Source of the DNA: a virus
DNA length: 38,034 nucleotides
Virus record (IMG/VR): IMGVR_UViG_3300026488_000007
Span: 1 to 38,034 of that record
Strand: one strand, 5' to 3'
Of this stretch, positions 1-38,034 are shown piece after piece. Made by a program: the position numbers and the translations under genes. The notes below the pieces were generated by a model. The model was given only the letters and a program-made list of their open reading frames with translations, was not told the origin of the DNA and made no database searches. Within the stretch, counting starts at the first letter, position 1. Each line of letters starts with the position of its first letter.

Positions 1-127
1 CTTCAACATTAAAAAAGTTTGAACCTGATAAAACAAAATCACATTCATACTCTTGAGCAAACTCATTTGGATGCATCAGCCTTCTTTGCTCTTCAACCAT
101 CTTTAAATACTTTTCATCTTGGTTGAT
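1..127. repeat. 127-bp exact terminal direct repeat, left copy
   Basis: The first 127 bases are identical to the last 127 (37908-38034). The terL frame runs continuously from position 1 into 37907, so joining the ends restores one gene. The exact length of 127 matches a common maximum assembly k-mer, which suggests a circular assembly path rather than physical terminal repeats. This last point is inference. Confidence 0.95.
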
Positions 128-901
128 TGTATATGGATAAAATAACCTGAAATACTCATGCTCATCATATTTGTCAAATGGATCAACAATCTCATAAAAA
201 AAGTTACCAACACCATTCGGAGTTGATAACATTACTACTTTTCCACCCGTTGCTGCAACTGTTGGTAAAACAACTGTTTTGATAAAATTATCAGGATCAG
301 GATTGTTCAAAAATGCTGCTTCATCAACAAACACAATATCTAAATCCAAACCTCTAACCTTATCTGTTGGTGGTAAGGACTTTATGTATGAACCATTCTT
401 TGCTCCTGTCAAAGTTTTTGAAAACACGATCATTTCAGAATTCTTCTGTGAAATCAGTTGTTGAATTATATCAACCCAACCAGCAACTTTATTCAAATGT
501 AATTCTGCTTGGTTAATTAAACCATAAATGTATTGGTTCAACAACTTCTTTGCAGCATCTTCTCCTCTTGAAATAATACCAATCTTGGTGTTTGCTGTAA
601 CTCCTGAAGGAAATTTATTAAATAATGCTGCCCATAATGCAAAGATAGCAACCGCTGTTGACATGCCAATCTGTCTCGCTTTAACAACAGCAACTCTTTG
701 ATGATTCAAAATTGCATTGAAAAAATAGTCTTGATAAGGTCTGATTAATGAATCTCCTTGCATTCCAATAACATAAGTAGCAAATACACTTGGATCTTTT
801 CTTGCTAAAGCCATATAAAACTTTCCATTAGTCTTCTTCAATGCTAACCTGTCATAGAACTCATCGATGTATTCCTTTGGAATTTCAGTTTTCCGCAACA
901 T
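1..901 (-). CDS. terL: Terminase large subunit, N-terminal ATPase part (gene split by contig ends)
   Basis: This is the packaging motor ATPase that drives DNA into the prohead. It starts at the ATG at 899-901, 17 bases inside the end of terS, and gives 300 residues before running off the left end; it continues at 37907 for a total of 487 aa. The Walker A motif is KARQIGMST (about residues 74-82), which is the terminase-type KxRQxGxS pattern. Walker B is IVFVDEAA (189-196) and the coupling motif LSTPNG is at about 225-230. Overlap with terS and the portal gene next in order fit the usual packaging module. The family assignment is firm. The start is chosen because it is the first ATG that keeps the conserved N-terminal region and couples translation to terS. 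Confidence 0.95.
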   Translation of the reverse strand, partial: MLRKTEIPKEYIDEFYDRLALKKTNGKFYMALARKDPSVFATYVIGMQGDSLIRPYQDYFFNAILNHQRVAVVKARQIGMSTAVAIFALWAALFNKFPSGVTANTKIGIISRGEDAAKKLLNQYIYGLINQAELHLNKVAGWVDIIQQLISQKNSEMIVFSKTLTGAKNGSYIKSLPPTDKVRGLDLDIVFVDEAAFLNNPDPDNFIKTVVLPTVAATGGKVVMLSTPNGVGNFFYEIVDPFDKYDEHEYFRLFYPYTINQDEKYLKMVEEQRRLMHPNEFAQEYECDFVLSGSNFFNVE

Positions 902-1355
902 CTTGTTCTTCACCCTTCTTTGGCAATTCTATAACTGGAACATCCAAAGGCTTTTTTTCATCAACCAATGCTTTAAGAAGATTAGCTTTAGTATCTGCTG
1001 AAACATGCTTATACTTGTTAAGTTCCTTCACAAAGTCTAACAACAATCGCTGATACTTCATAAATGCATCAGCATCTATCTTGCCATTGTGAAGCAACAT
1101 ATCAATATAAGCCTTCATCTCTGCTACTTGCTCTGCTAAAAACATCAACGGACTTCCTAACTTAGCCCAAACAGCAAGTTTATACTTCATAAACAACTCT
1201 TTCCATTCTCCTGTTTCGTCTTCTCTGTTTATGATGTCTTGCCATACTTTTGAAGTTGTTCCTCTCTTCAATGCTGCTACTGTCCGTTGATAATAAGCCT
1301 CTGGACTCATGTTATACTTTCTCTTCTTTTCCTCAGTTTTTTTGTCAGAACCCAT
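885..1355 (-). CDS. terS: Probable terminase small subunit
   Basis: This 156-aa, lysine/glutamate-rich, mostly helical protein ends in a short acidic tail. It lies directly upstream of terL and overlaps it by 17 bases, the usual place for the small subunit that recognises viral DNA and regulates TerL. There is no diagnostic motif, so the call rests on position, size and helical character. The ATG at 1353-1355 is only about 29 bases from the centre of the TATA-like box at 1378-1389. It has no Shine-Dalgarno site, so it is probably translated from a leaderless or very short-leader mRNA. Confidence 0.75.
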   Translation of the reverse strand: MGSDKKTEEKKRKYNMSPEAYYQRTVAALKRGTTSKVWQDIINREDETGEWKELFMKYKLAVWAKLGSPLMFLAEQVAEMKAYIDMLLHNGKIDADAFMKYQRLLLDFVKELNKYKHVSADTKANLLKALVDEKKPLDVPVIELPKKGEEQDVAEN

Positions 1356-1377
1356 CCCATAATATTATAGTAAGAAC

Positions 1378-1412
1378 TCATATATAAATTTTTCTGAAAA
1401 AAAGTACCAAAA
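1378..1412 (-). promoter_or_regulatory. Promoter of terS-terL (35-bp repeated promoter element)
   Basis: Read leftwards it contains CTTTTTTTCAGAAAAATTT followed by ATATATGA, an archaeal BRE/TATA arrangement with the start expected near 1359. The 35-bp block recurs with one mismatch at 37309-37343 in front of the portal gene. An AT-rich second element (TATAATATT) lies between the TATA box and the ATG. Confidence 0.8.
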
Positions 1413-1427
1413 CATTTATATATGACC
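1413..1427 (+). promoter_or_regulatory. Divergent promoter for the small plus-strand operon 1634-2764
   Basis: ACATTTATATATGACC at 1412-1427 faces right, back to back with the terS promoter and forming an inverted repeat with it (TTTATATATGA in both directions). The transcription start is expected near 1445-1450, leaving a leader of about 190 bases. Confidence 0.7.
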
Positions 1428-1633
1428 TGTGATATTATATATTATATAATAACCCTAGGGGAGAGATATATTATATAAGTAACCTATCCCATCACCGTTA
1501 AGGTTAATATAAGGGTGGTGGGTGGGGAGAGGAAGGGATGGAAGTGAAAATAACCGTTAAGGTAATACCGAAGGTTAACATAATAAATTAAAACAAGTCA
1601 GAACCCATCCTTAAAATAAACAAGGTGAAAGAA
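1428..1633 (+). promoter_or_regulatory. Long leader/control region with three ACCGTTAAGG-type repeats
   Basis: The divergent control region holds ACCGTTAAGGTTAA at 1494-1507, ACCGTTAAGGTAATA at 1553-1567 and ACCGAAGGTTAAC at 1567-1579. A purine-rich GGTGGTGGGTGGGGAGAGG stretch lies at 1514-1532. The same 14-mer with one change lies on the other strand at 9512-9525 in the second control region. Operator or replication-protein sites are the likely meaning (inference). No gene is visible here. Confidence 0.5.
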
Positions 1634-1801
1634 ATGGAAGATTGGTTTAACTTTTTGTTTGGGTTGATTTGGTTGTTATTAACTGTTGTTGTGATACCAA
1701 GTTTGTTGTTGTTGGGTTATTACAAACATTTTGTAATCGCAGTGTATTTTGTTTGGTTGTTGTTGGAACATAGTAAATTGGTTCAATTAACACAAAAATG
1801 A
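1634..1801 (+). CDS. Small membrane protein, 55 aa
   Basis: The ATG at 1634 follows an AAGGTGAAAGAA ribosome site. The product is almost entirely hydrophobic, with two predicted membrane segments (about residues 8-28 and 32-46) and short polar ends. Its stop overlaps the next start (ATGA), so it is the first gene of a coupled operon behind the divergent promoter. The family is not recognised. It could be an early membrane-acting takeover protein, but nothing in the sequence proves that. Confidence 0.7.
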   Translation: MEDWFNFLFGLIWLLLTVVVIPSLLLLGYYKHFVIAVYFVWLLLEHSKLVQLTQK

Positions 1802-1968
1802 GACCAAAAGCAGTTGTGTTGTATCTGAAAGACGGAACAACGAAAACTTTAAAAATAAATAGCAGAGGTTGGTATGTGGATGGTAAAGAAAAGTTAGCTC
1901 TTGATGAAGTGTTGGATAAATACAAACCTGTTGATTTGAGATACATCTATAAAAAAGAAGCGAGGTGA
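1798..1968 (+). CDS. Hypothetical protein, 56 aa
   Basis: It starts at an ATGA overlap with the preceding membrane protein gene, so translation is probably coupled. The small basic protein has a beta-rich start (VVLYLKDGTTKTLKI) and a lysine-rich end. Its last codons form the GAGGTGATAAA ribosome site of the next gene. The family is not recognised. Confidence 0.7.
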   Translation: MRPKAVVLYLKDGTTKTLKINSRGWYVDGKEKLALDEVLDKYKPVDLRYIYKKEAR

Positions 1969-1972
1969 TAAA

Positions 1973-2329
1973 ATGAAACGAAAATATCCTAAATTCGAAG
2001 AAGCTTATGACATAAATGATTTGGTTGTTGCATTCATAGATGAACATATACACTTTCATGGAATAACTGAAGATGATAAAGCCGTAAGATTGTTCGCAAA
2101 AGAATATTTCTATGATGCTGTCTACTCTGAAGGAGCAACAATTTATATACATAAAAAAGCATTAGATGATGATCTGTACGGCGTTACTTTTGATACAGAA
2201 TACTTCAAGACAATCGAATTCTCTGAAGATGACTACTATACAATAATAAAAGTTGAAATCGACCCAAAGAAATTTAAAAAATTTTATAACCAAAGGAAAA
2301 AAGATTACTACAAAATGATGGAGAGGTGA
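1973..2329 (+). CDS. Hypothetical acidic protein, 118 aa
   Basis: The ATG at 1973 has a strong GAGGTGAT site at the end of the previous gene. The product is rich in D, E, Y and F, with several aromatic-acidic runs (DDLYGVTF, SEDDYYTII) that suggest an alpha/beta fold. The acidic surface would suit a DNA-mimic or protein-binding role, but this is inference. It sits third in a five-gene operon, and its stop overlaps the ribosome site of the next gene. The family is not recognised. Confidence 0.75.
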   Translation: MKRKYPKFEEAYDINDLVVAFIDEHIHFHGITEDDKAVRLFAKEYFYDAVYSEGATIYIHKKALDDDLYGVTFDTEYFKTIEFSEDDYYTIIKVEIDPKKFKKFYNQRKKDYYKMMER

Positions 2330-2334
2330 TGGAA

Positions 2335-2583
2335 GTGATATTTGAACTGATCGATGTGAATGATAAACCAATAGATATGAATAAAATCCTGATCTATCTG
2401 CAAACAAGATACGCCCCATCAGAAATATCTAAAGAGGAGGAGTATTACTACTTCTCCTCTGTTCTCTATGATTTGAAAATGTGGATTGAAAATAACCGCT
2501 TGTTCGTGATGACTAAATTAGATGAAAAAACAATCAAACAAATATTCTTAAGTCTTAACTTGATAGTGGTGAATAAAAATTAA
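2335..2583 (+). CDS. Hypothetical protein, 82 aa, GTG start
   Basis: A GTG at 2335 is chosen because GAGGTGATGGAAGTG matches the GAGGTGATTGAAATG pattern seen at 11239 and 12310. Alternatives at 2326 (GTG) and 2329 (ATG) would lie within the ribosome site. The product is a small acidic alpha/beta protein with EEEYYYFSSVLYDLK in the middle. Its end overlaps the zinc-ribbon gene by five bases. The family is not recognised. Confidence 0.7.
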   Translation: MIFELIDVNDKPIDMNKILIYLQTRYAPSEISKEEEYYYFSSVLYDLKMWIENNRLFVMTKLDEKTIKQIFLSLNLIVVNKN

Positions 2584-2764
2584 ATTCTGTAAAACCTGTG
2601 GAACACCAATCAAAGATCCTCTAAATAAATCAGAATTCTGTTCTTTGGTCTGTTTAATCACTTATAAGTTGAAAATCGAACATAAATCTGAATATATTAA
2701 TCTTTTGCCACTTCTAAATGATGAAGATCAAAAAAATTTTCCCATTTTATTTAAATATTGTTGA
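2579..2764 (+). CDS. Zinc-ribbon-like small protein with probable ATT start, 61 aa
   Basis: The frame encodes FCKTCG near the start and FCSLVC about 15 residues on, giving a CxxC...CxxxC zinc-binding pattern like a treble-clef or zinc ribbon, followed by a helical tail. The frame is closed by TGA at 2570-2572, so no ATG, GTG or TTG is available before the first cysteine. ATT at 2579 is the best start, six bases after GGTGA in the end of the previous gene. An ATA start at 2573 is the alternative. The four regularly spaced cysteines argue that this is a real gene. DNA or RNA binding is a guess. Confidence 0.6.
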   Translation: MKFCKTCGTPIKDPLNKSEFCSLVCLITYKLKIEHKSEYINLLPLLNDEDQKNFPILFKYC

Positions 2765-3015
2765 TCAGTCCGAACAAGTGTTCTAATTCTTGAATATATT
2801 TAAAGAGGCCATCCTTGAATTTGAAAATTAGTTGATCTATTTGGATTTGGAATAGTCGCCTCCGCATTGATTTTATTACTTGCCAGTGAATTCTTGAAGT
2901 TTTATTAATTTTAAAAATTTCTAAAATTTGTGAAAAATCCAAAAATCAATTAATTTATTTTTCATTTTTTCGGAAAAAGCGAAAAAATCAAAAATTGTTT
3001 GATAAATTTAAATAA

Positions 3016-3150
3016 TATCCTTTTTACATGAGACATAATTAAACAGATTAATTAATTTTTATTTTAATTTATCTTTTTTACATGAGATAAATAGATTAAT
3101 TTATCATATAAATAATTATAATTAATTTATCTTTTTTACATAAGATAAAT
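3016..3150 (+). repeat. Three imperfect direct repeats (ATCTTTTTTACATGAGATAA type)
   Basis: Copies begin near 3016, 3068 and 3127 and share TATC(C/T)TTTTTACATGAGA with small changes (third copy CATAAGATAA). Spacing is about 52 and 59 bases, and each is followed by AT-rich TTAAT sequence. Copies two and three are also weak inverted repeats (TTATC...GATAA). They look like iterons or operator sites. Confidence 0.6.
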
Positions 3151-3376
3151 TAAAAAGATAATTAATTAATCATAATTAATTAAATAATTAATAAATTAAA
3201 TAATAAATTAATTAATTTATTAAATAAGCGTGGCATGTGATTAATTAATTTAAAAATAATAAATAATTAAATAATTTAATTATTTTAAGATATAATTAAT
3301 TTAATTAAATTAAATAAATTAATTAATATTAATATATTAAATTAATTAATTAAACTTTTTCAAAAATGAAAAGATG

Positions 3377-3433
3377 TTTTCAAATTTGAAAATATAATTA
3401 TTTTATTTCGATTTTTAATCACTGAAAAGTGAT
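3377..3433. repeat. 16-bp perfect palindrome and adjacent GAAA-loop hairpin
   Basis: TTTTCAAATTTGAAAA at 3377-3392 is perfectly palindromic. ATCACT-GAAA-AGTGAT at 3418-3433 forms a 6-bp stem with a GNRA-type loop. Both lie in the AT-rich region and could be protein-binding sites or RNA structures. Confidence 0.5.
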
Positions 3434-3517
3434 AAATATAAATGTTTAAGAAATAATCAAAATTTTTAATTAGATTGTATTTATAAAGAAAAAGATTTTT
3501 TAAAAAAAGAAAAAAGA

Positions 3518-4141
3518 TTATATTTTGAAAATTTCTTTTATTTTATCAAATACTTGTTCATATCCCATTCCTTTATCTTCATATAACAACTCAAAAGTTG
3601 TTAATGAGTTGTAGATTACTAAATAAAACAATTCTTCAAAATCTTCTTTATTATATATAATTAACAATCCTTGATTCTCTGAATTCATTTGTATTTTGTA
3701 ATCAATGTAATGAATATATTTCATTATGAACTCTTTTCTATACTGATTTAACTCTTTTATTGCTTGTTGTTTTTCTTCTTCTCTTGTTGCTTCTCTAATT
3801 CTCTTTTTAAATTCTTTTTCTTTTTCTTTATATTCTCTTGTTATTTCTGATAAGTTATACTCTATAGTAATGTATTCTGGATTATAAAACAAATAGTATC
3901 TCTCATATCTCTCTTGTATTTGATATCCTAAAACATACTCATAGAATTCTCTTATAATGTAATATATACCTTCTTCTTTTTCAACAATGTTTTTACTATG
4001 GGACAAATAACTATGCCATTTGTCCCAATTCTCTTCAACATCACTGATAAACTCTTTTACTTCTTCTGTTGTGTCAAAAGACACAACTTCTAGATTTGTT
4101 ATTTCATATTGTTTTTTAATTTTTTTTACATTTATTTTCAT
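3518..4141 (-). CDS. Hypothetical protein, 207 aa, single-gene transcript
   Basis: It starts at the ATG at 4139-4141 behind GGAGAGTGATAGA; the upstream in-frame ATG would place the ribosome site inside the gene. The protein is highly charged. It has an N-terminal alpha/beta part, a central coiled-coil-like helix (REYKEKEKEFKKRIREATRE) and a C-terminal alpha/beta region. It is the only minus-strand gene in the early half of the genome, has its own strong promoter at 4185-4201, and lies between the candidate origin and the early operon. That position would suit a regulator or replication factor, but no DNA-binding motif is evident. The family is not recognised. Confidence 0.75.
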   Translation of the reverse strand: MKINVKKIKKQYEITNLEVVSFDTTEEVKEFISDVEENWDKWHSYLSHSKNIVEKEEGIYYIIREFYEYVLGYQIQERYERYYLFYNPEYITIEYNLSEITREYKEKEKEFKKRIREATREEEKQQAIKELNQYRKEFIMKYIHYIDYKIQMNSENQGLLIIYNKEDFEELFYLVIYNSLTTFELLYEDKGMGYEQVFDKIKEIFKI

Positions 4142-4184
4142 TCTATCACTCTCCATAAAGTTTATATCAATATAATAAACCTTT

Positions 4185-4201
4185 TCATATATAAATATTT
4201 C
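4185..4201 (-). promoter_or_regulatory. Promoter of gene 3518-4141
   Basis: Read leftwards the sequence is AAATATTTATATATGAAAAG, matching the shared viral promoter core. A start near 4168 would leave a leader of about 27 bases before the ATG. Confidence 0.7.
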
Positions 4202-4938
4202 TTTACTTTAATATATATTTTTCAATAAATAAATAGAAATATATTTTACTGATATCATTTTTATGAAATTCACTTAATAATAAATACATTCTTGTTTTTA
4301 TTTTACAATGAGAACATTATTTTATTTATAAATGATTTTCAAAACTTTTTTAAACTCAAAAATCTATTATATTAATACAATGAAAAACAACAATTATCTT
4401 AATTGGAATGAATTTAGAGTTTTAGAATCGACAACAAATTTTATTAATGAATTAGAAAAATTTTATAATGATTACAGAAAATTAAGTATTACAAAAGCAT
4501 TCAAAAAACTTTTTTAATTTTGTTTTTTATTTTTATTTTTTTATTAAATAGTTTAACAAGGACTATATAGTATGGAATAGGTTTAAAAATGAAATTCAAA
4601 ACTTTATTTAAAAAATCATTTTTCTTAAACTTTTTAATAATTTACTATTTCTTAAAAATATGTTTTCTTAAATCCTATTTAAAATATATCTATTCTAAAA
4701 TATATATCATTCTATATGAGATTTTGTTTTTACTGATAAGTTATAAATCTATTTTCATTTTTCATAAAATTATGAAATTTCAAAAATTTAAGAAATTAGA
4801 AAAATTAAGGAATTTAAGAATTTTCTATATATTTAAAGGGCGTTTTACAAATGTTTTCTTATATTTTAAAGGGGCTTTGAGTGAATTATTATTCAAAACT
4901 CGAAAAGTTATTTATAAATTTATATACTTGATTACAAC
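4202..4938. other. AT-rich spacer with two doubtful plus-strand ORFs
   Basis: No gene can be supported firmly. A frame at 4332-4517 (or from the ATG at 4380, 45 aa ending TKAFKKLF) has plausible amphipathic sequence but no ribosome site. A frame at 4589-4996 encodes a K/F/I/Y-rich product expected from near-random AT sequence, and it contains the promoter of the next operon. A run of T residues at 4511-4545 could end a short transcript. Confidence 0.4.
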
Positions 4939-4953
4939 AATATTTATATATAG
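4939..4953 (+). promoter_or_regulatory. Promoter of the small-gene operon 5002-9113
   Basis: CAATATTTATATATAGG matches the shared promoter core. A transcription start near 4972 would leave a leader of about 30 bases carrying the GGAGGTTGA ribosome site of the first gene. Confidence 0.7.
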
Positions 4954-5001
4954 GCATGCTTATTATATTTGTGAAATTAAAATTAATGGAGGTTGATAAA
5001 A

Positions 5002-5343
5002 ATGAAACAAAAACCAATGCAAATAACAAAAAAATATCCTGGTGTGTGGTGTGTTGAAAATATGAGAATAGAGAAGCATAAAACTGATGAACTAATCATA
5101 AGTGAATATCAATGGCTAGATTTTGTAAAAAAAAGAAAAAATATTTTCAATAATAAAACAATTTACAGGGTTTATGATTGTGGAAACTTTTTAGTAGTTA
5201 AAGAATTTAATTATTTTAAAGGAAATAAAGACGTTTGGTTGTGGGTTTATGATAAACAAAATAAAGTTTATTATGTTTTATGGAATATTGACAACAAAAA
5301 AAGTATTTGGTTTTATTTGGATTTAATTAAAAATTTAAATTAA
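5002..5343 (+). CDS. Hypothetical protein, 113 aa
   Basis: The ATG at 5002 follows GGAGGTTGATAAA and is the first gene after the promoter at 4939-4953. The product is rich in aromatic residues (several W, Y and F) with beta-like strands such as NKVYYVLWNIDNKKSIWFYL, suggesting a compact beta-rich fold. No catalytic motif is visible. The family is not recognised. First position in the operon suggests early, high expression. Confidence 0.75.
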   Translation: MKQKPMQITKKYPGVWCVENMRIEKHKTDELIISEYQWLDFVKKRKNIFNNKTIYRVYDCGNFLVVKEFNYFKGNKDVWLWVYDKQNKVYYVLWNIDNKKSIWFYLDLIKNLN

Positions 5344-5357
5344 CGGAGGTGGTAAAC

Positions 5358-5561
5358 ATGGATTTGCGTATTTGGATTTATCAAACTTATGAAGGCATAT
5401 CTATTGAATTTAAAGAAAATGAATATTCATTTTTATTTTTTTTAGAACGAAATTACAATTCAAAAAAAATAATTGAGTTTTTGAAAGAGATATTCAGTAA
5501 AGTGGCATATGAAATACGCTCCAATGGTTCAAGTGATACAAAATATTATTTCAAACTTTGA
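5358..5561 (+). CDS. Hypothetical protein, 67 aa
   Basis: It starts at the ATG at 5358 after CGGAGGTGGTAAAC, 14 bases after the previous stop. It appears to be a small alpha/beta protein with a hydrophobic core segment (YSFLFFLERNY) and a helix (KKIIEFLKEIFSKV). There is no recognised motif or family. Confidence 0.7.
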   Translation: MDLRIWIYQTYEGISIEFKENEYSFLFFLERNYNSKKIIEFLKEIFSKVAYEIRSNGSSDTKYYFKL

Positions 5562-5585
5562 TAAATAACGAAAGAGGTGGTATAA

Positions 5586-5915
5586 ATGGCTGAATTTCAC
5601 AAAATAAAACCAATTGAAAAACAGATTTTTGAGAATGAAAGATATAAAGGGTTTTATGTGATTGGTTCAGATTATCCAAAAGAGTGCTTTGGTGCTCCTA
5701 AATGGATAATATTTTATTTAAAGGACAAAAATAAACCTAATGGATTAGAAATCAATTTATTTAGTTTTGAGTATAACACAAGAGATTTTAAAGACAAATT
5801 AAAAAAAGATTTTAATAAAGCTTATGAAACAGCTTTAAAAAGAGCAGTAACGCAACAAGCAAAAGAAACAATTAAAGGGTTTTTTAATTCAATTAAAAAA
5901 GAATTTAACTTTTAA
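5586..5915 (+). CDS. Hypothetical protein, 109 aa
   Basis: The ATG at 5586 follows GAGGTGGTATAA. The N-terminal part looks beta-rich (KGFYVIGSDYP, KWIIFYLKDK) and the C-terminal 45 residues form a lysine-rich helical region. The mixed fold and small size are typical of phage host-interaction proteins, but no family is recognised. Confidence 0.75.
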   Translation: MAEFHKIKPIEKQIFENERYKGFYVIGSDYPKECFGAPKWIIFYLKDKNKPNGLEINLFSFEYNTRDFKDKLKKDFNKAYETALKRAVTQQAKETIKGFFNSIKKEFNF

Positions 5916-5928
5916 AGGGGTGGTATGT

Positions 5929-6060
5929 ATGGAAACAACAAAAGATATAACATTATGGGATATTTGCTTCCCTATATATACATGTGATAAGTGCCCAAAT
6001 CGTAACCTTTGCCGTATAATAACAACTAAGAATAAAAGAGGTGGTGCAAATGTCAAATAA
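5929..6060 (+). CDS. Cysteine-rich small protein, 43 aa
   Basis: The ATG at 5929 follows AAGGGGTGGTATGT. The product contains CFPIYTCDKCPNRNLC, with four cysteines spaced C-x6-C-x2-C-x5-C, a likely zinc-binding (or Fe-S) knuckle. Its last 11 bases overlap the next gene, and its tail codons provide that gene's GAGGTGGTGCAA ribosome site. The family is not recognised. Confidence 0.65.
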   Translation: METTKDITLWDICFPIYTCDKCPNRNLCRIITTKNKRGGANVK

Positions 6061-6256
6061 ATATGATTTGGTTTATTTAAATCCTTTTGGTGGTGTGGTT
6101 TTTGTAAAGAATGACAAGGATTTGTTTTTTATGAGTGATTTAAGGGGCAAAAGAGAAATAGATGTTATAAGTGGAAAAACATATTTCATAACAACAAAAG
6201 AAGAAATAAAGAAATTGCCAAATTATGAGAATATTAAAAAACAATTAAATATTTAA
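6050..6256 (+). CDS. Hypothetical protein, 68 aa
   Basis: The ATG at 6050 overlaps the end of the cysteine-rich gene and follows GAGGTGGTGCAA. It is a small, probably beta-barrel-like protein (YDLVYLNPFGGVVFVKNDKD, then SGKTYFITTKEEI). No family is recognised. Confidence 0.7.
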   Translation: MSNKYDLVYLNPFGGVVFVKNDKDLFFMSDLRGKREIDVISGKTYFITTKEEIKKLPNYENIKKQLNI

Positions 6257-6267
6257 AAGGTGGGACT

Positions 6268-6528
6268 ATGGATAAACAATATATATTTACTCCAATAGGT
6301 AAAGTTTATGGTAAAGTAGTAGAAGAAAACAAGGATTTTTTACCACATTATATTATTGATATTAATTTAAAGGTAAAAACTAAAAAGGATTTTGAGAAAT
6401 TAAAGCGGTTTTTCAAGAACACACAATTTTATAGTGGGGCTTTTTCAGTAGCTCCTAGATTCGTTACTTTAAAGTATCAAAATGAGATTGTTAAAATCAA
6501 TTGTTTAAAACATGAATACATAAATTAA
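6268..6528 (+). CDS. Hypothetical protein, 86 aa
   Basis: The ATG at 6268 follows AAAGGTGGGACT. The order of segments suggests a beta-alpha-beta arrangement: KVYGKVVEENKDF, then a lysine-rich helix (KKDFEKLKRFFKN), then strands (SVAPRFVTLKYQN). No family is recognised. Confidence 0.7.
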   Translation: MDKQYIFTPIGKVYGKVVEENKDFLPHYIIDINLKVKTKKDFEKLKRFFKNTQFYSGAFSVAPRFVTLKYQNEIVKINCLKHEYIN

Positions 6529-6542
6529 AGGAGGTGGTAAAA

Positions 6543-6707
6543 ATGGAAAACTATAAAAATGAAATTAAAGAAGCTTTTTTTAATTTACAAAAAAGTTTTT
6601 TTGAGTGGTTGAACGAAAAAGATGAATTTAAAGAAGAGATAAGATTAAGGGAATTAAAAAATAAATGTCTTGATATGGTTGATAAAATAAATGAATACTT
6701 AATTTAA
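6543..6707 (+). CDS. Small helical protein, 54 aa
   Basis: The ATG at 6543 has a strong AAAGGAGGTGGTAAAA site. The product is highly charged and predicted fully helical, with a possible coiled coil over its second half (EEIRLRELKNKCLDMVDKI). No family is recognised. Confidence 0.7.
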   Translation: MENYKNEIKEAFFNLQKSFFEWLNEKDEFKEEIRLRELKNKCLDMVDKINEYLI

Positions 6708-6721
6708 AGGAGGTGAGAAAA

Positions 6722-6997
6722 ATGGGTTTTTATGGAATTATAAACATTGAAATAAATTTCCCTTTGGGTATGTATAAAGATGAGATGGATAAAGTGATAC
6801 AGAATATTAGTGAATTTGTATCACTGGATAGTGTTGACAGATATACAGCAATTTTTTCAGAAGAAAGTAATTTTAGTTATGGAACAATTGATGACTTAAA
6901 AATGATTTTAGAAGAGTTAAAGGCAGACAATAAAATAGAAGACGCAAGTATTAACATTTGGTATCTGGATGAACCTGATGAAACAATATACATTTAA
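6722..6997 (+). CDS. Hypothetical acidic protein, 91 aa
   Basis: The ATG at 6722 follows AAAGGAGGTGAGAAAA. The acidic protein starts with a strand (GIINIEINFPLG), continues with helices and ends DEPDETIYI. The net negative charge is compatible with a DNA-mimic or protein inhibitor; this is inference only. The family is not recognised. Confidence 0.7.
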   Translation: MGFYGIINIEINFPLGMYKDEMDKVIQNISEFVSLDSVDRYTAIFSEESNFSYGTIDDLKMILEELKADNKIEDASINIWYLDEPDETIYI

Positions 6998-7007
6998 AGG
7001 TGGGAAC

Positions 7008-7244
7008 ATGGCAAAATTAGGAGTAAAATCAATTTACGATATGGAAACAAACAAAAGAATAATAGCAAAAGCATGGCTTAAAAATCCGTATTTAACAGAG
7101 AAACAAGTAAAATATTTATTATGTGTTTGGAAACCGAGCGGTAATTATGAAAAAGCGAAAGAGTTATGGGATTGGTTTAAAAGAGCAACAAGAGAAGAAT
7201 TGATTAAATTGGCAAAAGAAGACAGCATTTATAACTTCATTTAA
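7008..7244 (+). CDS. Hypothetical basic helical protein, 78 aa
   Basis: The ATG at 7008 follows AAAGGTGGGAAC; an upstream in-frame start inside the preceding gene has no ribosome site. The product is basic and helical, with KNPYLTEKQVKYLLCVW resembling a small helix-turn-helix or zinc-free KOW-like arrangement, but the match is weak. No family is recognised. Confidence 0.7.
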   Translation: MAKLGVKSIYDMETNKRIIAKAWLKNPYLTEKQVKYLLCVWKPSGNYEKAKELWDWFKRATREELIKLAKEDSIYNFI

Positions 7245-7263
7245 ATTTAAAGGAGGTGATAGA

Positions 7264-7596
7264 ATGAATTACAAAGTAAGAATTAGAAGGGGATATTTTA
7301 ATTGGTTAAATCCTGATGAAGTTCAAATAAATCATTGGATAGGAATTTATGATGAAGAGAATGAAAAACCAATTAAAGTATTAAATGTAGATACGGATGA
7401 TGGAGATTATTTGTTTAGTAAACATGCAACACCTGAAGAAATAGCGGATGCTCTGCAAAATTATTTAAATAGTTATTTTACAACACAAAGGAAAGAAATT
7501 GAAGATATGATAAAGTTTTTAAGAGAACATTCAAAAGAATTATTAGAAAGCAAATTAAAAGAACTAAAAGATTTGGAAGAAAGAAAAGAAAAATGA
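7264..7596 (+). CDS. Hypothetical protein with C-terminal coiled coil, 110 aa
   Basis: The ATG at 7264 follows AAAGGAGGTGATAGA. Residues 1-60 look beta-rich (YKVRIRRGYFNWL, DGDYLFSKHAT). The C-terminal 40 residues are a strongly charged coiled coil (LLESKLKELKDLEERKEK). No family is recognised. Confidence 0.7.
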   Translation: MNYKVRIRRGYFNWLNPDEVQINHWIGIYDEENEKPIKVLNVDTDDGDYLFSKHATPEEIADALQNYLNSYFTTQRKEIEDMIKFLREHSKELLESKLKELKDLEERKEK

Positions 7597-7628
7597 TTAA
7601 ATGAACAAACTCATTAAAGGGTGATAAT

Positions 7629-7754
7629 ATGAAATTGAAAGATTTTGTTGATTTTATTTCAGAAAAAGGTAAGTTTAAAGTGTTTGGTTATTATAAAAAT
7701 TACACATTGTATTTTAGGCGTGATGATGGATGTTTATTTACTTTTAGGGGGTGA
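7629..7754 (+). CDS. Hypothetical protein, 41 aa
   Basis: The ATG at 7629 follows AAAGGGTGATAAT. The very short protein has a helix (KDFVDFISEKG) and beta-like strands (KVFGYYKNYTLYF). Its stop lies in the AGGGGGTGAAAAACA ribosome site of the next gene, which supports that it is translated. No family is recognised. Confidence 0.6.
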   Translation: MKLKDFVDFISEKGKFKVFGYYKNYTLYFRRDDGCLFTFRG

Positions 7755-7760
7755 AAAACA

Positions 7761-8111
7761 ATGAAAAAATATCCAATCGTAGTTGATTGTAGATTTTGGA
7801 TTTGGGATAAATCAATTAAAGGAAACGAGCATTTACAGAAATTAAAGGCGTTAGGTGGGTTTATTGATGAAGATGATGATAAAAGCAGTAGAGAATGGAT
7901 TGTAAAAGACAAAAAAGGGATTAGAAAATATTTTCAAGGGCGGTTTTTAATGGATGGTAGGGATTTACAGCAACTTTTAGAACTTTTATTACATCCGAGC
8001 ATTCATGAGTTAGATTTAAAGTATTTTGATATTCAGAAAAAAGAAGAGAAAATAATAGCACTACCAACAGGTGAAGAAAATGAAAGTGATGAGTTTGAAG
8101 AAGATTTATGA
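7761..8111 (+). CDS. Hypothetical protein with acidic tail, 116 aa
   Basis: The ATG at 7761 follows AGGGGGTGAAAAACA. The start is beta-like (YPIVVDCRFWIWD), the middle is helical, and the last 15 residues are almost all acidic (EENESDEFEEDL). The acidic tail overlaps the start of the next gene by 32 bases. No family is recognised. Confidence 0.7.
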   Translation: MKKYPIVVDCRFWIWDKSIKGNEHLQKLKALGGFIDEDDDKSSREWIVKDKKGIRKYFQGRFLMDGRDLQQLLELLLHPSIHELDLKYFDIQKKEEKIIALPTGEENESDEFEEDL

Positions 8112-8445
8112 GAAAACAACAGATAAGAAATTAAAAGAAGAAATGTATAAGTTAGGGTTTCAATTCATTGACAACATTCACTACAAAACATTTTTAAAGG
8201 CGTTGGAAATTCTGAAAGGATTAGAGACAACAGAAGCTTATATAGGGAATTTAAAAAAGAGATTTAAAGGTATTCAATGGCAAAAGATATTAGGGATAAT
8301 GTTAGATTTTGGTTGGATTAGTCAAGTCAAGATTAAGAACAAATTATATTTTGTTTGGAATGCTTCCACGAGAAAGGTTTATGATATTTTAAAAAGGTGG
8401 GATAATGAAAAGGAAAAAGGCACAAGTTTTACCAACAAAAACTGA
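8080..8445 (+). CDS. Probable winged-helix DNA-binding protein, 121 aa
   Basis: The ATG at 8080 follows AGGTGAAGAAA. The C-terminal half has a winged-helix look: helices (FKGIQWQKILGIMLDFGW), then a beta wing (KIKNKLYFVWNASTRKV) and a final helix. It overlaps the gene on each side. A transcription regulator of the virus is a likely role, but target and family are unknown. Confidence 0.6.
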   Translation: MKVMSLKKIYEKTTDKKLKEEMYKLGFQFIDNIHYKTFLKALEILKGLETTEAYIGNLKKRFKGIQWQKILGIMLDFGWISQVKIKNKLYFVWNASTRKVYDILKRWDNEKEKGTSFTNKN

Positions 8446-8656
8446 ATTAGATATAATTTTAGAAGTAGGCAAAAAGCAGATAACAATGAAGCAATTAAGA
8501 AAGAAATTTGGTGAAAGTGTTTACAAGTTTATATTCAGATTGAAGAATAAGAATTATCTTGGATTAATTAGGATTAACAAGAACACAACGAATGTAGTGT
8601 TAACAAAGAAAAGCAAAGAGTTATTAGAATGGATTGAGAGGTGGAATGATGGATGA
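8405..8656 (+). CDS. Small winged-helix-type protein, 83 aa
   Basis: The ATG at 8405 follows AAAAGGTGGGATA inside the end of the previous gene. The order is helix (TKTELDIILEVGKK), turn and recognition helix (TMKQLRKKFGESVYKFIFRL), then a wing (LGLIRINKNTTNVVLTKK) and a final helix. This is a minimal winged helix-turn-helix, typical of archaeal and viral repressors. Two such genes in tandem suggest a regulatory pair. Confidence 0.65.
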   Translation: MKRKKAQVLPTKTELDIILEVGKKQITMKQLRKKFGESVYKFIFRLKNKNYLGLIRINKNTTNVVLTKKSKELLEWIERWNDG

Positions 8657-9113
8657 TAAAACAGAAAAGTTTATAAAGCAGTTTTTGAATTATGCAAATT
8701 TATATTCAGCAACAGGTTGGAGTTTATTTAAAGACAACTTATGGATTATTTATCAGAGTAAACCACATCAGTTCAGAGCATTAATGACAAATCTTAATTT
8801 AAAGACCAAACCACATTTCAGAGTGATGTTAGATTTAAATCATAAGTCTTTATCATGGATTGATGAAAAAGTTGATTTATTTAATGTGATTGATGATACA
8901 AGATATCTGAGCGAATTAGAACCAATTAAATCAGTTCCAAAGAAGTATTTAAATTATTTAAAGCGTGAAAAGAAGTGGTTAAGTAAATCAGAATATAGTT
9001 TTTACACAGCAATTTATAACAGGAGTTATTCTGTGTTAGTGGTAAAATTTAAACATAAGAAACTACCTTTTAAAGGGTTATGGATTGTGGGGTTGGAGAG
9101 GGACTATGCTTAA
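8649..9113 (+). CDS. Hypothetical protein, 154 aa
   Basis: The second ATG (8649) is chosen because it sits five bases after GAGGTGGA; ATG at 8646 is too close. It is the last gene of the operon. The basic, aromatic-rich alpha/beta protein has WIIYQSKPHQFRALM and VLVVKFKHKKLPFKGLWIVG near the ends. No family is recognised. A strong stem-loop straddles its stop codon. Confidence 0.7.
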   Translation: MDDKTEKFIKQFLNYANLYSATGWSLFKDNLWIIYQSKPHQFRALMTNLNLKTKPHFRVMLDLNHKSLSWIDEKVDLFNVIDDTRYLSELEPIKSVPKKYLNYLKREKKWLSKSEYSFYTAIYNRSYSVLVVKFKHKKLPFKGLWIVGLERDYA

Positions 9114-9128
9114 ATCTCTCTCCAACCC
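9090..9128 (+). terminator. Stem-loop at the end of the small-gene operon
   Basis: GGGTTGGAGAG (9090-9100) pairs perfectly with CTCTCCAACCC (9118-9128), with the stop codon of gene 8649-9113 in the loop. The sequence after it is T-rich (TTCTTTCTTG). It could be a terminator or a 3-prime stabilising structure. Confidence 0.55.
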
Positions 9129-9262
9129 TGAATTCTTTCTTGTAGACATATCTAAAACATGCTCTCAGAGGCATTCAGAAGCTCTCTGATGAATTTTTGA
9201 AGCAAAATAGACTAATTATACTACTTTTTCTCAAAAATCGCTCAGAAAGGCTCTAATTAAAT

Positions 9263-9312
9263 ATGATTAAAATGTTTAATCATTTATGGAAAAATACCAT
9301 AAAATTATGGTA
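9263..9312. repeat. Two short perfect inverted repeats
   Basis: ATGATTAAA-ATG-TTTAATCAT at 9263-9283 has 9-bp arms. TACCATA-AAAT-TATGGTA at 9295-9312 has 7-bp arms. Both could be operator sites or RNA hairpins. Confidence 0.6.
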
Positions 9313-9404
9313 AAAAATGTAACTATATAGACAAAATTGTAACAACTGAGATACAAATGTATCAAATTTGTGCTGTTCTTATGATTAATTATTTAATTAA
9401 TTAA

Positions 9405-9440
9405 AAATAAATTTTTATTAATATAAATAAAAATTTATTT
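9405..9440. repeat. 15-bp inverted repeat with 6-base loop
   Basis: AAATAAATTTTTATT (9405-9419) is perfectly complementary to AATAAAAATTTATTT (9426-9440). It lies in an AT-only tract next to TCACATGATAAATTAATTAA, similar to the GC island context at 3228-3245. Confidence 0.6.
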
Positions 9441-9478
9441 ATTTGATGTATCACATGATAAATTAATTAATTAAAATA

Positions 9479-9513
9479 AAATTATATATGTTAAATTTTA
9501 ACATATATAATTT
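9479..9513. repeat. 35-bp perfect palindrome
   Basis: The 17-base arms AAATTATATATGTTAAA and TTTAACATATATAATTT flank a single central T at 9496. The right arm runs into the ACCGTTTAGGTTAA motif on the minus strand (9512-9525). It may be a binding site for a dimeric replication or repressor protein, or a cruciform. Confidence 0.7.
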
Positions 9514-9525
9514 AACCTAAACGGT
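9512..9525 (-). promoter_or_regulatory. ACCGTTTAGGTTAA motif
   Basis: On the minus strand this 14-mer differs at one base from ACCGTTAAGGTTAA at 1494-1507. Shared occurrence in both control regions suggests one viral or host protein binds both. Confidence 0.5.
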
Positions 9526-9587
9526 AGAATATCTGATAATATATTAATAAATTGAATAACTTTAAGAATAAAATTAAATAAGAATTA

Positions 9588-9627
9588 GGAGAGAGAAGGA
9601 TTAAAGATATATTTTCCTTCTCTCTCC
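9588..9627 (-). ncRNA. Strong 13-bp hairpin in a possible leftward non-coding transcript
   Basis: GGAGAGAGAAGGA (9588-9600) pairs perfectly with TCCTTCTCTCTCC (9615-9627) across a 14-base loop. A minus-strand promoter at 9660-9678 would start RNA near 9635, just upstream of this hairpin. No leftward ORF follows before gene 8649-9113 is reached in antisense. A structured non-coding or antisense RNA is possible (inference). Confidence 0.35.
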
Positions 9628-9659
9628 CTCTCCCCTTATTATAATATTAATATTATAAC

Positions 9660-9678
9660 TCATATATAAATATTTCTG
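9660..9678 (-). promoter_or_regulatory. Leftward promoter without a downstream gene
   Basis: Read leftwards it is CAGAAATATTTATATATGAG, closely matching the terS promoter core CAGAAAAATTTATATATGAG. It forms the left arm of a 17-bp perfect inverted repeat (9662-9678 with 9689-9705). No gene lies leftward within 500 bases. Confidence 0.6.
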
Positions 9679-9688
9679 TCAAAATCGT

Positions 9689-9707
9689 CAGAAATATTTA
9701 TATATCA
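9689..9707 (+). promoter_or_regulatory. Promoter of the operon 9770-17619
   Basis: CAGAAATATTTATATATCA faces right and is followed by CATATAATATATTAA. Transcription is expected to start near 9727, placing the 8-bp GAAA-loop hairpin at the very 5-prime end of the mRNA. Confidence 0.75.
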
Positions 9708-9727
9708 CTTCTGACATATAATATATT

Positions 9728-9747
9728 AACCACAAGAAATTGTGGTT
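9728..9747 (+). promoter_or_regulatory. GAAA-tetraloop hairpin at predicted mRNA 5-prime end
   Basis: AACCACAA-GAAA-TTGTGGTT forms a perfect 8-bp stem capped by a GNRA tetraloop. It lies at the expected transcription start and 22 bases before the first ATG (9770). It may protect the transcript or regulate translation. Confidence 0.55.
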
Positions 9748-9769
9748 TGAATTGTTTGAGGTGAATAAG

Positions 9770-10228
9770 ATGGCAAACATGGAAAGAATATATCTAAGCA
9801 ATTTGGTTGGTAAGACAATTGAATGTGTGTATGACAAACTATATGACAACAAGAATGGACATAAACAAATAAGAATTAAAGTGGATGGAGAAGATGACAA
9901 AATTTTGGTGTTGAATGACAATGAAGCAAAGTTTTTTGGAAATTTGTTCAGAAAAGGAAACAGATTGCAGGTTTACAAGAACAAGAAAGGATTTGCTAAT
10001 GTGAAATTAGTTGGTAAGCAAGAGGATTTAAGAAATGTTCAGAAAAAAGAAGCAAATGGAAAGAAACAACAAAAGAGAACAATTTCAGAAGCGTATATGA
10101 GAGCAGTTTTAAGGAATTCTATTAAACAGCTTAAAGCAGAATTAGAGAAATCTCTTTTAGAGAAAGGTTTTGATAGAGATGCAGTTGATAAAATGTTTAA
10201 ATACATCGATGAACATGTGAGTTATTAA
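9770..10228 (+). CDS. Possible OB-fold single-strand-binding-like protein, 152 aa
   Basis: The ATG at 9770 follows TTGAGGTGAATAAG and is the first gene of the long operon. Residues 10-82 look like a five-strand barrel (VGKTIECVYDK, HKQIRIKVDGED, KILVLND, NRLQVYKNKKGFANVKLV). The C-terminal half is basic and helical (ISEAYMRAVLRNSIKQLKAE). First position before DNA-metabolism genes and the barrel-like pattern suggest a single-strand DNA-binding protein. There is no decisive motif, so this is an inference. Confidence 0.6.
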   Translation: MANMERIYLSNLVGKTIECVYDKLYDNKNGHKQIRIKVDGEDDKILVLNDNEAKFFGNLFRKGNRLQVYKNKKGFANVKLVGKQEDLRNVQKKEANGKKQQKRTISEAYMRAVLRNSIKQLKAELEKSLLEKGFDRDAVDKMFKYIDEHVSY

Positions 10229-10255
10229 TAATATAATTTTAAAGGGGTGAATGAA

Positions 10256-10618
10256 ATGAGGATAACAGCAGAAACCATATTGGAGGAAATTTACGGATTA
10301 AACATAGAAGAGATTTTGAAACTCGATGAATTATGTAAGAAACACAATGTTGCTTGGTATGAATTGTTTTATTGGGAAGAAGACATGTGGGATTTGGCAA
10401 TGGATTATTTCATCAAGAAATACAACTTAAAACCAAAGACAAAATGGAGAAAAGATTTAAGTATGGTGTTTTTGAACTATTCACCAACAAGTAGTAAGGA
10501 AAGGTATTTGGAATCTAGGAGTAAAGTTGCTGATGACAATGAAATCCAAAAGATATTAAACAAAGCAGAACCTTTAACTACTAAGAAGATAGTTGAATTG
10601 ATTGAGGTGAAAAAATGA
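10256..10618 (+). CDS. Hypothetical helical protein, 120 aa
   Basis: The ATG at 10256 follows AAAGGGGTGAATGAA. The product is mostly helical and rich in W, Y and acidic residues (WYELFYWEEDMWDLAMDYF). Its stop overlaps the next start (ATGA). No family is recognised. Confidence 0.7.
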   Translation: MRITAETILEEIYGLNIEEILKLDELCKKHNVAWYELFYWEEDMWDLAMDYFIKKYNLKPKTKWRKDLSMVFLNYSPTSSKERYLESRSKVADDNEIQKILNKAEPLTTKKIVELIEVKK

Positions 10619-10830
10619 ACAAGGTTCAAATTTATCAAGGACTGACTACTTTTTGGGAAGAAATCCAAGATTTAAAGGCTTTTGTTGCTGATAAGATTGA
10701 TGATGTGGTGTATTTAAAGAGTGAATTAGAGAAGTTAAAAAAGTCTATTGATAATCTGAACAAGGGAATGTTTGATATGTTAGAACAGATTGTTGAAGAT
10801 TTAGATAGGGAAACAGAGGTGAAACAATGA
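10615..10830 (+). CDS. Small coiled-coil protein, 71 aa
   Basis: The ATG at 10615 overlaps the previous stop and follows GAGGTGAAAAA. A heptad pattern is visible from residue 22 to the end (VVYLKSELEKLKKSIDNLNK). It also overlaps the next start by four bases, so three genes are coupled in a row. No family is recognised. Confidence 0.7.
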   Translation: MNKVQIYQGLTTFWEEIQDLKAFVADKIDDVVYLKSELEKLKKSIDNLNKGMFDMLEQIVEDLDRETEVKQ

Positions 10831-11063
10831 ATTTACCTGAGCATAAAGTTATTGAAATGTCAAAGGATTTGATACATCAAGTAAGGACACACATGGTTTT
10901 AGAGAAGGATAGTAAAGGCAGATTAAAACCAAAGGTTTCAGTTGAGATTACGAGAGAAACTCATGAAGGAGATATTGAAGTATTGAAGCAGATGATATTT
11001 GAGCAATTAGATGTCTCAAAAGAAGCGATTGAACAAAAGATGGTTGAATTAGAATTGGAGTGA
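10827..11063 (+). CDS. Hypothetical protein, 78 aa
   Basis: The ATG at 10827 overlaps the previous stop and follows GAGGTGAAACA. It has a helix, a strand pair (HMVLEKDSKGRLKPKVSVEI) and a final acidic helix. No family is recognised. Confidence 0.7.
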   Translation: MNLPEHKVIEMSKDLIHQVRTHMVLEKDSKGRLKPKVSVEITRETHEGDIEVLKQMIFEQLDVSKEAIEQKMVELELE

Positions 11064-11068
11064 TAAAA

Positions 11069-11227
11069 ATGAAATATTTTGGTGGTTGGGTTTTAGGGGA
11101 TTTGGTAAGAGAAATGAATGAGTTAAAGCAAGAAATTAAGAAATTGAAGCAAGAGATAGAATATTTAAAGGGGTTAAATAAAGATAAGATTGAGGAAGAT
11201 TTGGTTAAGGAATGGTCAATATATTAG
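11069..11227 (+). CDS. Small coiled-coil protein, 52 aa
   Basis: The ATG at 11069 follows GGAGTGATAAAA. A continuous coiled coil covers residues 11-37 (LVREMNELKQEIKKLKQEIE). It ends with TAG at 11225, just before the GAGGTGATTGAA site of the next gene. No family is recognised. Confidence 0.65.
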   Translation: MKYFGGWVLGDLVREMNELKQEIKKLKQEIEYLKGLNKDKIEEDLVKEWSIY

Positions 11228-11238
11228 AGGTGATTGAA

Positions 11239-11502
11239 ATGTCAAATACATTAGCTAAATTTGTTTCAAACAATGAAGGTAATTCAAAGATGTATGTAAC
11301 AGCATTTGTAGGACATAAAGGAGATAAGAGTGTTCAATTCACAATAGGTGATGATTATTTTTGTATGACTTCACAGCAAGTCGAAGTATTGATTAACATA
11401 TTACAGAAGAGATTACAGGAAGTTGAAGGTTATAATCCAACTGAGAGTGATTTAGGTTTACTTGTTTATCCAAATGGTTTTGTTGAATATGAAAAAGAGT
11501 GA
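11239..11502 (+). CDS. Hypothetical protein, 87 aa
   Basis: The ATG at 11239 follows the canonical GAGGTGATTGAA site. It has beta strands (KMYVTAFVGHKGDKSVQFTI), then a helix (QQVEVLINILQKRLQEV), then a short strand end. The layout recalls small alpha/beta phage proteins often called hypothetical. No family is recognised. Confidence 0.7.
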   Translation: MSNTLAKFVSNNEGNSKMYVTAFVGHKGDKSVQFTIGDDYFCMTSQQVEVLINILQKRLQEVEGYNPTESDLGLLVYPNGFVEYEKE

Positions 11503-11507
11503 TTAAA

Positions 11508-11732
11508 ATGACTGACAGAGAAATATATATGGTTTTTCAAAACATAAAGAATTTAGTTAAATTAAAATCAGAAGAGGACAAAGATATTTTAGAATTTTAT
11601 AATGGTTCGATTGTTTTGGATCACAAAAATAAAGCAATCAGATTTTTTGATGAATTAGATGGTGAAGTTTGTGTTTTAGATTTTGAATTATTGAAAAGAT
11701 TGTTTGATAAAGGAGGTGATAAAGATGAATGA
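11508..11732 (+). CDS. Hypothetical acidic protein, 74 aa
   Basis: The ATG at 11508 follows GAGTGATTAAA in the end of the previous gene. The product is acidic, with an N-terminal helix and strands (GSIVLDHKNKAIRFFDELD). Its last codons include GGAGGTGATAAAG, the ribosome site of the next gene. No family is recognised. Confidence 0.7.
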   Translation: MTDREIYMVFQNIKNLVKLKSEEDKDILEFYNGSIVLDHKNKAIRFFDELDGEVCVLDFELLKRLFDKGGDKDE

Positions 11733-12108
11733 AAAGAAGTTTAATAAAACAATACATGATTTTATGAAAAAAACAAACAATTTAAACAAAGTTTTGATGG
11801 ATATTGAAGAAATGTTATATGATTTTTTAGAAAATGAACCAATAGTGTTAGATAGTTATTTAGCAACCGAATGTGATATTAAACTGAATGCATTGAAGTT
11901 TGATATTGATGTTTATGTGAATAGAAGAGATTTAATGTCTTTTACAGCATTAAGTACATTTTTTAAAAGGATTGAGGAAATATTTAGTAAATTATTTAAA
12001 GGGTTAGAAGTAACTTTGAGTGACATTAACATTAAAAAAGATGAGGATTCAGATGATATAGATTATTGTATAAACTTTGTGGTTTATGTGAATTTGTTTG
12101 ATATGTAA
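11725..12108 (+). CDS. Hypothetical protein, 127 aa
   Basis: The ATG at 11725 follows AAAGGAGGTGATAAAG and overlaps the previous gene by eight bases. Helical N-terminal half (NNLNKVLMDIEEMLYDFLEN) and a C-terminal part with alternating strands and acidic loops. No catalytic motif and no recognised family. Confidence 0.7.
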   Translation: MNEKKFNKTIHDFMKKTNNLNKVLMDIEEMLYDFLENEPIVLDSYLATECDIKLNALKFDIDVYVNRRDLMSFTALSTFFKRIEEIFSKLFKGLEVTLSDINIKKDEDSDDIDYCINFVVYVNLFDM

Positions 12109-12123
12109 ACAAGAGTGATCAAA

Positions 12124-12297
12124 ATGGTTGAACCGATAGTTTATTGGGTTCATATGTTGATTAAATTTGATCCAATAACAGAGAAATCAAAAGTGATTAA
12201 GAGTTACACTACAATGGTTAAGAAGGATGTTGATGATGAGAAGGAGGAAGTAATTAAACTTCCTAAATCAGTTAATCTTGGTGAAGTTGAATTGTAA
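12124..12297 (+). CDS. Hypothetical protein, 57 aa
   Basis: The ATG at 12124 follows AGAGTGATCAAA. The short protein has a hydrophobic first strand (PIVYWVHMLIKFD) and a charged, likely disordered end. No family is recognised. Confidence 0.6.
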   Translation: MVEPIVYWVHMLIKFDPITEKSKVIKSYTTMVKKDVDDEKEEVIKLPKSVNLGEVEL

Positions 12298-12309
12298 GAG
12301 GTGATTGAA

Positions 12310-12636
12310 ATGGCATATTATGAGATTGATTTATCAAAGATGAAAGTAAGTTTTGAAATAAAACAAATTGACACTCTCTTTTTTGATGTGTCTGTTTTTG
12401 ATTTGAAATTAAGGAAAAATGTTGTTGAAGTGAAATTTTTTGATCATGAACTGCTGGTTGTGGAGTTTATGGATAATAAACCAGCAGAGTTATTTTATGT
12501 ATGGTTAAGCAATAAACCATTGAAAGAACAATTTAGTGTTTTATTGGATATGGTTGCTAAGTATTATGAAAAAAAATATGTTGAACCCGCAAGAAAATTA
12601 TTGAAGCGATTGAGGGGTGACAGAAATGAAAGTTGA
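12310..12636 (+). CDS. Hypothetical protein, 108 aa
   Basis: The ATG at 12310 follows GAGGTGATTGAA. It has beta-rich N-terminal 70 residues (SFEIKQIDTLFFDVSVFDLK, ELLVVEF) and a basic C-terminal helix (ARKLLKRLRGDR). No family is recognised. It overlaps the next gene by 11 bases. Confidence 0.7.
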   Translation: MAYYEIDLSKMKVSFEIKQIDTLFFDVSVFDLKLRKNVVEVKFFDHELLVVEFMDNKPAELFYVWLSNKPLKEQFSVLLDMVAKYYEKKYVEPARKLLKRLRGDRNES

Positions 12637-12955
12637 TGAATACATTAAATTAACACAAAAGGATTGGAAAGATTTCAAGAAACCAGAAACCTTTGAAGAA
12701 GCGATTGAATTCCTTGATTTTGTGAACATCAGAGGAGAAGACCCACAATGGAGTATTCAATATTATGGTTTTGGAGAGCATTTCACATTTTGGAGTGGTT
12801 ATGGTGGATTTATTGATTTTGGAATTGATAATGGAACGGCTATAAATTGGGAACGAATGAAGGAAATTATCATAGAATCAGCACAAGCACTTTATGATGA
12901 TATTAAAGAGAATAGACCACATTTATTTGAAGGTGATAGCAATGGTGAATCCTGA
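12626..12955 (+). CDS. Hypothetical protein, 109 aa
   Basis: The ATG at 12626 follows GAGGGGTGACAGAA. It is an acidic, tryptophan-rich protein with a glycine/aromatic centre (WSIQYYGFGEHFTFWSGYGG) suggesting a beta sheet, and a C-terminal helix. It overlaps the next start by 14 bases. No family is recognised. Confidence 0.7.
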   Translation: MKVDEYIKLTQKDWKDFKKPETFEEAIEFLDFVNIRGEDPQWSIQYYGFGEHFTFWSGYGGFIDFGIDNGTAINWERMKEIIIESAQALYDDIKENRPHLFEGDSNGES

Positions 12956-13304
12956 ACCTTTGAATTTAAATATTCAACTTAAAGCAAACCTAACATATAA
13001 ATAGGGAAATGAGTATGATTTTATAAATTTCAAAAAAGGCTACGAAAAAGGTTTTAGTGAAGCACAAAAAGTGATTTTAAAGATAGTCAAGCAACGAATA
13101 AAATCTGCATGTAAATTTTATTTGAGATATAAAGACAGACCTGATTTACTTGAAAAAGAGCAAAAGGATTTGATTGATTATGATGCTTGGGATTTTAGAT
13201 ACCATACTTTTGTGATTTCAAGAGGTAATCGGGCTATTGAATATAATGAATGGCTTTTTGAGTTGGCTTTCAAAGATGTGCTTGATGGAGGTGATGAAAA
13301 ATGA
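12942..13304 (+). pseudogene. Small gene interrupted by an in-frame TAG at codon 21
   Basis: The ATG at 12942 follows GAAGGTGATAGCA and reads 20 codons to TAG at 13002-13004. The same frame then continues without another stop to 13304, giving 121 codons in all. The sequence after TAG (GNEYDFINFKKGYEKGFSEA) looks like normal protein, and the downstream part has no good start of its own; the first is a GTG at 13071 without a clear ribosome site. It overlaps the methyltransferase start (ATGA). Options are a point mutation, stop readthrough, pyrrolysine or suppressor decoding, or an assembly error. TAG ends other genes here, so general reassignment is unlikely. Confidence 0.55.
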
Positions 13305-13972
13305 GTTGGAAAGATAATTTTCCTAAAGAAAATAGATACTTTGAGACTGATAATGGAATCTTGTATTGTGGAGATGCAGGCGAAATATTACAACAGCTAC
13401 CTGACGAAAGTATTGATTTAGTTTTGACTGATCCTCCTTATCTTAAAAAATATTTATATACTTATGATTATCTTGCAAATTATTGCCCTAAAATAATGAA
13501 GAATGGTGCATCATTATTAATGATTGTAGGTCATTATGCTTTGCCTAACATTATAGAAAAATTTAAAAGGAAACTGAAATATAGGTGGATATTTTGTATG
13601 AATCAAGAAGATGGAAAGCATTCAAGAATGGCTATGGGGATAGAAGTTATGTGGAAACCTATTTTGTGGTATGTAAAAAGAGCCTACCCTAATGGCAGAG
13701 GTTTTATAAAAGATATGTTGAAGATTACAAAACCTGACGGTATTAAAAAAGAATATCATAAATGGCAACAAAGTGAACAATGGGCAGAGTTTTTTATTAC
13801 TAAATTGACTTTTAGTAGTCAGGATATTATACTTGACCCTTATTTTGGAGCAGGAACGGTTGGTGTAGTCAGTGAAAAGTTAAATAGAAGATGGATAGGT
13901 ATAGAAATAAATCCTGAATATTGTGAGATTGCTAAACAAAGAATATTAAATTTAAAAGGTGATAAAAAATGA
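13301..13972 (+). CDS. DNA methyltransferase (amino type, N6-adenine or N4-cytosine)
   Basis: This is an S-adenosylmethionine-dependent methyltransferase of 223 aa that would modify viral or host DNA. Motif IV DPPY is at residues 44-47 after an N-terminal segment ending DLVLT. The SAM-binding motif I is DPYFGAGT at about 179-186, near the C-terminus. The order IV then I is the circularly arranged beta-type seen in many type II and orphan phage enzymes. No restriction enzyme lies beside it, so an anti-restriction or regulatory role is likely (inference). It starts at an ATGA overlap with GGAGGTGATGAAAA. The target base and site cannot be told from sequence alone. Confidence 0.92.
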   Translation: MSWKDNFPKENRYFETDNGILYCGDAGEILQQLPDESIDLVLTDPPYLKKYLYTYDYLANYCPKIMKNGASLLMIVGHYALPNIIEKFKRKLKYRWIFCMNQEDGKHSRMAMGIEVMWKPILWYVKRAYPNGRGFIKDMLKITKPDGIKKEYHKWQQSEQWAEFFITKLTFSSQDIILDPYFGAGTVGVVSEKLNRRWIGIEINPEYCEIAKQRILNLKGDKK

Positions 13973-15156
13973 AGTTGCATTATACTTTATTAAGGGAATT
14001 TAATCGACATCATTATCGTGGGTTTATAGGTAGACAACATTTAAGAGAGGAAATAGCAATTAAAAAAGAGAAGTTTTGGTTGGCAGAATATAACAAGCAG
14101 AAATTTTTATTGACTGATGAAATGGTTCAGAAACTACCGATTGTAGTGATTAACTATGAACCAGTGATGTATAGAAACAAAGTTTATAATTATCCAAGTG
14201 AATGGAAAACAGCCAAATTGCCACCAGAAAAGTTTATGAGTTTTAGAGAATTAGTTGATTGGTTTAAGTTAGATATGAGTAAAACAGATGTTGATGGTAA
14301 TGAGTATTCAGAAGATCAGTATGAAAAATCATTGGTTCACAATCTACTTTATAGAATTATTGTTTTAGCAGCAGAGATTGATAGGATTAATTTCAGAATA
14401 TCAACAAATCCTGGTTTTGGTAAAAATTCAATGGCAACGATTTTGGGTGCTTTGATGAATGATGTATCAGAAGCAAATCCAAGAAGTGCTGCTGCTGTTG
14501 AATACAGATTAAACAACAAGTTGTTGGTTTTAGATGAGATGAGCAATCTTGAATCATCACAGAAACAATTGATACAGAATTTATTACTACAAATCGGTGA
14601 TTTCAGTCCAACTTATGAGAAAGGAACAAGAGCAACACATGATACTTATGATATTTATGATATTTCACATCTGAGTTTATTGATATTTTATAACAGATAT
14701 GAAGACTATGTAAATGCAGGACAAGAAGACAAATTTTTTGATAATGTGTTTACAAAAGCAGTCACTGACAGATTTCCTGCTGTTAGGTTTATGGGAACAT
14801 TGGATCAAAGACAATTTATTAAAGAACCAAATCCAAATGATTGGGTGTTATATGAAGAGGAATACAAACAAGTCATGAGAACTATTAGATGGTATAGACA
14901 GCATTGGAGAGAAGAAGCAAAAGATGTTTCAGAAATGATGGATAATTATAAATTATATGGCAATAGACATTATCAAAGCATTTACAAAGTGCTACAATTT
15001 ATTGAAATGTATTCAGAAACTCCTGATGAATTCAAATACTTAACGAATGAATTGTTTAATGCGTATTATGCATACAAAAAATCCATTAATGGTGGTATTG
15101 AGCCATTGACATCTTTCCAAACAATTGATGTTTCAGAAGTGGTTAAAAACCTTTGA
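13969..15156 (+). CDS. P-loop ATPase, likely replication or helicase-like, 395 aa
   Basis: The ATG at 13969 overlaps the methyltransferase stop; the nearest GGTGAT site is in that gene's last codons. A P-loop is visible at about 147-154 (NPGFGKNS), with the lysine followed by N-S rather than the usual S/T, and Walker B LLVLDE at about 185-190. A conserved-looking FYNRYEDYV segment follows where a sensor or arginine-finger region would be. The N-terminal 120 residues and C-terminal 120 residues have no recognised motifs. Its place between the methyltransferase and a nuclease suggests a replication or recombination ATPase. AAA+ or RecA-type cannot be decided by eye. Confidence 0.75.
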   Translation: MKLHYTLLREFNRHHYRGFIGRQHLREEIAIKKEKFWLAEYNKQKFLLTDEMVQKLPIVVINYEPVMYRNKVYNYPSEWKTAKLPPEKFMSFRELVDWFKLDMSKTDVDGNEYSEDQYEKSLVHNLLYRIIVLAAEIDRINFRISTNPGFGKNSMATILGALMNDVSEANPRSAAAVEYRLNNKLLVLDEMSNLESSQKQLIQNLLLQIGDFSPTYEKGTRATHDTYDIYDISHLSLLIFYNRYEDYVNAGQEDKFFDNVFTKAVTDRFPAVRFMGTLDQRQFIKEPNPNDWVLYEEEYKQVMRTIRWYRQHWREEAKDVSEMMDNYKLYGNRHYQSIYKVLQFIEMYSETPDEFKYLTNELFNAYYAYKKSINGGIEPLTSFQTIDVSEVVKNL

Positions 15157-15167
15157 AAGGTGAAACG

Positions 15168-15557
15168 ATGAATACACAATCTAAAAAAGCGAAAGGAAGA
15201 AGGTTACAACAATATGTAGTTGAGTTAATTTTAAAGGCTTTTCCAATGTTAACAAGTAAAGATGTCAGGAGTGTTCCAGCATCAGTAACTGGTAGCGATA
15301 TTTGGTTATCAGAAAGAGCAGCAGAGTTGTTCCCTTTCAGTGTTGAGTGTAAAAACCAAGAAAGGATAAATTTATATCAGTTTTGGGAACAAACCAAGAA
15401 AAACGCTGTTAAAGAAGAAAGGTTGCCGTTATTGGTTGTTAAAAAGAATAGAAAAGAAGCGTTAGCAGTGTTAGAATTGGAAACACTTTTTGCATTGATT
15501 AAAGCAATAAACAGTGTGGAGGGTTCTGAAAATGAAGAAGTTGGAGGAATTAATTAA
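15168..15557 (+). CDS. PD-(D/E)XK-type nuclease, resolvase-like, 129 aa
   Basis: The ATG at 15168 follows AAAGGTGAAACG. The core reads GSDIWLS (D44) and, after a strand, FSVECKN (E60, K62), the D...ExK signature of the restriction-endonuclease fold. N-terminal basic helix KAKGRRLQQYVVELILKAF is typical of small phage and archaeal Holliday-junction-type nucleases. It would cut branched or replicating viral DNA, or host DNA. It overlaps the metallophosphoesterase by 26 bases. The fold is fairly clear, while the substrate is inferred. Confidence 0.8.
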   Translation: MNTQSKKAKGRRLQQYVVELILKAFPMLTSKDVRSVPASVTGSDIWLSERAAELFPFSVECKNQERINLYQFWEQTKKNAVKEERLPLLVVKKNRKEALAVLELETLFALIKAINSVEGSENEEVGGIN

Positions 15558-16341
15558 TTGTGAGGTGGAAAAGTTGGCAAGGAAAAGTTATAAAAAAGTT
15601 TTGGTGTATGGCGATGTGCATTTCCCATACCACGATGAAAAAGCTGTGAATATATTGTATAAATACATGAGAGATTACAAACCAAACGTTGTAGTGATTA
15701 ATGGAGATTTGGTAGATTTTTATAGTATTTCAGACTATAATAAAAACATAGATGAGTTTAGAATACAAGAGGAATTGGATTTAGCAAATGAGCATTTAGA
15801 GAAAGTAAGAAAATTAAATCCAACAGCGAAGATTTATTTTTTGGATGGAAATCATGAAAGAAGACTGCAGAAGTATTTATATAAACATCCAGAGTTGCAT
15901 GATTTAGAAGTGCTAAGGATTGATAAACTGTTAAATTTTAGAGAACACAAGATAAAGTATATTTCAGCAGATTATGACTATTGGAGTAAAACATCAGGTT
16001 ATTTGGAATTAGGAGATGTAGTGATTATGCATGGTGATAGCAGATTGAATGGAGCATCAACAAGCAAATATGCTGGTTATTCAGCGAAGAATACAATGAT
16101 GACTATTCAGAAATCAGTAGTGATGGGTCATGTGCATAGAATGGCAATAGTAACACATTATCAGTATAATAAGATGTTGTATGGTATTGAACATGGTTGT
16201 TTAAGTATAAAAGTTCCACAAGCAAACTGGCAGCAAGGTTTTGTTACTTTTGAGTTGTATGACAATAGATTAGTTAATCCAAGATTGCATTATGTATTTG
16301 ATGGAAAACTGATTGAAGATGGAAAAGTTTATAAAGGATAG
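15532..16341 (+). CDS. Calcineurin-type metallophosphoesterase, 269 aa
   Basis: All five family motifs are present: GDVH (27-30), GDLVD (58-62), GNHER (106-110), H167 in IMHGDS, and GHVH (199-202). These residues bind two metal ions for phosphoester hydrolysis. Many viruses carry such enzymes next to replication genes, where they can act as Mre11/SbcD-like exonucleases or as nucleotide or RNA phosphatases. The neighbouring nuclease and ATPase favour a DNA-processing role (inference). It lacks a large capping domain. The start at 15532 follows GGAGGGTTCTGAAA; a start further upstream would extend into the nuclease gene with no ribosome site. Confidence 0.92.
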   Translation: MKKLEELINCEVEKLARKSYKKVLVYGDVHFPYHDEKAVNILYKYMRDYKPNVVVINGDLVDFYSISDYNKNIDEFRIQEELDLANEHLEKVRKLNPTAKIYFLDGNHERRLQKYLYKHPELHDLEVLRIDKLLNFREHKIKYISADYDYWSKTSGYLELGDVVIMHGDSRLNGASTSKYAGYSAKNTMMTIQKSVVMGHVHRMAIVTHYQYNKMLYGIEHGCLSIKVPQANWQQGFVTFELYDNRLVNPRLHYVFDGKLIEDGKVYKG

Positions 16342-16353
16342 GAGGTGAAAAGA

Positions 16354-16764
16354 ATGGAAACGATGTTGTTTGAATTGATTGAATTGTTACGGAAAGAAAA
16401 GAGATTAGAAAAGAGTATTGGAGAATATGTGATTAAGCAATTAGAGGAACAGATAGCATTGAATAAGTTTCATAAGTGGGAGATTGAAGTAGAAGGTTAT
16501 CCTGATGATGAAACAATTAGAATTGATTTTTATGCAGAAACAACAGATGATAAATTGGATGATGTTAAATTGATGTTGAGTGCTGCAGAGAAATTTATGG
16601 ATTTTGTTAAAAACATTAATTATTTTAACAAAGAACCATTTATTCAGAAAATAGACACAGATAGTTGCTATATACATTTAGCAATTAAGTTGAGTTTAGA
16701 TCCAAACAAAAAGAAAGATGTTTGGAAAGAAATGGGTGATAAAATTGACAAAGTCGAATGGTAA
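16354..16764 (+). CDS. Hypothetical acidic protein, 136 aa
   Basis: The ATG at 16354 follows AGGAGGTGAAAAGA. N-terminal amphipathic helices (ELIELLRKEKRLEKSIGEYV) and a strand-rich second half (KWEIEVEGYPDDETIRIDFY). No recognised motif. It is coupled to the next gene, which begins inside its end. Confidence 0.7.
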   Translation: METMLFELIELLRKEKRLEKSIGEYVIKQLEEQIALNKFHKWEIEVEGYPDDETIRIDFYAETTDDKLDDVKLMLSAAEKFMDFVKNINYFNKEPFIQKIDTDSCYIHLAIKLSLDPNKKKDVWKEMGDKIDKVEW

Positions 16765-17185
16765 AAAAACAATCAATTTAGAAAAGTTTTTTAAGAAATG
16801 TGATGAATGGGTTGATTATGTTAAGAATTTTGTAGGGATGAGTGATTGGAAAATTTATATCAAAGTAGATCCAGAAGACAATGAAAACTATGCTTATGCA
16901 ACAGAATGGGATTATTATGATAAAAAGATGACAATAACAGTGTGTAATGAATTTTTCAATATTGACTGGGATTTTCAGAAGAATGTGTTGTTACATGAAT
17001 TAATACATGGTAAGATCAAAGCATACGAGGATATGTTTCATGAATTAATTAAAGAAACTAAATACATGTTTGAAGAAACTTTTGTGAATGAATTAGTGAA
17101 GGGAATAGAAGAGTTAATGAAGTTAACAAGAAAATGGGGTGAATTAGATGGACCTCGAAGAAAAAATAAGAAAAATCGCAAATGA
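16745..17185 (+). CDS. Zincin-like metalloprotein (HExxH), 146 aa, TTG start
   Basis: TTG at 16745 is chosen because GGGTGATAAAATTG is exactly the spacing of the GGTGATAAAATG sites used here; the upstream ATG would place that site inside the gene. LLHELIHGKIKAYED at about 82-96 carries the HExxH zinc-protease motif (H84, E85, H88). The pattern of a short upstream beta sheet, then HELIH, then a long helix resembles SprT- or ImmA-type minimal zincins. A protease that removes host or DNA-bound proteins is a reasonable guess. The third zinc ligand is not certain. Confidence 0.75.
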   Translation: MTKSNGKKTINLEKFFKKCDEWVDYVKNFVGMSDWKIYIKVDPEDNENYAYATEWDYYDKKMTITVCNEFFNIDWDFQKNVLLHELIHGKIKAYEDMFHELIKETKYMFEETFVNELVKGIEELMKLTRKWGELDGPRRKNKKNRK

Positions 17186-17387
17186 AACAGGTTTGTTATA
17201 TAAGAGATTTAGTGTGAAAGAAAAGAGTTATGTTGTTTTTTATAATCCAAGAATTGATTATGAGTTTGTTGTTGAGGAAGAACATCTCAATAAAAAGTAT
17301 AAATCAATAAAGAAATTAGTAAAATTTGCTTATGAAAGAAGTTTAGGACATATATATGATGTTGGAGGTGATAAATATGAAAGGTAA
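17148..17387 (+). CDS. Hypothetical protein, 79 aa (paralogue of the next gene)
   Basis: The ATG at 17148 follows GGGGTGAATTAG inside the end of the zincin gene. The layout of helix, KSYVVFYNPRIDYEFVVEEE strand pair, lysine-rich linker and helix is repeated weakly in the following gene (YYMVFSPEKNLYYVVDKPKS). This suggests an old duplication. No family is recognised. Confidence 0.7.
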   Translation: MDLEEKIRKIANETGLLYKRFSVKEKSYVVFYNPRIDYEFVVEEEHLNKKYKSIKKLVKFAYERSLGHIYDVGGDKYER

Positions 17388-17619
17388 ACCTAAGCTCGAA
17401 TTTGTTTTGAAAAAATTTATTGAAGATATGGGTTTGAAAGTTAGAGTTAATGAAAATCCAAAGTATTATATGGTGTTTTCACCTGAGAAGAATTTATATT
17501 ATGTGGTGGATAAACCAAAGAGTTCAAAAGAATTAGGGATTTATGCAACTAATGTAGTAAGTTATTTTGATAAATACCAAGAATTAGCAGAGTTTTTAAA
17601 AGACAAATATAAAGTGTAA
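17377..17619 (+). CDS. Hypothetical protein, 80 aa (paralogue of the previous gene)
   Basis: The ATG at 17377 follows GGAGGTGATAAAT. It is the last gene of the operon. Central strand pair YYMVFSPEKNLYYVVDKP resembles that of gene 17148-17387 at the same place in the protein. No family is recognised. Confidence 0.7.
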   Translation: MKGKPKLEFVLKKFIEDMGLKVRVNENPKYYMVFSPEKNLYYVVDKPKSSKELGIYATNVVSYFDKYQELAEFLKDKYKV

Positions 17620-17661
17620 AAAAGAAAAAAAAGAAAAAACAATTTATTTTTTATTTTTTTA
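17620..17661. terminator. Bidirectional T-tract terminator between convergent operons
   Basis: The plus strand has an A-run followed by TTATTTTTTATTTTTTTATT. Each operon therefore runs into T-rich sequence: the plus operon at about 17643-17661 and the minus operon at about 17620-17640. Oligo-T tracts end transcription in archaea without a hairpin. Confidence 0.7.
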
Positions 17662-18216
17662 TTCTGTTTCATTCATAACGCAATCAACGATTTCTTTGTC
17701 ATCATTGTCATAACTGATTGTTACTTGATAGTTGTGATATTCTCTTGGTAAATCTTCTGCTTTATACTTATATTTTGCTAATGCTGTTATGTTGTAGAAT
17801 TCTGGATGAACATTGCTGTCGTCATCGTATTTTACTGTGAATTCAATATCATCAACATCATACAAGTTGATTTCTTCTTCTGCAAATCCACTGAAATTAA
17901 ATCCTTCACATTCACTAAAATTCACTTTTAAATACTCAACAATGCTATTCTTAAAATCTAACACTGGATCTTCTATAACCTTTTTCTCAACTGTCTTTAC
18001 TATTTCTTTTGGAACTTCTTTTACTATTGTGTTGTTGACATATCTGATTACTGGGACTTCAACAGTTCTGTTAACATACACTATCTTTGGGACTTCTTTC
18101 TCTACTGTCACTGGAACCACTTCAGGTTCTTTCATATGATAGCCCCCAAGAAACCCAAATCCTAACAACAACAAGCCAACTAAAGCTATTACTAAATTTT
18201 TTATAAAATTGTTCAT
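17659..18216 (-). CDS. Membrane-anchored protein with valine/lysine-rich stalk, 185 aa
   Basis: The ATG at 18214-18216 follows GAGGTGAAAAAT. Residues 4-26 form one N-terminal membrane anchor (NLVIALVGLLLLGFGFLGGY). A stalk of V/K/E/T repeats follows (VTVEKEVPKIVYVNRTVEVP, EVPKEIVKTVEKKV). The C-terminal domain is acidic and would face outside. It is last in the lysis/membrane cassette after the holin-like and XhlA-like genes. A spanin-like or envelope-acting role is possible, but no family is recognised. The KE(V/I)P-type repeats are imperfect. Confidence 0.75.
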   Translation of the reverse strand: MNNFIKNLVIALVGLLLLGFGFLGGYHMKEPEVVPVTVEKEVPKIVYVNRTVEVPVIRYVNNTIVKEVPKEIVKTVEKKVIEDPVLDFKNSIVEYLKVNFSECEGFNFSGFAEEEINLYDVDDIEFTVKYDDDSNVHPEFYNITALAKYKYKAEDLPREYHNYQVTISYDNDDKEIVDCVMNETE

Positions 18217-18273
18217 ATTTTTCACCTCTTAGAAATACATATGAATTTGTGAAATAAAAGAAAAGAAGGAGAA

Positions 18274-18438
18274 TTATTCTTTGTGTTTGACATAGTTCTG
18301 AATCATCTTCAACACTGCAATCGTTGCAGTTACTGTTGGAGTTGGTTCTAATCCACTAAAATAACTAATTAACCCACCAATACCCGCATACACAAAAATC
18401 TCCAAACCTTTTATTAGAGTTTTTTTCCAATCATACAT
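18274..18438 (-). CDS. Probable holin-like small membrane protein, 54 aa
   Basis: The ATG at 18436-18438 follows AAGAGGTGATACAA. One clear membrane helix (LEIFVYAGIGGLISYFSG), then a proline-containing turn and a second amphipathic helix ending KHKE. This matches small phage holins with a basic tail. It lies next to an XhlA-like coiled-coil/TM protein and has its own promoter at 18468-18484, as lysis genes often do. The holin role is an inference from size, topology and context. Confidence 0.6.
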   Translation of the reverse strand: MYDWKKTLIKGLEIFVYAGIGGLISYFSGLEPTPTVTATIAVLKMIQNYVKHKE

Positions 18439-18467
18439 TTGTATCACCTCTTTTGTGAAAGTATAAC

Positions 18468-18484
18468 TAATATATAAATATTTT
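18468..18484 (-). promoter_or_regulatory. Promoter for the holin-like and stalk genes
   Basis: Read leftwards the sequence is AAAATATTTATATATTAGTT, matching the shared viral core. The start would lie near 18450, with the GAGGTGAT site close behind. It lies in the 49-base gap between the XhlA-like and holin-like genes. Confidence 0.65.
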
Positions 18485-18487
18485 GGT

Positions 18488-18769
18488 TTATTTACTAAAA
18501 AAATTTATAAAGTATTTGATAATTGCACCTAAAGCAGCTAATAATGCTGAAATCAATCCCCAAGTCATTCTGTTCTTGAAACTATTATAATCATTTAACA
18601 ATTGATCATAGTCTTCTTTATCAACTTTTGTTTGCCTAATCTCTTCTATATATTTTTCTAAAGTTTCCATGATTTGTTTATGCTGTTCGGTATTCTCATC
18701 TATCGCCTTTTTGATATATTCAATGTCTTTTTTCATTGTTGCTATGTCTACGGCATAACTTCTTGCCAT
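18488..18769 (-). CDS. XhlA-like coiled-coil and membrane protein, 93 aa
   Basis: The ATG at 18767-18769 follows AGGTGAGTAAA. A long coiled coil covers residues 10-65 (EYIKKAIDENTEQHKQIMET). One C-terminal membrane helix follows (MTWGLISALLAALGAIIKYF). That order and length are typical of the haemolysin XhlA family found beside holins in Gram-positive phages. The neighbouring holin-like gene supports a lysis function. The family match is by pattern only. Confidence 0.65.
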   Translation of the reverse strand: MARSYAVDIATMKKDIEYIKKAIDENTEQHKQIMETLEKYIEEIRQTKVDKEDYDQLLNDYNSFKNRMTWGLISALLAALGAIIKYFINFFSK

Positions 18770-18804
18770 TTTACTCACCTAAACTAAAAAAAGGAAAAAA
18801 TTGC

Positions 18805-19005
18805 TTAAATTCCTTTTTTCAGTCTGATAGCTAATCTTAATGCTGCTCTTAATGATGGATCTTCACATTCTTTCAATGCTTTCCTGATGTAACTCAACTT
18901 AATCTTACCATCTTTTGTAAATGCAGCATCTCCATATTTTCTTTTTAAATATCTTTTAACTCTACCTGGTCTTTGTATTGCTTCTTGAATCCATTTTTCA
19001 GTCAT
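18805..19005 (-). CDS. Small basic protein, 66 aa
   Basis: The ATG at 19003-19005 follows AAGAGGTGAGAATT. The highly basic protein begins with a helix (WIQEAIQRPGRVKRYLKRKY) and has a DGKIKLSYIRKAL segment. Short basic proteins with a similar IxxPGxxxRYxKRKYG start are common in viral genomes, usually without a known role. Minor virion or nucleic-acid-binding function is possible. It overlaps the upstream gene by eight bases. Confidence 0.7.
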   Translation of the reverse strand: MTEKWIQEAIQRPGRVKRYLKRKYGDAAFTKDGKIKLSYIRKALKECEDPSLRAALRLAIRLKKGI

Positions 19006-19717
19006 AATTCTCACCTCTTAAAAGTGAATATAAAGGATGACTCCAAGCAAAAACACTCCAATCATCAAATTCATTAATTGCTTTTTTGAACAATTTAATT
19101 TGTTTGTTGATAACTAATTTAGCAAACCACTCATTCCAATCATAAACTGAAAATATTGGAATAACTTTTTTGCCAGTTAATCTTTTCAAATAATCAATTT
19201 CTAACTTGATCAACCACAACGGTTTGAAGAAAGTGTTTGGATATGAAACATATTCCATCACCATGATAAAATCAACATAATCGAGTTGATTTGTCTCTTT
19301 TAAATAATTAATCCAATCAACATAACCTCTTATCTTATAAGAAATAATGAAATCAGGAGAAGGAAGGCATAATACCTTCCTCTCCTTAGGACGTTTTCCC
19401 CATTTTGTGAAAACACTTCTAATATTTAAATCTTTTGGTTTTTTAATGAATAATGGTTCAATATCCAAAATAAAACCATCTCTGTTCTTCAATGGTTTTT
19501 CAATAGATTTATTCCTCTTGAATGGTTCTAAAATCCATTGATAAACCTTTAATCCATTCTGCTTGAATTTGTCTGCTATTTCTTGACCTAATCCATCAGT
19601 GTTGTTGATAATTACAGTATCAAAACGTTTACTAATTAAATCTACTTCTAAATCAGTAATTTTAGGTCCGAAAGTTCTGTCAATGTTTGTATAGTCATGT
19701 ATCCAGATTGATTTCAT
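18998..19717 (-). CDS. TIM-barrel glycosidase-like protein (GH18-like motif), 239 aa
   Basis: The ATG at 19715-19717 starts three bases after the previous stop; no strong ribosome site is present, so coupling is likely. DGFILDIE at 80-87 resembles the GH18 DGxDxDxE catalytic motif with one change (I for the first internal D), and E87 could be the acid. MVMEYVSYP at 152-160 resembles the MxYD/MEY strand of such barrels. The length fits a minimal barrel. It may be the endolysin or a surface-glycan enzyme used at entry or release. Its place between fibre and lysis genes fits either. Distant-homology support is missing. Confidence 0.55.
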   Translation of the reverse strand: MKSIWIHDYTNIDRTFGPKITDLEVDLISKRFDTVIINNTDGLGQEIADKFKQNGLKVYQWILEPFKRNKSIEKPLKNRDGFILDIEPLFIKKPKDLNIRSVFTKWGKRPKERKVLCLPSPDFIISYKIRGYVDWINYLKETNQLDYVDFIMVMEYVSYPNTFFKPLWLIKLEIDYLKRLTGKKVIPIFSVYDWNEWFAKLVINKQIKLFKKAINEFDDWSVFAWSHPLYSLLRGENYD

Positions 19718-19719
19718 TT

Positions 19720-20229
19720 TTACAATTCCCAAAAGTCTGCCAATAATGAAATATCTGCTGAATTGTAAGTTGTTAATTTCATTAAATACTTTGTATTTGG
19801 TTTTAAGATGAAAAATTCATTATCTCTCAGAGATACCGCATTCCCTATTCTCCTTGATTTTTCTGTTCCTTCTATAGATTCAAAAATCTTATTGCCTTCA
19901 TCGTTTACTGTTGGATTTGAGTAAATATTAACTTCTGGAAGAGATGTTGAAGTTCTGTTTTTATTTTCTAATTGCATTTGTGTTCCACCAGTGAAATCTG
20001 TATCTTCAAAAAACTCAACCTTAATTTGATCTGAACAACCAACATCAAAAGTAAAAGAGATTGGTTTAGAACCAATGATTAATCCAAAATAAATTGTTCC
20101 TGAAGGTTGATCTTCAACCACTTTACTGAAATAATATAAATCACCATTAGTTAACTGATGACCTGGTGAATTTATCAAACTGTTATAAACTAACCTGTTT
20201 GTTATCCAACTATCGTAGTTTAAAACCAT
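19720..20229 (-). CDS. Probable beta-sandwich virion protein, 169 aa
   Basis: The ATG at 20227-20229 follows GGGGTGATAAACA. The pattern of alternating strands (TIYFGLIIGSKPISFTFDVG, IKVEFFEDTDFTG) and a late helix-free end (LMKLTTYNSADISLLADFWE) suggests a beta sandwich of the kind found in tail-associated phage proteins. It follows the large fibre gene. No family is recognised with confidence. Confidence 0.65.
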   Translation of the reverse strand: MVLNYDSWITNRLVYNSLINSPGHQLTNGDLYYFSKVVEDQPSGTIYFGLIIGSKPISFTFDVGCSDQIKVEFFEDTDFTGGTQMQLENKNRTSTSLPEVNIYSNPTVNDEGNKIFESIEGTEKSRRIGNAVSLRDNEFFILKPNTKYLMKLTTYNSADISLLADFWEL

Positions 20230-20243
20230 TGTTTATCACCCCA

Positions 20244-22079
20244 CTAAAAGTTATGTGAAAAGTGTATCGTTTTGTTTTTCTTTTCTTCTTCAGGACCGAC
20301 ATCAGTAAATTTAATACTTTCTGTTGTTGATGTTATATTCAATTCATTTATTGGTATTGCTACTTGATAGTCCTGTAAATCTTGTGTTCCAGTATTAGTT
20401 ATATCTATTTGATAATATGAACCTTTGTTAGTTACTGTTGCTGATGGTTCAGTTGGCGAATACTTACGAACTCTGACCCAATCAACCCAATAGTTCCCTG
20501 CATTTGGATATGGTTGATGATTCAATGAAATATAACTATCGGGTAATGCTCCATTATAAGTTATACAATCAGATTCACTACACAATTTTACATAATCAGG
20601 AGCAATAATTGATTTTAAAATAGTTGGTACAGATTCCGAAGATATGGTTTGTCCTGTTTGCCAATTCCCATTAAATTTAACATTACCTTTTACTGAATTA
20701 CTTGATTTTTCATAATAAATTGTGCTAATCCAATCATTATCGTTATACCATGTGCTTGTTTTTGAACTCTCAAAAGTAGTTAATTCTCCTCTTCCATTAT
20801 CTATTGATACAACACTTGCTTCAGTGATAAAAGGAGTGTTAATTTTATAATCCGTAGCAATTCCTGTAGTAGGACTTCCACTTGAAGCAGTGTGTATTTT
20901 CAATAAACCATCTGAAACAGATACACTTCCCGAACCAAAAGTATCCCACTTACTCATATCTAAACTTGTTCCATTAAAATCATCAAAGAATTCAAAAACA
21001 CTATCACCGTCAGGGCTATAACCTGATTCTTTGATTGCATAAATGGTTTTTGTTCCACCCGCAGGAATATTATCGACTTTCACCCATACATTGTTGCTTG
21101 GATTATTGTTTTCATCATGTTCAATCCAGTATGGATAAATAGGTTCACCAACATACAGCGTATCATCACCAAATTGACTATAATCTAATGCCACTTGATA
21201 GTCCTGCAAATCCTCACTGCTTGTGATTGTGACTTTTCGCCTTTTCGTATAAGTATATCCGTCTATAGTCCAACTTCCACTCTCCTCGCTACCATACTGG
21301 ATAGTTGGCTCTGTTGAAGAGTATTTGCGAACGAAAAGGTAATCTACACCCCATTTAGCTCCTTTCCACACACCCATCATTATTCTTTTCCAAATATACC
21401 CAGAAAAAATATTATCATTTCTTGAATGATCCGACTCTATTATGTATGTTGAATTATTTGTTATGTCTACTGGCTTAAAATGGTATAATGTATTGCCATC
21501 ATATGCACCTCCCATCATATAATAATGATTGTTTGTAGCAGAGTAAAACTCAGGATAAGCATCATGGTCATCCACTGTAACATCAGAATTTTGTATTGTT
21601 CTCAAACCATGTTCTCCTCCAGCCCAACCCCACCAATCAAAATCATATCCATTTTTTATTATATAATTTATTTGCTGCCCAGTTCCTAATGTTTCTTCAA
21701 TTGAAATACCTATTGTAAAAATTTCGTCCCAATCGTACGCATATGTCTTTGCTTGTATAACAATTTTATTCTGTAAATTTAATAATGGACTTTGAAACGC
21801 AGTATAACCATCAGATGCTCCTGTAATATATAACATACTATTTTCAAAGCCATAAGAACCATCTCCTCGCAGATGTGAAAATTTTGTAGTACCATCAAAA
21901 TCATCGAAGAACTCGAACACGCTATCGCCATCGCTATAAGATGGTGCTGTGCTACTGCCATAGTAGACATAGAACTCTAATGGCTGATTTGCGGTTAGAT
22001 TTACCTTTACCCAAACATTATTCTGCGGATTGCCATTCTCGTCATGCTCTACCCAATAGGGAATGCCTAAATAGCTCAC
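20244..22079 (-). CDS. DUF2341-type fibre or adhesin, 611 aa, GTG start
   Basis: The GTG at 22077-22079 follows AAAGGTGAGACT; an in-frame TAG lies a short way upstream. The protein contains DUF2341-like modules. An end portion sits at residues 4-63 (IPYWVEHDENGNP, DGDSVFEFFDDF). A full module spans about 280-370 (LQDYQVALDY, YPYWIEHDENNNP, DGDSVFEFFDDF). A start portion ends the protein at about 555-611 (QIDITNTGTQDLQDYQVAIP). Lectin/glucanase-like sandwiches probably fill the spaces between. These modules occur in surface-binding proteins of archaea, their viruses and bacteria, so receptor binding is likely. The first module lacks its start and the last lacks its end. Base composition of the first 180 bases is richer in GC than the rest. 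Confidence 0.8.
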   Translation of the reverse strand: MSYLGIPYWVEHDENGNPQNNVWVKVNLTANQPLEFYVYYGSSTAPSYSDGDSVFEFFDDFDGTTKFSHLRGDGSYGFENSMLYITGASDGYTAFQSPLLNLQNKIVIQAKTYAYDWDEIFTIGISIEETLGTGQQINYIIKNGYDFDWWGWAGGEHGLRTIQNSDVTVDDHDAYPEFYSATNNHYYMMGGAYDGNTLYHFKPVDITNNSTYIIESDHSRNDNIFSGYIWKRIMMGVWKGAKWGVDYLFVRKYSSTEPTIQYGSEESGSWTIDGYTYTKRRKVTITSSEDLQDYQVALDYSQFGDDTLYVGEPIYPYWIEHDENNNPSNNVWVKVDNIPAGGTKTIYAIKESGYSPDGDSVFEFFDDFNGTSLDMSKWDTFGSGSVSVSDGLLKIHTASSGSPTTGIATDYKINTPFITEASVVSIDNGRGELTTFESSKTSTWYNDNDWISTIYYEKSSNSVKGNVKFNGNWQTGQTISSESVPTILKSIIAPDYVKLCSESDCITYNGALPDSYISLNHQPYPNAGNYWVDWVRVRKYSPTEPSATVTNKGSYYQIDITNTGTQDLQDYQVAIPINELNITSTTESIKFTDVGPEEEKKNKTIHFSHNF

Positions 22080-22089
22080 AGTCTCACCT

Positions 22090-22659
22090 TTACATTTCTT
22101 CTAAATTATTTTCTTTTTTGAACTGTTCAATCTCTTCTTGTTTAGCAGATATTTGTTGCTTTAAATTCTCGTATTGTGTTTTTAATTCAACATACTTGGC
22201 AACTTTTCTTTGTTTTTTATCTTCCAAAATTTGTAAATAACTTTCATTAGTTATATCAAATTCTTCTTTCAGTTTGGTTAAATCCAAATCCAATTTCCAA
22301 TCTTCTAACAAGTTTTTGATTTGATTGGCTAAATTATCTTTCTGATTTTGTAAATCTTCTAATTCTTTTTGCATCTCTTGTAGTTGTTTTTCTTCTTGCG
22401 ATGGTTCACTCGTTTGCGGATTGCCGTCTGCCGATTCTGGTTCTTTGATAACTATTTTATCACTATCAAATTCTTGTGGTTTTGTTATCACTTCTTCAGG
22501 AAAATTCTTTTTGATATAATCCTCTAAATGCTTAACTAATTTTTCAACACTATCAAAAGCAGGAGTATAAATAGTCATACCTTGTTGGTTTCTTTCAGAT
22601 GTAAAAGTAACTTTCCATTTATCCGTGTATTTTTCAATTTTGTGGATTGTAATTCGCAT
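22090..22659 (-). CDS. Coiled-coil virion or fibre-accessory protein, 189 aa
   Basis: The ATG at 22657-22659 follows GAGGTGATATCC. N-terminal 60 residues look alpha/beta (ITIHKIEKYTDKWKVTFTSE). A linker carries SADGNPQTSE, encoded by a GC-rich 7-bp-periodic array (22411-22438). The last 110 residues are a long coiled coil (KQLQEMQKELEDLQNQKDNL, ENLKQQISAKQEEIEQFKKE). It may be a fibre shaft or chaperone. The array inside the linker matches the arrays around the next gene upstream. No family is recognised. Confidence 0.7.
   Translation of the reverse strand: MRITIHKIEKYTDKWKVTFTSERNQQGMTIYTPAFDSVEKLVKHLEDYIKKNFPEEVITKPQEFDSDKIVIKEPESADGNPQTSEPSQEEKQLQEMQKELEDLQNQKDNLANQIKNLLEDWKLDLDLTKLKEEFDITNESYLQILEDKKQRKVAKYVELKTQYENLKQQISAKQEEIEQFKKENNLEEM
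22411..22438 (-). repeat. 7-bp-periodic array A (inside coiled-coil gene)
   Basis: The plus strand reads CGTTTGC GGATTGC CGTCTGC CGATTCT, four 7-base units of a degenerate CGNNTGC type. On the minus strand it reads CGGCAGA CGGCAAT. It encodes the ADGNPQ linker and is GC-rich against an AT-rich background. Confidence 0.6.
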
Positions 22660-22680
22660 GGATATCACCTCGTTTAGCAT

Positions 22681-22708
22681 TTATTCGGTTGCCGATTGGC
22701 GATTGCCG
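22681..22708 (-). repeat. 7-bp-periodic array B (3-prime end of four-helix-bundle gene)
   Basis: The plus strand reads TTATTCG GTTGCCG ATTGGCG ATTGCCG; on the minus strand CGGCAAT CGCCAAT CGGCAAC. It encodes the last residues and the stop of the gene. Orientation is opposite to array C at the other side of the gene. Confidence 0.65.
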
Positions 22709-23037
22709 TTGAATTTGATTAAACCAGACAACATTCTGATTATTCTATCAACCAATTCTTTCTCACTGCTTAAATCATAATCATAAACTCTTTCAATAGT
22801 TTGTAATTGTTCGTATACTTCATAAGCACTTCCTTTTGCAATTATGAGAAATCTTACAATTTCTTTTTGTCTTCCTCTCCCATAGCCTTCAGCTATATTA
22901 AATAAAATACTCGTTGTTGCTCTTATCAGTTGCGATTTCAACGCATAATCTTCATATTTTGGTAGTTTTATTTCATAAATCCTGTCAACTAATTCTCTTG
23001 CAACTTTCACAACATCCAACTTCTCATAGTTTTTCAT
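22681..23037 (-). CDS. Four-helix-bundle protein (S23/IVP family, Avd-like), 118 aa
   Basis: The ATG at 23035-23037 follows GGAGGTGAATGAA. It matches the S23 (23S rRNA intervening-sequence protein) fold family: a helix after MKNYEKLDVVKVARELVD, then ATTSILFNIAEGYGRGRQKE (residues 41-60, matching the IPSNIAEGxGR signature), FLIIAKGSAYEVYEQL, and a last helix RIIRMLSGLIKF. The same fold includes Avd of diversity-generating retroelements, but no reverse transcriptase is present. Its role here is unknown. Such proteins form pentamers that bind nucleic acid. It lies in the fibre gene set, and its last codons (FNGNRQSATE) are encoded by a GC-rich 7-bp-periodic array, with another array in front. 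Confidence 0.88.
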   Translation of the reverse strand: MKNYEKLDVVKVARELVDRIYEIKLPKYEDYALKSQLIRATTSILFNIAEGYGRGRQKEIVRFLIIAKGSAYEVYEQLQTIERVYDYDLSSEKELVDRIIRMLSGLIKFNGNRQSATE

Positions 23038-23048
23038 TTCATTCACCT

Positions 23049-23076
23049 CCAACGGCTAACGGCATACGGCTTACGT
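23049..23076 (+). repeat. 7-bp-periodic array C (upstream of four-helix-bundle gene)
   Basis: The plus strand reads CCAACGG CTAACGG CATACGG CTTACGT, that is CGGCTAA CGGCATA CGGCTTA in the register of array B's minus strand. It fills the gap between the stop of gene 23077-23745 and the ribosome site of the four-helix-bundle gene. With array B it forms an inverted pair around that gene. Confidence 0.65.
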
Positions 23077-23745
23077 TCAATACGCATCTGTGATCTGAGC
23101 ATAATAATTTGTTCCATCAAAATACAAACTAACAATTCTCACAGTATCACCACTATCAGTTGATAAATCTGGAACATTACCTCCTTCCCATTTTACATTA
23201 CTCGGGAATGTTACTGAGTGACCTCCTGTCGAGTCTTGAACTATTTTTAATATCAAATTGCATGGTCCATTAGGATCTGTAAAAGTTAAAGTAACATCAC
23301 CTGTAAGAGTTATTGATTGCTTGTTTCCTTGAGTCCAATCAATTGTTGAACTTGCGGAAACTTCTTCATCAAAATATGCTGATTGATTAATCTTTAAATC
23401 ACTAAATTCAGCATTTGAACTAACAACAATTGAATTAAAACTAACATCAGAAGTTGTTGATAATTCTTGATCGATTACATCGAGATATGATTTGTTTGAA
23501 TGTTCATGATAATCCTTCAAAATCCATTTAGTATTGCTATCATCATAAACTAACAACTTATCAGTAGCTAATCCTGTCAAATCAACATCAGATAGGTGTT
23601 TAATACCTAATTGTTCACTACCATAATAAACTGCCGTAGTTTTAATATCTAAATTACCAAATTCAATCGCATCTAATATCTGATTAAACTCCGCTGCAGT
23701 TAATTCATCTCCTGTGTTTTTATAAGGTATTGTTATAAATGCCAT
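23077..23745 (-). CDS. Virion/fibre protein, 222 aa
   Basis: The ATG at 23743-23745 follows GAGGTGATAATT. The N-terminal helix region (NTGDELTAAEFNQILDAIEF) is like phage fibre attachment segments. The C-terminal 85 residues (GNKQSITLTGDVTLTFTDPN, HSVTFPSNVKWEGG, YFDGTNYYAQI) follow a pattern seen often in phage fibre ends and other trimeric virion proteins. It precedes the four-helix-bundle gene. Confidence 0.75.
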   Translation of the reverse strand: MAFITIPYKNTGDELTAAEFNQILDAIEFGNLDIKTTAVYYGSEQLGIKHLSDVDLTGLATDKLLVYDDSNTKWILKDYHEHSNKSYLDVIDQELSTTSDVSFNSIVVSSNAEFSDLKINQSAYFDEEVSASSTIDWTQGNKQSITLTGDVTLTFTDPNGPCNLILKIVQDSTGGHSVTFPSNVKWEGGNVPDLSTDSGDTVRIVSLYFDGTNYYAQITDAY

Positions 23746-23756
23746 AATTATCACCT

Positions 23757-24839
23757 CTATGCAGTAAAGAATTTTATTTCCCAATAACTGTTCTCATCTG
23801 TGCAATCAATATATCTTCCGTCTTGTTTAGCTACAATTTTATAATACAGTCTGTATTCTGATGTCGGATTGTCTAAAAAAGTTCCTAAAGTTATGGGAAA
23901 AATCATTGGGAAATGTGAAGCATCTTCGACATTGAAATTAATCTTACCTGTTCCATATTGGACTTTTTCCCAATTAACACCATCTTTTGATAAATACAAC
24001 TCATCAACAGTGAAATCCAAATTGGTGTTACAATGTGAAAAATCAAATTCAACTGCTACAAGCTTAGTGGTTGGTGAAATATAAATTGCTCTTGAAACAA
24101 GTGTTTGATCTGTGTTAGCAGTCCATTTACCTTCAGTTATTGTTCCTGTTGTTTCATCTTGATTAATAAATCCTGTGTTTTTGAAAGTTTCAACATAACT
24201 TTGCATAGCATCATAGCCATAAATAGTGATGGTTTTGATTGTTTGAGTGTTAAAAGTAGTATCGTTGGTTGCTCTTTCAATAAACAACTTTAACTGCTTA
24301 ACTTGATCTTTGATGTATAAATTAACACTATGAAAACCACTGCGTAATTGTGTTGGTTGTGTTATATAATTATCTTCAGCTGATGCTTCAAAATAAAAAT
24401 TGTATGGTTCTGACTCCACCAAATCAGATTCAATCACGATGTTGAAAAATTTATATGTTGAGTTGATATATTTCAATAATAACCATTCCAATAAAGCGTT
24501 TATATCTGTAGCTGTGAATTGGAGATTTTTATAGTTTGTTGTAACATTCATATTTGTTGCTGTCAACAAATCAGGATCATTGCCATGATAAATGACTCGA
24601 TCATGCCATTCCAAATGATATATCTCTTCAGTCACATCTCCACTTGTAGATATTGGTGTAACACCATATTGAGCTAATCCAAACACCCAACCAACACTCG
24701 AATAATTAATTAATTTCAAACTTAAATAGTTTTCATTCACTACCAAGTTATCTCTATAACCTATAACATTCTGATTACTATCACTTCTTGGAAGTGATGA
24801 GTTCTTTATGTCATATTTATCTATGTTTGTTTTGCTCAT
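23757..24839 (-). CDS. Virion structural protein, 360 aa
   Basis: The ATG at 24837-24839 overlaps the stop of the preceding gene (ATGA), so translation is coupled. The protein is beta-rich throughout, rich in T, N, S and Y, with few charged helices and a repeated theme of long strands and loops. It lies between a baseplate-wedge-like small protein and a fibre protein, so a distal tail or fibre-network role is likely. No family is recognised. Confidence 0.7.
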   Translation of the reverse strand: MSKTNIDKYDIKNSSLPRSDSNQNVIGYRDNLVVNENYLSLKLINYSSVGWVFGLAQYGVTPISTSGDVTEEIYHLEWHDRVIYHGNDPDLLTATNMNVTTNYKNLQFTATDINALLEWLLLKYINSTYKFFNIVIESDLVESEPYNFYFEASAEDNYITQPTQLRSGFHSVNLYIKDQVKQLKLFIERATNDTTFNTQTIKTITIYGYDAMQSYVETFKNTGFINQDETTGTITEGKWTANTDQTLVSRAIYISPTTKLVAVEFDFSHCNTNLDFTVDELYLSKDGVNWEKVQYGTGKINFNVEDASHFPMIFPITLGTFLDNPTSEYRLYYKIVAKQDGRYIDCTDENSYWEIKFFTA

Positions 24840-25189
24840 TTTCTCTCAATCAAATATTCTACACGATAAACCAAAGCTATTTGATCTGTTTTGTTAATTG
24901 ATGGATGAATAAATCTACTCACTAATTTTTCATTAGTTCCGTCATTGATGAATGTTCCAAACTCTCTAATGGTTTCACCATTAGCATCACTGACTTGTAA
25001 TTCATAAATTAAAGTAACTAAATTAGCAGTAGAAGATTTTGTTGTAAATGCTTTTTGAGTTGCTACAATCCCATTTCTCAAATCAGTATCAGCAGTAGTT
25101 GGTTCAGTGTTATCAGTTCCAACTTCTCCTGTGGTAAATTGATCTGCAATTGATTGTGCTATTATACTTAAACCTTGATCAACCAACAT
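24836..25189 (-). CDS. Small tail/baseplate-associated protein, 117 aa
   Basis: The ATG at 25187-25189 overlaps the stop of the 678-aa gene. Its pattern (GLSIIAQSIADQF, a TTKSSTANLVTLIYELQVSD strand region, REFGTFINDGTNEKLVSRFI) recalls the small phage proteins that link fibre genes to the baseplate and carry a LxxEFGLF-like strand. The call is tentative. It sits inside the tail-tip gene set. Confidence 0.6.
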   Translation of the reverse strand: MLVDQGLSIIAQSIADQFTTGEVGTDNTEPTTADTDLRNGIVATQKAFTTKSSTANLVTLIYELQVSDANGETIREFGTFINDGTNEKLVSRFIHPSINKTDQIALVYRVEYLIERK

Positions 25190-25190
25190 T

Positions 25191-27227
25191 TTAGTTCACC
25201 TCAATGATTAATGTATCATAAGTTGATAATTTATCACTATCCAAACCCCAATAATGAAATCTTATTGGTAATGTTCCATCTTCTCTTGCGAATGAATCTG
25301 GTGTTTCCAGCACAGGAACACCATACCATGTTTTTGGAACAAAGTATTTGGCAGCAACAAAATATGCTTTGTTTGATGAATCAACTGTTGTTGTGTCTTC
25401 AAACACTCTTGGATTTTGGATAGTGTAACCAAAATCATAAGGTATTAACCATTTGATTTTAGGATAGTCCCAGTCTATTTTTATATATTCATCGCTTCTA
25501 TTATAACCAACTCTACCAGGATCACTTGAACCTCTATAGACATATTTTGGATAATCAATTCTCAAAGTAGTATAATAGGTTCCACCATCATCATTCTTTT
25601 TATAACCCCATGCTAAAGCCATTCCATAAATAAATTTATGATAATTTGAAGTGTCAGCATCCTGAAAACCACCAGCCCAATATATTGAGTGATCTGCTGT
25701 TCCTAAAGATGTTGTTACTGCAGTATGTCCATACCAATCATCATTTTCTCTGTTACCATATATTATTGCTGCAGGATATTTTCTGAAAAAAGTAGTATAA
25801 TCATAGGATGGATTATCACTTATTATACGATATGTTCGAGAAATTGACATTCCGTCTGATGAAATATAATAACAACCATAAATATGGTCTTTCCAACCAT
25901 CATCATCTTTCATTTCCCAGTGAAAAGTAATTGCTCCTGTTCCTAAGTGTGTCACTGCATCAGTTCTTGTCTCTATTTCCCCCATATAATCATCAGTGTA
26001 TAAATGCGTAATTTTTATCGATGAATCATTAGCATTTACATAATATGCATTTATCATTTGATCATCATCACCACCACTATCCGTGAGTTGATAATTCAAC
26101 ACAACACTCAAAACATGTCTTCCTCGTAATGAAAATTTAAACTCAAAACTGGTATCACACCCATCATCAATATTACTATAATAATTTTGGAGGTCTGTTG
26201 TGTTCATAGATTCTAAATCAATTACTTTTTGACTATGTTGAATCAACAAACCATCATCTCCATTTGTTCTGCGATGCATGCCATACTTTAACCAAGCATA
26301 ACTTATTTTTGAATAATCTGAAGATATGATTATGCTTTTCAAGTCTGAAGGAGATCCTGAATACCAATAATCAAAATTTGATGGTTTTGCTGTCGGCGTT
26401 ATCCAATCTTGAGCAGGATACCATCCCGAATCAAATTCATATTCTTGAGTAAAATAGTTCCAAATCATAAATCTGTGTGCTGTTTCATCAGCTGATTTCC
26501 ATACAACAACTTTTCTATTCCATCTATGTCCATCATAATAACTGTGAAATACCGTAGCACCAGACTCGGGTGCATAGGGTTCTACTTTAGTCCAATCTGA
26601 AATCAAATTACTGAATGTTAATGCTGAATCAGTTACACTAACTCCATAATCGCCAAACGCATTACTCTTAGTGTCTAAACCTTCTAACTCAATCAAATGA
26701 TAATATGCTCCAAATATTCTTGGCAGTGCTTTAATTAAGTCATGAGCATGTTCTTTTAATTGATTAAAATCTTCTGCATAAACAACATCACCGACATTCC
26801 AACTCAAAAATAACTTGTCATAATTTATCTCTGGTTTATTGTGAATATCATTATCACCAACAACCATTGATGATAAACTATCATTGTCTTCATCCAAAAT
26901 ATCTAACCATTTCTGAAAAAATGTTGTGTATTGTCCCAGAGCAACGTTTAACATGTCTTTTGTTGTGTTGATCGCATTCACTAAATCATTTAAATAATCA
27001 ACAACATCACCTTCTTGTAACCAATCATGATTGAACTCAACATCATCAGGTATTCCTGTCCAATCTAAATCAATACTGTATTTGTTAGCTAACTGAATCG
27101 TGTAATCTTTAATAAAATGATAAAAAAACCTGATAGCTTTACCTACTGCGATCAGTCTATTATGAACTTCTAAAATATCGTTGTATGGAGTTCCGTTCTC
27201 AACTTGTTCAGTTAAATATCTTGCCAT
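25191..27227 (-). CDS. Large tail-tip or fibre protein, 678 aa
   Basis: The ATG at 27225-27227 has no strong ribosome site. N-terminal 180 residues are helical, with a region like phage fibre connectors (DVVYAEDFNQLKEHAHDL). The remainder is rich in W, Y, D and S with repeated strand-loop units, typical of receptor-binding beta structure. It is the largest gene in the genome and follows the hub protein. Adhesion to the host surface is the likely role, from position and composition. No enzymatic motif is visible. Confidence 0.75.
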   Translation of the reverse strand: MARYLTEQVENGTPYNDILEVHNRLIAVGKAIRFFYHFIKDYTIQLANKYSIDLDWTGIPDDVEFNHDWLQEGDVVDYLNDLVNAINTTKDMLNVALGQYTTFFQKWLDILDEDNDSLSSMVVGDNDIHNKPEINYDKLFLSWNVGDVVYAEDFNQLKEHAHDLIKALPRIFGAYYHLIELEGLDTKSNAFGDYGVSVTDSALTFSNLISDWTKVEPYAPESGATVFHSYYDGHRWNRKVVVWKSADETAHRFMIWNYFTQEYEFDSGWYPAQDWITPTAKPSNFDYWYSGSPSDLKSIIISSDYSKISYAWLKYGMHRRTNGDDGLLIQHSQKVIDLESMNTTDLQNYYSNIDDGCDTSFEFKFSLRGRHVLSVVLNYQLTDSGGDDDQMINAYYVNANDSSIKITHLYTDDYMGEIETRTDAVTHLGTGAITFHWEMKDDDGWKDHIYGCYYISSDGMSISRTYRIISDNPSYDYTTFFRKYPAAIIYGNRENDDWYGHTAVTTSLGTADHSIYWAGGFQDADTSNYHKFIYGMALAWGYKKNDDGGTYYTTLRIDYPKYVYRGSSDPGRVGYNRSDEYIKIDWDYPKIKWLIPYDFGYTIQNPRVFEDTTTVDSSNKAYFVAAKYFVPKTWYGVPVLETPDSFAREDGTLPIRFHYWGLDSDKLSTYDTLIIEVN

Positions 27228-27243
27228 TTTAGATGTCTATTTT

Positions 27244-27435
27244 TTAATCACAATTACAATTGTTGTTTGGTAAATCAAGTATTAGATGTTGAATAATGTA
27301 TTTTTTGTATTCTTTAGGAACTTGCCATTCATCACAAAACACAACTAACACTCCATTTCTATATAAATCTCTCCCAAACTTTATATATTTTTCTATTTCA
27401 GGGATGTGTTTGTTAAATATAAATAATTGAGCCAT
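27244..27435 (-). CDS. Hypothetical small protein with cysteine end, 63 aa
   Basis: The ATG at 27433-27435 overlaps the stop of the hub gene, using its GAGGTGATT site. An alpha/beta start (AQLFIFNKHIPEIEKYIKFG) and an unusual NNNCNCD end with two cysteines. The third cysteine is in VVFCDEW. It sits between the hub and the large tail protein. No family is recognised. Confidence 0.65.
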   Translation of the reverse strand: MAQLFIFNKHIPEIEKYIKFGRDLYRNGVLVVFCDEWQVPKEYKKYIIQHLILDLPNNNCNCD

Positions 27436-28565
27436 TATTCAATCACCTCTTCAAAACCATAAGTATAAACTTCACCTTTTTTTAAATCAAAACTGACATT
27501 CACATTCTTTATGATTATTTTGTAAGCATCAACACCATAAGCGTGAGTTATGTTCAAAATATCACCTATTCTGTATTTTGGTTCATACAAAGTAAACTCT
27601 CCTGAAATTCTTCCAAGAGTTTCTGACTCAAAATATGCTCTTGCACGAGCATAACCCCTTTCTTTAACTGCTTCTCTGAATGCTGTATTATTAGTGTATT
27701 CATCTTTTAAATCTCTCGCAATATCAGCCCAATCCTTAATCGATTCTTGAATATTAGGAGTTCCTGAATAGTCTTTATAAGCATAAATGTAAATTGGTGC
27801 ACCATTCAAATCATCACCTAAATAAGCAATAATAAAATTAACTTTGTCTTCTTGTTTTGTTTCAAGTTTGTAATCAACAAACAAATGTTCTGTTGGTGGA
27901 TTAGTTATGCTTGAAGTAGCATACCATCTAAATATATTATTTTCATCAAGATACCACACAAAAACTTTGTTAACACCAGTATTTTTATCTTGTGAAAGAT
28001 CTCTAACCCATTCATAAACAGGTTTCATCATTGCTCCGTAAGTAATTCGTTTAAATTTGTCACTTGAAGGTAAATTAACATAATCCTGATATGCTTGAGT
28101 ATTATTAGCAATATCTTCAACAGTAAATTCTATCTCTGGATGTTCAGTAGTAGTAACTTGTATTCCATCGGTTCTTGGATAACCAACAAATTTGATTGTT
28201 ACTCTTGACAACCTACTGCCTTCAAGATCATTAGTCACTTTCGATAAAACTTGACCAATTATGATTGGTGCTGATTCTGTTACAGTTTCACTCCAAATCC
28301 TGTTAAACATTAAACTTTCTTTATCAAAAGCACTTATGTTTAATAATGGATTAGCTGTATTTATGTCAAGTGATACTCCTACAACATAACCATTGAAAAG
28401 CAAAGTTCCGTCATTTGAATAAACAAAAACATCATCATCAATTGAAAAAACACTATAATAATCTATTGGTATCGCAAATGACAACTTGTTGTTTCGAGGT
28501 TTGTCTGACTTATTAAATGACAACTTTATTGGCACATACTCTTTTCCTTTATGCACTATTTTCAT
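27435..28565 (-). CDS. Baseplate hub-like tail protein, 376 aa
   Basis: The ATG at 28563-28565 overlaps the stop of the preceding gene. The N-terminal part has alternating strands with DDDVFVYSNDGTLLFNGYVV and later a long middle region with LSQDKNTGVNKVFVWYLDEN, as in late-control gpD/gp27-type hub proteins. The C-terminal part has KYRIGDILNITHAYGVDAYK and YKIIIKNVNVSFDLKKGE, typical hub-domain strands. It sits after the tape measure and distal tail genes, which is the usual place. The call is by pattern and order. Confidence 0.75.
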   Translation of the reverse strand: MKIVHKGKEYVPIKLSFNKSDKPRNNKLSFAIPIDYYSVFSIDDDVFVYSNDGTLLFNGYVVGVSLDINTANPLLNISAFDKESLMFNRIWSETVTESAPIIIGQVLSKVTNDLEGSRLSRVTIKFVGYPRTDGIQVTTTEHPEIEFTVEDIANNTQAYQDYVNLPSSDKFKRITYGAMMKPVYEWVRDLSQDKNTGVNKVFVWYLDENNIFRWYATSSITNPPTEHLFVDYKLETKQEDKVNFIIAYLGDDLNGAPIYIYAYKDYSGTPNIQESIKDWADIARDLKDEYTNNTAFREAVKERGYARARAYFESETLGRISGEFTLYEPKYRIGDILNITHAYGVDAYKIIIKNVNVSFDLKKGEVYTYGFEEVIE

Positions 28566-29128
28566 GGTAGCACCACAAATTGTAAATTAATATCATATCT
28601 TTTGTTAGTTGCTTTAGTTACCTGATATTGAAGTAATTTGACATTCAAATGAGTCTCTGAAGTCAAAGCATCAGAGTTGTTAGATTTGACTTTAGCTAAC
28701 CAATACAAAGGTAGTTTTTTGAACTCATCAGGAGTAATTCCTGAACCATCACTCATAAACAAATCCATGTGAGATCGCTTACCAATCATTTGTTCAAACA
28801 AAGCCACAATTGCTGAAACTGGAGGATTATCAATTTGTTCATAAGTGCTGGTGTTTTTGTCATAAAGGTAGATGGAACCACTAACTGCAAAATCCGTGAC
28901 AACATAACATCTAATATTTAGTTGAGTCAAATCTCTACTTACGACAGTTGGAGTATAATAAGTATCATCTACTTGTGAAACAATAGTAGCATTTGCTTTT
29001 GAAACTATAGTAACATCAGTGATGTGGATCCTGATTGGTTCTCCATGATTAACTAACCAATCATCTTGTTCTCCTGAAAGATCACTGCCAAAATATCCTG
29101 TGTCTTTAAGATAAAATGTAACATCCAT
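28562..29128 (-). CDS. Distal tail-type protein, 188 aa
   Basis: The ATG at 29126-29128 is 12 bases after the tape-measure stop, following a weak GGTGAATAATC site. It is beta-rich (EPIRIHITDVTIVSKANATI, TQLNIRCYVVTDFAVSGSIY) with a middle helix (AIVALFEQMIGKRSHMDLFM). Its position between tape measure and hub is that of a distal tail protein. No strong family match is seen. Confidence 0.65.
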   Translation of the reverse strand: MDVTFYLKDTGYFGSDLSGEQDDWLVNHGEPIRIHITDVTIVSKANATIVSQVDDTYYTPTVVSRDLTQLNIRCYVVTDFAVSGSIYLYDKNTSTYEQIDNPPVSAIVALFEQMIGKRSHMDLFMSDGSGITPDEFKKLPLYWLAKVKSNNSDALTSETHLNVKLLQYQVTKATNKRYDINLQFVVLP

Positions 29129-29140
29129 GATTATTCACCA

Positions 29141-30412
29141 TTAAGCTAAATAAACACTATATTCATTTGAAACAGACATGCCAAGATCTTTCTGCATTTG
29201 TGCTTGCTTCCTTAACAACTCATCATATTTATCTATGACTTTATCCATTACATTTGCAACATCTTCCCAAAAACTCTTTACTTTCGATTGTTCAATAACT
29301 CTGTTCAATTCATCCTGACTTATAGTTAAATCACCTGTCTTTTTCTTAATTTCTTCAATTTTCTCTTCTATTTTTAATGTCTCAATATTCTTCTTTAAAT
29401 TATCAATACTTTCTCCAAAAAACCATTTATATAAACTTTTGCCAACGGGTCCTAAAGCAGTCCACAGATCATACACAAATTCTCCAGCAATAATAGCAAT
29501 TTTTCTGGACACTGCCCTTCCAAATACTTCGGAAAACTTTTCCTGTAATTTTGCACCAAGCTTTTCAATCCAGGGTGAAATTAATTTCATTATTTCAGCA
29601 GCAATTACGATTTCTGTTATAGTAACACCTAATTTAGCACTTAAATTCAATTTTTTAAAACTTTTTTTACCAGTAAAATAATCTATTGCATCTTTCCATG
29701 TTTCTGGTGTCACTAAATCAATAACAAACGAAGCTGTTTTTGATATTGCTTTCATACTCTTAAGTTTGTTTAATGCATCAACAAATAAACTTATTTGAGC
29801 AACCCATTGAGCTAATGTTGCTATCGCTGAAATAGTCATTCCACCAACAACCAAAGACACAGCAATCTTTGGATGAGCTGATACAAATTCAGCAGTTGCA
29901 TTAACTAATTGAACAAATAACTGAACAAATTTCCTAACAAAATCTGTTCTTGAAAAAGTATCAACAATAACAAAACCCAAATAAGACAATGCAGCTGATG
30001 CTTGATTAACTGCGTTGCTGAATTCAGTTTGTCCTTGAGTTACTTTTTGATAATTCTTAAACCAACCACCTAAAACATTATTTATCTTCCTTGAAACTGA
30101 CCATGAAAAGAACAACAAAGATAAATTATAACCAAGTCTTGCACCTTGTAATCTTGCTAATTTGTGTTCTTTTTCTCTTTCTTTAGCAATTTGAGCAGCT
30201 AATTTTGCTTTAGCTCTCAAAAATTTCAAATGCTTATGTTCTTTGTCTAATAAAGTTATTTGTCTTTCATTCAAAGACTTCATGAAAACATTCCAACTAC
30301 CAAATTCCTTGTTGATTTTCTTTACTGCACTATTAATATCTCTTGTTTTGTCACTCTTCAACTTTGTTATTATGTTCAAAATAATGTCTTTTTGTTCAGC
30401 TTTTTTTGCCAT
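29141..30412 (-). CDS. Tail tape measure protein, 423 aa
   Basis: The ATG at 30410-30412 overlaps the end of the frameshifted chaperone ORF by 17 bases. It has charged helices and coiled coil at the start (LDKEHKHLKFLRAKAKLAAQ, then IAKEREKEHKLARL), several hydrophobic segments in the middle (AVSLVVGGMTISAIATLAQW, ITEIVIAAEIMKLI), and a helical end. Gene order after the tail chaperones fixes the call. At about 0.15 nm per residue it would set a tail of roughly 60 nm, a short siphovirus tail. This length is an inference from known tape-measure scaling. Confidence 0.88.
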   Translation of the reverse strand: MAKKAEQKDIILNIITKLKSDKTRDINSAVKKINKEFGSWNVFMKSLNERQITLLDKEHKHLKFLRAKAKLAAQIAKEREKEHKLARLQGARLGYNLSLLFFSWSVSRKINNVLGGWFKNYQKVTQGQTEFSNAVNQASAALSYLGFVIVDTFSRTDFVRKFVQLFVQLVNATAEFVSAHPKIAVSLVVGGMTISAIATLAQWVAQISLFVDALNKLKSMKAISKTASFVIDLVTPETWKDAIDYFTGKKSFKKLNLSAKLGVTITEIVIAAEIMKLISPWIEKLGAKLQEKFSEVFGRAVSRKIAIIAGEFVYDLWTALGPVGKSLYKWFFGESIDNLKKNIETLKIEEKIEEIKKKTGDLTISQDELNRVIEQSKVKSFWEDVANVMDKVIDKYDELLRKQAQMQKDLGMSVSNEYSVYLA

Positions 30413-30596
30413 TTTTCATATAAAGTTTTTTAAATTGTTCAAAATACCAAAATAGCTTTAACACAGGAAAATCTGATGTTATTTGGATTTTTAACTCCTT
30501 TTCAATAAAAAATATGTTTGATTCAAACACATCCAATGGGTCTTCATAACTAATCCCTTCCTTTAACTCTTCCAACAAATCCTCTGGATCATCTAC
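30396..30596 (-). CDS. Tail assembly chaperone, frameshift extension (GT-type)
   Basis: This frame is entered by -1 slippage at 30596-30602 (A AAA AAG) at the very end of the upstream chaperone gene, and adds 66 residues beginning VDDPEDLLEELK. The fusion is 164 aa. The frame is open back to the slippery site and has no good start of its own: the first possible start is a TTG without ribosome site. It ends inside the tape-measure start. In other siphoviruses the fusion binds both tail tube and tape measure. Confidence 0.85.
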   Translation of the reverse strand, partial: VDDPEDLLEELKEGISYEDPLDVFESNIFFIEKELKIQITSDFPVLKLFWYFEQFKKLYMKNGKKS

Positions 30597-30889
30597 TTTT
30601 TTTTTCCGATTGCTTCAACAAAAGCATTAATAAATTCCTCTGCATAATGCATCACTAATAACTTCGCATCATCTAAACTGATATTTAAATCTTTCGCTAC
30701 AATCTTTGGAAATTCCTTAATAAAATACTCAACACCTTTCTCATTTGCTTTCTCAGGATCTGATGTTGCTAACAACAATCCCTCATAAAACTCTACAGTT
30801 GGTTTGAACCTTAACTCTTCACCCTCAATCTCAACAACCATCTCACCATATTTTTTTCTTAGTTGTTTAATCTTTTCTTTGATATCCAT
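30593..30889 (-). CDS. Tail assembly chaperone (G-type), 98 aa
   Basis: The ATG at 30887-30889 follows GAGGTGATTGAGA. The helical protein begins MDIKEKIKQLRKKYGEMVVE and ends AIGKKK, where the last lysine codons form the slippery run GGA AAA AAA AAG followed at once by TAG. Position before the tape measure and after the tail tube, plus the frameshift signal, match gpG of lambda-type tails. The call does not depend on sequence similarity. Confidence 0.85.
   Translation of the reverse strand: MDIKEKIKQLRKKYGEMVVEIEGEELRFKPTVEFYEGLLLATSDPEKANEKGVEYFIKEFPKIVAKDLNISLDDAKLLVMHYAEEFINAFVEAIGKKK
30596..30602 (-). promoter_or_regulatory. A-AAA-AAG programmed -1 frameshift site
   Basis: On the minus strand the zero frame reads GGA AAA AAA AAG TAG. 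The heptamer A AAA AAG lies directly before the stop. Slipping back one base continues with GTA GAT GAT CCA. This is the classic -1 slippery heptamer known from bacterial and phage frameshift sites. Confidence 0.85.
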
Positions 30890-31085
30890 TCTCAATCACC
30901 TCAAATATTTTTAATGTTTTTTCATACCAATCCATCAAAAACTTGATTGTATGCCAATAGGAACTTCCCCATTCTTCATCAGCTAATCTCTTAAACCTGA
31001 GGAAGTGTTCTAATGGCATTGCACTTATCTTAAAACTCACTTCTTTCTTCCCTTCTCTCGTTCTTAATTCAATTCCTTTATCCAT
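30867..31085 (-). CDS. Small tail-module protein, 72 aa
   Basis: The ATG at 31083-31085 follows GAGGTGAAGTGA. A beta-start (KKEVSFKISAMPLEHFLRFK) followed by a helix with WHTIKFLMDWYEKTLKIFE. It sits between tail tube and tail chaperone genes and overlaps the chaperone start by 23 bases. A tail assembly role is inferred from position only. Confidence 0.65.
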   Translation of the reverse strand: MDKGIELRTREGKKEVSFKISAMPLEHFLRFKRLADEEWGSSYWHTIKFLMDWYEKTLKIFEVIENGYQRKD

Positions 31086-31099
31086 TCACTTCACCTCAT

Positions 31100-31654
31100 T
31101 TAGGCTTTAACAACTTGTTTATACAAATCTCCTGCTAAGCACTCAAACTCAAAACTAACTTCAATTACTCCTTTATCTGGTGCATCAAATGCATTTAATT
31201 TATTAATCTTAAAATTCTTCATTAACAATCTCACACCATAATTACTACCAATCACTACTAACAAATCTGCATTAGGTGATAATTCTGCACCATAAACAAA
31301 ATTTGCTTTTGTTCCATCAGTAGATTCTGCAACTTTGTTCAAGAATAATTCATCCAACGCTACATAATTACCTTCTGCATCAGGATTAACTATCATTGTT
31401 CCTAAAACCTTAGCAGTTCCCCATTCATCAATATAACTCTCTTGTAACTGAACTCCATTAGAATCACTACCAAGATAGTTGATAACTTCTCTTGTTGGCT
31501 CTGGTTCATCCAACTTCATAGTCTTAATGTATCCTGTTAACTCTATATCTGCAGTTTGAGTATCCCAATCATCAGTCATTGATGTTGGATCTATCCTATT
31601 ACTATCCTTCAAAATCTTGATTTTCATATCCTTAGATTTTAATGAACTTACCAT
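31100..31654 (-). CDS. Major tail (tube) protein, 184 aa
   Basis: The ATG at 31652-31654 follows AGAGGTGAAAAAC. A beta-rich protein with features common in tail tube proteins: an acidic central loop (IVNPDAEGNYVALDELFLNK), strands NADLLVVIGSNYGVRLLMKN, and a final GVIEVSFEFECLAGDLYKQV strand region. Gene order, after neck proteins and before chaperones, supports it. It should be among the most abundant virion proteins. Confidence 0.8.
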   Translation of the reverse strand: MVSSLKSKDMKIKILKDSNRIDPTSMTDDWDTQTADIELTGYIKTMKLDEPEPTREVINYLGSDSNGVQLQESYIDEWGTAKVLGTMIVNPDAEGNYVALDELFLNKVAESTDGTKANFVYGAELSPNADLLVVIGSNYGVRLLMKNFKINKLNAFDAPDKGVIEVSFEFECLAGDLYKQVVKA

Positions 31655-31670
31655 GTTTTTCACCTCTTGT

Positions 31671-32108
31671 TTATTTTGTAGCTTGTTTTAATAGTTTATC
31701 AAGTTGTTTTAGAGCAGCATTAATTGCATCATCAACATATTTCGCAGGTGTTCCTTTTTGTTTGGATTTCAAATGAATATATTCCGATGGTTTTAATACA
31801 CCTTTTCCACGAACATTACCTTGATCCTCAATATAAACAACCCATGTCCTTTTAGTTTGTCTCAATCTTAATGATTGTTCTGAAGGTCTGCCACCTCTCC
31901 TACTCCAAGGACCTGGTCTTGATGAATGTGATGAATAAGGAGCATTAGCAAGTCTTGCTCTTAAACTCCTCAAAATAAATTGTGTTATTCTGAATGAAGC
32001 TTTTTGAACTCTTTTATATAATTTCAAAGTTTCCTCATTAACAACATTAATAATTGCCTTTTCAACCTTTTTCCAATCTTTTTCATCTCTAATTGTAATA
32101 GTTACCAT
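31671..32108 (-). CDS. Head-tail joining or tail completion protein (gp10-like), 145 aa
   Basis: The ATG at 32106-32108 overlaps the previous gene by seven bases. Two N-terminal helices (DWKKVEKAIINVVNEETLKL) precede an R/S/P-rich middle (PYSSHSSRPGPWSRRGGRPS) and a region with WVVYIEDQGNVRGKGVLKPS and EYIHLKSKQKGTPAKYVDDA. This is the typical pattern of HK97 gp10-type tail-joining proteins. Position fits. Confidence 0.75.
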   Translation of the reverse strand: MVTITIRDEKDWKKVEKAIINVVNEETLKLYKRVQKASFRITQFILRSLRARLANAPYSSHSSRPGPWSRRGGRPSEQSLRLRQTKRTWVVYIEDQGNVRGKGVLKPSEYIHLKSKQKGTPAKYVDDAINAALKQLDKLLKQATK

Positions 32109-32482
32109 TGTAACTCAAGAGTAATTAAATCCTCATGCATGATTTTGTTTGATTTTTTATATTCGGCTGAACCTTCATCTCTTATTGATTTGGTTGCTCC
32201 ATAAAAGTCATTGTTTCTCAAAACATCAATGACTTTTTGTGATAGTTCATCTAATTCCTGAGATGTTTGAGTGTAAACATAAATGTCAACTGTAAATGTG
32301 TAAGAAATAACAGAATCATCAATTAAGAACTCTTTTTCTTCGTATTCAGGATTAGAAATAACAATGAAAGGTAAAGTTGGCTCTTTTTTTGGATAAGCAG
32401 AATAAACTCTATTATTGACTTCTGGAATGTTGTTCTTAAGAAGTTCTAACAATCTTAAAAATATCTCTTTCTTTGTTGCCAT
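32102..32482 (-). CDS. Tail terminator-like protein, 126 aa
   Basis: The ATG at 32480-32482 follows AAGGTGATGCCTGC. N-terminal helix (EIFLRLLELLKNNIPEVNNR), then FIVISNPEYEEKEFLIDDSV and TFTVDIYVYTQTSQELDELS with a late helix. This alpha/beta pattern is usual for tail terminators that cap the tail tube. The position among neck genes fits. The assignment is by pattern. Confidence 0.7.
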   Translation of the reverse strand: MATKKEIFLRLLELLKNNIPEVNNRVYSAYPKKEPTLPFIVISNPEYEEKEFLIDDSVISYTFTVDIYVYTQTSQELDELSQKVIDVLRNNDFYGATKSIRDEGSAEYKKSNKIMHEDLITLELQW

Positions 32483-32501
32483 GCAGGCATCACCTTATAA
32501 T

Positions 32502-32518
32502 CCCAACATGCAGTTGGG
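32502..32518. repeat. Small hairpin between neck genes
   Basis: CCCAAC-ATGCA-GTTGGG forms a 6-bp GC-rich stem in the 37-base gap between genes 32520-32861 and 32102-32482. It may process or stabilise the late mRNA. Confidence 0.4.
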
Positions 32519-32519
32519 T

Positions 32520-32861
32520 TTATTCTAAAATAATCTGTCTAACAACCGTTTCTCCTTTATAATGAACATCGTTGATTGAATTGATGTTCCTTTCTTTTCC
32601 ATCAATCACAAATAAATCTGATTTATCAACATCAACCTCAGGAGCAATCAACAAAGATTGCTTAACACTATCAACAATACCAAACAATTGTCTCGCAAAT
32701 GAAGTTACTACTGCTGAATCAACAATTGCTTTTATGGTCGTTTCAGTTCTCTGGTCTTCAATCAATTCACCATATTCATTCTCAAGAGTAGTGATTTTGA
32801 TGTGAGTAACATCTTCACCATATTGTTCAATTAGTTTTATGATTGTCTCTTTCAAACCCAT
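32520..32861 (-). CDS. Head closure/stopper-like protein, 113 aa
   Basis: The ATG at 32859-32861 lies two bases after the preceding stop. Beta-rich with TIKAIVDSAVVTSFARQLFG, ESLLIAPEVD-like strands and a C-terminal YKGETVVRQIILE. Small proteins with this content between the adaptor and the terminator usually close the head. Role is from order and size. Confidence 0.7.
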   Translation of the reverse strand: MGLKETIIKLIEQYGEDVTHIKITTLENEYGELIEDQRTETTIKAIVDSAVVTSFARQLFGIVDSVKQSLLIAPEVDVDKSDLFVIDGKERNINSINDVHYKGETVVRQIILE

Positions 32862-32863
32862 TT

Positions 32864-33460
32864 TTAAGCAAATACCATAAAACCATATAAATCTTGTTTC
32901 AATTGCTCAATCTCTTTTTTTAATTGCTCAATCTTTGTTAAGGAATATTTGAATGAACCCGAAATCCTTAATGTTCCTAAATCAACATCTCCTTCATCAT
33001 TATAACTCTTCTTGTTAGTTATAATCCTCAAAACATCTAAAACACATAAATCAACAACAAGTTTTTTAACAATTTCAGGAACTTGATTATAACCATAAGT
33101 GTATGAAATCTTAATCCTGTTCAATCCATGTGAAACAACATTAGCAAGTTTAACTTTACCTACTTTTGCATCAGCAATAACATATTTATCTACTTCAGTC
33201 CATTCAGGTTCAAATTCGTTCTTGTTATTAACATAAATGCTTTGAATTGATAACAACGGTTTGTTTTCAACATAAAAAGTATCTGTGTCATAATCCAAAT
33301 CAATAATTTCATCAACAACTTGTGTCGGTTCAAATTTAGTTCCTGCAATATAATCAACATAAGCACTATTTTTAGCTATCAAATCATCAGCTAAAGTATC
33401 ATCCAAAGTTACTTCATTATTAAACCATAATTCAATGTCTTGTTTGGTTATGTAACCCAT
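32864..33460 (-). CDS. Head-tail adaptor (connector) protein, 198 aa
   Basis: The ATG at 33458-33460 follows GGTGATATAAG. N-terminal helices (TKQDIELWFNNEVTLDDTLA, DDLIAKNSAYVDYIAGTKF) match the gp6/gp15-type adaptor pattern. The middle is beta-rich (ENKPLLSIQSIYVNNKNEFE, RIKISYTYGYNQVPEIVKKL) and the end is a coiled coil (LTKIEQLKKEIEQLKQDLYG). It lies right after the capsid gene, as usual. The C-terminal coiled coil is longer than in typical adaptors. Confidence 0.78.
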   Translation of the reverse strand: MGYITKQDIELWFNNEVTLDDTLADDLIAKNSAYVDYIAGTKFEPTQVVDEIIDLDYDTDTFYVENKPLLSIQSIYVNNKNEFEPEWTEVDKYVIADAKVGKVKLANVVSHGLNRIKISYTYGYNQVPEIVKKLVVDLCVLDVLRIITNKKSYNDEGDVDLGTLRISGSFKYSLTKIEQLKKEIEQLKQDLYGFMVFA

Positions 33461-33506
33461 CTTATATCACCAAACAAAAGTAAAAAAGAAAGAAAAAAAG
33501 GAGTGC

Positions 33507-34409
33507 TTAGATAGCAGACACAAGCACTCCAATTCCGTTTGGTTCTAATACTGCAACACCATATCTCTCGTATGCTGTAATGTCTATCCATAGACTTCTT
33601 GCATTAGGTGCTCCTTTAACCATCTTTGCTGGTTGCTGATAAGCAACTACAAATGCATCATCTGCTAACATTATTGCTTTTGCTACATCAACATCACTGG
33701 AAGCACCTTCTTGAGCAGTCTTTACAAAGTTGCTGCTGTAAACTTTTAATCCTAAAATTCTACCGATTTCATATCCATTTGATTTCATCTCTGCAACATC
33801 ATCTCTTAGTAAGATACTGCCATTTTGGACAAGTATCTTCTTCATTTGAGCTTCTTGTGATGGATGAACAATCAAATACTTTGGATATGCATTCTTAAGT
33901 CTCATTTGTCTCTGTAATTCTATGATGTCATCAATGTCCAAAGTATCGCTGGAATCAATACTTGATGCATCTTTGCCATTAGCATAGTAAACAGTTCCTG
34001 CTCCACTCACTAAAACATCCATAATCTTTTGTTCCTTAGCTGATGCTAATGCATAAGTTGCTCTGTCAACAATGTCTTGCATGATGAATTCAAATGAACT
34101 GAGCAATTCTTCTTCAGTCACTTGATAACTGATAGCATAAGTCTCAAAAGTTACTTCAACTTGGCTGTAGCTCAATGAACTCACTGGAACTTCTACACCT
34201 TCACTAACAGTGGATGCTGTTTCATAAGAATTCTTTGGAATAAGAATTCTCTTGTTGTGCTTACCTACTCCTCTGAAATCTTTACGAGCAAATTGTTCCA
34301 TAAATACTCTTTCTCTTAATGCTTTTTGGAGTTTTTGACTCCAAAAATCAGGGTTTACATATTGTGCATCAGTGCTTGTAGTTTTGAATACGTTTGTATC
34401 CGCTGGCAT
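33507..34409 (-). CDS. Major capsid protein, HK97 fold, 300 aa
   Basis: The ATG at 34407-34409 follows TGAGGTGATTTAAA. The protein shows an N-terminal helix (PDFWSQKLQKALRERVFMEQ), an E-loop-like region with KRILIPKNSYETASTVSEGV, a spine helix (FEFIMQDIVDRATYALASAK), a peptide YLIVHPSQEAQMKKILVQNG typical of the A-domain, and a C-terminal AYERYGVAVLEPNGIGVLVS strand set. Order after protease and scaffold supports it. It has about 300 aa without a long N-terminal delta domain, which fits the separate scaffold genes just upstream. Confidence 0.9.
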   Translation of the reverse strand: MPADTNVFKTTSTDAQYVNPDFWSQKLQKALRERVFMEQFARKDFRGVGKHNKRILIPKNSYETASTVSEGVEVPVSSLSYSQVEVTFETYAISYQVTEEELLSSFEFIMQDIVDRATYALASAKEQKIMDVLVSGAGTVYYANGKDASSIDSSDTLDIDDIIELQRQMRLKNAYPKYLIVHPSQEAQMKKILVQNGSILLRDDVAEMKSNGYEIGRILGLKVYSSNFVKTAQEGASSDVDVAKAIMLADDAFVVAYQQPAKMVKGAPNARSLWIDITAYERYGVAVLEPNGIGVLVSAI

Positions 34410-34474
34410 TTTAAATCACCTCATAATGTTGAACATGACTAAATGATACTAATTACCTCTTCTAACACCAGTTC
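34410..34474. other. Gap before the capsid gene
   Basis: These 65 bases between the scaffold-like gene and the capsid gene contain the GAGGTGAT ribosome site and an AT-rich stretch. No clear promoter is visible, although an internal one would be useful for the capsid gene. Confidence 0.5.
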
Positions 34475-34951
34475 TTATATTGTCCTCGTTGAATTATCTT
34501 CAAAAAACTGCTTCTTCAATGCTTCTTTGATTTCTGGATCAAGTTCATAAATGGATTTATCCAATAAATCACCAGTAACCTTTGGAGCATTACTTTCATT
34601 AACTTCAACTAAACCCTTCTTTGCTGGTGGAACTGCATTCACTGCTTCTTCAAGTTTCTTCATGAATTCAGCTTTCATCTCTTCTAATTTCTTATTCAAA
34701 TCTGTAATAATCTCATCCTTCTCTGCAATCTCTTTCTTTAAACTTTCATAAAACTCTTTTAGCTTCTTTTCTTCTGCTTCTGCAATCATTCTCTCAATCT
34801 CATCTAATTCTTTTTCATCAATGTATTCCTCATCTTTTTCTTCATTAGGAACTTCATCCACTTTTTGTGCTACTTCCTGTTTTGGTTCTTCCTTAACTTC
34901 TTCCTTTGGTTGTTCTTGAATTTTTTGTTCTTCCATTTTCTCCTCAGTCAT
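34475..34951 (-). CDS. Scaffold-like acidic coiled-coil protein, 158 aa
   Basis: The ATG at 34949-34951 overlaps the previous gene by eight bases and follows GGGGTGATAATA. The N-terminal third is E/Q/K-rich and probably disordered (EEVKEEPKQEVAQKVDEVPN). Residues 45-105 form a long coiled coil (LDEIERMIAEAEEKKLKEFY, DEIITDLNKKLEEMKAEFMK). The C-terminus has a compact helix (PEIKEALKKQFFED). This is the classic scaffold layout, and it lies just before the capsid gene. It is probably removed by the neighbouring protease. Confidence 0.75.
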   Translation of the reverse strand: MTEEKMEEQKIQEQPKEEVKEEPKQEVAQKVDEVPNEEKDEEYIDEKELDEIERMIAEAEEKKLKEFYESLKKEIAEKDEIITDLNKKLEEMKAEFMKKLEEAVNAVPPAKKGLVEVNESNAPKVTGDLLDKSIYELDPEIKEALKKQFFEDNSTRTI

Positions 34952-35297
34952 TATTATCACCCCATTTCCTTAAGAACTCTTCATAATCCTTGATTTTTTG
35001 CTGTAAAAACTCTTTGTTAGGCTTGTAACTCCTATGTAACCAGATTTCATAACCTAACTCAATGTCTTCTCTCTTCAAGTTTGTGAATTCAGGTAGTCTC
35101 TCATAAGCCCACTTAGCATCAACTGCTTGTGGTGCTTTCAACATCACTTCTTTAAATTTAGTTCTCAACTCAAACTCTTTTTCTAATAACTCTAAATCTT
35201 TTTTAGTCATCTCCAATTCCTTTTTAGCTTTTTCAATAGCTTCTTTACTTGGTCTTTGTTTTTCTTCAGCTGTTTGTTTATTTATTTTCTTTGGCAT
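34944..35297 (-). CDS. Lysine-rich coiled-coil head protein, 117 aa
   Basis: The ATG at 35295-35297 follows GAGGTGAAAATA and overlaps both neighbours. Basic start (PKKINKQTAEEKQRPSKEAI), coiled-coil middle (KKELEMTKKDLELLEKEFEL) and a helical end with EEFLRKWGDNND. It lies between protease and scaffold-like genes, so a second scaffold or head accessory role is likely. No family is recognised. Confidence 0.65.
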   Translation of the reverse strand: MPKKINKQTAEEKQRPSKEAIEKAKKELEMTKKDLELLEKEFELRTKFKEVMLKAPQAVDAKWAYERLPEFTNLKREDIELGYEIWLHRSYKPNKEFLQQKIKDYEEFLRKWGDNND

Positions 35298-35302
35298 TAT
35301 TT

Positions 35303-35986
35303 TCACCTCGCTCTTTTCTTACGAACACGATAAACTTTTGCACCTTTTTTCTTAGGATCTATGGTAAATGCAAAACCTACTGGTTCACCATCAACATAAA
35401 TTCTGTAACCCGAATCATCAATATAATAATCATCTTCATCATAAGCAATCTCTATACTTGCTCCCAATTCACCAATTTTTGCTAACTCTAAAATCACATC
35501 AAAATATGGATGCTTTGGATTTAATACTGCTGAAGCATATATCTCTCCATTAATTGGTTTTGCATCAATAATCTTGCCAACCCAATCTTTTGGTAAATCT
35601 AAATCCAACACATTGCTGTGTTCTAAATCTCCTTTTAGTCCAACAAGTCTTTGACTGATAAACTCTAAAAAGTTTTTATGGAACACTTCTTTTTGATCAT
35701 CTGGTTCAGGAGTTGTTAACACAAAATCAACTTCATACAAATCATCTGCAAACTCTGATTTAGCTTTTCTTTTCTTTGTTCCTTTAACTCTTGTTGTCAA
35801 AACCCATTTACCATTCTTTGCTTTGGTATATTTCTTCTTAACTGCAGCCCATGCAACTTTGAACGCTGTTGCTTCATCATATCTTTCATAAGCTTTGTTA
35901 AACACTTTCATAAATAACTCTTGTGCTTTCTTAGGCAATGCTTTCCTTATTCTTTCAGGTAATTCATCAATTGATTTGTATGGCAT
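35303..35986 (-). CDS. ChaB-domain fused to HK97-type prohead protease, 227 aa
   Basis: The ATG at 35984-35986 follows a weak AAAGGTGCATAGCAC site. Residues 1-53 match the ChaB pattern (MPYKSIDELPERIRKALPKK, AFKVAWAAVKKKY). From about 80 onwards comes a U35/HK97-type protease pattern, with probable catalytic H123 in KGDLEHSN and S177 in GELGASIEIAY. The C-terminus is basic (KKKGAKVYRVRKKRAR). The protease would trim scaffold and capsid proteins. ChaB-type domains do occur in phage head modules and may bind DNA or scaffold. Position between portal and scaffold genes fits. The catalytic residues are assigned by pattern only. Confidence 0.8.
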   Translation of the reverse strand: MPYKSIDELPERIRKALPKKAQELFMKVFNKAYERYDEATAFKVAWAAVKKKYTKAKNGKWVLTTRVKGTKKRKAKSEFADDLYEVDFVLTTPEPDDQKEVFHKNFLEFISQRLVGLKGDLEHSNVLDLDLPKDWVGKIIDAKPINGEIYASAVLNPKHPYFDVILELAKIGELGASIEIAYDEDDYYIDDSGYRIYVDGEPVGFAFTIDPKKKGAKVYRVRKKRAR

Positions 35987-35999
35987 GTGCTATGCACCT

Positions 36000-37274
36000 T
36001 TATTTTCCGAAGATTTGATCTTCTCGAGTTGTAGATTCTGAACCTGATTTGATCTCTTTCAAATCAGGATTTCTTGGTTGTCTTGATGGTGCTGTTAAAT
36101 TAGTTATCTTATCCTTAACTCTTTTACTTTCATCTTTGCTAACACTCCAAGTAATATCCTCTGGAAGTGTTCCATTCCTTAAAAAATAGGTTATAACATT
36201 CCTTGACAATCCTAATGCTTTTAACTTCAATGCATTATCAATTCTATCTCTTGTATCCAACCTATCAAATGGATTAAACTTAATCTCTGCTCTAATTCCA
36301 ATCTTTGGGAATAACTCGTGATTAATCTCATACTCTAAAATGTTCTTGAATGCTAAAATTGATGTGTTCCAAACATATCTTACTTGGGTGTCTGCTGAAC
36401 TTCTATTAGCACCTTCAATATATCCTGCTGCTATTGGTGGAACACCAAAAAACTCAAAAATCTTTCCTCTCAAATAATGCAAATAGTTCTCTAAATCTTC
36501 TAAAAATTGGAATCTTTCAAAAAACTTCTTTTCAATCTTGCCTTGAATAACAAGTTCCCCTGCAGGGTTTTCTCTTTGCTTCTTTAACAATGCTTTGAAT
36601 TCTTCCCAAGCATCTTTTGGTATTTGTTGGTCTGCAACCCAATAAGGTAAGATCTTACCGTTCCTGAAAAGAAAATCAATAAATGCTTCTAACAACTGTT
36701 TAGTCATAACAGTTTCATATAATCCACGAATATCATAAAAACCCCAATAACTTGCTGTTGAAGGTAAAATTTGAATCTCAACAATTTCATCAGGTTTGAA
36801 TTTGACTTCTTTTGGTCCAACTCTTTGGATATATTCTACAACTTCACCATGTTCGTTGATTTTTGGTGTAATTGTTGGTGTATGTAATACATGCAACTCA
36901 ACAACAACATTCTTGGTTACACCATTAACCATCATAGGTTTCTTGACCAATTCCACAAATGCTTTTTGATATAATCTTGCATTAACTGCAATCTGTCTCA
37001 AAATTCTTGGAAACTTGTAAAGTTTCAATAGTTTCTTAGTAGCATTCTCATTTTTCTTGTCTTCATCGGGAAAAGTTATTGTATAACCTGAATAAAACAA
37101 AGCATCAATAAATTTATGAACTGCTGTTGAAACATCAACATCCTCCATTAACAAAGTATATTTTTCTAAATCTGTTTTAGGAGGTAACTCCATTCCTTTT
37201 ACATCTACAAAAGAAGAAGCCGTATAATCTGGAGAAATCGCTCTTGAGGAGTTAATGGATAATTTTTTTGCCAT
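36000..37274 (-). CDS. Portal protein, 424 aa
   Basis: The ATG at 37272-37274 lies about 40 bases from the TATA box centre, with no Shine-Dalgarno site. The protein has the expected order: an N-terminal wing (YTLLMEDVDVSTAVHKFIDA), PDEIVEIQILPSTASYWGFY (portal wing/stem start), ENLYHYLRGK-like clip region, and the characteristic KIFEFFGVPPIAAGYIEGAN (about 280-300) of phage portals, followed by a DTRDRIDNALKLKALGLSRN crown-type helix. It forms the DNA-entry dodecamer at a capsid vertex. terL lies just upstream and protease just downstream. Confidence 0.92.
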   Translation of the reverse strand: MAKKLSINSSRAISPDYTASSFVDVKGMELPPKTDLEKYTLLMEDVDVSTAVHKFIDALFYSGYTITFPDEDKKNENATKKLLKLYKFPRILRQIAVNARLYQKAFVELVKKPMMVNGVTKNVVVELHVLHTPTITPKINEHGEVVEYIQRVGPKEVKFKPDEIVEIQILPSTASYWGFYDIRGLYETVMTKQLLEAFIDFLFRNGKILPYWVADQQIPKDAWEEFKALLKKQRENPAGELVIQGKIEKKFFERFQFLEDLENYLHYLRGKIFEFFGVPPIAAGYIEGANRSSADTQVRYVWNTSILAFKNILEYEINHELFPKIGIRAEIKFNPFDRLDTRDRIDNALKLKALGLSRNVITYFLRNGTLPEDITWSVSKDESKRVKDKITNLTAPSRQPRNPDLKEIKSGSESTTREDQIFGK

Positions 37275-37308
37275 TTTTCAGTGCTTATATATTATATATA
37301 GGAACAAG

Positions 37309-37343
37309 TCATATATAAATTTTTCTGAAAAAAAGTGCCAAAA
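37309..37343 (-). promoter_or_regulatory. Promoter of portal and head/tail genes (35-bp repeated element)
   Basis: This matches 1378-1412 at 34 of 35 bases (TCATATATAAATTTTTCTGA plus AAAAAAGTGCCAAAA on the plus strand). Leftward TATA box TTTATATATGA, start near 37289. It begins two bases before the terL stop, and the T-run may also end terL transcripts. The portal leader is about 15 bases without a ribosome site. Confidence 0.8.
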
Positions 37344-37344
37344 A

Positions 37345-38034
37345 TCATATTAATTCAGCTTTGAACTGATTTGAATCATCACTTATCGCTGAAACTGCCA
37401 TAACAAATGAATCAATCACATCATCTGTTCCATTCTTTGGCTTATGTAATGATGGAACTCCCATTGATGTTTCTTCTTTAATCAATTCCTTCATTTCACG
37501 AATCAAAACATCATACTTCGGAAACTTTATTGCTCCAAGATTTAACAATTGCTTAAACCTAACATAAGCAGGTATCTTCTCTTTATGGAAATCAAATTCT
37601 TTCACATAATAACCTGCTTTTTGAAGTTCATTAATGAAATCTTTTGCTTGAATACAATTATCAACAACAATTGTTCCAATATTGTAAATCGTTTTAAGAT
37701 AATCAATGTATTTCAAAACAACATCATTTGTCGTGTGTTGCTCAAATCTCTTCCAATCAATCAATTTAATAATTCCATCAGCAGGATCTTTATAAACAAC
37801 CGTAATAACTGTCAATGAGTTATGCCATCCTAAATCTATACCTAAAACAACAGGTTGACCTTGTCTGTATTGATCCTTAACTCTATCATCGATTGCTTTA
37901 TCAATCACTTCAACATTAAAAAAGTTTGAACCTGATAAAACAAAATCACATTCATACTCTTGAGCAAACTCATTTGGATGCATCAGCCTTCTTTGCTCTT
38001 CAACCATCTTTAAATACTTTTCATCTTGGTTGAT
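37345..38034 (-). CDS. terL: Terminase large subunit, C-terminal nuclease part (gene split by contig ends)
   Basis: This is the RNase H-like nuclease half of the same terL gene, which cuts concatemeric DNA into genome units. In full-protein numbering the expected acidic residues are visible: D325 in VLGIDLG, D383 in IVVDN, and D462/D463/D466 in GTDDVIDSF. The 127 bases at 37908-38034 duplicate the start of the window, so the reading frame enters from the contig edge and has no start here. It stops with TGA at 37345, two bases from a 35-bp element that carries the portal promoter. Length (487 aa joined) is normal for a siphovirus terminase. Confidence 0.95.
   Translation of the reverse strand: MNQDEKYLKMVEEQRRLMHPNEFAQEYECDFVLSGSNFFNVEVIDKAIDDRVKDQYRQGQPVVLGIDLGWHNSLTVITVVYKDPADGIIKLIDWKRFEQHTTNDVVLKYIDYLKTIYNIGTIVVDNCIQAKDFINELQKAGYYVKEFDFHKEKIPAYVRFKQLLNLGAIKFPKYDVLIREMKELIKEETSMGVPSLHKPKNGTDDVIDSFVMAVSAISDDSNQFKAELI
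37908..38034. repeat. 127-bp exact terminal direct repeat, right copy
   Basis: This is the second copy of bases 1-127. It lies inside the terL coding sequence. Removing one copy gives a circular unit of 37,907 bp. Confidence 0.95.

What the first reader, a model, noticed from the sequence alone, without database searches (positions are those of the whole stretch)
22411..23076. Four-helix-bundle gene flanked by inverted 7-bp-periodic arrays
Array C (CGGCTAA-type units, plus strand) and array B (CGGCAAT-type units, minus strand) bracket the S23-like gene in opposite orientation, and array A lies further on in the next gene. All are GC-rich in an AT-rich genome and strictly 7-base periodic. This looks like the ends of a small mobile or recombinogenic unit centred on the four-helix-bundle gene. 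I have not seen this described for viruses, though similar arrays may occur near chromosomal S23-family genes.
Basis: partly seen in the sequence, partly recalled or inferred. Interest (0 to 1): 0.8.

Follow-up and report, generated by a model that had tools for sequence, protein, structure and literature searches.

The report
Mobile S23 gene with heptamer-array ends
A small viral gene for a four-helix protein sits between two mirror-image rows of seven-letter repeats, and the same layout surrounds about four in five genes of this family across bacteria, plasmids and viruses, where it behaves like a tiny mobile element; this could explain some of the puzzling seven-letter repeats seen in bacterial genomes.

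Summary
The S23/23S_rRNA_IVP gene (22681-23052, -) is bracketed by inverted 7-nt arrays C (23051-23075) and B (22686-22708), the two strongest GC-weighted period-7 stretches of the 38-kb record. A third array, A (22414-22433), lies in frame in the next gene.

It is not peculiar to this virus. Among 185 S23 loci, 80% have matching inverted flanks, against 1% of 248 size-matched control ORFs. The periodicity is specific to 7, less often 8 or 9 nt, and both arms share it. The unit differs between loci but matches within a locus.

Nostoc plasmids give occupied and empty sites. There the inserted piece is array-gene-array, and gene-less copies with the same unit also insert, even inside one another. 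One site shows the element inverted in place.

Best reading: a tiny selfish insertion element whose ends are the arrays and whose only gene makes the S23 ring protein. How it moves is unknown. Nothing in the papers searched links S23 genes in general with such arrays. The converse fails: published TAACTGA arrays in viral contigs lack S23.

The parts
22681..23052 (-). S23 / 23S_rRNA_IVP four-helix-bundle gene (ORF from TTG at 23052; likelier start ATG at 23037 behind GGAGGTG)
   Evidence: PF05635 1.4e-24; TIGR02436 9e-25; AF2 four helices pLDDT 92; Foldseek 2gsc TM 0.83, 2rld TM 0.74
23051..23075 (.). Array C, 5' of the gene: 3.5 heptamers (gene sense GCCGTNN). Its outer edge abuts the TGA stop (23077-23079) of the tail-fibre gene; its inner edge runs into the S23 ribosome-binding site
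   Evidence: Top-ranked GC-weighted period-7 stretch of the window; sequence
22686..22708 (.). Array B, 3' of the gene, inverted relative to C: 3.3 heptamers (gene sense CGGCAAN/CGCCAAT). It encodes the last codons of S23 and ends at its stop
   Evidence: Second-ranked period-7 stretch; C against reverse complement of B score 11, 99th percentile
22414..22433 (.). Array A: gene-less array with the same unit and strand as B, in frame inside the next gene (ADGNPQT)
   Evidence: Score 11, rank 6 in the window; A against B 14, 99.9th percentile
22686..23076 (-). Whole proposed S23 element (array C - S23 gene - array B), about 390 bp
   Evidence: Same architecture in 80% of 185 S23 loci; insertion ends at the arrays in Nostoc plasmids
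23077..23784 (-). Upstream neighbour: tail-fibre-like protein; its stop codon borders array C
   Evidence: phrog_9017 tail fibre 1.6e-8
22090..22680 (-). Downstream neighbour: coiled-coil protein whose ATG directly follows the S23 stop; carries array A in frame
   Evidence: ORF list; only weak coiled-coil matches

Best explanation
The S23 gene and its two inverted heptamer arrays are one unit: a small selfish insertion element of about 0.4 kb lodged between the stop codon of a tail-fibre gene and the start of the next gene. Its class is widespread, and its termini are inverted arrays of about five 7-nt units (sometimes 8 or 9). The unit sequence is free to change between copies but is kept the same in both arms of a copy. 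Shown by comparison: the architecture is general for S23 genes; array-gene-array is what is present or absent between sister plasmids; gene-less array pairs with the same unit insert as well, one inside another; one pair of related genomes carries the element in opposite orientations. Inferred: the S23 protein (a five-subunit ring in the solved X. campestris relative) binds the arrays, perhaps one subunit per heptamer, and brings the ends together. Recombination and slippage between arms keep them matched. The strand-transfer step is done by host or trans-acting enzymes, because S23 is the only gene and no transposase or reverse transcriptase is encoded with it.
For: Generality: 160 loci in 102 genomes or records, own-arm score 21.7 against 9.6 for other loci. 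Period 7 in 52/57% of up/down flanks against 5.8% of far flanks; period 8 19/20% against 1.6%. Arm periods agree 88 times (63 of 7/7, 19 of 8/8, 5 of 9/9, 1 of 10/10) against 3 of 7/8. 248 size-matched control ORFs: 1.2%. Viral S23 loci, non-redundant: 15 of 18. Mobility: Nostoc plasmid junction c/d empty (GGTTCTAGGTTATG) against occupied (GGTTCTA|AATCAGGAGTC..S23..GACTTCTGGATTCTA|GTTATG); junction d/e likewise. cas6-cas4 and RNR operons with and without. Gene-less same-unit insertions, nested. Whole element including arrays replaced by another at one site in G022/G096 against G060. In-place inversion L042/L046. Up to 24 copies per genome, some with stops. Arm polarity: upstream arm G-rich in 95 of 109. 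Median 4.9 units in each arm.
Against: About 20% of S23 loci show no clear matched arms (old copies or other uses). The window's own arms are short and only moderately alike, and no relative of this virus with an empty site was found. No constant target duplication was seen, and insertion replaces a few target bases. The inversion rests on assemblies of unknown read type with a masked gap on one side. In G004 the repeated piece extends about 80 bp left and 27 bp right of the arrays to an 11-bp inverted pair, so those copies may ride another element. Array unit and period follow the protein only weakly, which does not favour a protein with fixed sequence recognition. The detection threshold (about 3.5 units) limits what the five-unit median can mean.
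Confidence: 0.7

Rival explanations
1. The arms work as RNA: they pair into a long stem that takes the S23 reading frame out of host transcripts by RNase III, as in the intervening sequences of 23S rRNA. The element is tolerated between genes because the stem protects or splits the message. (This could hold alongside mobility.)
For: 23S rRNA IVSs have an S23 ORF, complementary ends and RNase III excision; the Coxiella IVS even has three tandem heptamers upstream of S23 (PMC4990558). Elements sit at stop/start junctions and on either strand of operons.
Against: Arm mismatches are not biased towards wobble pairs in the sense RNA (205 against 260). The window element folds no better than shuffles (z -0.53). 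An RNA stem alone does not explain why it is made of heptamers or why gene-less copies insert.
Confidence: 0.3
2. Heptamer arrays arise independently by polymerase slippage at hot spots, and S23 genes merely accumulate near them.
For: Heptameric repeats without S23 exist: 116 TAACTGA and 21 GGGGATT arrays in viral contigs had no S23 within 300 bp. Heptameric repeats are known to be over-represented in bacteria (PMC4692102).
Against: Empty target sites have no arrays. Arms are inverted and unit-matched per locus. 400 kb of an S23-bearing genome had 9 period-7 arrays, mostly around S23 ORFs; 240 kb of genomes without S23 had none.
Confidence: 0.05
3. The gene is an Avd-type accessory protein of a diversity-generating retroelement acting on the neighbouring tail-fibre gene.
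For: S23 is structurally close to Avd (4dwl, 8ub7, TM 0.6-0.7); weak Avd profile match (0.002); the neighbour is tail-fibre-like.
Against: No reverse transcriptase in the 38-kb record, which appears complete (127-bp direct terminal repeat). No long template/variable repeat pair among the repeats listed. PF05635 match is far stronger (1e-24).
Confidence: 0.02
4. S23 elements move through an RNA copy made by a reverse transcriptase supplied in trans, with arrays produced by template slippage of that enzyme.
For: Avd, the structural relative, works inside an RT complex. Arms share unit and period as if copied from one template.
Against: 13 of 25 S23-bearing genomes have no RVT_1 match, including G182 (22 copies), G336 (15 copies) and G026, whose main contig is 4.2 Mb; draft genomes may hide one.
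Confidence: 0.06

Closest known systems
23S rRNA intervening sequences (IVS) with S23 ORF (Leptospira, Coxiella; PMC4990558)
   Same: Same protein family; ORF between complementary inverted ends; described as selfish; Coxiella IVS has tandem heptamers (GACAGAT) upstream of the ORF, variable between strains
   Different: Here the element lies between protein genes of a virus, not in rRNA. The ends are inverted heptamer arrays with a locus-specific unit, and the class is dispersed and multicopy
S23 proteins of solved structure: XCC0516 (2gsc) and BT_0352 (2rld)
   Same: Sequence (2gsc E 1e-11) and fold (TM 0.83 and 0.74)
   Different: Function never assigned; their flanks were not examined here
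Heptameric repeats of bacteria: GGGAATC of Xanthomonas and GGGGATT of Nostoc (PMC4692102), TAACTGA of Beggiatoaceae and cyanobacteria (PMC4679880), STRR of Calothrix
   Same: Seven-base arrays, mostly intergenic, of unknown origin; some reported in inverted pairs
   Different: The two papers read do not mention S23; TAACTGA arrays in viral contigs had no S23 or inverted partner, so they are not all the same thing
MITEs and REPIN/RAYT systems
   Same: Short inverted ends, gene-less copies multiplied in trans, intergenic (from general knowledge)
   Different: No transposase ORF; ends are tandem arrays whose sequence changes between copies; Y1 transposases are common in S23 genomes but absent from G336 with 15 copies
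Avd of diversity-generating retroelements (4dwl, 8ub7)
   Same: Four-helix-bundle fold, likewise in rings
   Different: No reverse transcriptase or template/variable repeats here

Membership tests
S23 / 23S_rRNA_IVP protein family (PF05635, TIGR02436) | Profile match above curated cut-off | tested here: met
   86.8 bits, cut-off 33.8; 87 bits, cut-off 24
S23 / 23S_rRNA_IVP protein family (PF05635, TIGR02436) | Four-helix bundle fold | tested here: met
   AF2 pLDDT 92 with four helices; 2gsc TM 0.83
S23 / 23S_rRNA_IVP protein family (PF05635, TIGR02436) | Homopentameric ring | not tested
   Pentamer stated for the X. campestris relative (PMC4990558 citing Lin et al. 2006); not modelled here
23S rRNA intervening sequence | Located in a 23S rRNA helix | tested here: not met
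   Lies between a tail-fibre gene and another protein gene
23S rRNA intervening sequence | Complementary ends around an S23 ORF | tested here: met
   Arrays B and C inverted; 80% of S23 loci
23S rRNA intervening sequence | Excised by RNase III | not testable with these tools
   Needs RNA data; fold z-score -0.53
Insertion sequence (classical transposon) | Encodes a transposase | tested here: not met
   S23 is the only ORF of the element
Insertion sequence (classical transposon) | Constant terminal inverted repeats within the family | tested here: not met
   Units differ between loci; similarity at background below 50% protein identity
Insertion sequence (classical transposon) | Target-site duplication | tested here: inconclusive
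   Possible TTCTA duplication at Nostoc c/d; none constant elsewhere
Insertion sequence (classical transposon) | Occupied and empty sites in relatives | tested here: met
   Nostoc plasmids L190/L195/L197/L198/L201; cas6-cas4 L191/L194; RNR L187/L203. Not available for the window itself
Diversity-generating retroelement | Reverse transcriptase encoded nearby | tested here: not met
   No RVT_1 in the record
Diversity-generating retroelement | Template and variable repeats | tested here: not met
   No such long repeat pair among those listed
Heptameric repeat arrays of bacteria (TAACTGA, GGGGATT) | Seven-base tandem arrays | tested here: met
   Period 7
Heptameric repeat arrays of bacteria (TAACTGA, GGGGATT) | Independent of S23 | tested here: not met
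   Here tied to S23; TAACTGA arrays in viruses are not

The most novel reading that the evidence does not exclude
S23 elements are a separate kind of mobile element: a one-gene unit whose ends are inverted arrays of an arbitrary heptamer, rewritten from copy to copy but kept alike in both arms, served in trans by the ring-shaped S23 protein (about five units per arm, five subunits per ring). They also multiply gene-less array pairs, and so generate part of the heptameric repeats of bacterial genomes.
Probability: 0.4. Interest if true: 0.9.

Novelty: new variant of a known kind. Interest (0 to 1): 0.78.

Why it matters
S23/IVP genes are common and have had no function since they were found in rRNA intervening sequences. 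Heptameric repeats have been noted in many bacteria without an explanation. If the two belong together, an orphan protein family gains a substrate to test, and a class of repeats gains a source. An element whose ends are not a fixed sequence but a self-matching periodic array would also pose a new question: how ends are recognised, and how both arms stay alike.

Tried and rejected
DGR/Avd: no RT, no template repeats.

Array first, gene later: empty sites lack arrays.

Protein-coded unit specificity across the family: unit similarity is background below 50% protein identity; period follows the protein only weakly beyond 55% identity (p 0.013 by nearest neighbour; 8-to-8 concordance not significant).

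Selection for a sense-RNA stem: no wobble bias.

RT in trans as a requirement: 13 of 25 genomes lack RVT_1. Y1 transposase in trans: in 24 of 25 genomes but absent from G336 with 15 copies, and too common to be telling.

Heptamer arrays imply S23: false for TAACTGA, GGGGATT and a GGNAGTCA pattern in viral contigs.

Relatives of this virus by portal protein, tail fibre or S23 gave no near relative. First site comparison G113/G044 was not a clean empty site, because both intergenic regions hold other sequence.

Full report
What is in the window. The record is a 38,034-base IMG/VR virus with a 127-bp direct repeat at its two ends, so it is probably complete. It encodes a major head protein, portal, terminase and tail-fibre-like protein, so it is a tailed virus. 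The gene at 22681-23052 (-) belongs to the S23/23S_rRNA_IVP family, is predicted as a four-helix bundle and matches the two S23 crystal structures. Array C begins directly after the TGA stop (23077-23079) of the tail-fibre gene and runs into the ribosome-binding site of S23. Array B encodes the last codons of S23 and ends at its stop. The next gene starts at the following base and carries array A in frame. C and B are the two strongest GC-weighted period-7 stretches of the record.

Is it more than chance. CGGC/GCCG occurs 17 times in 38 kb, and 7 of these sit in the three arrays at 7- or 14-base steps. C scores 19, above every one of 3000 simulated kilobases (none reached 18; 0.03% reached 16). 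B scores 15. A matches B in register at the 99.9th percentile, and C matches reverse-complemented B at the 99th. In this virus the arms are short (3.5 units) and only moderately alike (own-arm score 13). The case rests on the family rather than on the window alone.

The family shows a rule. The first five relatives, from five bacterial groups, all had inverted periodic flanks with different units. S23 genes are multicopy: 3 to 24 per genome in these five, some with internal stops; they occur in 87 of 148, 45 of 121 and 36 of 74 genomes of three phyla. For 160 loci in 102 genomes or records, the upstream flank was compared with the reverse complement of the downstream flank. The own-locus mean score was 21.7 against 9.6 for other loci, and 81% exceeded the 95th percentile. 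Period 7 was found in 52% of upstream and 57% of downstream flanks against 6% of DNA 600-900 bp away; period 8 in 19-20% against 1.6%; period 9 in 4-6% against 0.3%. Periods 3-6 and 10-13 were near background. The two arms had the same period in 88 loci and 7 against 8 in three. Of 248 size-matched non-S23 ORFs, 1.2% passed the same arm score, against 80.5% of 185 S23 loci. Of 18 non-redundant viral S23 loci, 15 passed. S23 genes on plasmids of cyanobacteria, Riemerella and Gemmatirosa look the same.

Properties of the arrays. Units are arbitrary-looking (TCGTAAA, TTAGCAG, GTCATTG, GGCTATA, CAGGAGT and others). Units resemble each other between loci only when the proteins are more than about 60% identical, so units turn over faster than the protein while the two arms of one copy stay alike. 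The upstream arm is G-rich in 95 of 109 cases. The median is 4.9 units in each arm, though arrays under about 3.5 units would be missed. Mismatches cluster in certain columns of the heptamer (z 8), which slippage of variant units could also give. Mismatches between arms show no excess of sense-strand wobble pairs.

Evidence that the unit moves. In a conserved operon of Nostoc plasmids the c/d junction is empty in several plasmids (GGTTCTAGGTTATG) and occupied in others by array-S23-array whose ends are the arrays. The d/e junction is occupied in pNsp_c and empty elsewhere. In Anabaena sp. 90 the element lies between cas6 and cas4; Dolichospermum UHCC 0315A (98.8% identical over the matched parts) lacks the gene. 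In Nostoc edaphicum it splits an RNR operon that is unbroken in Calothrix NIES-4105. At the b/c junction of the Nostoc plasmids there are gene-less array pairs with the same unit as the nearby S23 element. Two plasmids have different second pairs nested inside the first: the interiors differ and the arrays are shared, so the arrays behave as the ends. In G022/G096 against G060 the whole element with its arrays is replaced by another S23 element with another unit at the same site (flanks 92-96% identical). In G044 against G113 the element is inverted between flanks about 93-94% identical, with breakpoints in the arrays; one side has a masked gap, but the other junction is gapless.

How it most likely works. 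Shown: array-gene-array is a unit of insertion, it tolerates either orientation in operons, it has gene-less derivatives, and its arms stay matched. Inferred: the S23 ring binds the arrays and pairs the ends, while recombination and slippage homogenise the arms. The chemistry is unknown. S23 has no recognised catalytic domain, no RT was found in 13 of 25 S23-bearing genomes, and Y1 transposases are common but missing from one genome with 15 copies. The known relative, the IVS of 23S rRNA, is removed from RNA by RNase III (PMC4990558), so an RNA role remains the main rival.

Limits. In G004 the repeated piece extends beyond the arrays to an 11-bp inverted pair, so those copies may have spread inside another element. 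No constant target duplication was found. The window virus has no near relative in the collections searched, so its own empty site was not seen. Heptamer arrays do not in general imply S23: 116 TAACTGA and 21 GGGGATT arrays from viral contigs had no S23 within 300 bp, whereas in 400 kb of G137 most period-7 arrays were around S23 ORFs, and 240 kb of four S23-free genomes had none.

What is known. Coxiella's IVS was reported to have three tandem heptamers before its S23 ORF, variable between strains (PMC4990558). Heptameric repeats in Xanthomonas, Nostoc, Beggiatoaceae and cyanobacteria were reported without mention of S23 and without an accepted origin (PMC4692102, PMC4679880). Ten searches of the held library found no paper that states the general link; the library lacks most subscription journals, so prior description cannot be excluded.

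Noticed in passing
window 1-127 and 37908-38034: Identical 127-bp direct repeat at both ends of the record: probably a complete, circularly closed or terminally redundant genome.
   Followed up: no
window 1359-1442, 9641-9724, 37290-37373: Three dispersed copies (62-74% alike) with CATATATAAAT cores resembling archaeal TATA-box promoters; suggests an archaeal host.
   Followed up: no
window 3001-5000: Very A+T-rich stretch (16-18% GC) with overlapping degenerate repeats and inverted repeats; GC skew changes sign near 17.6 kb, between two convergent gene blocks.
   Followed up: no
window 20244-22079: DUF2341 protein with two matched stretches of the domain (DNA repeat 20968/21889, 80%).
   Followed up: no
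L328-L431 (IMG/VR contigs): TAACTGA arrays of three or more units in 104 stretches of viral contigs, without S23 and without inverted partners: a separate, unexplained heptamer phenomenon.
   Followed up: partly
L189 and L191: S23 elements inserted between cas6 and cas4 of type I-D CRISPR loci in two distant cyanobacteria; in Anabaena sp. 90 the array supplies an in-frame N-terminal extension of Cas4.
   Followed up: partly
L132 553-737 (G113): Gene-less inverted array pair in frame inside a modification methylase gene, with a unit related to that of the S23 element 400 bp downstream; absent in three relatives.
   Followed up: partly
G004 loci L018, L027, L030, L033: S23 copies lie inside a longer repeat ending in an 11-bp inverted pair (GGWTCWTCTCC), with another small palindrome (CGCGCCCGCTACAAAAACGGCGGGCGGGG) nested in the arrays.
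   Followed up: no

Follow-up and report, generated by a model that had tools for sequence, protein, structure and literature searches.

Two tail genes, G and T, as a candidate -1 recoded gene at a nine-A run in a virus of probable archaeal host

Two short open reading frames, here called G and T, follow each other on the minus strand of a 38,034-nucleotide viral DNA (the whole of which is the window), and they raise the question of whether they are two genes or one gene read in two frames. The initial annotation took them for a tail chaperone fusion of the gpG/gpGT type, made by -1 frameshifting at A-AAA-AAG in an archaeal virus. In our analysis, a G-T fusion made via -1 recoding, whichever machine slips, is the main reading, and we give it a probability of about 0.85.

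Gene neighbourhood and the two reading frames

The ends of the window share an identical 127-base direct repeat (1-127 and 37908-38034), so the genome is probably complete, and it is probably circularly permuted or terminally redundant. The large terminase gene apparently spans the contig junction. The gene order runs from terminase, portal (PF04860), a ChaB-domain protein, capsid (PF05065) and neck proteins to the tail terminator and the presumed tail tube, followed by a 72-aa protein, G, T and the presumed tape measure (Table 1). Neither the presumed tube protein, the 72-aa protein nor the tape-measure protein of the window itself matched a known family, while the syntenic protein of a more distant relative, L005, matches tape-measure PHROGs (phrog_167, E 2e-9). 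G and T therefore have the major tail protein gene on one side and the tape-measure gene on the other, the tape measure being identified by L005 synteny and the tube by position. This order equals lambda V-G-T-H, and the gpG/gpGT-like layout is thus borne out. Two other features of this genome were observed. The 72-aa protein, kept in L005 at 58% identity, is one of three small proteins (72-85 aa; L002 5808-6023, L005 7792-8049) that carry SAMPxEHFLRFKxxADEEWGxSYWHxIKFL. Among the tail-fibre-like genes lies a 23S_rRNA_IVP four-helix protein (PF05635; 22681-23052, minus strand), whose family is related to the Avd protein of diversity-generating retroelements; no obvious reverse transcriptase was seen in the genome.

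Table 1. Positions in the window of the features discussed
Feature	Position	Strand	Remark
Tandem oligo-T tracts 3' of the major capsid gene, possibly a terminator of archaeal type	33461..33506	minus	same place in L004 and L005
Tail terminator	32102..32482	minus	phrog_78, E 4.9e-13
Presumed major tail (tube) protein	31100..31663	minus	position between tail terminator/completion genes and G
Conserved 72-aa small protein directly upstream of G	30867..31085	minus	58-85% identical in three viruses
G, 98-aa tail-assembly-chaperone-like ORF	30593..30889	minus	ATG start, SD GAGGTGAT
Slip site GGA AAA AAA AAG	30596..30607	minus	directly 5' of the TAG stop; identical in L002
T, -1-frame ORF of 66 codons lacking a credible start of its own	30396..30596	minus	codon-position differences vs L002
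Presumed tape-measure protein, 423 aa	29141..30412	minus	ATG 30412 inside T, without SD

The coordinates, the lengths and the peptide of the G/T site were recomputed from the sequence and were right in the initial annotation. The ATG of G is preceded by GAGGTGATTGAGA, and its last codons read GGA AAA AAA AAG TAG, which confirms that a slippery sequence stands directly before the stop. The run of nine A (plus coordinates 30597-30605) holds two heptamers of the X_XXY_YYZ type near the end of G, A_AAA_AAA and, one codon 3' of it, A_AAA_AAG, and the fusion product would be the same from either. After the slip, the -1 frame begins GTA GAT GAT CCA ... (VDDPEDLLEELKEG...) and stays open over 66 codons until the TGA at 30398-30396. 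T overlaps the presumed tape-measure start by 17 nt; the predicted sequence across the slip is ...GKKK-VDDPEDLLEELKEGISYEDPLDVFESNIFFIEKELKIQITSDFPVLKLFWYFEQFKKLYMKNGKKS. Codons 7 and 8 of T are TTG, codon 23 is a GTG (not conserved) and the sole ATG is codon 60; none of these start-like codons has an SD conserved in L002, in agreement with the annotated lack of a usable start.

The AlphaFold2 model of G (pLDDT 82) consists of a helix, a beta hairpin and three helices. No significant sequence match of G to known chaperones was found in Pfam or PHROG. By comparing the predicted fold with PDB and BFVD, we found nothing significant, the top BFVD entry being a tail assembly chaperone at E 0.29, and a second comparison with PDB gave no clear match. 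The putative chaperone role of G is thus suggested mainly by gene position. The structure model of T is of low confidence (pLDDT 61).

Selection on T and on the A run

Searches of viral contigs, genome contigs and phages (tblastn) found close relatives limited to L005 and to one virus represented by L002 and L004 (contig IMGVR_UViG_3300005264_000162). Another candidate, L003, was dropped as a weak local match whose other genes have no correspondence to this virus. The L002/L004 virus is 70% identical to the window in nucleotides over 9.2 kb; its G is 86% and its T 82% identical, and GGAAAAAAAAAGTAGA is the same. The differences between the two T sequences fall on the three codon positions of the -1 frame as 8/7/27 (dN 0.11, dS 1.7, NG86), and those between the two G sequences fall as 6/3/46 in their own frame. 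Because the differences in T are concentrated at third positions of the -1 frame, T is evidently translated in that frame; the remaining two frames across T contain several stops in both viruses. These comparisons indicate purifying selection on T that is confined to the -1 frame. The two T sequences are identical for at most 26 nt in a row, a length that is ordinary for this region.

The same comparison bears on whether T could be a protein in its own right, with translation beginning at the TTG of codon 7 or 8 or resuming by reinitiation past the G stop. The pair TTG TTG is conserved in both viruses, and the second ORF of L005 has its own ATG. However, the GAGG that precedes TTG in the window is absent from L002 (CCAGAGGAT vs CCTGAAGAC), the conservation of the -1 frame reaches upstream of TTG as far as the slip site, and nearly all genes here begin with ATG, with an SD in 48 of 59, so we regard a separately started T as improbable. 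An assembly or population indel, by which the true gene would have ten A and form a single ORF, seems more improbable still: homopolymers of nine bases are well-known places for errors, but the same run of nine A is found in an independent contig of another virus, at the 70% nucleotide identity given above.

The slip site is common to two genomes only. The heptamer and the open -1 frame are kept in L002, while L005, whose portal is 46% and capsid 53% identical, has no A run. At the place of G, L005 has a 95-aa ORF weakly similar to the window G (E 0.029 in a single BLAST of the pair), a similarity that is only suggestive of relatedness. Next comes a second ORF, of 92 aa and in the +1 frame; it starts at an ATG of its own, overlaps the first by 23 nt and has no poly-A site. 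The tape-measure gene follows; no relationship of the 92-aa ORF to T was detectable. Either L005 uses a different recoding signal (cf. HSTV-2, thought to be +1) or it has two separate genes. As an observation in its own right, L005 8042-8585 is a possible case of +1 recoding, with the 23-nt ORF overlap and no known slip motif. Homologues with separate, well-started ORFs had been named beforehand as evidence against a fusion, and L005 partly has such a layout. The layout of L005 is a real limit on the claim that recoding is conserved.

The A run itself departs from expectation. No other A or T run in the 38-kb genome reaches nine, whereas 200 dinucleotide shuffles contain 9.4 such runs on average; likewise, no other A run in the late genes reaches eight, whereas synonymous resampling of their codons yields 6.7 on average. 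Meanwhile, the other three KKK sites of the late genes are interrupted by AAG. These counts, together with the broken KKK sites, suggest that long A runs are avoided in the late genes yet kept at the slip site. We also scanned ORFs of 60 codons or more for X_XXY_YYZ at most five codons from the stop, requiring the -1 frame to stay open for a further 50 codons or more. The window gave two sites, and any such site was present in 12 of 200 dinucleotide-shuffled genomes. The second site (plus 4993-5343) was rejected, its downstream ORF having its own start and SD. The identity of the four slip-site codons alone between the two genomes is not significant (P about 0.17). As read from the sequences, the comparative data are stronger evidence than the heptamer scan.

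Slippage by the ribosome or by RNA polymerase

According to the above comparisons, G and T would be one recoded gene. Most decoding would end at the TAG after the nine-A run and give G of 98 aa, and a minority would move to the -1 frame on the run, read through T and give a G-T protein of about 164 aa. By analogy with lambda, G would coat the tape-measure protein, the T part would recruit the tail-tube subunit, and the G:GT ratio would matter for tail assembly.

On the ribosomal route, tandem tRNA-Lys slippage would take place on A_AAA_AAA or A_AAA_AAG, and given that the fusion is made, we consider this more likely than a transcriptional slip (about 60:40). The ribosome is favoured because the wanted frequency is low and low-level G/T shifting may need no stimulator. 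The RNA downstream of the site has ordinary fold energies (z -0.07 and -1.7 at 90 nt), giving no sign of a stimulator, and no upstream SD-like stimulator was found near the slip site. A predicted hairpin about 70 nt 3' of the slip site (window 30504-30535, minus strand; L002 6356-6380) has 5' arm sequences that differ between the two viruses; we rejected it as a classical stimulator since, though folding in both viruses, it is too far from the slip site.

It is also possible, with a lower probability, that RNA polymerase slips on the nine A, so that some transcripts carry ten and are translated normally into an identical GT. One added A gives GGA AAA AAA AAA GTA and the same GKKKVDDPED product. 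On runs of nine A or T, E. coli polymerase is highly prone to slip, and in Thermus dnaX nine T's give about 50% product (PMC5009743). The nine-A run, the sole such run in the genome, exceeds what a heptamer needs. Against this, the literature searched gave no example of slippage by an archaeal polymerase, and the known G/T pairs are ascribed to ribosomal shifts. The choice of heptamer also bears on the two routes. Archaea usually have tRNAs for both AAA and AAG. Separate tRNAs for the two codons have been argued to disfavour ribosomal slippage on A_AAA_AAG, and the reliance of Thermus on polymerase slippage has been linked to them (PMC5009743). However, A_AAA_AAA within the same run escapes this problem, and it may outperform A_AAA_AAG in a host whose AAG codons are read by a tRNA-Lys of their own. 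In magnesium chelatase sites placed in E. coli, a longer poly-A led to more frameshifting, with 40% at nine A's (PMC3711429).

Therefore, the recoded fusion proposed by the initial annotation is supported, but its assignment to A-AAA-AAG is too narrow, for A_AAA_AAA and polymerase slippage yield the same product. A peptide crossing GKKKVDDPED cannot separate ribosome from polymerase slippage either, because both yield an identical protein.

The start of the tape-measure gene, which has no SD in the window virus or in L002, adds a question of dosage. It is reasonable to infer that translation of the tape measure is coupled to passage through T. The tape-measure start of L005 likewise overlaps the end of the preceding ORF. 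The missing SD is not special evidence, as other tightly packed genes of the window lack one too. The tape-measure gene lacks a ribosome-binding site and its start lies within T, so a slip of archaeal RNA polymerase on the nine A might make GT and, through coupled translation of the tape measure, set both dosages at once; we regard this combined proposal as unlikely. Ribosomal -1 slippage on the run is still the route that we prefer.

Host and known recoded tail genes

The host is probably an archaeon. The SD register is GAGGTGA, not AGGAGG, with GGTGA occurring 28 times against 8 for AGGAG/GGAGG in the window virus; the corresponding counts are 1 vs 19 and 7 vs 20 in two bacterial controls, phi11 and a Thermus phage, but also 3 vs 8 in the archaeal psiM2. 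Tandem oligo-T tracts stand after the major capsid gene in the window, and likewise directly after that gene at L004 10651-10676 and L005 5405-5436; a stable hairpin precedes them in L004 only (one of three viruses). Oligo-T without a stable hairpin is typical of archaeal termination. Also encoded in the genome is a protein with DUF2341, which is frequent among surface proteins of archaea. The genome contigs searched gave no close provirus, only distant terminases in bacteria. An archaeal virus, as annotated, is thus probable from the SD register and the oligo-T tracts, though this support is indirect.

Compared with lambda, the window has the same order of major tail protein, G, T and tape measure and the same location of a -1 shift near the end of G, and in both T overlaps the next start (in lambda, T ends at 10549 and H starts at 10542). 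Lambda slips at G_GGA_AAG and the window virus at the nine-A run; lambda G continues past its slip site before the stop, whereas the stop of the window G is the very next codon; and lambda H has a strong SD, which the window tape-measure gene lacks. There is no detectable sequence homology between lambda G/GT and the window G/T.

Among haloarchaeal viruses, HVTV-1, HCTV-1, 2 and 5 and Hardycor1 have predicted -1 heptamers at the same gene position as here. Such sites have been reported for HVTV-1 and HCTV-1, 2 and 5, and a +1 shift is supposed for HSTV-2 (PMC5009743, PMC8211752); the heptamer is A_AAA_AAC in HCTV-2 (PMC5009743, PMC7911831) and G_GGA_AAT in Hardycor1 (PMC7911831), and viruses of the HF1 group may use +1 (PMC7230728). 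The initial annotation's suggestion of the same recoding on archaeal ribosomes therefore overstates the novelty. The window differs from these viruses in its slip codon, its nine-A run and its low GC, and its host is indicated by indirect evidence. A 2021 review counted one cellular gene as proven archaeal -1 recoding, the virus cases being reported from sequence alone (PMC8211752).

Two cellular genes also resemble the site. The dnaX gene of Thermus thermophilus has a nine-base A/T run able to yield an added A, as here, but slippage there ends the product early, whereas in the window it would extend it. The magnesium chelatase gene of Methanocaldococcus and Methanococcus has A_AAA_AAR in an archaeal gene overlap, like the window site (PMC5009743, PMC3711429); it is cellular and its frameshift was tested in E. 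coli only, whereas the window gene is viral.

G/T recoding is general in tailed phages, and the window adds one example to the known cases, of which the less usual feature is the nine-A run. The site is compact and under selection, and the virus is low in GC and probably archaeal in host; a reporter built on the site could show which archaeal machine, the ribosome or RNA polymerase, slips on long A runs.
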